Origin: Orenia marismortui DSM 5156
GTDB taxonomy: Bacteria; Bacillota; Halanaerobiia; Halobacteroidales; Halobacteroidaceae
DNA: 38,159 nt
Direction: 5' to 3'
Assembly: GCF_000379025.1 (NCBI RefSeq)
Contig: NZ_KB900622.1
Coordinates: forward strand, 202,642-240,800
Under the pieces are notes generated by a model that worked only from the letters and a program-made list of their open reading frames with translations, was not told the DNA's origin and searched no databases. A program made the position numbers and the translations under genes. Shown in pieces: positions 1 to 38,159 of this stretch. The first letter of the stretch is position 1. Every line of letters starts with the position of its first letter.

Positions 1-4
1 TCTT

Positions 5-178
5 TCATTTTTCAGCCTCCTTATATTTAGTGCATCCGTATCCATTTAGTTCGCTGCCACAAAAAGGGCAATAATATATCGTACAACTTAAATCTTCTTC
101 TGAATCAACTACCCAATCCCAACCGACTCTTACAAAGCTATTTTGCGCAATCCATTCAACACAAGCCTCACTTCCCAT
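5..178 (-). CDS. Small phage-type protein with a zinc-ribbon-like CPFCG motif
   Basis: A 57-residue frame whose ATG overlaps the stop of the gene before it (TAATG), the usual layout of translationally coupled phage early genes. The only recognisable element is YYCPFCGSE near residues 36-44, with one more Cys towards the C-terminus, suggesting a single knuckle of a metal-binding ribbon. Its stop overlaps a further ATG (ATGA) at position 8, so the operon continues past the left edge. The function is unknown. It belongs to the leftward early train of the element interrupting sigK. Confidence 0.6.
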   Translation of the reverse strand: MGSEACVEWIAQNSFVRVGWDWVVDSEEDLSCTIYYCPFCGSELNGYGCTKYKEAEK

Positions 179-327
179 TAATTCGCCCTCCTTCTACGAT
201 ATCTCCAGGGATATTTTCTATCGTAGCCCTGATTTCTGTTCAATGAATCTTCTAGTTGCTCTACGAGTACAGTATCACTCATGCTAACCTCTATTTCGCC
301 ATATCTGAATAATACCTGGACCTTCAT
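178..327 (-). CDS. Hypothetical 49-aa phage-type protein
   Basis: A short frame that begins directly after the stop of the 188-aa gene (TAG ATG) with an AGGGTGAT ribosome binding site inside the end of that gene, and ends in a TAATG overlap with the next frame. The C-terminus is very basic, with a run of arginines. No family is recognised. Tight packing on both sides is the main support for it being real. Confidence 0.5.
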   Translation of the reverse strand: MKVQVLFRYGEIEVSMSDTVLVEQLEDSLNRNQGYDRKYPWRYRRRRAN

Positions 328-894
328 CTATATCACCCTACTCAGTTTATTAGAAAGCTCCACTTTAGTTATTTGTCGCTCAAATTTATCTTTTAATATA
401 TACTCAATCTTATTTTCATCTACATAATCAATAATCTCAATAATATCGGTACTATGAATCTTTTTAGCTTGCTTTATATTGGTCAACAAACATAGGCCTA
501 GCTGTTTATTTATCAAATCATTATCTACTACTCTCCTTCTATAGTTCGACACTTGATATTGAATAAGCCGCATAACAGGAATAACCTCCCAATGATCGCT
601 TACGTAATCATTAGATAACTTCAAGCTTATCTTACAATCTGACATAATTTCATATTCCTTTAGGTTACCTTTGCTAATATTGCTGATGAAAGTCTCTAAA
701 TGATTCTCATCATTTTCTAGAACCCGAGTTTTTCCATTTTTGTACACCTGTATAATCTTATAGTAACCCTTTCCAATATTTTTCAAGATACCTCTTAAAT
801 TGAGCTTCATAACTTCCTCCTCAAATATTTCTCTAAATTCTTTTATATCAAAATTCCTATAAATTCTTTTAGATGTAGCTTGGTAATGAGTCAT
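328..894 (-). CDS. Hypothetical protein of the phage-like element
   Basis: A 188-residue soluble, charged protein with no signal peptide or membrane segment. It has an ATG start with an AGGAGG site 8 bases upstream. I do not recognise the family. It follows the HTH gene at 938-1507 in the same direction and is followed without a gap by two small frames, so it is part of the leftward early operon of the skin-type element. A role in replication or host takeover would be a guess from position only. Confidence 0.65.
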   Translation of the reverse strand: MTHYQATSKRIYRNFDIKEFREIFEEEVMKLNLRGILKNIGKGYYKIIQVYKNGKTRVLENDENHLETFISNISKGNLKEYEIMSDCKISLKLSNDYVSDHWEVIPVMRLIQYQVSNYRRRVVDNDLINKQLGLCLLTNIKQAKKIHSTDIIEIIDYVDENKIEYILKDKFERQITKVELSNKLSRVI

Positions 895-937
895 TGCTAT
901 TACCTCCTAAATTTGATATAATAAAAATAACTTAAAT

Positions 938-1507
938 TTAATAAGCGTATTGCTTAAGTTCATCCGCTGCAACGGGTGAATTTTTTCTTTTTGCACCATT
1001 ATCATAAAGTTTAGTAATATTTTTAGACTTAGTTTCTTTTACATTTCCTTTATATTTTTCTTGAAAAACTTCAAGCCATTTCACAATCCCAGTCATTGGA
1101 TCATAAATCTGTTCTGTACAATCTGTTAGTTTCCTAAACTCTGCCTCGCTCAAAAACTCTCTACTTCTCTTGTTATGCAATTTTAATTCTTTCTTAGCTT
1201 TCTTAGCTGCTTGAATCCCCTCTTCAAACTCTTCAATAAGTATATCTAAAACTTCAACTGGACTAGAATCTATATCCACTTTAGCTGGAACAAAATAATT
1301 ACAACTACACTCCTGGCACTTTTCTAAAGCTAATCCTAAAGCATTAAACTTTGAGACAGCTTTACTTATAACAAAATCAGGTATTTCTTTATCGCCTTTC
1401 TCCATGTCTGATATTGAAGTTCTACCGTATCCGATCAATGCTCCAAATTCTCCCTGATTCATTCCTAGCGATTCTCTAACATTCCTAAGTTCCCTAGCTA
1501 CACACAT
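938..1507 (-). CDS. XRE-family helix-turn-helix protein with unknown C-terminal domain
   Basis: Residues about 5-60 form a Cro/CI-type helix-turn-helix (RELRNVRESLGMNQGEFGAL, then the recognition helix around GRTSISDMEKG). A CxxC pair follows (CQECSC, near residue 65). The remaining 120 residues are lysine/glutamate rich and probably helical. An AGGAGG site overlaps the TAG stop of the small frame upstream. It is longer than the Cro-like protein at 3410-3640, so it may be a second regulator or a phage early protein using an HTH. Target sites are unknown; the nearest inverted repeat is TTCCA-N7-TGGAA at 1691-1707. Confidence 0.75.
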   Translation of the reverse strand: MCVARELRNVRESLGMNQGEFGALIGYGRTSISDMEKGDKEIPDFVISKAVSKFNALGLALEKCQECSCNYFVPAKVDIDSSPVEVLDILIEEFEEGIQAAKKAKKELKLHNKRSREFLSEAEFRKLTDCTEQIYDPMTGIVKWLEVFQEKYKGNVKETKSKNITKLYDNGAKRKNSPVAADELKQYAY

Positions 1508-1521
1508 AGTCTTATTACCTC

Positions 1522-1668
1522 CTAACTAATTAATTTTCTATCCGCTACACGGATAAGTCTCTCTAAATGCTCTACTCTGTCTTTATTACCCTCTTTTTCA
1601 GCTTTATTAAGCTTCAATGATAATTCTTTCTAACTCTCTAACCATCTTTTCTTATATTTCGGATGCAC
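1522..1668 (-). pseudogene. Small phage frame with an in-frame amber codon
   Basis: From a GTG at 1668 behind a GGGAGGTGAG site the frame reads MHPKYKKRWLES, then TAG (1632-1630), then KELSLKLNKAEKEGNKD and on to a second TAG at 1524-1522 that overlaps the ribosome binding site of the next gene. Ignoring the internal TAG gives a coherent 49-codon highly charged helical protein fitting exactly between its neighbours. The simplest reading is a nonsense mutation. Amber readthrough or pyrrolysine insertion are alternatives with no support here. Confidence 0.45.
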
Positions 1669-1690
1669 TCTTCTCACCTCCCTTCAATAT

Positions 1691-1707
1691 TTCCAGTAAT
1701 CATGGAA
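1691..1707. promoter_or_regulatory. Inverted repeat, candidate operator
   Basis: TTCCA-GTAATCA-TGGAA, 5-bp arms around a 7-base centre, lying about 20 bases upstream of the GTG of the amber-containing frame; a related TTCCATTGGA lies at 1722-1731. It could be bound by the HTH protein encoded at 938-1507. Support is pattern only. Confidence 0.25.
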
Positions 1708-1822
1708 TATAATTATTTATCTTCCATTGGAGGCTATATTATAATATAAGTAAGTTAAACCAAATCACATAACACTTCTTAGCTGGTTCCTCGCCAGCTT
1801 GTCATGATTGTCCTAATTCTTC

Positions 1823-1843
1823 CCGAGGGTATCAAGCTACCCT
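1823..1843 (-). other. Hairpin at the 3' end of the 59-aa gene
   Basis: GAGGGTA-TCAAGC-TACCCTC forms a 7-bp stem overlapping the stop region of the gene at 1832-2011. A second stem, AGCTGG-N7-CCAGCT, lies further on near 1780-1800. Neither is followed by a clear U tract, so they may be mRNA-stabilising or weak terminators. Confidence 0.3.
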
Positions 1844-2011
1844 CCCTGCACCTTCCTCTAGTGCAGACTCAGCCACCATTTCAACAAATTGATATCCTTT
1901 TTCCCAATCTAATAATTTCTCTTTGAATTTATCTATAAATTCATCTTTCTCTAATGCCTCTGACTCTGTTCCGTCTTCAAGCTCGAATCTATGCAAAACT
2001 TTATAAGCCAT
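1832..2011 (-). CDS. Hypothetical 59-aa phage-type protein
   Basis: The start is set at the ATG preceded by GGGAGGGGG (MAYKVLHRFE); the frame stays open a few codons upstream, but that stretch is the ribosome binding site. It is an acidic, probably mixed alpha/beta protein ending in EEGAGRVA. No family is recognised. It sits downstream of the ORF6N gene in the same direction. Confidence 0.6.
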   Translation of the reverse strand: MAYKVLHRFELEDGTESEALEKDEFIDKFKEKLLDWEKGYQFVEMVAESALEEGAGRVA

Positions 2012-2076
2012 TCTACCCCCTCCCACTAGAGTATATTTGTGATTCTGATTGTCCTATGCTGGATATTATTACTAAC

Positions 2077-2868
2077 CTAAGCGCTATATTTTATGGCCAT
2101 TTCTTTAACTATAGCTGCATAGATTTCTTTTAACCTAATATCGTTCTCTATAACATCCAACTTATTGGCTTTCTTAATCTCAGTCTTAGTTGCTCCATTT
2201 TCTCTTAATCTATCTCTAAGATTACTTAACCTTACACTTAATCGGCATTTACCTCTGTTTTCTAACTCTTCATAACTGTCATTTCTAATCTCTCTATATC
2301 TCTTAGTCTTAAACCCAATAGAGTTTATCTTACTATTAACCCAGTTACGCCAATCTTCATCAGTTTCTATAATAGTCTCTCTTATGTTAGTTATTTCTTC
2401 TTTGGTAGCTGCAGCTAATTGTTTAGCTTCTCTGGCTTCTCTTTGGGCTACTTCAATTTCATCTAATGCAGCTCTTAAAACTCCTAATGTACTATTTGGT
2501 TTAGAGATATTATCTTTAACTCTAAAATAATTTTTAACTAAAGTTCTTTGCACTTGCCATGCCAGATCATCTTGAAGAGATTTTACTATCATCAAATAAC
2601 CAGATTCAGCAATTAAGACTAGACTAGGAGCAAATTTACTAATTACCCCTTCTGGGAGGTTAGTACGAAATTCGTCCAAAGCTTCTTCTTTTAAAATAAA
2701 ATAATCTTCCCCTTTAATCAGATACTCTTTGTTCTTATTAAAATTTCTTTTAGCAGTACCAGATGATCTTTTATGCAGCCTATCTATGTCCTCAAAAATA
2801 ATTACTCGCTGGTTATCATATTGCTTGTTTATTAATTTTCTGCCGTTAATTAAGGTACTATTGTTCAT
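2077..2868 (-). CDS. ORF6N-domain phage antirepressor-type protein
   Basis: A 263-residue protein. The N-terminal 115 residues match the ORF6N / KilA-N-like DNA-binding pattern: INGRKLINKQYDNQRVIIFE, then a helix with KRNFNKNKEYLIKGEDYFIL and a later LIAESGYLMIVKSLQDD segment. The C-terminal half is a coiled coil plus a basic tail. Such proteins are encoded early in temperate phages and act as antirepressors or early regulators. Position downstream of the Cro-like gene fits. Which repressor it antagonises cannot be read from the sequence. Confidence 0.75.
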   Translation of the reverse strand: MNNSTLINGRKLINKQYDNQRVIIFEDIDRLHKRSSGTAKRNFNKNKEYLIKGEDYFILKEEALDEFRTNLPEGVISKFAPSLVLIAESGYLMIVKSLQDDLAWQVQRTLVKNYFRVKDNISKPNSTLGVLRAALDEIEVAQREAREAKQLAAATKEEITNIRETIIETDEDWRNWVNSKINSIGFKTKRYREIRNDSYEELENRGKCRLSVRLSNLRDRLRENGATKTEIKKANKLDVIENDIRLKEIYAAIVKEMAIKYSA

Positions 2869-2944
2869 TATCTTGTCTCCTTTCTATTTGCAGGTCACTA
2901 CTCTCTTCCTGTCGAATATTGGTAATAGGAAGGAGGTAATTATA

Positions 2945-3220
2945 TTGGATCTAGAAAAATTAGAAAATCAAATCAAAGAGTATGAAAAAGTTCTTTTACC
3001 TTTAATTAAGGATTGTTTTATCGAAGCTATAGAAAAATTTAAAAAAGATAATCCTGACAATCCTCAAGCAACAATAACTTCTAGTTTTGCAATGCTTAAT
3101 TCTAATCTATCCATCAAACTGGCTCTTTTAATTAATTCAGATATTGATTTAACTGAATTATCTGATGAAGAAAAGGAGCAAATTAGTAAATTAATCAAAA
3201 AAGATTTATTAGGAGTTTAA
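2945..3220 (+). CDS. Small hypothetical protein, opposite strand to the early genes
   Basis: A TTG start at 2945 behind a strong AGGAAGGAGG site gives a 91-residue, helical acidic protein (begins MDLEKLENQIKEYEKVLLP). The frame is open further upstream, but that part is antisense to the ORF6N gene. It is the only rightward gene in the leftward block and its 3' end overlaps the small gene on the other strand by about 12 bases. The family is unknown. An isolated, separately transcribed gene in a phage-like element may be cargo or a small accessory factor of the recombinase; this is speculation. Confidence 0.6.
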   Translation: MDLEKLENQIKEYEKVLLPLIKDCFIEAIEKFKKDNPDNPQATITSSFAMLNSNLSIKLALLINSDIDLTELSDEEKEQISKLIKKDLLGV

Positions 3221-3364
3221 CTTTTCTCTTTGATACATTTCTTTAATAGTTTTTTTACTCTCTTTTGCTATTTTGGTTGTATCATTTAGCTGTTCTGGAA
3301 CTCGCCCTTCCAGTTCAGCCACTCTCTTTTCTAAATCTGAGATCTTCTTCTCTAATTCACTCAT
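3209..3364 (-). CDS. Hypothetical 51-aa coiled-coil protein
   Basis: ATG at 3364 with GGGGGTGAG upstream; the protein starts MSELEKKISDLEKRVAELEG, giving clear heptads over the first 22 residues, then a charged helix. It has no membrane segment, so it is not an obvious holin. It follows the Cro-like gene by 45 bases and is probably co-transcribed with it. Confidence 0.55.
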   Translation of the reverse strand: MSELEKKISDLEKRVAELEGRVPEQLNDTTKIAKESKKTIKEMYQREKLNS

Positions 3365-3409
3365 CACTCTCACCCCCTAACATACCAACTAGCAATCTTG
3401 GGGATACTA

Positions 3410-3640
3410 TTAACTGGCTTTTTGGGTTTGGTCGTTCCCTTCCGACACGTTATAAATTAAAAAAATATCATCTTCTTTAGTTCCTAACTCTTTTTTTATC
3501 CTTGTGGCTACAGCTAATGAAGGATTTTTATTTCCTAACTCTATATTGCTATAATAAGCACGATGAATCCCTACTTTATTTGCTAATTCCTTTTGGGTCA
3601 AACCTTTTTCTAACCTTTTTTCTTTTAATTGAATTCTCAT
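3410..3640 (-). CDS. Cro-like XRE-family regulator
   Basis: A 76-residue protein that is almost entirely a helix-turn-helix: RIQLKEKRLEKGLTQKELAN, then NKVGIHRAYYSNIELGNKNP. It is divergent from the larger repressor gene at 3808 across a region with near-identical pseudo-palindromes, which is the classic layout of a phage CI/Cro switch. Its promoter has consensus TTGACA and TATAAT boxes with an operator in the spacer. It probably represses the lysogeny promoter and opens the early operon. It starts at ATG 3640 with a GAGGAGGG site. Confidence 0.85.
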   Translation of the reverse strand: MRIQLKEKRLEKGLTQKELANKVGIHRAYYSNIELGNKNPSLAVATRIKKELGTKEDDIFLIYNVSEGNDQTQKAS

Positions 3641-3657
3641 AGATACCCTCCTCTCTC

Positions 3658-3765
3658 GTGTCTAAAAAGAACATTTGTACTTATATTATAGTTCCTTTAG
3701 GACACGTTGTCAAGTTTATTTTTATTTTTTGTGTCTTTTAGATACTATATGTTTACTATAGGCAC
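3658..3765. promoter_or_regulatory. Repressor operators in the lysogeny switch region
   Basis: Related 15-bp pseudo-palindromes occur at 3658-3672 (GTGTCTAAAAAGAAC), 3691-3705 (GTTCCTTTAGGACAC) and 3731-3745 (GTGTCTTTTAGATAC), with a weaker one at 3751-3765. The shared pattern is about GTnYCT-N3-AGRnAC. The 3691 site fills the spacer of the leftward promoter, the 3658 site sits just after its predicted start, and the weak one overlaps the -35 of the rightward promoter. They lie between a CI-like and a Cro-like gene, so both proteins probably compete for them. Confidence 0.75.
3685..3713 (-). promoter_or_regulatory. Leftward (early/Cro) SigA promoter
   Basis: On the minus strand TTGACA (3713-3708), a 17-base spacer and TATAAT (3690-3685): a fully consensus promoter reading into the Cro-like gene. 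The spacer contains an operator, so repressor binding would block RNA polymerase directly. Confidence 0.85.
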
Positions 3766-3780
3766 ATTTAGAGGTATTAT
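3752..3780 (+). promoter_or_regulatory. Rightward (repressor maintenance) promoter
   Basis: TTTACT (3752-3757), 17 bases, TATTAT (3775-3780), just upstream of the repressor gene. It is weaker than the leftward promoter, as expected for a maintenance promoter, and its -35 overlaps the fourth, diverged operator. Confidence 0.55.
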
Positions 3781-3807
3781 TATTATATAAGTTGAGGTGA
3801 TTGAACA

Positions 3808-4218
3808 ATGTTCAAAAAACGGATAAGGCAATTAAGAAAAGAAAATAAATTAACCCAACAACAGCTAGCTGATAAAATAGGAGTGGGTCGAGCTACAATC
3901 GCAGGGTATGAAACCAAAGGGAAAGAACCTGGCTATGATACTTTAACCAAATTAGCCGAAATCTTCGATGTTTCAGTAGACTACCTCTTGGGTCGCACTG
4001 ATATAAAAAAAGCAGTACCTTCATCACCAAAGATACCAGATGATGTCCAAAAATTATTAAGTGATGAAGAAAATAGGTTTATAGCTGATTTGCTTCAAAA
4101 AGAAGAAATACAAATGTATTTGCGAGAAGCAAGAGGAGCTAGTAAGGAAGACTTAGCTACTGCTATTAGAGTGCTTAAAGCAGTCAGAGAAGGAAAAGAG
4201 AAAGGTACAACTTTATAG
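3808..4218 (+). CDS. CI-like XRE repressor of the phage-like element
   Basis: A 136-residue protein with an N-terminal helix-turn-helix (FKKRIRQLRKENKLTQQQLA ... GVGRATIAGYETKGKEP, residues 2-60) ending in the SVDYLLGRTD segment common to Xre/ImmR repressors, then a helical C-terminal domain. It lacks a LexA-type protease domain; relief of repression would instead come from the metallopeptidase encoded just downstream, as ImmA does for ImmR in ICEBs1 and related phages. It is divergent from the Cro-like gene. Confidence 0.85.
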   Translation: MFKKRIRQLRKENKLTQQQLADKIGVGRATIAGYETKGKEPGYDTLTKLAEIFDVSVDYLLGRTDIKKAVPSSPKIPDDVQKLLSDEENRFIADLLQKEEIQMYLREARGASKEDLATAIRVLKAVREGKEKGTTL

Positions 4219-4229
4219 GGGTGGTTTAA

Positions 4230-4736
4230 TTGAAAACAGAAAAAATTATCGAGTTGAAGGCTAGGCAATACCTAACAGCTAATAATTTAAACTGCCCTGT
4301 TGATCTAAATCACATAATAAAACAAAGACAAATCACTTTAGTTGATAGAAAATTAACTGAAGATGAAGCTATGTTTATCAGAACTGATAAAGAAAAAATA
4401 ATGATAATTGATAAAAGGCAGTCTCCAGGGCAACTAAGATTTAATGTAGCACATGAAATAGCTCATGATATATTGGATGTAGGAAATACAATATTCACTA
4501 ATCCTTCTCCTGCTTTTTCTAAAGAAAAGTCACCTGAGGATATAGCAGCTGATATTTTTGCTAGTGAATTATTGATTCCTACTCCAGTTTTGAAACGAGA
4601 ATCATATAGGTGCAAATATGACTTAGATAAGCTAGTTAAATTTTTCAAAGTAACTAGACAAGCTATGATCACTAAATTAAGTATTAAAAAAATACCTTGC
4701 CGAGACGGTAAAAAAATATATGGTAATTTCTTTTAG
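4230..4736 (+). CDS. ImmA/IrrE-family metallopeptidase
   Basis: A 168-residue protein with zinc-protease motif HEIAH at residues 75-79 and downstream EDIAADIFASELLIP (about 103-117), the two signatures of the ImmA/IrrE (DUF955) family. Family members cleave a partner XRE repressor after DNA damage or quorum signals, which induces the mobile element. The start is TTG at 4230, 12 bases after the repressor stop, with a GGGGTGG site. The pair therefore makes a self-contained induction module for the skin-type element. The exact inducing signal is not visible. Confidence 0.85.
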   Translation: MKTEKIIELKARQYLTANNLNCPVDLNHIIKQRQITLVDRKLTEDEAMFIRTDKEKIMIIDKRQSPGQLRFNVAHEIAHDILDVGNTIFTNPSPAFSKEKSPEDIAADIFASELLIPTPVLKRESYRCKYDLDKLVKFFKVTRQAMITKLSIKKIPCRDGKKIYGNFF

Positions 4737-4860
4737 ATACAACTCTCTTTTTAGCTAGTTGTTTTTATTTTTTATTAGTTTGGGAAATATTTAACTATAA
4801 TGGGTAATGTTAAGAGGAGGTTCGTGACAGAGTCCGAACTATGTCTTTATTACTGTATAC

Positions 4861-4893
4861 TGTTATCTGTTATCTGTTATCTGTTACTGTTAC
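4861..4893. repeat. Short tandem repeat (TGTTATC)3(TGTTAC)2
   Basis: Three perfect 7-base units followed by two 6-base variants, in non-coding DNA after the metallopeptidase gene. It looks like slippage-prone simple sequence; no function is seen. Confidence 0.8.
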
Positions 4894-4958
4894 TGCATTG
4901 CCAAACTCTTTATTTAACCCTTTGGGCAACCCTTACCCTAACCCTTAAATAAACAGTT

Positions 4959-4985
4959 AAACTTAGCTTGATGCTAGGTTTTTAT
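4959..4985 (+). terminator. Intrinsic terminator after the repressor/ImmA pair
   Basis: AAACTTAGC-TTGAT-GCTAGGTTT gives a 9-bp stem with one G-U pair, followed by a T-rich stretch. It would end transcription of the repressor-metallopeptidase unit before the membrane protein and recombinase. Confidence 0.6.
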
Positions 4986-4994
4986 TTATAGATA

Positions 4995-5023
4995 TTAATG
5001 AATTATTTGAAATTTTATATAAT
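4995..5023 (+). promoter_or_regulatory. SigA-type promoter for the membrane protein and recombinase
   Basis: TTAATG (4995-5000), a 17-base spacer and TATAAT (5018-5023), 15 bases before the ATG at 5039. It is a vegetative-type promoter, so the recombinase downstream could be expressed outside sporulation too. No convincing SigE-type promoter was found directly ahead of the recombinase. Confidence 0.5.
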
Positions 5024-5038
5024 GAAAAGAGGTTGAAT

Positions 5039-5608
5039 ATGGATAAATTAGATACATTGAAAAACGAAATTAAAAGAACGAGTGAAAAAAATCAAATAAA
5101 AAAAGATGACCAATTACTTGAGATTTTAAATTTGATAGGAAATCTTACCGAAATAAGCAAAGAAAAAATAAATGAAAATAACAAATTGATGGAAGAACTT
5201 ATTAAAAGAAACTCGTTATCTCAGGTAGATAAAAAAATAGATTCTTTAGATAATAGTTTAGATAAGTTCATCTATAGCGTTAGAAATGATTTTGAAAATA
5301 AAATGAATGAAACTAAAAAACAAGTCGAAAATTTCTATGGCAATTTTATTCAAATGGTAGCAGTAGTAGTTGCGGTTTTTGCATTAATTATTGGTAATAT
5401 AGTAAGTTTCTCGTCATTGTCAGCTAATATATCTCTTAGAGAAATTGTTGGATTAGGTAGTTTAATAAATGGAACAATATTGATGGGTATATTCTTTCTG
5501 TTAATTATGATTAGAAAATTATTCTTTAGAGATTTGCCTAAAGGCACACTTATACTCGGTATTGTACCTTTATTATTTTTTATGATGGGTTTTTATTTTA
5601 TTGCATAA
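5039..5608 (+). CDS. Coiled-coil membrane protein of unknown function
   Basis: A 189-residue protein. Residues 1-105 are charged and helical (coiled coil, many Lys/Glu/Asn); three hydrophobic segments follow at about 106-130, 138-160 and 168-188, ending directly after the last one. The ATG start follows AAGAGG. It sits between the lysogeny module and the recombinase, 21 bases upstream of the latter and probably co-transcribed. No family is recognised. Lysogen-expressed membrane proteins at this place are often superinfection-exclusion or phage-defence cargo, but that is inference from position only. Confidence 0.7.
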   Translation: MDKLDTLKNEIKRTSEKNQIKKDDQLLEILNLIGNLTEISKEKINENNKLMEELIKRNSLSQVDKKIDSLDNSLDKFIYSVRNDFENKMNETKKQVENFYGNFIQMVAVVVAVFALIIGNIVSFSSLSANISLREIVGLGSLINGTILMGIFFLLIMIRKLFFRDLPKGTLILGIVPLLFFMMGFYFIA

Positions 5609-5629
5609 CGATAGAAAGGAGTGATCACA

Positions 5630-7081
5630 TTGAAAAAAGCTGTAATCTACGCCCGTGTATCTTCTAAAATACAAGTTGAAGAAGGATTATCAATAGATGC
5701 TCAAACCAGCCAGCTCCGTGACTATGCCTCAGAGAATGGTTATGAAGTTGTTGGCGAGTATGTAGATCGTGGAGAAAGTGCCAAAACAGCTGATAGACCT
5801 CAATTCCAGCAAATGATAAGAGATATTAAATCAAATCCAGAAGATTACGATGCTGTACTTATTCATAAGACGGACAGATTTGCTCGTAATAGAGAAGATT
5901 CAATAGTGTATAAGTCTTTGCTTAGGCGAGACTGCGGAGTCGATGTAATAGCCATTAAAGAGGATTTTGGGGAAGGTCCTATCGGTAAAATGATTGAAGG
6001 TATACTTGAAGTAATAGCAGAGTTCTACTCTGAAAACTTAGCTCGTGAAGTTGAAAAAGGCCAAAGGGAAAAAGCTAAATTAGGTCAAGCTGTCGGTAAA
6101 CCCCCTTTAGGTTATATAATTGGTGAAGATGGTAAATATCAAATCCAAGAAGAGGAATCAAAAATAGTAAAATATATCTTTGAAGAATATATAAATGGTA
6201 AAGGTACTCAATCATTGGCCATGGATCTACAAAAGAATATTAAAGAATTCTCATTAGAAAAGAGTACTGGGGAACAAATGAAATGGAACAACCTTACTAT
6301 ATTAAGAATGTTAAAGAACAATGCTTATATAGGAACTTTTGAATGGCAAGATATAAAAATAGAAAATAATCACCCTCCAATTATATCTAAAGATAATTTC
6401 GAGTTAGTCCAAGATCTTACTCAAAAAAGAAGAACTAGAAGGAGTTACAGTAAATACGATCCTTATCTTCTTCAAGGTCTATTAAAGTGCTATGAATGTG
6501 AAGGAACTATGCACCGCCAATTTTCAAGACAAAAATTAGCTTCTGGCAAAATAGCCACTTACGTGTATGCCCGCTGCACTAATCATGGTAAGTATAAAAA
6601 TTGTTATGGGAACTATAATAATATGGGCAAAATTGATGATGAAGTTATACAAGCCTTAGAATCTATTTTAAATGGCCATATAGATATAAACAGACTGAAC
6701 ATATCTAAAACTAATAAAAGTAGCACACAGCAAAAACATGAACGCCTAAAGGTAAAATTAGACAACTTTGATGATCAATTTGAAAGACAAATGAAAGCTT
6801 ATGAGGCTGGAGTAATCACTCTAGAACAACTTCAAAATTATAAGGTTAGATTAAATGAGGAAAAAGAGGAATTAATTAAAGAATTAGAAACTATTAGCAG
6901 TAAGCTAATAGGTAATAATATTGATAAGGATAAATTTTTATCAGCTTTAAAAAATATACTAAAAACTTTAAAAGATGATAATATATCAATGCAGAAAAAG
7001 AAAAATGCTGTTAGTCGGATAATAAAGGAAGTAAGAGTAAGCAGTAAAAATAATTTAATAGAAATTGTATATAAGTGGTGA
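5630..7081 (+). CDS. spoIVCA: Large serine recombinase (SpoIVCA-like) of the sigK-interrupting element
   Basis: A 483-residue large serine recombinase. The resolvase catalytic domain spans residues 3-145, with nucleophile Ser in YARVS (S11) and DRFARN (82-87). A Recombinase domain covers about 160-270, a zinc ribbon has C287, C290, C316 and C325, and a coiled-coil motif follows at about 350-420. The start is TTG at 5630 behind AAAGGAG. It ends 22 bases from the truncated sigK and is convergent with it, the same arrangement as spoIVCA and the 5' part of sigK in B. subtilis. It is expected to excise the element in the mother cell to rebuild sigK and may also act as phage integrase. A directionality factor was not identified. 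Confidence 0.9.
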   Translation: MKKAVIYARVSSKIQVEEGLSIDAQTSQLRDYASENGYEVVGEYVDRGESAKTADRPQFQQMIRDIKSNPEDYDAVLIHKTDRFARNREDSIVYKSLLRRDCGVDVIAIKEDFGEGPIGKMIEGILEVIAEFYSENLAREVEKGQREKAKLGQAVGKPPLGYIIGEDGKYQIQEEESKIVKYIFEEYINGKGTQSLAMDLQKNIKEFSLEKSTGEQMKWNNLTILRMLKNNAYIGTFEWQDIKIENNHPPIISKDNFELVQDLTQKRRTRRSYSKYDPYLLQGLLKCYECEGTMHRQFSRQKLASGKIATYVYARCTNHGKYKNCYGNYNNMGKIDDEVIQALESILNGHIDINRLNISKTNKSSTQQKHERLKVKLDNFDDQFERQMKAYEAGVITLEQLQNYKVRLNEEKEELIKELETISSKLIGNNIDKDKFLSALKNILKTLKDDNISMQKKKNAVSRIIKEVRVSSKNNLIEIVYKW

Positions 7082-7099
7082 TAGATCAAACTTATTTTT

Positions 7100-7131
7100 A
7101 TACTAATATTGTAACTTTGTTACGTTAGTAT
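7100..7131. other. Element/sigK junction: candidate attachment site
   Basis: Imperfect inverted repeat ATACTAA...GTAAC-TTT-GTTAC...TTAGTAT lying exactly where sigK homology stops and before the recombinase stop. Outer arms are 7100-7106 and 7125-7131, inner arms 7111-7115 and 7119-7123. Serine recombinases bind such dyads, so this is the best candidate for the right-hand att site; the crossover probably lies at its sigK-side edge (about 7125-7137). It could also act as a hairpin between convergent genes. The partner site lies outside the window. Confidence 0.6.
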
Positions 7132-7348
7132 TTTCAAACTTTTTTACAATATGAGCTACCAATCTCATATTATGTTCTATCAACTTCTCTTTAGCTTCAA
7201 TATCTCCTTGGGCTAATCTATTTAAATATTCCTCTTCTTCCTCGGCAGACAAAGGCTGAGCAAAGGTATTACCATTAGAAATATATGATACCAAAAACAT
7301 TAGCCCATCCAATAAATTTGAGCATAACTCAACTAAAAAAGAAGGCAC
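7103..7348 (-). pseudogene. sigK: 5' part of sigK (pro-sigma-K), interrupted by a skin-type element
   Basis: The product has a hydrophobic pro-sequence ending in FLVSY, then [39 protein letters not shown] and FENT, all typical of sigma-K region 1.2/2.1. After FENT the frame gives NVTKLQY and stops, whereas the family continues with G-x-D-x-E-D-L-I-S. The rest, including regions 2.3-4.2, is missing. GTG at 7348 (or TTG at 7351) is chosen because GGAGGTGAT at 7366-7358 is the ribosome binding site; this gives a pro-sequence of about 22 residues, close to the 20 of B. subtilis. It is a developmentally split gene rather than a plain pseudogene: the 3' part should lie left of this window and be joined by excision. 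Confidence 0.88.
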
Positions 7349-7386
7349 CAAAGACCAATCACCTCCCAAATTCCACCTCTATTTAT

Positions 7387-7424
7387 ATTTATATGAGGAG
7401 CTTTAGCCTATTGTGCCTGTCCAT
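7387..7424 (-). promoter_or_regulatory. Candidate SigE-type promoter with SpoIIID box for sigK
   Basis: On the minus strand ATGGACAGGC (7424-7415) fits the SpoIIID consensus WWRRACARNY at every position, and CATATAAAT (7395-7387) resembles a SigE -10. The predicted start is near 7380, 14 bases ahead of the sigK ribosome binding site. In B. subtilis sigK is transcribed by SigE RNA polymerase with SpoIIID as activator, so the pair is meaningful. The -35 is poor, as expected for an activated promoter. Confidence 0.5.
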
Positions 7425-7429
7425 AAAAT

Positions 7430-7495
7430 TTATTCAGCTTTAACTATCTCCAAATCAACTTGATTCTGTAAATTATTCAATTTTTTAATATATTA
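7430..7495 (-). pseudogene. Remnant of the 3' end of a DUF4911 gene
   Basis: The minus strand reads KKLNNLQNQVDLEIVKAE and a stop, matching HNLENQIDLEIIKG at the end of the intact DUF4911 gene at 8804-9025. DNA similarity runs through the stop into the 3' flank (TGTGCC near both). Upstream of about 7495 the frame is broken by stops. It is a decayed paralogue, directly upstream of the sigK promoter. Confidence 0.7.
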
Positions 7496-7775
7496 TTTTT
7501 CATTATTCTGCTACTAATCTTCATATATCAATCTTCTCTTTATCTCTTAAATCTTGAAATTTTTTAAGATATTCTATATTAAAAACAGTTATGTCACCAG
7601 GGATAGAAAAACATTAAGGATTATCAAGCAATTATCTTCTTGTGGAAAATTTTATTTTATGAGTAAATTTAAAGAAGGTTATTCTGATTTTATGTAGTAA
7701 TATGTTTTTATAAGATAATTCTTTAGGATATATCTTATTTTTATAGAAAACATCTAAACAAAAAGGAGGATTTAA
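7496..7775. other. Gene-free AT-rich stretch upstream of the lipoprotein gene
   Basis: No open frame of interest, RNA or repeat is seen. It separates the divergent sigK and lipoprotein genes and must hold the lipoprotein promoter, but no clear pair of boxes stands out. Confidence 0.5.
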
Positions 7776-8150
7776 ATGAAGAAAATAATTTTTATTTTAC
7801 TTATTTGCTCATTAAGCTTATTTCTTAATGGATGCACTTCTTCAACTATTAGTGATATAACAGGAATTGAACTTATATATGAGGTTGAATATGAGATAAC
7901 AGGAACAGATACTATAGACATTAGCTATTATAGCTCAAATGAAGAGGAAATAACCTTAGAAAATGTAAGTTTACCATGGTCACATTCTTTTATTGGAAAG
8001 AAAGGTAATAAGGCTTTAGTAAAATATACTAAAGATACTGCTAATGAAACTATAATCACCAAACTTTTAATTAATGGCAATACAAGAAAAAAATTTATTG
8101 ATAAGCCAGAAGATTCAAACTTAATAGTTGTAGTTCTCGATGAAATTTAA
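7776..8150 (+). CDS. Lipoprotein with an MmpS-like domain
   Basis: A 124-residue protein with a type II signal peptide (MKKIIFILLICSLSLFLNGC, lipidated Cys20). The mature part has the pattern YEVEYEITGTDTIDISYYSS ... LPWSHSF ... LINGNTRKKF, which resembles the MmpS / Mycobact_memb fold (VtYeVtG.g.a.ItY ... LPWs ... i.vdGk). It should be anchored on the outer face of the cytoplasmic membrane. The start is ATG with AAAGGAGG. It stands alone, divergent from sigK, with no permease partner nearby, so the function is unknown. Confidence 0.75.
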   Translation: MKKIIFILLICSLSLFLNGCTSSTISDITGIELIYEVEYEITGTDTIDISYYSSNEEEITLENVSLPWSHSFIGKKGNKALVKYTKDTANETIITKLLINGNTRKKFIDKPEDSNLIVVVLDEI

Positions 8151-8803
8151 TAACATATAGATTGAATTAAAGAATTTCATTAAAACATAAGCACTTACTA
8201 AAATAATTTTTAGCCACGAATTAACACGAATAAAGGACTGAAGAATTAATTTATATAGCAATTAATAAAAATTTCGTATTATATATCTAAAATTTGAATT
8301 TTAGTAATCTTTTAAGAACTAAAATTCAAAAAATTAAAATCTTGCAAAGTCTTATCTGTTCAAACCCAGAGAAGAATGACTGAGGAAGTACTCTTGGGTG
8401 ATCTACGCAGGTATTTTATTTATTAGCTAGTAGCTAACGGCTACTAGCTAATAAATAAGATCAAAACTTAATCAGATTTTAATCAGCGTCAAAAAAGGTT
8501 TGGGTTTCAATTTGTTTCTAAGTAAATTCAAATTCTTTCTATCTTCTATATATAATTAAATTTTTAAAATTATTCGTATAGATTAGTTAAATTCATAATA
8601 AAACAAGTTTTTTATTTATATTTTTATGAAAATTATTAATTCAACTTATATAGTTAAGATTAAATATATCTACAAAGATAAATTATTGAGTATAATATCA
8701 AAGTAATTAAAATTTAATACTTGAACAAAAAAGCACAAAGACCATTTAACACCTAAAAAGGTCTTTAGATGTTATAGTCACTTGTGCCCTTTAACAAAAG
8801 TTA
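8151..8803. other. 650-base gene-free region
   Basis: It is mostly AT-rich without convincing frames. It contains a block with more G+C (8341-8412) that can fold as ACCCA-GAG...CTC-T-TGGGT and that carries a short open stretch on the plus strand, then the perfect palindrome at 8416-8458. A CCACGAATTAACACGAATA motif at 8214-8232 looks like a worn repeat. Confidence 0.5.
8416..8458. repeat. Perfect 19-bp palindrome
   Basis: TTATTTATTAGCTAGTAGC, loop TAACG, and the exact complement. No U tract follows in either direction, and it lies between a plus-strand gene ending at 8150 and a minus-strand gene ending at 8804, so a bidirectional terminator is possible but distant. It could instead be a small mobile palindrome. 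Confidence 0.7.
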
Positions 8804-9025
8804 TTATCCTTTAATTATCTCCAAATCAATTTGATTTTCTAAATTATGCAATATCTCTAATACATCCTCTTTAGTTCCTGCGCTAACCTCTACATTAAGT
8901 GTACCAATCCCATCTTCAACACCTACTACTGTAGTAAAAGCCAAACCTTCATAAGACTTTAAAATATTATCTACAAAATATAACTCACTCTGTTCAACCT
9001 GTACCTGAAATCCAATAGTATCCAT
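8804..9025 (-). CDS. DUF4911 family protein
   Basis: A 73-residue protein (begins MDTIGFQVQVEQSELYFVD) with an ACT/ferredoxin-like alpha-beta pattern and a conserved middle segment VVGVEDGIGTLNVEV. DUF4911 proteins are common next to sporulation or housekeeping genes in clostridia, with no proven role. It follows udk by 2 bases and is probably co-transcribed with it. In B. subtilis greA follows udk; here this gene takes the place. A decayed second copy of its 3' end lies at 7430-7495. Confidence 0.75.
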   Translation of the reverse strand: MDTIGFQVQVEQSELYFVDNILKSYEGLAFTTVVGVEDGIGTLNVEVSAGTKEDVLEILHNLENQIDLEIIKG

Positions 9026-9027
9026 AT

Positions 9028-9654
9028 TTAATCTAACCCCTCAAGAATAGATTTAACCTTAGTAACTAAGATATCAATTGCAACTTTATTATAGCCACCT
9101 TCAGGAACTATAATATCAGCATATTTCTTAGTAGGCTCAATAAATTGTTGGTGCATCGGTCTTACCACCTCTAAATACTGCTTAACTACTGAATCCATTG
9201 TTCTTTCGCGTTCTTCTGTATCTCTAAGTAGTCTACGAATGAATCTAACATCATTATCAGTATCTACATATATCTTAATATCAAGCATATCTCTTAACTG
9301 TTCATCTTCTAAAACTAGAATACCTTCTAAAATAATAACATCACAAGATTCTATAATTACAGTCTCATCTTTTCTAGTATGTTTTGTAAAATCATAAACT
9401 GGTTTTGCAATAGAGTTTCCTGCTAATAACTCATTAAGATGCTCTATCAATAACTCTGTATCAAAAGCAAAGGGATGATCATAATTAGTCTTAATCCTCT
9501 CTGCAAACTCTAAATTACTTTGATCTTTATAATAAGAATCCTGTTGAATCATAACTATATTATTATAATCTAACTCTTCCATAATTGTTTTTGCAACTGT
9601 TGTCTTACCTGATCCTGTTCCTCCAGTAATCCCTATTAGAACTGGATTATTCAT
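9028..9654 (-). CDS. udk: Uridine kinase
   Basis: It phosphorylates uridine and cytidine with a nucleoside triphosphate in pyrimidine salvage. P-loop GGTGSGKTT is at residues 11-19, followed by QQDSYYKD, the YDHPFAFD segment and the [13 protein letters not shown] lid region typical of Udk. The 208-residue length is normal. ATG 9654 (MNNPVLIG) is preferred over ATG 9660 because it is better spaced from the AGAGG site. The start overlaps the end of the U32 gene, as in the trmR-trhP-udk operon of B. subtilis. Confidence 0.95.
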
Positions 9655-10879
9655 TATCATCGCCTCTTTTTCGTCTTACTAAGTCATACTTTTCAACAGG
9701 ATTATCAACTTTAACATTTATTAATTGATGAGGATGGGGAGCATCTGCTACTCTTTCACCAGCTTCATTCTCAATATACTCTATTTCTTGTATAAATGTA
9801 TCTGTCTTAGCTCCAAAGATTTCTATAATATCACCGGTAAAGAACTTACTCCTTACTTCAATCACAGCTTCATTACTAGCAGGTAAATAATCACGTACTA
9901 TTCCCATAAAATCATAGGCTCTAGTATAACCTGAATCATCATAATTCTGCTCACTTCCACCAGGTTTCTCAAAATAAAACCCTGTTGTATAGTTACGATG
10001 ACTAATCTTAATTAACTCTTCTAACCATTCTTCTTTAAATTTGTAATTCTTAGGATCTTTAGCATATTCATTTAAAGCACGACGATATACATTGGTAACT
10101 GTAGCTACATAATGTAGACTCTTCATTCTTCCTTCTAGCTTCAAACTATCTATCCCTGTCTCAATTAGTTCAGGTATATATTCTATCATACATAGGTCTT
10201 TAGAATTAAATATAAATGTTCCTCTTTCATTCTCATAGATCGGATAATATTCTCCATTACGTTGCTCTTCCATTAGAGTATACTTCCAACGACAAGAATG
10301 GGCACAAGCACCACGATTAGCATCTCTACCATTCATATAATTGCTTAATAAACAACGGCCTGAGTAAGAAATACACATTGCTCCATGTACAAAAGCTTCT
10401 ATATCTATATCAACTTTATCCTTAATCTCTTTAATCTCCTCAAAAGATAATTCTCTAGCTGCAACAATTCTCTCCACACCCTGATCTTTCCAATATTTTG
10501 CCGTTCTCCAATTAGTATTGTTGGCCTGGGTACTAATATGTACTTCTAAATTAGGAGCTACTTCTTTCACTATAGATAAGATACCTGGATCTGCTACAAT
10601 TACAGCATCTACTCCTAACTCATCTAACTCTTTAATATACTCTGCTAATCCCTCTAAATCTTCATTATGAGCAATGATATTAACTGTTACATAAAAATTA
10701 ACCCCTCGTTGATGAGCAAAATCCAATCCTTCCTTCATCTCTTCTATAGTAAAGTTTCCTGCTTTTTCACGTAGTCCATAAGCTTCTCCACCTAAATAAA
10801 CAGCATCTGCACCATATAAAACTGCCATCTTTAATTTTTCTAAATCTCCTGCTGGAGCTAATAATTCCGGTAATTGCAT
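9647..10879 (-). CDS. trhP: U32 family tRNA hydroxylation protein (TrhP type)
   Basis: A 410-residue U32 protein. The signature block at 165-200 contains C169, C176, C192 and C196, with C230 nearby, fitting the iron-sulfur ligands of RlhA/TrhP. TrhP makes 5-hydroxyuridine at U34 of tRNAs in a prephenate-dependent reaction, and TrmR, encoded just upstream, methylates it to 5-methoxyuridine. B. subtilis has two adjacent genes (trhP1, trhP2); here only one full-length gene lies between trmR and udk. The older label is peptidase U32. It begins at ATG 10879, directly after the trmR stop. Confidence 0.88.
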
Positions 10880-11524
10880 CTATTCTTCCTCCTTTTTAAT
10901 ACTAATTGCTACTCCATCTCCTAAAGGAACTATTGATGAATCTAGTAATGGATGATCCATTACTGTATCTACATATTCTCTTAATCTCTTAGTCAGTGTA
11001 TTATAACGTGGATGATAAAATCTATCATCAGCAATCATACCTTTAAATAATACATCATCTGCTACAATTAATCCACCATCATTGACCAATCTCAAACTTT
11101 GCTCTAAAAAGTTCATATATTGTCCTTTAGCTGCATCTATAAATATAAAATCAAATTTTTCTTCCAAAGTAGGTAAAATTTCTAAAGCATCTCCAACTAG
11201 TAATTTGATATTATCATAACCAATCGCCTCAAAATTATCTTGAGCTCTTTTAGCATCACCTTCTTTTAACTCTATAGTAGTAATTTGACCGTCAAAATCT
11301 TTAGCTAACCATAAAGTAGAATATCCTACAGCTGCTCCTATCTCTAGAATTCTCTTAGGTCGATGAATTTTAACTAATAAATTTAGTAAATTACCAACCT
11401 CTGGCTCAATAATAGGAACTCCCCTAGACTTAGCTCTCTCTTCTACCTCTTTTAACTTCCCTACTCTATCTTGTTGTTTCTCTCGTAAATATTTAATAAT
11501 CCATTCTTGGATAATATTACTCAT
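10880..11524 (-). CDS. trmR: tRNA 5-hydroxyuridine methyltransferase
   Basis: A 214-residue class I SAM methyltransferase of the O-methyltransferase 3 / YrrM family. The SAM site is ILEIGAAVGYSTLWLA (residues 59-74) and FIFIDAAKGQY is the catalytic metal-binding strand. It converts 5-hydroxyuridine-34 of tRNA to 5-methoxyuridine. It is coupled to the TrhP gene with no intergenic base, which supports the assignment over a generic catechol methyltransferase. The ribosome binding site is AAAGGGGTG. Confidence 0.88.
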   Translation of the reverse strand: MSNIIQEWIIKYLREKQQDRVGKLKEVEERAKSRGVPIIEPEVGNLLNLLVKIHRPKRILEIGAAVGYSTLWLAKDFDGQITTIELKEGDAKRAQDNFEAIGYDNIKLLVGDALEILPTLEEKFDFIFIDAAKGQYMNFLEQSLRLVNDGGLIVADDVLFKGMIADDRFYHPRYNTLTKRLREYVDTVMDHPLLDSSIVPLGDGVAISIKKEEE

Positions 11525-11574
11525 TATAGCACCCCTTTTACAACTAATAACCTAGTTAGTTAATATAACTTAAC

Positions 11575-11598
11575 AGGGGTGTATTAATAGACACCCCT
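11575..11598 (-). terminator. Hairpin between mltG and trmR
   Basis: AGGGGTGT-ATTAATAG-ACACCCCT, an 8-bp GC-rich stem 20 bases downstream of mltG. On the minus strand the tail GTTAAGTTAT is not strongly U-rich, so it may be a partial terminator or processing site rather than a full stop. Confidence 0.4.
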
Positions 11599-11617
11599 TT
11601 AATTTATTATATCATTA

Positions 11618-12649
11618 CTATTTATTATTTAATCTATTTTGAACTTGCAAATGCTCTTTATAGCTTTCGGTAAATCTATGCTTTCCATCTGTTGTCAATA
11701 CATAATATAAATAATTTGTTTCTTTAGGGTCTAAAGCTGATTTTATAGCTTCAATACCTGGATTATTAATAGGACCTGGCGGTAAACCATAATTTTTATA
11801 AGTGTTATAAGGTGTATCTACCTTAAGATCACTATACAATAATCTACTCTTTCGTTTTGATAGTGAATATTGGACTGTTGCATCTAATTGTAGCTTCATA
11901 TTTTTATTCAACCTATTATAAATTACACTGGCAACTAGTGGACCCTCTTGATCTAATTTGGACTCTGCTTGAATTAAAGATGCAATAGTTATAATTTCTT
12001 CTAAATTATACTTGCTTTCTTTAATCTCATCTTTTAATAAAGAAATTTTTCTTTCAAATTCTTTTAGCATAATATCAATTATTTCTTCTTCATTAGCACC
12101 ATAAGGAATCTGATAGGTTTCTGGGAAGAGAAAACCTTCAAGATTATATTTAACCTTTGGATTTGATTTTATAAATACCACTTCTTTATTTTTAGCTAAA
12201 CTCAAAAATTTCTCCTCGTCTAATTCATGCTTAGCTAATACCTGTCCAATTTCTTCTATAGTTTTTCCTTCTGGAATTGTAATACTATAAGTTGCAACTT
12301 GTCCTTTAACTAACTTCTCTGCAATTTCAGTTGCCGGCATTTTAGAATTTAATCTATAATATCCAGCCTGTATCTCAGTTGCTAATCCCTTTAATTTAAT
12401 ATAAAATTTGAAGGCCATAGGGCTACGAATCAACTGATTTTCATATAATTTATTGCTAACCCTAACTACGGAGGAACCAGGCTCAACTTCTATAACCTTA
12501 TCTTCTGATTTCAAAGTATTTACTGGACCTAATAATCGATCTACATAACTAAACAAGCCCCAATTCATCATAAATATTATAGCTATTATGATAAGATATT
12601 TTCTTCGTCTTTTGACTGTGTTTTCAATCTCTTCTTTATTTCCTATCAT
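11618..12649 (-). CDS. mltG: Endolytic murein transglycosylase
   Basis: A 343-residue YceG-family protein. A membrane anchor at residues 17-37 follows a basic cytoplasmic tail; an LysM-like region (IEVEPGSSVVRVSNKL) comes next and then the catalytic domain, with ASLIQAES carrying the catalytic Glu (E229), and LPPGPINNPG near the end. MltG cuts nascent glycan strands and sets their length. In B. subtilis the homologue yrrL sits at the same place upstream of trmR. It begins at ATG with AGGAGGAT. Confidence 0.93.
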   Translation of the reverse strand: MIGNKEEIENTVKRRRKYLIIIAIIFMMNWGLFSYVDRLLGPVNTLKSEDKVIEVEPGSSVVRVSNKLYENQLIRSPMAFKFYIKLKGLATEIQAGYYRLNSKMPATEIAEKLVKGQVATYSITIPEGKTIEEIGQVLAKHELDEEKFLSLAKNKEVVFIKSNPKVKYNLEGFLFPETYQIPYGANEEEIIDIMLKEFERKISLLKDEIKESKYNLEEIITIASLIQAESKLDQEGPLVASVIYNRLNKNMKLQLDATVQYSLSKRKSRLLYSDLKVDTPYNTYKNYGLPPGPINNPGIEAIKSALDPKETNYLYYVLTTDGKHRFTESYKEHLQVQNRLNNK

Positions 12650-12728
12650 CGCTTATCCTCCTAGCTTATAAATATTTAGCAATTAAAAACTACGGGCTAA
12701 AAATGATCCAATCTAATTTCCCTACTCT

Positions 12729-12757
12729 ATTATAAACAATCTCATTTCATTTATCAA
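12729..12757 (-). promoter_or_regulatory. SigA promoter of mltG
   Basis: TTGATA (12757-12752), 17-base spacer, TATAAT (12734-12729) on the minus strand, about 80 bases before the mltG start. One mismatch from consensus in the -35. Confidence 0.7.
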
Positions 12758-12981
12758 CAAAAGAAATATTCACTAATAATCAAGTTATCAATTAAATAGC
12801 AAACAATAAAGGTTTTTTTCCAAAAATGTCTAATTAAATTAATAAACTAAGATATTTTCACCTTTTAACACAATAGAAAATATAATACAGACGGAAATTA
12901 TTGCTACACTTTTTTATATCATAAAAATAGACTCAAAAAAAGATATTACTCTATTGCTAAGCAACTATCTTACTACAATTA

Positions 12982-13009
12982 TTGTCACTATATATAACTT
13001 AGCTATTGT
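12982..13009 (+). promoter_or_regulatory. Candidate promoter of the 13063 gene
   Basis: TTGTCA (12982-12987), 16 bases, TATTGT (13004-13009), some 50 bases ahead of the TTG start. Confidence 0.4.
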
Positions 13010-13062
13010 AACTTATATTAGATTAAAGGTGCTTTTTGATTATTATAAAGGAGGAGGATAAA

Positions 13063-13527
13063 TTGAATAGACCCAAAAATTTTAAATCAAAAGCTTTAGA
13101 AATCTATAATAGTATCAAATCTAGTAAGAACTCTGAGCTTGAAAAAGCTATTAAAAAAGCTGTTGAGAAACAAAACTTTAAAAATCACGAAGAAAAAGAA
13201 GAAGAAATCATTAAATTAAGACAACAAGTCAAAGAAATAATAGCAGAGAATAGAAAAAAAGAAGCAAAAATAAATAAAATGTTAGAAATGAATGACCTAG
13301 ATAACTTAGAGGATATTAGAGAAACAATGAAAGAGGATTATGAAGTAGCTACTCCAAAAGAAAGAGAAAGGCTAGCTAATAAAATAATCTTTCTAGCTGA
13401 ATCTATTAAAGATAATGAATTTCTGGCTAAAAAAACCTTAGAACATTTTAATTATTATAGAGAAAAGATGATAACTAGAAACTTAAAAGAAAAAGATATG
13501 GGAAGAAATTTAACTAATATAAATTAA
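13063..13527 (+). CDS. Highly charged coiled-coil protein of unknown function
   Basis: A TTG start at 13063 after AAAGGAGGAGG; the frame stays open upstream, but those codons are the ribosome binding site. The 154-residue product is almost all Lys, Glu, Asn and Ile, predicted long helices with a heptad stretch around residues 55-80, and has no signal peptide or membrane span. It is the only rightward gene between the sigK region and the divergent PBP gene, and interrupts the yrzB-mltG synteny seen in B. subtilis. I do not recognise a family. Confidence 0.65.
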   Translation: MNRPKNFKSKALEIYNSIKSSKNSELEKAIKKAVEKQNFKNHEEKEEEIIKLRQQVKEIIAENRKKEAKINKMLEMNDLDNLEDIRETMKEDYEVATPKERERLANKIIFLAESIKDNEFLAKKTLEHFNYYREKMITRNLKEKDMGRNLTNIN

Positions 13528-13529
13528 AA

Positions 13530-13563
13530 AATAATCGTGCTGTTAACAGCACGATTATTTTTT
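13530..13563. terminator. Bidirectional intrinsic terminator
   Basis: AATAATCGTGCTGTT followed by its exact complement and a T tract on the plus strand, with an A tract on the other side. It serves the convergent genes at 13063-13527 and 13562-13861. Confidence 0.9.
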
Positions 13564-13861
13564 ATGCAATTTCTTCAAGCCGAGTTCCATCTTTAATATG
13601 TATATTAGCACGATCGATTACTGTAATAACTACTGCTTTAAATTCTCTAACTTCGATAATAACAGCCAAATTGTTTTCTTGGTCAATTACTGCAACCTCT
13701 TCTCCTGTATCATTATAGTCTAATAACTTTTTATCAAGACTAAGAATTATTGCAGTAACTAAATTCTGATTAATGTCCCTTTCTTCCATCCGCTTAAGAG
13801 CATGGGTTGTGCTCTCTACTCTAAAATATTTATCATCTAATATACATTCAGTTAATAACAT
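13562..13861 (-). CDS. DUF4258 family protein
   Basis: A 99-residue protein with HALKRMEERDI near residues 20-30 and a YDxTGEEVAV ... VIIEVREFKAVVITVID beta region, the DUF4258 pattern, distantly related to RelE/BECR-like RNases. No antitoxin-like partner is seen next to it, so a toxin role is not supported. It lies between mltG and the DUF1292 gene, where B. subtilis has no gene. Confidence 0.6.
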   Translation of the reverse strand: MLLTECILDDKYFRVESTTHALKRMEERDINQNLVTAIILSLDKKLLDYNDTGEEVAVIDQENNLAVIIEVREFKAVVITVIDRANIHIKDGTRLEEIA

Positions 13862-13964
13862 ATAACCCCCCCTCTTTCAACTACTAAATTACTTACTATA
13901 AGTATTGACAATTAAATCAGATTTTATACTAAAAAACATAGGAGGGATCCTATATTTATATATA

Positions 13965-14243
13965 TTAATCTTCTTTAGCCAGTTCTTCTTGTAATTTAGC
14001 CAACTCTTCTTCATCTATTACAGGTTGATAAACTCTTTTTCCATTTTCGTCATCTGTAGCTTTTAGAGCATAACCTTCTCCATCACCCTCATTATCTTCT
14101 GGTAATAATATTAAATAATCAATATCTTCAATCTCAATTACAGTTACTATTTCATATCTGTATTCTTCGCCATTATATTCTTCTAAAACTACAATTCCTT
14201 CCTCTTCATTCACAATTTTAATTTTGCCTTCTTTTTCTGCCAT
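13965..14243 (-). CDS. yrzB: DUF1292 family protein (YrzB-like)
   Basis: A 92-residue acidic protein with the DUF1292 features: EEGKIKIVNEEEGIVVLEE-type beta hairpins, DYLILLPEDNE in the middle and an EELAKLQEELAKED tail. The start is ATG 14243 behind GAGGAGTG. It follows ruvX as in B. subtilis (ruvX-yrzB). The role is unknown. Confidence 0.85.
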   Translation of the reverse strand: MAEKEGKIKIVNEEEGIVVLEEYNGEEYRYEIVTVIEIEDIDYLILLPEDNEGDGEGYALKATDDENGKRVYQPVIDEEELAKLQEELAKED

Positions 14244-14295
14244 AATAATCACTCCTCATTTTAGTTATTAGCTATTATTTACTAGTTTCAAATTA

Positions 14296-14706
14296 CTAAC
14301 TAATGCTATCTAAATAATTCTGCAAAATGATAACAGCCGCCATCTTATCAATAACTTTTTTCCTCTTTTTCCTGCTCAAATCTGCATTAATTAATGTTCT
14401 TTCAGCAGATACAGTAGATAAACGTTCATCCCAAGTTATCACAGGAAGATCTATTTTATTCTTTAATTCCTCTACAAAATTCAATACTTTTTTAGCTCTA
14501 GGCCCAAGAGATCCATCCATGTTTTTAGGCAAGCCAACTACAATTTTTTCTACATCGTGCTTTTCTATTAAAGATTCTATATAAGCTATATCTTCCCCTA
14601 AACTCTTTGTTTGTATTACTTCTTTTCCCTGTGCTGTCCATCCTAGAGCATCACTTACTGCTACACCTGTTCTTTTATCTCCAACATCTAGTCCCATGAT
14701 CTTCAT
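14296..14706 (-). CDS. ruvX: Putative pre-16S rRNA nuclease / YqgF resolvase fold
   Basis: A 136-residue RuvX/YqgF protein: RNase-H fold with MGLDVGDKRTGVAVSD (first catalytic Asp, residue 7), KIVVGLPKNMDGS, TWDERLST and the C-terminal DKMAAVIILQ segment. The family matures the 5' end of 16S rRNA; the Holliday junction resolvase label is older. It lies 6 bases after the baseplate-J-like gene and appears to be the penultimate gene of a run from ireB. Confidence 0.93.
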   Translation of the reverse strand: MKIMGLDVGDKRTGVAVSDALGWTAQGKEVIQTKSLGEDIAYIESLIEKHDVEKIVVGLPKNMDGSLGPRAKKVLNFVEELKNKIDLPVITWDERLSTVSAERTLINADLSRKKRKKVIDKMAAVIILQNYLDSIS

Positions 14707-14712
14707 TATAAA

Positions 14713-16236
14713 TTACTCCCTTCTATCAGCTGAAACTCCATCTGCATTTATAATCAAATTAATCCCATATTTAAATTGAGGTAGATTAACTTGATTAACA
14801 GGACTTATTTCATAACTATTTACTTCTAGCATATTATCTAATAATTTTCTAGCTTCAGTTACTTTTTTACCAACTATTTGATTAATTATTTCTTCCTTGT
14901 TTATCTTTCCTACAACCTGCCCTATACTCTTAACCTTAAAAGTAATTGTATCATCAGTGATTTGTTCTATATTTATATCTTTAATGGTAATTTGAGGTGT
15001 TTTAAGATTAAATCTATCTTTTAAGCTATCTTTATATAATTTAAATATTAATTTTTTTAATCCTTCTTTTTCTACTGCAAAACCTGAAATTTTTACCTTA
15101 GCTTTTATTCTTAACTTATTTGTCATTTCTCCTAAACTGTTTTCAGCTTGAAGAGTTGGATTATCATACTTTATGTCATCCTTAAAGAATATTAGATCAG
15201 AATTAAACCTGCTTTGTAATTTATCTTCTGCTTTACTTATTATCATCTTTCTAGCATTTTTTAATCCCTGATTTATATCTTTTTGAGCAACTACCTTTAC
15301 CGATTTACTCTTCCCACCTGAAGTAGCTTCAGGATTAACTATATCAACTGGATATTCTTTATTAACAAAATCAACTATTCTGCCCTTACTCACATTAGAG
15401 TATTCACCTTTATTCAGAGCTATAATATCGACCTCAGCCTGTCCAGCTTTTACCCCAACAACCATATCCATAAATTTCTCTACTTGAGCCTGTGGAACAA
15501 CTACTTTCTTTGATGTCTTAAACCTTATATTATTTCTAGTTGCAACAATTGTTCCTTGAGGAATAGTTACATCTTTACGATTACTATTAATCAATGTTAA
15601 AACTCCTGTTGCCCAATCAACTCCCACTTTTTTATTTCCTGTTGTTTCAAAGACCATATCTTCCTCTAAATTTACTTCATTTTTTATCAAAGGTAATAAA
15701 GAATTATGCCAATCTACTGTTTCTAGCTCTTCTACAGCCTTAATTTGACTTATAAGAGTCTTTTCTTTGATAGTAGGTCTTAATTCTACTGTTATTACTG
15801 GGAAAGCAAAATAAATCCAAACTCCTATTAATAATAAAGAAAGAGCTATTGTCATTATGGCTTTATTTCGATGACTCTTTTTAGATTTCTTCCTCGCATT
15901 AGAATACTCATCTAAGGTTAATAATGATTCCCTTTCCTCTTCTTGAATCCCGCCATCACCTAGATTATTTTCAAAATCACTTAATTTTGAATAAACTTCA
16001 AATCCTACTTTAGTTAATACCTTTTTTATCTTCTTAGTCTTAGTAATAAAAACCAGATTTTTACCTGCTTTTTTAGCATAATTTTTAATCAATTCAACAT
16101 TTACCTGCCCTACAAAAACTGGAGAATTTCTATGTACAATTACTACTACTTTATCTACTTTAGCAGATTTTATTTTTTTTAAAAATGAACTTAATGGTTC
16201 ATCAGGATCTATATATATTTTAATATATTTCTCCAT
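14713..16236 (-). CDS. Single-pass membrane protein with a baseplate-J-like ectodomain
   Basis: A 507-residue protein. Residues 1-95 form an alpha/beta cytoplasmic domain (KVDKVVVIVHRNSPVF ... AKKAGKNLVFITKT), a basic linker follows, a membrane span lies at about 126-148, and then a large extracellular part. The ectodomain contains PQGTIVATRNNIRFKT and a VGVKAGQAEVD ... GEYSNVSKGRI stretch, the beta pattern of baseplate J/gp47-like proteins. Chromosomal homologues with this architecture occur in clostridia and are not phage parts. It lies between an FtsA-like gene and ruvX with short gaps, and probably works with the FtsA-like ATPase at the envelope. The role is unknown. Confidence 0.7.
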   Translation of the reverse strand: MEKYIKIYIDPDEPLSSFLKKIKSAKVDKVVVIVHRNSPVFVGQVNVELIKNYAKKAGKNLVFITKTKKIKKVLTKVGFEVYSKLSDFENNLGDGGIQEEERESLLTLDEYSNARKKSKKSHRNKAIMTIALSLLLIGVWIYFAFPVITVELRPTIKEKTLISQIKAVEELETVDWHNSLLPLIKNEVNLEEDMVFETTGNKKVGVDWATGVLTLINSNRKDVTIPQGTIVATRNNIRFKTSKKVVVPQAQVEKFMDMVVGVKAGQAEVDIIALNKGEYSNVSKGRIVDFVNKEYPVDIVNPEATSGGKSKSVKVVAQKDINQGLKNARKMIISKAEDKLQSRFNSDLIFFKDDIKYDNPTLQAENSLGEMTNKLRIKAKVKISGFAVEKEGLKKLIFKLYKDSLKDRFNLKTPQITIKDINIEQITDDTITFKVKSIGQVVGKINKEEIINQIVGKKVTEARKLLDNMLEVNSYEISPVNQVNLPQFKYGINLIINADGVSADRRE

Positions 16237-16248
16237 ACTTATGCCTCC

Positions 16249-17514
16249 TTAACTAACCAAATTATTAATTAATTTATAAAATAAATTACATTCTTTAACC
16301 TCTTCAATCATTGTAGATTGTAATGCCAAACTTTTAGGCGTTACATTCTCTGCTCCTACTAATAACTTTGTATTATCTTCTATGCCTACTATCTGATTTG
16401 CATCTAACAACTTAATTTCTGGCTTTTTAAAAAATGGTAAATCCTCATACATCTTTCTTTGTATAATTCCATCAAATAAACCTTTCAAAGCACTACCTCC
16501 ACCGCATAAATAGATTTTTTGTGGTAATGCTTCACACTTAGCTAAAGATTTTAAGGACAATTCAATTCCTTCATATAACAAATCAAGATCTGCCTTTAAA
16601 ATATCTTTTATTTTCTCTATTGATATCTCTGGATGCTCTAAAGAATAAGCTAATTTTAAATTTTCAGCATCTTCTAAAGTTAAATTTAAACTTCTAGCTA
16701 AACTTTTAGTAAAATCTCTTCCGGCTATACCAAACATTTTAGTCCCTTCTATTCCACCATTTCTTATCAAGGCAATATCTGTTGTCCCTCCCCCAATATC
16801 TATTACAATCGCCCCAAACTCATAAGCTTCATTATTCATAATACTTTTAGCAATAGAAAAAGGTTCAGCTATTACCCCCACAAGATTATATCCTAACCTT
16901 GTAGCCACAGTTTCTAAAGAACCTACATGAACTAAAGGTGCAAAGGTATTAAAAACACTTATTTCTAAATTTTTACCCTGAAATTCTTTAGGATTAGTAA
17001 CCTTATACCCATCAATTTTCATTTCTACAACAGAAGAATTTACTAGTTCAACTTTCACATCTTCTAATCCTATATCTTCCCAAAGTTCTTCCTGAACAGA
17101 TTTTAATGCAATACTTTGTGCTTTTTTAACTAAATTATCAATTTCTTTTCTTTTTATTCTCTTTTTTGGTAAAGGACGCACATAATTAACTGGAGTAATG
17201 ACCCCTTTAACAAACTCTCCTGCAATTCCAATTACCATTTCAGAAGGACTTATCTCTGCCATTTTTTCTGCTTTTTCAATTGCTTTATGGCAAGTCTTAA
17301 TTACTTCCTCTATATTAGATATGGCTCCACCCTCCATATTAGTATAGTCTTGTTTTATCCTTCCATAACCTATTATATTTGAATCACTTCCATCAAATTT
17401 AACTATCATAGCCTTTACAAATTCTGTACCAATATCTAAAGCAACTCGATATTTATCTTCAACTTCTTTATCATTTTTGAATAATTTATTTACTAAAGTT
17501 ATAATAGAAAACAC
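16249..17514 (-). CDS. FtsA/PilM-like actin-family ATPase
   Basis: A 421-residue protein. Actin-fold motifs are present: phosphate 1 ALDIGTEFVKAM (residues 25-36), phosphate 2 IDIGGGTTD (239-247) and the adenosine motif LCGGGSALKG in the last quarter. The region 90-200 corresponds to the SHS2 (1C) domain of FtsA. The C-terminus (CNLFYKLINNLVS) could be an amphipathic membrane-targeting helix. It is a paralogue-type protein outside the division cluster, next to a bitopic membrane protein, reminiscent of PilM-PilN pairing. The cell biology is unknown. Confidence 0.75.
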   Translation of the reverse strand: MFSIITLVNKLFKNDKEVEDKYRVALDIGTEFVKAMIVKFDGSDSNIIGYGRIKQDYTNMEGGAISNIEEVIKTCHKAIEKAEKMAEISPSEMVIGIAGEFVKGVITPVNYVRPLPKKRIKRKEIDNLVKKAQSIALKSVQEELWEDIGLEDVKVELVNSSVVEMKIDGYKVTNPKEFQGKNLEISVFNTFAPLVHVGSLETVATRLGYNLVGVIAEPFSIAKSIMNNEAYEFGAIVIDIGGGTTDIALIRNGGIEGTKMFGIAGRDFTKSLARSLNLTLEDAENLKLAYSLEHPEISIEKIKDILKADLDLLYEGIELSLKSLAKCEALPQKIYLCGGGSALKGLFDGIIQRKMYEDLPFFKKPEIKLLDANQIVGIEDNTKLLVGAENVTPKSLALQSTMIEEVKECNLFYKLINNLVS

Positions 17515-17582
17515 CCCCTGATATTACAAAATTATCCATTAAGGAGCTAATTCCTTTTTTCAACTGTAAATTTATCTAAATT

Positions 17583-19745
17583 TTAATTTAATCTTATCCG
17601 CTTTAATACTAAATACAATAAAGAGAAAATAGGAAATAAAAGTAAAGTAGCTGCTGCAACAATACCTGAATCATTAACAATCATAGTTACTATACTTCCA
17701 ATTACTAAACCTCTTAATGCTGCACTCAAATTAGGATAAGTCTCAATTATAGCTTTAATAACACCTCTAGGTCTTTTGAATAAAATAATTAAAATAATAA
17801 CAAATGATAATACCACTCTAGTCCATATAGTCCATCTTAATAATTTTAAGTTCATACTGAATTTACGATAGATTATAGTTAATACTGCAGACAAACCTCC
17901 CCTTTTAATTGCTGATAAACTCCGACCTAAATGAGTTTGGTTATTGGTATTTACTACTGTATCTATTAGAACAACTGAAATAATTATTAGGATTAAAATA
18001 CTTATCAATTTTAATATTAACCTCATATTTAAATTATAACCCTGCAAATAGAAATATACAACACTACAAACTACTGTAGCTGTAATTAGACCACCAAAAT
18101 TTGCTCCTAACTGAGGGTAACCTACAGTTAAGATTAAAAAAATAAATAAAACTACTAATAACTTATTAGAAATTCTATCTGTAAATTCTTTAATAATTGT
18201 CAAACTTATTAAACCAGTACCAATAATTATCCCCATAAATTCATTTCCAATTCCATAATATCTTGCACCAATTACTGGAGAATATCCTAATACAGATAAT
18301 TTCATTAGTTTAGTTTTGGTCCACACATCAATTATTAATAAAATGAAATTAACTAGAGATACTACAAGAATTGGAATAAGTTCATTATTACTAACCTTTA
18401 ACAGATAGTAAGTTAGAAGAAAACTAGTCACTAATATTCCTATAATGACTAAAATTAAATTAAAACCGATATAAATTCTAGAAACTAAAAATAAAGCTGG
18501 TATCCATAATAAAGATATCAATAAATAATTTGAAATTACTTTTAAAATTCTAGGTAAATCTTTATAAAGTATAATACTTCCTACTAAAAACAGAGTAATA
18601 ATTTGTAATAATATAAACCCTTTAATTAAGATAGGCCTCCAAGAAAAGGTCTTTTGTATCTGTTTATCTAAACTAATTAGATAATCTAATGATTTACTAG
18701 AAGGAATTGCTTCTACTACACTACCAGTAAACTCCTTCTCTCTTCCTCCTAAATAATTATAGATAGTTGGCGCAATATCTAGATTAGTTATTATTCCCTG
18801 ACGTTTAGTTGTATTGGATTTTAATAAACCAGCGATTTTAGGTCCAATTAGTATAGATAATGTTAACTTTTGACCTCTCAATCTACCAGACTTAGATGTA
18901 GTAGGAACTACAAAGAATAAATAATCCTCTCTAAAATCTAATTTAGCTGCTATTTTACCTAATAACTTATCTACTCTAGTAATGGAATTTTCTTTTTCTA
19001 CTTTAAATTTATCTGCTAATAATGAACTTTTAACAGCTTCCATCCGGGATGTATCACCAGATTCAATAATTATTAGGTCATTTTTAGGTAGTAATTCATT
19101 AAATTTTTTCAAGAGATAATCTTGGTTAGTTATATAGCCAGAGGGATGTTGATCAGATCGCAAAGCCATCTTATAACCAACATCCCCCTCAAAAATTAAA
19201 CCATATTTATTTATAGCAATCATTCCTATATGTCTACGTGATTGTTGCCAAATATCAGCATTACCCAATACAGCTATGCTAGAATTAGATTGATATAAAG
19301 CATCTGCTAAAGCTCCAACTTTTGCATCATAATTACTACTTTGATTAGTAGAAATTATTCTAGAAAGCTCTATATTAATTACCATTGCTCTATTATCTAG
19401 TTTTTTAATTCTTCTATTATACAAATCACTAATACTTATACCTTTATACTTTTCATTTAAATTAAAGTTTAAATAGGCTGAAACACCTGCTCTAGCTCTA
19501 TCTCCTGCTCCAATAGTTAAATAAGCATCTTTAGGTTCTAATGCTCCTGAAGTTCTAGTATTAGTTAATGCAATAGCTCCTTTTTTTATTAATTTATCTA
19601 AATTAGGAGTGCTACTGTTCTTTATTTCCGATAAATCAACTCCATCCATCACAAATAAAACAAAGTGTCTATCTTTAGCCACTACATTTGATGAAATAAA
19701 ACATAAGAAAATTAAAAAAGATAATAGACAAATGACTTTTTTCAT
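17583..19745 (-). CDS. Alkaline-phosphatase-fold polytopic membrane protein
   Basis: A 720-residue protein. It has a signal peptide (1-23), then an extracytoplasmic alkaline-phosphatase-superfamily-like domain to about residue 350 (FVLFVMDGVDLSE, TPNLDKLIKKGA, and RQGIITNLDIAPTIYNYLGG), followed by about ten membrane segments with GARYYGIGNEFMG and QLGANFGG between them. Homologues in clostridia and actinobacteria share the IGNE-type motif. The usual DHG metal motif is not evident: the equivalent strand reads VVPTTSKSGRLRG, so hydrolase activity is doubtful. It is the first gene after ireB. Confidence 0.65.
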   Translation of the reverse strand: MKKVICLLSFLIFLCFISSNVVAKDRHFVLFVMDGVDLSEIKNSSTPNLDKLIKKGAIALTNTRTSGALEPKDAYLTIGAGDRARAGVSAYLNFNLNEKYKGISISDLYNRRIKKLDNRAMVINIELSRIISTNQSSNYDAKVGALADALYQSNSSIAVLGNADIWQQSRRHIGMIAINKYGLIFEGDVGYKMALRSDQHPSGYITNQDYLLKKFNELLPKNDLIIIESGDTSRMEAVKSSLLADKFKVEKENSITRVDKLLGKIAAKLDFREDYLFFVVPTTSKSGRLRGQKLTLSILIGPKIAGLLKSNTTKRQGIITNLDIAPTIYNYLGGREKEFTGSVVEAIPSSKSLDYLISLDKQIQKTFSWRPILIKGFILLQIITLFLVGSIILYKDLPRILKVISNYLLISLLWIPALFLVSRIYIGFNLILVIIGILVTSFLLTYYLLKVSNNELIPILVVSLVNFILLIIDVWTKTKLMKLSVLGYSPVIGARYYGIGNEFMGIIIGTGLISLTIIKEFTDRISNKLLVVLFIFLILTVGYPQLGANFGGLITATVVCSVVYFYLQGYNLNMRLILKLISILILIIISVVLIDTVVNTNNQTHLGRSLSAIKRGGLSAVLTIIYRKFSMNLKLLRWTIWTRVVLSFVIILIILFKRPRGVIKAIIETYPNLSAALRGLVIGSIVTMIVNDSGIVAAATLLLFPIFSLLYLVLKRIRLN

Positions 19746-19762
19746 TCAATCACTCCACAATA

Positions 19763-20020
19763 TTACTTCAAATAGCTTTTAACTAACTCTTCAATAATTT
19801 CATCACGTTCAAATTTTCTCATTTTACTACGGGCTTCTTTATGACTTGTAATATAAGCAGGATCACCAGAAAGTATATATCCTACAATTTGATCAATGGG
19901 ATTATATCCTTTTTCTTCTAAAGCTTTATAGACATCTTTTAAAGCTCTAGCAACCTCACTATCATCTTCATTATTGACTCTAAACATCATAGTTTTATCA
20001 AAATTATTCATTGTTTTCAC
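19763..20020 (-). CDS. ireB: IreB family regulatory phosphoprotein
   Basis: An 85-residue DUF965 protein with the family core [33 protein letters not shown] and [17 protein letters not shown]. In Enterococcus faecalis IreB is phosphorylated on threonines by the PASTA kinase IreK and affects cell-wall stress resistance. It lies downstream of alaS, as in B. subtilis (yrzL), but is separated from it by a terminator. An internal ATG 6 bases later (MNNFDK) is an equally good start. Confidence 0.93.
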
Positions 20021-20107
20021 CTCAATACATGTTAATAGTTTTCCTATTATAGCTATTCTTTATACATCTTAATTTTCCTCTATATATAGTTATTATACCA
20101 TTAAAAA

Positions 20108-20148
20108 GAAAATATAAGCAGGGAGCTCCCTACTTATATTTTCACTAA
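20108..20148 (-). terminator. Intrinsic terminator of alaS
   Basis: On the minus strand GAAAATATAAGTAGGGAG pairs with CTCCCTGCTTATATTTTC with one G-U-type mismatch, followed by TTTTT (20107-20103). It comes right after the alaS stop and isolates alaS from ireB. Confidence 0.85.
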
Positions 20149-20151
20149 AAT

Positions 20152-22773
20152 TTATTTATCTAATATAAGCTCTTTAGCTTTTTCTAAAGCATCATTAACT
20201 TTATCTGGTTGACTACCACCAGCTTGTGCCATATCTGGGCGACCTCCACCGCCACCACCAGCAACTTTTGCAACTTCACGAATAATATTTCCTGCATGAT
20301 ATCCTTCTTTAACTAAATCCTCAGTTACTACAGCAATGAAGATTACTTTATCTTCTGATTTAGAAGCTAAAACAACAATACCTGAGTCTAACTTCTCTTT
20401 AAGACTATCTCCCATCTTTCTCAACCCATCAGCATCTATTCCGTCAATACTATGTAAGATAGTTTTAACACCATTCAACTCTTCAGCTTCAGAGATTAAA
20501 TCTCCTGATTGAGAAGAAGCCAATTTATCTTTAAGGCTTGTAATCTCCTTCTCTAACTCTTTAATATGACCTTGTAAGCTTTCTACTTTGCTTACAACTT
20601 CGTGAGGAGAAGACTTTAACTTATCAGCAATCTTAGTAATAGTAGCTTCTTGTTTTTTCACATAATCTAAAGCCTCATGGCCAGTTACGGCTTCAATTCT
20701 TCTAACTCCTGCTGCTATTCCTGATTCATTGATAATCTTAAATAAACCTATCTCTCCTGTTGATCTAACATGGGTTCCACCACATAATTCAATACTATAA
20801 TCTCCAGCAGTTACAACCCTTACTTCTTCACCATATTTCTCACCGAATAAGGCCATAGCTCCCATCTCTTTAGCAGCGTTAATAGACATTTCTGTAGCAT
20901 CTACCCTTAAATTAGCTAAGATTTGTTCATTTACTCTAGTTTCTATCTTCTCTAACTCATCTTCTTTAACCCCTTCAAAGTGGGAGAAGTCAAAACGCAT
21001 TCTAGTAGGTGTAACCAATGAACCTGACTGATTTACATGATCACCCAAGAATTCTTTTAAAGCTTTGTGTAATAAATGAGTAGCAGTATGATTACGAGCA
21101 GTAGCAGTTCTTAGCTCTTTACTAACTATAGCTTGAACCTGATCTCCCACTTTCAGTTTCCCTTCTTCTACTTCAATTTCATGAACAATCATCTCTGCAA
21201 CCTCACGTGTATCTAATACTCTTGATTGAGTAGTCGTATTGATAATAATTCCCTTATCTCCAACTTGTCCACCACCTTCAGAGTAAAAAGGTGTCTTAGC
21301 TAAAACAAGCTGAGCCTTATCACCAACAGCTATCTCTTCTACTACTTCTTGCTCTTTAATAATACTTAAAACTTCAGTTTCAACTTCAAATTCTCCATAG
21401 CCAACAAACTCACTCTGTCCAATCTCTTCACGAAGTGATTTAAAGAGCTCTAATTCACCATGGCCTTGATCATAATCTTCTCTAGCAGACCTAGCTCTCT
21501 GACGTTGTTCATCCATAGCTTCTTCAAATCCAGCATGATCAATTTTAAAATTTCTCTCAGCTGCTATCTCTTCGGTTAATTCCTTAGGAAAACCATAAGT
21601 ATCATAAAGAGTAAATACCTTAGAACCTGGAATCTTATTTAAACCTTTTTCTTCTAATTCATCTATAATTTCTTCTAAAATATCAATTCCTTGTTCTAAA
21701 GTTTCTTGAAATCTAAGCTCTTCTTGTTTGATGATCTTCTTAATCTGCTCTTCATTATCCACTAGCTGTGAATAATGACCTCCCATTACTTCTACTACTA
21801 TTGGTACAATTGTATGTAGAAAAGGAACTTCCAAGTTTAATACCTTAGCATAACGAACTGCTCTTCTTAATATTCTTCTTACTACATAACCTCGCCCTTC
21901 ATTAGAAGGTAATGCACCATCAGCAATAGCAAAACTAATACTTCGGATATGATCAGCAATTACTTTTAAAGCCATATCAATCTCTGGTGAATCTCCATAT
22001 TCAACTCCAGCACTCTTAGCTATGTAATTAATCATTGGCATAAATAAATCTGTTTCAAAATTGCTTGGCGCATCCTGTAATAAAGAAACAATTCTTTCTA
22101 GTCCCATTCCCGTATCAATATTCTTATTTGGCAGATCTAAATATTCTCCGTCTTCAGTCTTATTATATTGGGTAAATACTAAATTCCAAATCTCTAAATA
22201 ACGATCACAGTCACACCCTAACTTACAATCATCACTACAACCATAATCTGCCCCTCTATCATAATGGATCTCAGAACATGGGCCACAAGGACCTGTTCCT
22301 ATCTCCCAAAAGTTTTCATCTTTATCCATTCTAACAATTTTATCTTTACTAATCCCTACTTCATTGTGCCAAATATCAAAAGCACGATCATCATCTTTAT
22401 AAATAGATATCCAAAATTTATCTTGATCTAAAGCAATTACATCAACTAAAAATTCATAAGCCCATTTGATAGCATCTTCTTTAAAGTAATCACCGAAAGA
22501 AAAATTACCTAACATTTCAAAAAAAGTATGATGCCTAGCAGTCTTACCTACATTTTCAATATCATTAGTTCTGATACATTTCTGAGATGTACTAACCCGT
22601 CTCTTAGGTGGAATTGCACTCCCATTAAAATAATCTTTAAAAGGTGCCATCCCTGCATTAATCCAAAGTAAAGTTGGATCATTCTGTGGCACTAACGGTG
22701 CACTAGGCAATATTTTGTGTCCTTTACTTTCAAAAAAATCTAAAAACTTTTGACGTATTTCACTACTATTCAT
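20152..22773 (-). CDS. alaS: Alanyl-tRNA synthetase
   Basis: An 873-residue, full-length enzyme. The class II catalytic core has PLVPQNDPTLLWINAGM, RRVSTSQKCIRTNDIENVG and a GRGYVVRRILRRAVRYAK motif; the editing domain carries HTATHLLHKAL and CGGTHV zinc/editing residues; the coiled coil and C-Ala domain end in GGGGGGRPDMAQAGG. It charges tRNA-Ala and hydrolyses mischarged Ser/Gly. No T-box leader is visible in the 200 bases upstream, unlike many Firmicutes. The start is ATG after GGGAGGG. Confidence 0.97.
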   Translation of the reverse strand: MNSSEIRQKFLDFFESKGHKILPSAPLVPQNDPTLLWINAGMAPFKDYFNGSAIPPKRRVSTSQKCIRTNDIENVGKTARHHTFFEMLGNFSFGDYFKEDAIKWAYEFLVDVIALDQDKFWISIYKDDDRAFDIWHNEVGISKDKIVRMDKDENFWEIGTGPCGPCSEIHYDRGADYGCSDDCKLGCDCDRYLEIWNLVFTQYNKTEDGEYLDLPNKNIDTGMGLERIVSLLQDAPSNFETDLFMPMINYIAKSAGVEYGDSPEIDMALKVIADHIRSISFAIADGALPSNEGRGYVVRRILRRAVRYAKVLNLEVPFLHTIVPIVVEVMGGHYSQLVDNEEQIKKIIKQEELRFQETLEQGIDILEEIIDELEEKGLNKIPGSKVFTLYDTYGFPKELTEEIAAERNFKIDHAGFEEAMDEQRQRARSAREDYDQGHGELELFKSLREEIGQSEFVGYGEFEVETEVLSIIKEQEVVEEIAVGDKAQLVLAKTPFYSEGGGQVGDKGIIINTTTQSRVLDTREVAEMIVHEIEVEEGKLKVGDQVQAIVSKELRTATARNHTATHLLHKALKEFLGDHVNQSGSLVTPTRMRFDFSHFEGVKEDELEKIETRVNEQILANLRVDATEMSINAAKEMGAMALFGEKYGEEVRVVTAGDYSIELCGGTHVRSTGEIGLFKIINESGIAAGVRRIEAVTGHEALDYVKKQEATITKIADKLKSSPHEVVSKVESLQGHIKELEKEITSLKDKLASSQSGDLISEAEELNGVKTILHSIDGIDADGLRKMGDSLKEKLDSGIVVLASKSEDKVIFIAVVTEDLVKEGYHAGNIIREVAKVAGGGGGGRPDMAQAGGSQPDKVNDALEKAKELILDK

Positions 22774-22862
22774 CTATAACCCTCCCAAGCAAAACTTATA
22801 AAATAATATTTTTATCGATAACTATACTAATTGATATAGTTAACTAAATAACCTCTTATTTA

Positions 22863-22908
22863 TTACATTTTAGTGGGTCGATATTTTAATCGACCCACTA
22901 AAATGTAA
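22863..22908. repeat. Perfect 20-bp palindrome
   Basis: TTACATTTTAGTGGGTCGAT, loop ATTTTA, and the exact complement. It lies 66 bases downstream of the permease stop and 90 bases upstream of alaS on the minus strand. No strong U tract follows on either strand, so it is an atypical terminator; it could attenuate read-through into alaS or be a palindromic mobile unit. Confidence 0.8.
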
Positions 22909-22973
22909 GACTTTATTAGATTCAAATTTATTAATCTTATTACTCAAACTTAACTTATATAATACTAAAAATG

Positions 22974-24008
22974 CTATCTATTGTCAACTGAGATCAAAAC
23001 CTCGTAAAAAATATATTTCATTATCTCTTTTATAATTGCTGCAATGGGAATAGCAATTAACATTCCTATAATTCCTAATAATTCTCCCCCTGCTAAAAGG
23101 GAAAAAATAATTACGATAGGATGTAATCCTACCTCTTTTCCCATAATCTTAGGAGCTATAATATTTCCTTCTATCTGTTGAATAATAAAAAATAATAATA
23201 CAACCAAAAATACCAACTTATTTGATCTAAAGCTAGCCATAATCATCGCAGGTAAAGCTCCTAATAAAGGTCCAAAATAAGGAATAATATTGAATATTCC
23301 TACCAATATTCCAATCAGCAAATAAAACTTAATCTTTAAAAAATATAATCCTATAACAGATAATATACCTACAGCTAGACTAATAATTAGTTGACCTTTA
23401 AAAAAACCAAATAGAGCAATATTTATTCTTCCTAATAATAATTTTATACTTCTTCTTCTCTTCTTAGGTACTAACTCCCATAGACTGCACTTAATACTTT
23501 CCAAATCTTTTAAAATATAAAAGGACAATATAGGTGCCATTATCAAACTTAAAACTCTCGATAAGATAGAAAGAATCACTCTACTAGTTCTTTCGATAAA
23601 TTCTAATGTTATCTCTTCAAATCTTCTTATTACTTTATCTAATACAGTTGTTAGTGTCTTCGGGAGTTCAATACGTTCATAGTTTTGATTAATTTCAAAT
23701 ATTAATCTTTTTATTTTTCCAATATATTCTGGTAATCTATGAGCTAATACATCTAATTCATTTATGATTGCTGGAAATAACTTAATAAATATAAATGATA
23801 GCAAAGCAATCAGAACACCAAAAACAAAGATTAAGGCTCCCAAGCGTGGTTGTCCTCTTTCCATCAACTCTTCAATTAGAGGATTAATTAAATAAGCCAA
23901 CAAAACAGCTAATATAAAGGGTAATAAAATCATTCGTACTTGATATAAAAAGTATAATGTAATTACTATAATCAGCAGTAAAATACTCCTTTTCTCTTGA
24001 TTATCCAG
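22974..24008 (-). CDS. yrrI: AI-2E family (UPF0118) permease
   Basis: A polytopic protein of about 344 residues in the AI-2E transporter family: paired N-terminal membrane spans, a soluble middle, then YFGPLLGALPAMIMASF and the terminal IIAPKIMGKEVGLHPIVII motif. The first ATG in frame (23933) would remove the first membrane helix; homologues begin about 25 residues earlier. The upstream frame DNQEKRSILLLIIVITLYFL is intact back to a CTG at 24008, which has AGGAGTGATT 4-5 bases upstream. I therefore take CTG as the start. A second CTG after AAAGGAG at 23981-ish is possible. B. subtilis yrrI lies next to alaS in the same way. The substrate is unknown. Confidence 0.8.
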   Translation of the reverse strand: MDNQEKRSILLLIIVITLYFLYQVRMILLPFILAVLLAYLINPLIEELMERGQPRLGALIFVFGVLIALLSFIFIKLFPAIINELDVLAHRLPEYIGKIKRLIFEINQNYERIELPKTLTTVLDKVIRRFEEITLEFIERTSRVILSILSRVLSLIMAPILSFYILKDLESIKCSLWELVPKKRRRSIKLLLGRINIALFGFFKGQLIISLAVGILSVIGLYFLKIKFYLLIGILVGIFNIIPYFGPLLGALPAMIMASFRSNKLVFLVVLLFFIIQQIEGNIIAPKIMGKEVGLHPIVIIFSLLAGGELLGIIGMLIAIPIAAIIKEIMKYIFYEVLISVDNR

Positions 24009-24030
24009 CTTTAATCACTCCTAATTACTT

Positions 24031-24498
24031 TTACTTTAATCTATCTATGATAATTACATCCTTACCATAATTAATAGTATCATCTACTGCTAACATCTCT
24101 CTTCCTTCTAAAATATCTTGTACTAAACCATCACTTAGCTCATAAGCAATTAATTCTCCATTATCATTTAAAACAATATCTTGAACTATTCCTAATTCAT
24201 CCCCCTGGTTACTAACAACCCTATTTCCTATAACTTCTCCTTCAGTTAATATACTTTGATAACCTTCTTCTAAAGATGATATACTATTTCGATCTTTTAT
24301 CATTATTATATCTTCTCCTAAACTATACAGTTCTTCATAAGCAATATAATAATCTTCTTTTGCCTTATTTCTCTTAATTCTAAAGCCTTCTATTTTTCTG
24401 CCTTGATGATCAAATAAGACATCTACTACCTCTCCTATTTCTTCTCCATTTTCTAAATCTATTACCCCTAAACCGATCAAACTTTGTCCTTTCTTCAT
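24031..24498 (-). CDS. PRC-barrel domain protein
   Basis: A 155-residue protein with two PRC-barrel repeats (residues about 3-75 and 78-150): each has the pattern GLGVIDLENGEEIGEVVDVL / GNRVVSNQGDELGIVQDIVL followed by DG. Such proteins occur upstream of the permease and alaS in many clostridia; B. subtilis has yrrD, a PRC-barrel sporulation-related protein, nearby. ATG with GGGAGGAAT. Confidence 0.88.
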   Translation of the reverse strand: MKKGQSLIGLGVIDLENGEEIGEVVDVLFDHQGRKIEGFRIKRNKAKEDYYIAYEELYSLGEDIIMIKDRNSISSLEEGYQSILTEGEVIGNRVVSNQGDELGIVQDIVLNDNGELIAYELSDGLVQDILEGREMLAVDDTINYGKDVIIIDRLK

Positions 24499-24603
24499 TG
24501 TATTCCTCCCAAACTAAAAAACTGTGTATTATATTCATACACCTATAGTTTATTATAACCAACCTACTATTTAAATAAACTCTTCTAAAAATCAAATAAA
24601 AAA

Positions 24604-24621
24604 AGCAAGCCTATGCTTGCT
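24604..24621 (-). terminator. Intrinsic terminator after the TIM-barrel gene
   Basis: AGCAAGC-ATAG-GCTTGCT followed by a run of T on the minus strand. It ends the yunB/TIM-barrel unit. Confidence 0.88.
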
Positions 24622-24628
24622 AAAAATA

Positions 24629-25282
24629 TCAGGTTCGATAAGTAGCCATCAAATCCTTCATTAATTGTGTTGTAGTAGGCGGTGTATATACAATAGCATT
24701 AGCACCTGCATCAATAGTAGCTTCTATTAACTTATCACTACCTCCTCCAGTTGCTATTATTGGTACATCAGGATATCTATCTCTTATATATTTTATAACT
24801 TTGATCGTATCTCTTCCAGCACAAACATTCAAAATATCAGCACCATTTCTTAATCTTTCTTCTATTTTATCAGTAGATACAACTGAAACAATAATAGGAA
24901 TTTCAATAGCCTTCCTTACTGCTAATAAGGTATTATTATCAATTGGAGCATTCAAAACTACACTTAACACTCCTTGAAATTCAGCATCCAAAGCTAGCTC
25001 TACTACTCTATCTCCTTGAGTAGTTCCTCCACCTATTCCAACCATTAATGGCATATTAGCAACAGTTGCTAAAGCATGAGAAAGAATAGGCTGGGGCGTA
25101 AAAGGATATACTGCCATTATAGCATCTGCATTGTTATTCTTGATTACTACAACATCTGTAGTAAATATAATTGACTTTATAAATCGACTCAAAATATGTA
25201 TACCAGTAGCATTTTGAATTACACTAGGTACCTCGATACATTTACTATACAATGGAGTTTTTACTTTGAATTCTTTAATCAT
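24629..25282 (-). CDS. TIM-barrel protein of unknown substrate
   Basis: A 217-residue beta/alpha-barrel. Features are VVIKNNNADAIMAVYPFTP, GIGGGTTQGDR, VLNAPIDNNTL, ADILNVCAGRDT and a C-terminal phosphate-binding loop IATGGGSDKLIEATIDAG, as in ThiG/DhnA-like enzymes. Clostridial homologues are usually called hydrolase without evidence. It follows yunB by 10 bases in the same direction, so may be transcribed with it. Confidence 0.6.
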   Translation of the reverse strand: MIKEFKVKTPLYSKCIEVPSVIQNATGIHILSRFIKSIIFTTDVVVIKNNNADAIMAVYPFTPQPILSHALATVANMPLMVGIGGGTTQGDRVVELALDAEFQGVLSVVLNAPIDNNTLLAVRKAIEIPIIVSVVSTDKIEERLRNGADILNVCAGRDTIKVIKYIRDRYPDVPIIATGGGSDKLIEATIDAGANAIVYTPPTTTQLMKDLMATYRT

Positions 25283-25292
25283 AACTTAACTC

Positions 25293-25949
25293 TCACTCCT
25301 TTTTCTTAATTATTCCATTTTTAAATAACCCTTCTTCTACTCCTACATAAACCTGAGGAACTTGACCAACAATTACTGCCTCTGTTAAAGGGATTTGTGT
25401 AGTAACATCTATATCAGCACCTGTCAAAGGAACAACTACTCTAACCTTTGTTTGAACTTCCAAATATATTTTATGTCTTGTCTGATTAATTCCTACAGAT
25501 TCAAACTCATCTATAATATTACTTTTAACTGAACCATAAGGGACAATATGAGCTCTAAATTTAGGACTAAATTTAGATAATATTTCTATACCAAAAATCT
25601 GCGAAATAGGTATACTAATCAATCGATCATCTAAATTTTCCAATGCTTGTTGAACACTTAAAGTTATATTTGAAGACAAATCATTTACAATTTGTAAATT
25701 GGGCTGCATTAAGATTATATGCCCTTGCCTATTGGTCTTAATACTAACTAATTTATTATAGGAAAAAGTATTAGTCTCATTATTAACAGCTTTATTGATA
25801 ATATTTGTTAACATTCCTGTTACATCGGTCTTACAGACATCTCTTAATATTGGCTGTAGTGTAGTTTCAATCAAAAAAACAGACAGAATCAAAATACTTA
25901 TTAATACTATTAAACCAATTTTTAGAAAACGATTGAAGAAAAAAAGCAC
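25293..25949 (-). CDS. yunB: Sporulation protein YunB
   Basis: A 218-residue protein with an N-terminal membrane anchor (residues about 6-28) and an extracytoplasmic domain. Conserved patterns are NTFSYNKLVSIKTNRQGHI, SIPISQIFGIEI and VVVPLTGADIDVTTQIPLTEAVIVGQVPQVYV (as in YunB). In B. subtilis yunB belongs to the SigE regulon and supports spore formation. GTG 25949 is chosen because AAGGGGTGG precedes it; the open frame starts 3 codons earlier. It supports the host being a spore former. Confidence 0.9.
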   Translation of the reverse strand: MLFFFNRFLKIGLIVLISILILSVFLIETTLQPILRDVCKTDVTGMLTNIINKAVNNETNTFSYNKLVSIKTNRQGHIILMQPNLQIVNDLSSNITLSVQQALENLDDRLISIPISQIFGIEILSKFSPKFRAHIVPYGSVKSNIIDEFESVGINQTRHKIYLEVQTKVRVVVPLTGADIDVTTQIPLTEAVIVGQVPQVYVGVEEGLFKNGIIKKKE

Positions 25950-26021
25950 TATAACCACCCCTTAATAGTTTATTAAATAAGAGGTGATTTTGTGCCTAAT
26001 TTCCCTGAAATAAATTTAAAA

Positions 26022-27242
26022 CTATTTTATAATTATTTCAGCAAATCTTCTTTTACCAACTTTAATAATCATTCCATTCTTTACTTCTATATCTAAATTA
26101 ATTTTATCATAACGTTTATCATCAATACTAACAGCACCTTGCTTAATCATTCGGCGGGCTTGACTATTACTTTCTACTAAGCCTGTGCTTGCAACCAATT
26201 TTACAATCCATAATTTCCCTTCTTCTAAATCTTCCTTACTAATACCTACTTGTGGAATATCGTCAGGTGTATCTCCTTTTTTAAATACATTTTCAAATTC
26301 TACTTGGGCCTTTTTAGCTGCCTCCTGATTATGATACTTGGCTACGATCTCTCTAGCTAATCTCTTCTTTAGCTTCATAGGATGTAGCTCTCCGTTAGAC
26401 AAACCTTCTTTAATTTCATTCAACTCTTCTAATGATATATCTGTTAATAATTCAAAATAACGAGTTATTAATTCATCTGGCATAGACATCGCCTTACCAT
26501 ACATCTCACTAGAACTTTCATCAATTCCTATATAATTGCCCTTACTCTTACTCATCTTATCTACACCATCTAGACCTTCTAATAATGGCATCATAATAAC
26601 TGCTTGTGGTTTTTGACCATATTCTTTTTGTAAATTACGTCCAGCTAGTAGATTAAACCTTTGATCTGTTCCACCTAACTCTACATCAGCTTCAATAGCT
26701 ACCGAATCATAACCTTGTAGAATTGGATAAAAGAATTCATGAATACTAATTGGTTGATTATTATTATAACGTTTAGAAAAATCTTCTCTCTCTAACATTC
26801 TTGCTACTGTATAATTAGAAGATAATTGGATTGCATCAGTAAAATCCATTTCTCCAAACCATTGACTATTAAATACCACTTTAGTCTTTTTAGGATCTAA
26901 TATCTTAAAAATCTGTTCCTCATATGTCTTAGCATTCTCTTTTACTTCTTTTTCTGTTAGTTGGGTTCTAGCCTTTGATTTACCTGTTGGATCACCTATT
27001 CTCCCAGTAAAATCACCAATTAACAAATATATTTCATGTCCTAAATCTTGAAATTGTTTTAATTTCTGTAACACTACAGTATGTCCTAAATGAATATCTG
27101 GAGCTGTGGGATCTAATCCTAACTTTATTTTTAACGCTTTATTCTCTTTAGCTGATTTCTCTAATTTCTCTTTTAACTCTTCTTCACCAATTATTTCATC
27201 AATTCCTCTTTTGATTATCTTCATTTGTTCTGAAATTTCCAT
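26022..27242 (-). CDS. tyrS: Tyrosyl-tRNA synthetase
   Basis: A 406-residue class I enzyme: HLGH at 51-54 within [26 protein letters not shown] around residue 235, and a C-terminal S4 domain ([18 protein letters not shown]). It charges tRNA-Tyr; a tRNA-Tyr gene is also in the window. It starts at ATG with AGGGGGAAGG. The leader is about 140 bases with its own promoter and an early hairpin terminator, but no T-box signature. Confidence 0.96.
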
Positions 27243-27331
27243 ATTCCTTCCCCCTATAACTTATCTATATATTAAAACTTAATATTCTTTAGTAATATTA
27301 TATTTATCAAGTATGTAAATTTAATTTCATT

Positions 27332-27364
27332 AAAAAACTCTTTCCTAGTTTTATAGAAAGAGTT
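27332..27364 (-). terminator. Intrinsic terminator inside the tyrS leader
   Basis: AACTCTTTC-TATAAAACTAG-GAAAGAGTT then TTTTT on the minus strand. It is downstream of the tyrS promoter (27392-27420) and 90 bases ahead of the tyrS start, so it can only be an attenuator for tyrS. Confidence 0.7.
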
Positions 27365-27391
27365 CTGATTTATTGAACACATCTTCTTAAT

Positions 27392-27420
27392 ATTATATCA
27401 TAAGACAAATATAATATCAA
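27392..27420 (-). promoter_or_regulatory. SigA promoter of tyrS
   Basis: TTGATA (27420-27415), 17-base spacer and TATAAT (27397-27392) on the minus strand; predicted start near 27385. Confidence 0.75.
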
Positions 27421-27497
27421 TCGATGTAAAAATAATCCATTAATTCCGTATGATAACTATTAAGTAAGGGGATTTACTATATATATATCATATTTTA

Positions 27498-27506
27498 TGT
27501 TATAAT
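27498..27506 (+). promoter_or_regulatory. Extended -10 promoter of the PBP gene
   Basis: TGTTATAAT, i.e. TGn plus consensus TATAAT, 75 bases before the TTG start of the penicillin-binding protein; no clear -35 in the surrounding AT repeat, which is usual for extended -10 promoters. Confidence 0.5.
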
Positions 27507-27580
27507 ATTTAGAGAAAGATATATTAATGTTTATATAACATACTATATATATTTGCCAATTAAAAAAAGGGGGGGGAAAG

Positions 27581-29959
27581 TTGTCTACTAAGAAACAAAA
27601 AATTAAACAATTATCTATAATATTAGTTATATTAGCTATGGCTATAGTAATGGGAGCAGGAATTGGAGGAATTACTTGGATTATCAAAAAAAGCCCTGAC
27701 ATATCCAACTATGGTCAATGGAAGACTAGTGAAAGTACCGTAATTTATGCTTCTAACGGAAAAGTTTTAACCAAATTATATAAAGAAAATAGAAGCTATG
27801 TTCCAATTTCTAAAATCCCTAAAGATCTTCAACATGCTATAGTAGCAATAGAAGATGAAAGATTTTATGAACATTTTGGTCTTGATATTAAGGGAATACT
27901 AAGGGCTATCTGGGTAGACTTGAAACATATGGCTAAGGTTGAAGGAGCAAGTACTATCACTCAGCAACTTGCTAGAAATGCACTATTATCTCTTGAGCAG
28001 ACCTTCAGTCGTAAATTTCAAGAGATGTATATAGCTTTACAATTTGAGCGAATGTATACTAAAGATGAAATATTAGAATTTTATCTTAATGAGATATCTT
28101 TGGGAGATATCTATCATAATGCTTATGGAGTACAAAGTGCAGCTAAATATTATTTTAATAAAGATGTTTGGGAACTTACTTTAGCTGAATCAGCTTTAAT
28201 TGCTGGCCTACCTAAAGGTCCTAATGCTTATTCTCCATACAGAAATTTAGAAAAGTCAAGAAATAGAAGAAACATAGTTTTGAAAAAAATGTTAGAACAT
28301 GGCTATATCGCAAAGGAAGAATATGAACAAGCCATTAAGGAAAAGATACATTTAGAAAAAGCTAAAGAAAATAATGCTGAAATTGCACCTTATTTTGTTA
28401 GCTATATCAGAAAAAAATTAATTGATAAATTCGGATCAGAACTAGTTTATACTGGTGGCCTAAAAGTTTATACTACTTTAGATTTAGATATACAGAATAA
28501 AGCTAAAGAAACAACTGATGAAGCATTAGAAAAATATATTCCTACTACAACCCGAAAATCTGGCCAGAGCAAACTACAACCTCAGTTAGGAATAATTACA
28601 ATTGATCCTAATACTGGATATATTAAAGCTATGATTGGTGGTCGGGGTGATGATAAATTTAACCGTACTACTCAGGCATATCGTCAACCTGGTTCATCAT
28701 TTAAACCTTTTGTATATGCTACAGCTATAGAACAAGGAGCTGGTACAGGTACAATTGTTGATGACACACTAAAGGAATATAAAACCAGTTTAGATGACAA
28801 AGAAGGAGCAAGTTGGATTCCAAAAAACTATAATAATAAATATTTAGGACCAACTACCTTAAGAATTGGATTAGCTAAATCTATTAATGTTATGGCAGTT
28901 AAATTACTTGATAGAGTAGGAATAGATAACACTATCAGACTAGCAAAAAAAATGGGGATTAAAAACTTAGTTCCTGAAGATAGAAATTTATCCTTAGCTT
29001 TAGGTGGACTAACTAAAGGGGTAACTCCTCTAGAAATGGCAACCTCATATGGAGTTTTGGCTACTGGAGGAATTAAAACTGATCCTATTGCTATTACTAA
29101 AGTTGAAGATAATAACGGCAATGTTATTTGGTCTAATGAAACATCACGAAACATAGTTTTAAAAGAATCAGTAGCTTATTTAGTAACTGATATGCTAAGA
29201 TCAGCTGTATCAAGAGGACCACTGGTTTGGGGAACTGGATGGCGCGCTTATCTTAATAGACCTATGGCAGGTAAAACAGGTACTACATCCAATTACTCTG
29301 ATGCTTGGTTTGTAGGATATACTCCTGATTTAGTAACTACTGTTTGGATTGGAGAAGATTCGCCAACTAGAATGGAATACCCTAAAAAAGATAAACAAGG
29401 AAACATCATTAAAGATAAAAATGGAAAAACGCAAACAGAGATCGTTTCAAGTGGTGAAGCAGCTCGATTATGGGGAGATTATATGAGAAAGGTAGTTCAA
29501 AACCGTCCTGTTAAAGATTTTAAAAGACCGGACAATATCATTGCAAAAGAAATTTGTATTGAAGATGGCCAACTTCCTAATCAATATTGTCCTCCACAAT
29601 CACGCCGAGAAGAATTATATATTGAAGGTACAGAACCAACTAAAATAGGAAAATTACACAAAGAAACTGCTCAAGTAAAAATTGATAAATCTACTGGATT
29701 AATAGCTACAGACTACTGTCCTAGTGATCAAATAGTAACTAAAACTTATCAAGTAGATACAGGAATAATTGTTGATAAAAATGGAGTTCCAATCAAAAAA
29801 CTAGCTCCTGAAACAAAGCTACCATTGAAAGATGAAAATGGAAACTATATTTATGAGCAAATCCCTTCTAAAGAATGTGATGTGCATGGTCCACAAGACG
29901 CTGGAGAAGAAATTAAAGATAAAATATTTGACTTCTTTAATATATTAAGAGGAAGATAA
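27581..29959 (+). CDS. Class A penicillin-binding protein (PBP1A family)
   Basis: A 792-residue bifunctional peptidoglycan synthase. There is a membrane anchor at about residues 11-35, a glycosyltransferase domain with EDERFYEHFG (catalytic Glu91) and GASTITQQLARN, and a transpeptidase domain with SSFK at 372-375, a SIN motif and GKTGTTSNYSDAW. The C-terminal extension is Cys-containing and lacks PASTA repeats. It starts at TTG behind a purine-rich G tract. It is divergent from tyrS and has its own terminator. Confidence 0.95.
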   Translation: MSTKKQKIKQLSIILVILAMAIVMGAGIGGITWIIKKSPDISNYGQWKTSESTVIYASNGKVLTKLYKENRSYVPISKIPKDLQHAIVAIEDERFYEHFGLDIKGILRAIWVDLKHMAKVEGASTITQQLARNALLSLEQTFSRKFQEMYIALQFERMYTKDEILEFYLNEISLGDIYHNAYGVQSAAKYYFNKDVWELTLAESALIAGLPKGPNAYSPYRNLEKSRNRRNIVLKKMLEHGYIAKEEYEQAIKEKIHLEKAKENNAEIAPYFVSYIRKKLIDKFGSELVYTGGLKVYTTLDLDIQNKAKETTDEALEKYIPTTTRKSGQSKLQPQLGIITIDPNTGYIKAMIGGRGDDKFNRTTQAYRQPGSSFKPFVYATAIEQGAGTGTIVDDTLKEYKTSLDDKEGASWIPKNYNNKYLGPTTLRIGLAKSINVMAVKLLDRVGIDNTIRLAKKMGIKNLVPEDRNLSLALGGLTKGVTPLEMATSYGVLATGGIKTDPIAITKVEDNNGNVIWSNETSRNIVLKESVAYLVTDMLRSAVSRGPLVWGTGWRAYLNRPMAGKTGTTSNYSDAWFVGYTPDLVTTVWIGEDSPTRMEYPKKDKQGNIIKDKNGKTQTEIVSSGEAARLWGDYMRKVVQNRPVKDFKRPDNIIAKEICIEDGQLPNQYCPPQSRREELYIEGTEPTKIGKLHKETAQVKIDKSTGLIATDYCPSDQIVTKTYQVDTGIIVDKNGVPIKKLAPETKLPLKDENGNYIYEQIPSKECDVHGPQDAGEEIKDKIFDFFNILRGR

Positions 29960-29965
29960 ACAAAT

Positions 29966-30006
29966 AAAAAAGTCAGAGGTAGAAAATTTCTACCTCTGAC
30001 TTTTTT
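29966..30006. terminator. Bidirectional terminator between the PBP gene and mutS2
   Basis: AAAAAAGTCAGAGGTAGAAA and its exact complement, so an A tract on one side and a T tract on the other; it serves both convergent genes. The mutS2 stop codon overlaps it. Confidence 0.92.
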
Positions 30007-32374
30007 AATTAAAATTAACAAATGTTACTCCTATTCCACCTTCTTTAGGCCTTCCTAACCTATACTCCCTCACACTTGGATAATTATCAAGAAGATCATG
30101 GACTACCTCTCGTAATACACCTGTTCCTTTTCCATGAACAATTTCTATTTGGTTTAAATTAGATAGTAATACATCATCTAAGTACTTCTCTAGCTTACTT
30201 TTAGCCTCAACTGCTCTTAACCCTATTAGATTTATTTTTGGAGATATATTTTTAGTTTTATTAGATTTAATATGGCTTATATTTACTTTAGGATAAGTTT
30301 TATCATCTTTATCTTTTCCTTTAATTTTTTCTAAATCACGCAAATCAATATTAACCTTCATAATTCCAGCTTGAACAACCGCTTCTTTTTTGTTTGGGAA
30401 TAAATCTATAACCTCACCTTTTTTATTATAGCTAATGATTTTTACTTTATCTCCAATCTTCAAATCAGGAACTTCTCTATTAGCTCTAGCATCTTCTATT
30501 AGTTTGCTTTCTTCATTTTTAATACCTTTTCTCTCTTGGCGCAAACCACTTCTTGCTTCTTCAATCTCTCTATCCGAAGCTTTTTTCTTCTCCTTTAAGT
30601 CTTCAATTATCTGATCTGCCTTCTTTTGAGCTCTTTTGATTATTTTATTAGCCTCTCGATAAGCCTCTTTTAACTCTTGTTCTTTTCTCTCTTCAAAAGT
30701 CTTTAGCTTAGCCTCATAATCTTTCTTTAGCTTCTTTACCTCTTGATTAATAGATTCTGTTTCTAACTTTTTAGTATTATACTTTTTTCTTTCCTGTTCA
30801 ATTTCTTTAATAACTTTATCAAATTCTACATCATCTCTTGCCAATAACTCATTTGCCCTGTCAATAATCTCTTTTCTTAATCCTAACTTACTAGCTATTT
30901 GAAAGGCATTACTACTACCTGGTAGCCCCATCTGTAAATTATAAGTTGGCTGTAAGGTTTCTACATCAAATTCAACTGAAGAGTTCTCTATTCCCTCATT
31001 AGTATAAGCATAAGTTTTAAGCTCACTATAGTGTGTTGTAGCTATTGTTTTAGCTCCTTTTTCATATAAATAATCTAATAATGACATTGCCAAAGCAGCC
31101 CCTTCTGCTGGGTCTGTCCCTGCTCCTAACTCATCTAATAATACTAAAGATTCTTCATTAACCTCTTCAATAATTTTAATAATCTGATTCATATGAGAAG
31201 AGAAAGTGCTTAAGCTCTGTTCAATACTCTGCTCATCTCCAATATCACTATATATCTTTTGATAAACTCCTACTTTAGAACCCGATAATGCAGGTATATG
31301 CAGGCCTGACTGAGCCATTAAAGTTAATAATCCAACAGTCTTTAAAGTAACTGTCTTCCCCCCAGTATTCGGACCCGTAATAACCAAAGTATTGAATTTA
31401 TCGCCAATATAAATATTGGTTGGTACTACATCACCAGTTAATAAAGGGTGTCGAGCTTTAATCAGATTAATATATCCATCTTGATTAAGTAATGGCTCAG
31501 AAGCATTGATTTCTATACTGTACTTAGCTTTAGCAAATATGAAATCTAATATAGCCAAAACCTGTACAGTATTCTTAATATCATATAAAAATTCTTTCAC
31601 CTGCATAGATAATTCTTTCAAAATTCGATAAACCTCTTCTTCTTCTTGAGCAGCTAATTGGCGTAATTTATTATTTAACTTAACTACAGCCATTGGCTCA
31701 ATGAATAAGGTCTGTCCACTTGAAGATTGATCATGAACGATTCCTGGAAATTGATGTTGATACTCTGATTTAATTGGAACGACATATCTATCATCTCTAA
31801 TTGTAATTACAGATTCTTGCATATATTTTTGATAACGACTAGAATTAATAATAGAATTGAGTTTATCTTTAATTCCATCACTCGTATTTCTAATGCTTCT
31901 TCTAATATCTCTCAACTTAGAACTAGCACTATCTTTAACTTCTCCTCTATTATCGATAGCTTTTTTAATACTTCTTTCTAATTCTTTGAAATAACTAATG
32001 CCTTTGGATATTTTAATAATCCTATAATATTCGTTATCTTCATCTAATAAATTGTTAAAATAATTTTTTAACCTATGGCCAGTAACCAAAGTATTTAGAA
32101 TATTCAATAGTTCATCACCATATATAACAATATCTTTTTCTACTTTACTTAGTGAAGACCTTATATCATAGATTCCTCCTAAAGGTATTCTTTCTTCTCT
32201 TATGATAATCTTTTTAGCTTGGCTTACCTCTTCTTGTCTATCCTGTATATAAGCTATTTCAGTCTTAGGCTCTAAAGTATCAATAAATTTCATTGTTAAT
32301 TTAGATGTAATATGCTCTTTTAGTTGATCTTTTATTTTATTGAATTCAAGAACATTCAATGCATGCTTATCCAT
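30005..32374 (-). CDS. mutS2: MutS2 family protein
   Basis: A 789-residue protein. It has the MutS core and lever domains, Walker A TGPNTGGKT (residues 333-341), Walker B LVLLDELGAGTDPAEG, a long coiled coil (about 520-630), a KOW-like segment and a C-terminal Smr domain. MutS2 acts on collided ribosomes and in suppressing recombination. The Smr HGKGTG motif is present, but the LDLR motif preceding it is replaced by INLI, so the nuclease site looks altered. ATG with AAAGGTGAT. Confidence 0.94.
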   Translation of the reverse strand: MDKHALNVLEFNKIKDQLKEHITSKLTMKFIDTLEPKTEIAYIQDRQEEVSQAKKIIIREERIPLGGIYDIRSSLSKVEKDIVIYGDELLNILNTLVTGHRLKNYFNNLLDEDNEYYRIIKISKGISYFKELERSIKKAIDNRGEVKDSASSKLRDIRRSIRNTSDGIKDKLNSIINSSRYQKYMQESVITIRDDRYVVPIKSEYQHQFPGIVHDQSSSGQTLFIEPMAVVKLNNKLRQLAAQEEEEVYRILKELSMQVKEFLYDIKNTVQVLAILDFIFAKAKYSIEINASEPLLNQDGYINLIKARHPLLTGDVVPTNIYIGDKFNTLVITGPNTGGKTVTLKTVGLLTLMAQSGLHIPALSGSKVGVYQKIYSDIGDEQSIEQSLSTFSSHMNQIIKIIEEVNEESLVLLDELGAGTDPAEGAALAMSLLDYLYEKGAKTIATTHYSELKTYAYTNEGIENSSVEFDVETLQPTYNLQMGLPGSSNAFQIASKLGLRKEIIDRANELLARDDVEFDKVIKEIEQERKKYNTKKLETESINQEVKKLKKDYEAKLKTFEERKEQELKEAYREANKIIKRAQKKADQIIEDLKEKKKASDREIEEARSGLRQERKGIKNEESKLIEDARANREVPDLKIGDKVKIISYNKKGEVIDLFPNKKEAVVQAGIMKVNIDLRDLEKIKGKDKDDKTYPKVNISHIKSNKTKNISPKINLIGLRAVEAKSKLEKYLDDVLLSNLNQIEIVHGKGTGVLREVVHDLLDNYPSVREYRLGRPKEGGIGVTFVNFN

Positions 32375-32410
32375 TAATTATATCACCTTTCTCTTTATAT
32401 AAAGATTAAT

Positions 32411-32914
32411 TTATCTATTTATTATTAATTTTTCTAAAATTTCTTTCTCTATTAATTGATTATATTCTCCTCTTCTATATCTATTAATCAAATCTTTTTT
32501 GTCATCCTCATTAGCTAATCTTATTTCTTCTTTTATTTTTTTAGGGAATTCAATAAACTCTCCAATTGATTTATTGTTTGAATTAACTCTTAGAATTGTA
32601 GGGATTTTAGCAGTTCCTGTATATTCTTTCATTAAATCTTCATAACTTTTTCGCGGATATATATATATAGTAATATTATTATTTATTTCTTCTATCTGTT
32701 GTAAAAAAGGTATCACTATTCTACAATCAGGACAATATATTTCTGAAAAAACTATCAGATCTATCTTGGTTTCTACTTCTAATACTTTTCTTTTGGCCGA
32801 ATTAGATAATTCAATATCTTCACATAGACGTAATTGATCCTCTTTATATTCATTACTTGAAGAATTTAAAAAATCCTTAAAACTAATTGCATCATCTAAA
32901 CTCAACATTTTCAT
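32411..32914 (-). CDS. Thioredoxin-family protein
   Basis: A 167-residue cytoplasmic thioredoxin-fold protein with active site CPDC (Cys61, Cys64) in VFSEIYCPDCRIVIPFLQ and cis-Pro segment GTAKIPTILRV. Homologues with an N-terminal helical extension are often called bacillithiol-type or thioredoxin-like; the substrate is unknown. It is the gene before mutS2 in the run from zapA. Confidence 0.78.
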   Translation of the reverse strand: MKMLSLDDAISFKDFLNSSSNEYKEDQLRLCEDIELSNSAKRKVLEVETKIDLIVFSEIYCPDCRIVIPFLQQIEEINNNITIYIYPRKSYEDLMKEYTGTAKIPTILRVNSNNKSIGEFIEFPKKIKEEIRLANEDDKKDLINRYRRGEYNQLIEKEILEKLIINR

Positions 32915-32934
32915 TCCTCCATATATTATATAAT

Positions 32935-32972
32935 CAAAGACCTCTAATCTATATTATAGACTAAAGGTCTTT
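32935..32972 (-). terminator. Long hairpin after the NIF3-family gene
   Basis: AAAGACCTTTAGTCTATA pairs with TATAGATTAGAGGTCTTT with two wobble positions; a weak U tract follows. It probably terminates the NIF3-family transcript. Confidence 0.55.
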
Positions 32973-32977
32973 AAAAT

Positions 32978-33928
32978 CTATCTCTTAACTCTAATTAAGC
33001 CTGAACAGGGAATAACTTCAACTCCATTTTCAACTAATTTATCAGCAAAAAGATTCATTCCAATAGAGTCGCTAGCTATATGCCCTGCAATTATAACATT
33101 AATATGGTTCTTTTCTGCTTTCTTTCTATGCTCTTCTCCTATATGCATACAAACTAAAGTTCCAACTCCTGATTGAGCTAATTTGCTGAACGCTTCTTTA
33201 GAACCACCAGTTCCTCCAGTCATATCTACAACAACTTTGCCAGCCCTTCTATCTTTAGAACCAACCACAATATTAGGTCCTGCTTTTAATTTACTTGCTT
33301 CTTGATATTCAGGAATCTCTTTCAATAATTCTATTACCTCACCCACAGTATCTATATCTGCCTTATTAATCTTCTTCTGTAAGAAGTCTACTACTAAATT
33401 ATCAGCAGGGGTATGCACACACATCAATGGTATATCAAAAATCCTTGCTGTATCACAGGCTTTATTATGATTAATCGGCATAATACCTCGCTCTACTTCA
33501 GAGATTCTCTTAGATAATATCCCTTCAGCTACATTAATAGGAACTCCTAAACTATGTAAGATATCCTCTTGCATATGCATTACTTCATGCAATGCTGCTA
33601 ATGCTTTACCCTCAGGGTGATGAGCAATTATAGCATCAATTTGGGTTCCTTTCTCAATTAATCTATCTGCAACTAAGACTTCACTAGTATCAATATCAAT
33701 TCCCATTAGAACCCTTTTAATCTCTTTCTTTTCATTACCATATAATATTCTAGTATCAGAATAAGGGTTCTTAAGTTCAGCTAAATCAAAATACTTTTTT
33801 TCATTATTAGCCATATCCTCATACTTCTTTTTAGACTTTTTTAACATCTTTTCCACTTCTTCTTTAGCTCTTGGATCAACTGATATTCCTGCTTCTACAG
33901 CTAATTGATAAACTCCTTCTAGCTTCAT
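32978..33928 (-). CDS. NIF3/DUF34 family metal-binding protein
   Basis: A 316-residue protein of the NIF3-like (DUF34) family: residues 78-100 contain AIIAHHPEGKAL with the metal-ligand His pair and later GGSKEAF and CMHIGEEHR ... GHIASDSIG. It is longer at its N-terminus than classic YqfO by a charged helix. Members bind divalent metals and are sometimes called GTP cyclohydrolase I type 2, a function not generally proven. The start is ATG 33928 with AGGAGGAG; an ATG 6 bases earlier abuts the ribosome binding site. Confidence 0.82.
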   Translation of the reverse strand: MKLEGVYQLAVEAGISVDPRAKEEVEKMLKKSKKKYEDMANNEKKYFDLAELKNPYSDTRILYGNEKKEIKRVLMGIDIDTSEVLVADRLIEKGTQIDAIIAHHPEGKALAALHEVMHMQEDILHSLGVPINVAEGILSKRISEVERGIMPINHNKACDTARIFDIPLMCVHTPADNLVVDFLQKKINKADIDTVGEVIELLKEIPEYQEASKLKAGPNIVVGSKDRRAGKVVVDMTGGTGGSKEAFSKLAQSGVGTLVCMHIGEEHRKKAEKNHINVIIAGHIASDSIGMNLFADKLVENGVEVIPCSGLIRVKR

Positions 33929-33974
33929 TGACATCTCCTCCTACAACAACTATTAAATTTTATATTTAGTTTTA

Positions 33975-34802
33975 CTAATCTATTAATTTTATGCCTTCAG
34001 CAGTTATATTTATAATTTCTTCTTTATACAGTCCACCTATGGCCTTTTTAAAGGTTCCTTTACTCATTTCTAAAACTTTCTTTATAAGATCTGGAGAACT
34101 CTTATCATTCAAAGCTAAAAATCCTTCTTTCTCTTTTAGTTTCTTAAGTATCTTAGTTTTTGCATCCTCTATTCTTCCATAACCAATCTTTCTCAAACTT
34201 AAGTCTATCTTATTATCTTCTCTAACCTTTTTAATATATCCCTTGTGTCTTTGACCAATTTTTAAATTTTTAAAGATATCATCATTATAAACTAAACCAT
34301 AATATTTATCATCAATTATTACTTCTACCCCTAAATCAGTATATCTGTAGATTAGAATGTTTACTTCATCACCTTCGGAAACATCTAATTCATTATGATT
34401 AATAAATCTATCAAATTTTTCAGTAGCAACTATTCTATCTGTTTCTTGATCAAGATAGACTCTTACTACATATTTTTTACCTTTTTTCATCTTACCACGC
34501 TGTTCTCTATAAGGAACTAACAAATCTTTCTCTAAGCCCCAATCTAAGAAAGCACCAATTCTACTAACATCTTTAACCTCTAAATAGGCATAATCTCCAA
34601 CCTCTGCTTTAGGTGTCAATGTCGTTGCTATTAGTCTATCCTCAGAGTCTTTATAGAGAAAAACCTTGAGAATATCACCTATTTCCGTACCTTCAGGAAT
34701 ATATTTCTTAGGTAAAAGTATTTCTTCACCACTTATCTCCAAATACAATCCAAAATCAACCTCTTTCACTACTTTTCCTTCATTATATTTTCCTATATTC
34801 AC
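33975..34802 (-). CDS. cvfB: S1-type RNA-binding protein (CvfB family)
   Basis: A 275-residue protein with tandem S1-like domains: VSRIGAFLDWGLEKDLLVP is the second S1 repeat (about 75-95), with further repeats to residue 215 and a C-terminal winged helix (LLKEKEGFLALNDKSSPDLI region). CvfB (YitL) proteins are RNA-binding virulence/expression regulators in Firmicutes. GTG start with AAAGGAGAT. Confidence 0.85.
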   Translation of the reverse strand: MNIGKYNEGKVVKEVDFGLYLEISGEEILLPKKYIPEGTEIGDILKVFLYKDSEDRLIATTLTPKAEVGDYAYLEVKDVSRIGAFLDWGLEKDLLVPYREQRGKMKKGKKYVVRVYLDQETDRIVATEKFDRFINHNELDVSEGDEVNILIYRYTDLGVEVIIDDKYYGLVYNDDIFKNLKIGQRHKGYIKKVREDNKIDLSLRKIGYGRIEDAKTKILKKLKEKEGFLALNDKSSPDLIKKVLEMSKGTFKKAIGGLYKEEIINITAEGIKLID

Positions 34803-34850
34803 TATTTCATCTCCTTTTATTATTACATTTATTTAAATCTCAAAATTATC

Positions 34851-36524
34851 TTACTTAGTTAGAAAATCTTTGAAATCACTCAAACTTAAAGTGTTAACTA
34901 GATCTTCTTTCTCTAACCAACCTTTTCTAGCAACTCCAACTCCAAATTCCATATTATCTAACTGTTTAATCTTATGAGCATCAGTATTAATAATAAATTT
35001 AGCTCCTAACTTATGAGCTAATTTAACATTATGGGAATTTAGATCTAATCTTTTAGGTGCAGAATTAATTTCTAATATAGTATTAGTTTCTACTGCCTTA
35101 TGTACTAATTTTTCAAAATCAATATTATAAGAAGCCCTACCTAGAATTAATCTACCAGTAGGATGTCCTAATATATCTACATAAGGATTATTTAAGGCCA
35201 TCATAATCCTCTTCATCATATCTTCTTGAGAATCACCAAACCCACTATGTATAGATGCTATAACTACATCTAATGATTCTAAAATATTATCCCCATAATC
35301 TAAACTATCATTTAATATATCTACCTCAGCACCCTTTAAAATTCTAATGTTTAACTCTTCATTTAATTTATCTATTTCTTCCCATTGCCTTTTTAGCCTA
35401 TCTACATCTAAACCATTAGCTATTGTTAAAGAATGTGTATGATCACAGATAGACAGATATTCATACCCTCTATTCTGACAAGCTCTTGCCATCTCTTCAA
35501 TTGTATATCTTCCATCACTCCAATTAGAATGTATATGTAAGTCACCTTTTATATCCTCTTTTTTTATACTTAAGGGTAGAGAATCTTCCCGAGCCCTATC
35601 CACAATTTCTAAATCACTTCTTAACTCTGGAATAATATAAGGAATATTAAGCTTATTAAATATATCTTTTTCACTTTCAAATTTATTTTCTAAATCGCCT
35701 TGTCTTATACTAAAAACACCCTTTAATTTTTTATTATATTCCTCAGTACCTGTTAGCCAAAATATCTTATTCCAAAAATCTGAAGAACTTGCTCTAATAA
35801 GCTCTATTTTTACTCCTAATTTACTATTTAAGATTAATTTTTGATTGTTTTCTTCTAAGATTTCCGAAATAATAGGTAATATTTTTATATTTTTAGATAT
35901 CACTTGAAAGTCTCTACATTCTATAATTAGAGATATTTTATTTATTATTTCTTCTCTTCTAGCTAGGCTACCTATAGCTTTAATTCTATGCACATCTTTA
36001 AATTTATATAGATAAGTTTTTAATTTATTAGACAGTAAACTTGCCTCACCTAAATCCAATTTATCGGTTTCATCTAATAGTCTATTAACACTACTTAAAA
36101 TTTTTCCTTCTGTTTTAGCTCCAATTCCACTAATCTGAGTCAATTGTCCCAACTCTGCTTTTCGTTTCAAATCTTCTAAATCCTCAATATTTAATTTATT
36201 ATATAACAACTTGACTTTGCTAGGACCTATCCCTGATACTTTAAGTAATGGAATTATACTAGGTGGATATTCTTTTATTAAATTGTCATACTCTTTACAA
36301 CTTCCAGTAGAAATTATTTCTTGGATTGTATTAGCTAAACTTTTTCCGATCCCAGATATTTCTGTTAACTCTCCTTTATCTACTAAATCTTTAATGTCCA
36401 CATCTAAATTTTTTATTTTTGCAATAGCATTCTCATAAGCCCTTATTTTGTAATTGTTTGCACCCTTTATTTTTAATAAACTAGCTATATCAACTAAAAC
36501 TAAATTCACAATTAAATTATTCAC
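34851..36524 (-). CDS. polX: PolX-type DNA polymerase / PHP phosphoesterase
   Basis: A 557-residue protein. It carries three helix-hairpin-helix motifs (SGIGKSLA, SGIGPSKV, SGIGAKTE; residues about 45-150), a family X palm (about 170-300) and a PHP domain (about 320-557) with intact motifs GDLHIHSNWSDG, ICDHT, HPTGR and NTDAH. In the palm, the GS-xxR-xxxxx-GDID pattern that supplies two catalytic Asp reads GSLARREEIINKIS, so both are missing. DNA synthesis is therefore doubtful while the exonuclease/AP-endonuclease PHP site looks intact. GTG 36524 is used (TTGGAGG upstream). Confidence 0.88.
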   Translation of the reverse strand: MNNLIVNLVLVDIASLLKIKGANNYKIRAYENAIAKIKNLDVDIKDLVDKGELTEISGIGKSLANTIQEIISTGSCKEYDNLIKEYPPSIIPLLKVSGIGPSKVKLLYNKLNIEDLEDLKRKAELGQLTQISGIGAKTEGKILSSVNRLLDETDKLDLGEASLLSNKLKTYLYKFKDVHRIKAIGSLARREEIINKISLIIECRDFQVISKNIKILPIISEILEENNQKLILNSKLGVKIELIRASSSDFWNKIFWLTGTEEYNKKLKGVFSIRQGDLENKFESEKDIFNKLNIPYIIPELRSDLEIVDRAREDSLPLSIKKEDIKGDLHIHSNWSDGRYTIEEMARACQNRGYEYLSICDHTHSLTIANGLDVDRLKRQWEEIDKLNEELNIRILKGAEVDILNDSLDYGDNILESLDVVIASIHSGFGDSQEDMMKRIMMALNNPYVDILGHPTGRLILGRASYNIDFEKLVHKAVETNTILEINSAPKRLDLNSHNVKLAHKLGAKFIINTDAHKIKQLDNMEFGVGVARKGWLEKEDLVNTLSLSDFKDFLTK

Positions 36525-36547
36525 ATTTATTGCCTCCAATTATTAGC

Positions 36548-37033
36548 TTATCTGGATATATCTTTAATCTTACTATCAATCAATGTGCTAAAACTTAATA
36601 TTTTAGGAGCAAAGTATGATTTATTTATCTGCTTTTCTATTAAATCAAAAGGAAGTTTATTCAATATTATTAGCGCTATATATAATATAAGCAATCCTTT
36701 AATAAATCCAAATAATAGTCCACCAAAACTATCAATAAAGGATAAAAACATAATATCTAACATTTGAATAATAAAATGACCAAATAAATTAATTATTAAA
36801 GTTACAATTAAAATAATAATAATAAAAGATATAAACTCAGCAATTTGTCTAGATAAATCAAATTTATGAAATATTAAATCACCAATAATCTTATACTGCT
36901 CTTGTGCAATATAAATTCCAATGACTATAGCTAATATCGCAGTAAATTGTCTTATTAATCCTATTTTATAACCTTTCACCATAAATATAAGCGATAAAAT
37001 TATAATTATTAGATCTAATAGATTAAAGTCCAA
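36548..37033 (-). CDS. CvpA family membrane protein
   Basis: A 161-residue protein with four hydrophobic spans (about 6-28, 32-52, 68-95 and 105-130) and the CvpA-type pattern DFNLLDLIIIILSLIFMVKGY. The frame is open upstream inside zapA, but AAAGGAG (37052-37046) with TTG 37033 gives a start that fits homologues; a TTG at 37042 is too close to the site, and an ATT at 37039 would be unusual. The 3' end of zapA and the start abut. Function in the family: linked to colicin V production in E. coli, otherwise unclear. Confidence 0.8.
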   Translation of the reverse strand: MDFNLLDLIIIILSLIFMVKGYKIGLIRQFTAILAIVIGIYIAQEQYKIIGDLIFHKFDLSRQIAEFISFIIIILIVTLIINLFGHFIIQMLDIMFLSFIDSFGGLLFGFIKGLLILYIALIILNKLPFDLIEKQINKSYFAPKILSFSTLIDSKIKDISR

Positions 37034-37034
37034 G

Positions 37035-37412
37035 CTAATCAAAGTCTCCTTTCTCAACCAATTCCAAAAATTCTTCATATTCTTCTTTTAATTCCCGATA
37101 TTTCTCTTTTAATTTATTATTCTCAGATAGTATCTTTTTAAAACTACTTTCTAGTTTATTATTATCTTCCTTTAAACTTTCATTTTTTTCCTGGACTCGA
37201 CAAAGCTTATCAGCAAAGTTCATAGCTCCAAGTATTATCACTCTATTTCTAGAAATTGATGTTATATTTTCTTGTATTTCTTTCATATGCTCATCAACAA
37301 AATTAGCAATACTCATAATATATTCAGAAGATTCTTTTCCCTTAATAATATATTCTTCACCTAAAATTTCAACTTTAACTTCAGATTTATTATAAGAGTT
37401 TTCTTTACTCAA
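37035..37412 (-). CDS. zapA: Cell division protein ZapA
   Basis: A 125-residue protein with an N-terminal ZapA domain (KVEILGEEYIIKGKESSEY ... MKEIQEN, then NRVIILGAMNFADKL) and a C-terminal coiled coil (about 80-120). ZapA bundles FtsZ at the division ring. TTG 37412 (MSKENSYNK) is chosen because GGAGG lies 8 bases upstream. It is followed closely by the cvpA-type gene, then polX, as in many clostridia. Confidence 0.88.
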   Translation of the reverse strand: MSKENSYNKSEVKVEILGEEYIIKGKESSEYIMSIANFVDEHMKEIQENITSISRNRVIILGAMNFADKLCRVQEKNESLKEDNNKLESSFKKILSENNKLKEKYRELKEEYEEFLELVEKGDFD

Positions 37413-37509
37413 TATTATTCCCTCCAAAGAGTTTAAAGTATTATCTTAATTATTTTTAACTATATATTAATTCAACATATTAATAAAAACTCCTTCCCAA
37501 ATAATAGAA

Positions 37510-37537
37510 AACCTTGTTATCAGTAGATAACAAGGTT
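37510..37537 (-). terminator. Terminator of the rRNA/tRNA operon
   Basis: AACCTTGTTATC-TACT-GATAACAAGGTT followed by TTC on the minus strand, 12 bases beyond tRNA-Gly. Perfect 12-bp stem. Confidence 0.85.
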
Positions 37538-37549
37538 GAATATACAAAT

Positions 37550-37625
37550 TGGAGCGAAAGACGAGATTCGAACTCGCGACCTTCTCGTTGGCAACGAGAT
37601 GCTCTACCAGCTGAGCTACTTTCGC
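37550..37625 (-). tRNA. tRNA-Gly (GCC)
   Basis: Cloverleaf with acceptor GCGAAAG/CTTTCGC, anticodon stem TCTCG/CGAGA around TTGCCAA, so anticodon GCC; T loop GGTTCGAATC-type. The CCA end is encoded. It is last in the tRNA cluster. Confidence 0.95.
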
Positions 37626-37631
37626 ATAAAA

Positions 37632-37716
37632 TGGTGGAGGGGAGAGGATTTGAACCTCTGAAGGCGTCGCCGGCAGATTTACAGTCTGCTCCCTTTGACC
37701 ACTCGGGAACCCCTCC
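37632..37716 (-). tRNA. tRNA-Tyr (GTA)
   Basis: Acceptor GGAGGGG/CCCCTCC, anticodon loop CTGTAAA (GTA) and the long variable arm of class II tRNAs (CGGCGACGCC region). The CCA end is encoded. Confidence 0.95.
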
Positions 37717-37829
37717 ATAATATTAAATTTACAATTTATAATGTCCAATTTACAATTAAAAAAAATTAGCAAGTTAAAATCTTTATTTTTAATTATCAAT
37801 TATTAATTATATATTGTTAATTGAATTAG
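37717..37829. other. Low-complexity spacer between tRNA-Tyr and tRNA-Glu
   Basis: About 110 bases of near-repeats of AATTTACAATT and AATTATCAATTATTAATTA; no gene. Confidence 0.6.
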
Positions 37830-37905
37830 TGGTACCCCCAAGGGGATTCGAACCCCTGTCGACGGGATGAAAACCCGTTATCCTAGGCCACTAGACGATG
37901 GGGGC
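37830..37905 (-). tRNA. tRNA-Glu (TTC)
   Basis: Acceptor GCCCCCA with a G1-U72 pair, anticodon loop TTTTCAT within ACGGG/CCCGT, T loop GGTTCGAATC; CCA encoded. Confidence 0.95.
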
Positions 37906-37908
37906 AAA

Positions 37909-37983
37909 TGGCTGGGATGGCTGGATTCGAACCAGCGAATGCAGGAGTCAAAGTCCTGTGCCTTACCGCTTGGCGACATCCCA
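37909..37983 (-). tRNA. tRNA-Gln (TTG)
   Basis: Acceptor TGGGATG/CATCCCA, anticodon loop CTTTGAC (TTG) in CAGGA/TCCTG, discriminator G and an encoded CCA. Confidence 0.95.
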
Positions 37984-37996
37984 ACACATTAGGCGA

Positions 37997-38038
37997 TAGG
38001 TGTTTGGTAATAGGCTTTAGGATTTTTCCTAACACCTA
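37997..38038. other. Hairpin in the 5S to tRNA spacer
   Basis: TAGGTGTT pairs with AACACCTA, with a nested AGGA...TCCT. It lies between 5S rRNA and tRNA-Gln and may be an RNase processing site; the surrounding CCTAA-rich words look like a worn simple repeat. Confidence 0.45.
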
Positions 38039-38069
38039 GAACCTAACTTCTAACTCCTAAATTAATTCT

Positions 38070-38159
38070 GGCAGTGACCTACGCTCCCACAGGGCTGCCC
38101 CTGCAGTACCATCGGCGCTGGAGGACTTAACTGCTGTGTTCGAAATGGGAACAGGTGTG
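38070..38159 (-). rRNA. rrf: 5S rRNA, 3' part (cut by window edge)
   Basis: About 90 bases matching conserved 5S blocks on the minus strand: CCTGTTCCCATTTCGAACAC, GAAGTTAAG-type loop (CAGTTAAGTCC), CGCCGATGGTACTGC and TGGGAGCGTAGGTC. It precedes four tRNA genes, so the window ends in the tail of an rRNA operon. Confidence 0.95.

Follow-up and report, generated by a model that had tools for sequence, protein, structure and literature searches.

What do the three genes between ireB and ruvX in Orenia marismortui do, and do their products work together? The genes lie in a 38,159-nucleotide stretch of contig NZ_KB900622.1 of strain DSM 5156 (hereafter "the window"), where they encode an alkaline-phosphatase-fold membrane protein (AlkP), an FtsA-like ATPase (FtsAL), and a bitopic baseplate-J-like protein (BPJ). 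Like all of the window features given below, they are on the minus strand, in the order ireB (19763..20020), AlkP (17583..19745; 720 aa), FtsAL (16249..17514; 421 aa), BPJ (14713..16236; 507 aa), and ruvX (14296..14706). The open reading frames, together with Pfam and NCBIfam scores well over the cutoffs for IreB and RuvX, confirm the preliminary description of three same-strand genes between these neighbors. The gaps are 17 nt (ireB-AlkP), 68 nt (AlkP-FtsAL), 12 nt (FtsAL-BPJ), and 6 nt (BPJ-ruvX), and several junctions of the locus overlap in relatives' genomes, which suggests a single transcript; ireB is probably cotranscribed with the trio. Comparisons of related genomes gave dN/dS ratios of 0.10 to 0.20 for AlkP, 0.06 to 0.11 for FtsAL, and 0.13 to 0.19 for BPJ, so that all three genes are under purifying selection. 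Among named organisms, Orenia and other Halobacteroidaceae are the nearest relatives. Downstream, a DUF4258 protein (13562-13861) is 97 to 99% identical to its versions in genomes G001 and G002, while most neighboring genes are at 60 to 87%; this is unusually strong conservation for a small uncharacterized protein.

We examined the distribution of the three families in 59 genomes of the class and in a phylum sample of 149 genomes, which were also scored for SpoIVA (TIGR02836) as a marker for core sporulation genes, that is, for gene content and not for observed spores. Within the class, AlkP was found in 26 genomes, BPJ in 21, and FtsAL in 18, and in all 18 FtsAL genomes the genes are contiguous in the order AlkP-FtsAL-BPJ, so that the arrangement goes beyond chance. 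Across the phylum sample, AlkP was found in 100 genomes, BPJ in 24 (a count that leaves out two further weak, short matches), and FtsAL in three, one of them the genome of the window. The distribution is nested: FtsAL occurs only with BPJ, to which it is adjacent in 20 of 20 genomes, and BPJ occurs almost only with AlkP. AlkP and BPJ are each also found alone in many genomes, and AlkP is often distant from the other two genes, though AlkP and BPJ are neighbors again in two other families (L169 and L170). Two genomes of a distant family (G101 and G172) have the order ireB-FtsAL-BPJ-aldo/keto reductase-ruvX, with AlkP elsewhere, beside a GT4-family-like gene. In many Clostridia, ruvX is separated from BPJ or AlkP by an aldo/keto reductase that carries a 4Fe-4S domain at its C terminus (L117:8180-9130; equivalents in L159-L178).

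Independent occurrence of the three families, without a conserved neighborhood, had been named beforehand as an observation that would count against a joint machine. AlkP and BPJ are indeed often alone, but their distribution is nested and the gene neighborhood is conserved. The same observations bear on the possibility that three unrelated genes with no shared function merely happen to sit at a conserved housekeeping locus, alaS-ireB-ruvX-mltG. The independence of AlkP and BPJ in many genomes would fit such an account, which we nevertheless consider quite improbable given the nesting, the invariable adjacency of FtsAL and BPJ (the distant family included), and the genome G017, in which the trio is intact beside ruvX despite its separation from alaS and ireB. 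The preliminary description had pointed to ireB, a gene of cell wall kinase signaling, upstream of the trio; except for adjacency, nothing was found to tie the trio to IreK/IreB signaling, and G017 has no ireB next to the trio.

The trio had further been described as inserted between ireB and ruvX. Genomes without SpoIVA and with a readable locus mostly have ireB followed directly by ruvX (four have unrelated genes between), and within the class this adjacency looks like loss of the trio genes. In one genome (G016), AlkP and BPJ are kept, and all that is left of ftsAL between them is its two ends, the middle being absent (L226, about 2930-3300). Insertion is therefore doubtful. Partial sets include AlkP-BPJ without FtsAL (G199), AlkP alone (five genomes of family f2), and a shortened BPJ alone (G023). 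In the complete genome G014, a frameshift interrupts ftsAL (L038:8846-10083, minus strand), reflecting either recent loss or a sequencing error.

AlkP consists of an N-terminal signal or transmembrane segment, an alkaline-phosphatase-fold domain (about residues 25 to 348; 18702..19673), and a C-terminal membrane domain (residues 373 to 716; 17598..18629) with about 11 transmembrane helices, as judged from an AF2 model (pLDDT 83), fold matches, and conservation among 95 sequences. It matched no Pfam or NCBIfam model, and its profile matched no PDB sequence. The predicted model aligned with phosphoglycerate mutases (VIA Z 24.4 over about 244 to 251 residues at 2.8 Å, in a list that spans the alkaline-phosphatase part only) and by Foldseek with LtaS, LtaP, and YejM. 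By these model comparisons, the N-terminal domain has an alkaline-phosphatase fold, in agreement with the preliminary description. The residues fixed in 95 of 95 relatives (G493, R495, Y497, G498, G500, N501, E502, H605, R627, K628, W641, N691, and D692) fall chiefly within the C-terminal membrane domain, which holds most of the invariant polar residues, in the motifs GAR-x-YGxGNE (493 to 502), H605, RK (627 and 628), W641, and ND (691 and 692). In the alkaline-phosphatase domain, column counts in the same set showed the first metal Asp kept in 73 of 93 sequences and a variable nucleophile position; no conserved Asp-His metal motif was found at the usual place in the 95 relatives, and a PTP-type sequence stands at residues 281 to 283. 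Since the invariant residues lie mostly in the membrane domain and the Asp-His motif is missing, the alkaline-phosphatase domain may be a degenerate enzyme, with the chemistry perhaps carried out by the membrane part. YejM is likewise a degenerate member of the alkaline phosphatase superfamily.

AlkP shares with YejM/PbgA, LtaS, and the GPI ethanolamine-phosphate transferases an alkaline-phosphatase-fold domain joined to transmembrane helices. It differs from them in having its own invariant membrane-domain motifs and no sequence match to any PDB chain, and its domain order is the reverse of that of LtaS and YejM; the GPI ethanolamine-phosphate transferases have the same order as AlkP. A positive-inside analysis of AlkP loop charges was ambiguous and did not settle the topology. 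In two genomes, G055 (C1:769326-773741) and G171 (C13:53924-58315), a single open frame of ~1,490 aa contains two AlkP copies, apparently fused in tandem.

The preliminary reading of BPJ as a bitopic baseplate-J-like protein also held. The model and sequence give it a single transmembrane helix (residues 121 to 144; 15805..15876) between a cytoplasmic alpha/beta domain (residues 1 to 92 by AF2 secondary structure; 15961..16236), proposed here as the part that would bind FtsAL, and an extracytoplasmic baseplate-J-like region. The Pfam Baseplate_J family (PF04865) matched 100 residues of this region (residues 209 to 308; 15313..15612) at 21.2 bits, against a cutoff of 21.1, and Foldseek matches to phage baseplate proteins had E values down to 7e-8; the BPJ profile gave only chance-level matches to PDB sequences. 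BPJ thus shares with phage baseplate J/gp47 a family match at threshold and the fold over part of the outer region, whereas it differs in being membrane anchored, in having a cytoplasmic N-terminal domain, and in being encoded at a chromosomal housekeeping locus. At no locus seen did it lie among phage tail genes; its neighbors were housekeeping genes throughout.

FtsAL is an actin-fold ATPase, as had been recognized: it matched Pfam FtsA (6e-18), with an FtsA-type match over residues 24 to 297, and its ATP-binding (phosphate and adenosine) motifs are intact and conserved. The SHS2 (1C) subdomain gave a weak, partial Pfam match (E = 0.015), and a profile alignment to an FtsA structure spans the region. 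The possible membrane-targeting tail noted earlier is present as an amphipathic C-terminal tail, a feature that may be shared with FtsA, but is restricted to the window's own family; an N-terminal amphipathic segment is kept more widely. FtsAL scored 130.2 bits against the FtsA equivalog model (TIGR01174; cutoff, 175.85) and 40.2 bits against PilM (TIGR01175; cutoff, 133). In a tree in which some long branches meet, leaving the branching order among groups unsure, FtsAL formed a separate clade of 18 rows (support, 100/100), apart from canonical FtsA (99/97), from PilM, and from a 720-aa FtsA-like protein of the same genome group. On these scores and this placement, FtsAL is neither FtsA nor PilM; it also differs from FtsA in being encoded beside BPJ. 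The 720-aa protein (L216:879-3035, minus strand, on contig C2 of the window's genome) is distinct from both FtsA and FtsAL and occurs in most of the sampled Halanaerobiia, with and without SpoIVA alike.

These results weigh on two accounts of FtsAL. It might be a specialized FtsA for asymmetric septation, with BPJ and AlkP as membrane partners in a second divisome-like apparatus, as its conserved actin-ATPase motifs, its FtsA-type matches, and the presence of a separate canonical FtsA in the genome would allow. That account is improbable, in our view, for a protein that falls under the FtsA equivalog cutoff and outside the FtsA clade, that most sporulators lack (it occurs in 3 of 149 genomes), and that has been lost from genomes in which BPJ and AlkP persist. 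The second account takes FtsAL as the PilM and BPJ as the PilN of a type IV pilus-like platform. The topology follows the same logic, with an actin-like protein in the cytoplasm and, encoded next to it, a protein that spans the membrane once, and PilM is a distant relative of FtsAL. We rejected pilus membership as very improbable on scores, clade, and neighbors: the PilM score is far under the cutoff, a separate PilM-type protein falls in another clade, the outer part of BPJ is baseplate-J-like, and no pil genes (pilN or pilO) were found among the open reading frames of window positions 12000 to 22000. The likeness to PilM-PilN pointed out earlier therefore stands as an analogy (40 bits against 133, and a clade of its own) and not as membership.

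The preliminary description missed a link to endospore formation. SpoIVA was found in 27 of the 59 class genomes, namely, all 26 with AlkP and G023, which has BPJ. Within the class, AlkP was thus present in 26 of 27 SpoIVA-positive genomes and in 0 of 32 SpoIVA-negative genomes, and none of the three families was found in the latter. In the phylum sample the counts were 100 of 128 and 0 of 21, respectively, and all 24 BPJ genomes had both SpoIVA and AlkP. By family, AlkP was present in 54 of 71 SpoIVA-positive families compared with 0 of 12 SpoIVA-negative families (Fisher P = 5e-7, from counts made by hand from tables and with kinship above the family level remaining in the test). On an AlaS tree, three of three well-supported independent contrasts agreed when AlkP or BPJ was scored, but with only three contrasts (sign test P = 0.25) this phylogenetic control is underpowered. 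The association holds in the window's phylum and not in the Actinomycetota, where AlkP was found in 47 of 119 genomes; five AlkP-positive genomes of Actinomycetota type that were tested all lacked SpoIVA, so AlkP itself is not spore specific. The restriction of the trio, within the class, to genomes with endospore formation genes suggests a role in building the spore; the link is correlational. Acetohalobium is listed as asporogenous by Galperin and colleagues, though it lacks only part of the sporulation set (PMC3533761). Sporulation gene lists have been built largely from Bacillus subtilis genes (PMC3533761), and sporulation families exclusive to other Bacillota would therefore be missed.

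A less specific explanation is that the trio is an ordinary set for handling envelope polymers, acting on the vegetative wall or a surface glycan, and that its loss in nonsporulators reflects general gene loss or shared ancestry. The losses are indeed confined to a few branches in the tree of the class; AlkP is widespread in Actinomycetota, and 39 of 80 named loci have a glycosyltransferase of the GT4 family near AlkP, usually as the next gene. Set against this are the absence of AlkP from all 21 SpoIVA-negative genomes of the phylum sample and its presence in 100 of 128 SpoIVA-positive genomes from many families, as well as the persistence of other FtsA/PilM-type envelope genes in SpoIVA-negative genomes; we regard an ordinary envelope role as unlikely but deserving serious consideration. 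Halanaerobiales are diderm (PMC5007114). Dependence on an outer membrane was considered as well and is disfavored, because the trio is missing from SpoIVA-negative Halanaerobiia and AlkP is found in many other Bacillota.

At a distance of 61 nt upstream of ireB, the window has a sigma-H-like promoter (AGAGGAAAA-N11-AAAGAAT; 20055..20081) that agrees with the consensus at 13 of 13 positions, and several relatives have it too. Such a promoter would permit expression as cells enter stationary phase or sporulation, without proving it. Sigma-H drives division genes in B. subtilis, which we count in favor of the divisome-like account. The site is also found upstream of ireB in some SpoIVA-negative genomes that lack the trio and is therefore a general feature of the ireB promoter; this lack of specificity for module genomes fits an ordinary envelope set. 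Scans for sigma E, G, and K promoters gave no convincing signal, and a sigma-F-like near match overlaps the sigma-H-like site in the window's family.

Our preferred reading, which we hold tentatively and at a little less than an even chance, is that the trio forms a trans-envelope module used in sporulation by endospore-forming Halanaerobiia and a few other Bacillota. It draws on the gene order, the nested distribution, the co-occurrence with SpoIVA, the ATPase motifs, the predicted folds, and the purifying selection; the protein contacts, substrate, site, and timing of action are what we infer. AlkP would be the core, with its alkaline-phosphatase-fold domain outside the membrane and its ~11-helix domain, carrying the invariant polar motifs, handling a lipid-linked envelope glycan or polymer. 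BPJ is predicted to span the membrane once, placing an oligomer-prone baseplate-J-like domain outside, possibly beside AlkP, and a small alpha/beta domain inside the cell. FtsAL, seated on the cytoplasmic face of the membrane, would bind that inner domain, position the complex (the polar septum and the forespore membrane being examples of possible sites), and organize the extracytoplasmic activity through BPJ. BPJ and AlkP would function without FtsAL, and AlkP would function without either; the nested losses suggest this division into a core (AlkP), an adaptor (BPJ), and an optional organizer (FtsAL). The module is favored by the AlkP-SpoIVA co-occurrence, the FtsAL-BPJ adjacency, the nested losses, the GT4 neighbors, and the sigma-H-like promoter, and it is opposed by AlkP in Actinomycetota without SpoIVA, the few contrasts, the unspecific sigma-H-like site, and the frequent distance of AlkP from its partners. 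The most specific version of the module, a new sporulation machine in which an actin-like ATPase drives, via a bitopic baseplate-J-like ring protein, a degenerate-alkaline-phosphatase, polymer-handling membrane enzyme outside the cytoplasm, is rather unlikely as it stands.

Each of the three proteins belongs to a known superfamily, with FtsAL falling short of both the FtsA and the PilM models and AlkP having no curated family. The suggestion of an uncharacterized envelope machine thus finds partial support in the conserved neighborhood, in the fact that FtsAL is never without BPJ, and in the lack of a curated AlkP family. Literature searches on FtsA-like proteins with baseplate J, or with sporulation in Firmicutes, found nothing relevant, and we found no description of such a set, an actin-like ATPase with a bitopic partner and an envelope enzyme. 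FtsAL would add a fourth lineage of FtsA/PilM type to cells in which FtsA, PilM, and the 720-aa FtsA-like protein are already present. AlkP, which has no Pfam or NCBIfam model despite its presence in 100 of 128 SpoIVA-positive and 0 of 21 SpoIVA-negative genomes, stands out as a strong candidate for a role in the spore or envelope that has been overlooked; this family gains partners from the trio, and a role in sporulation is directly testable in culturable spore formers.
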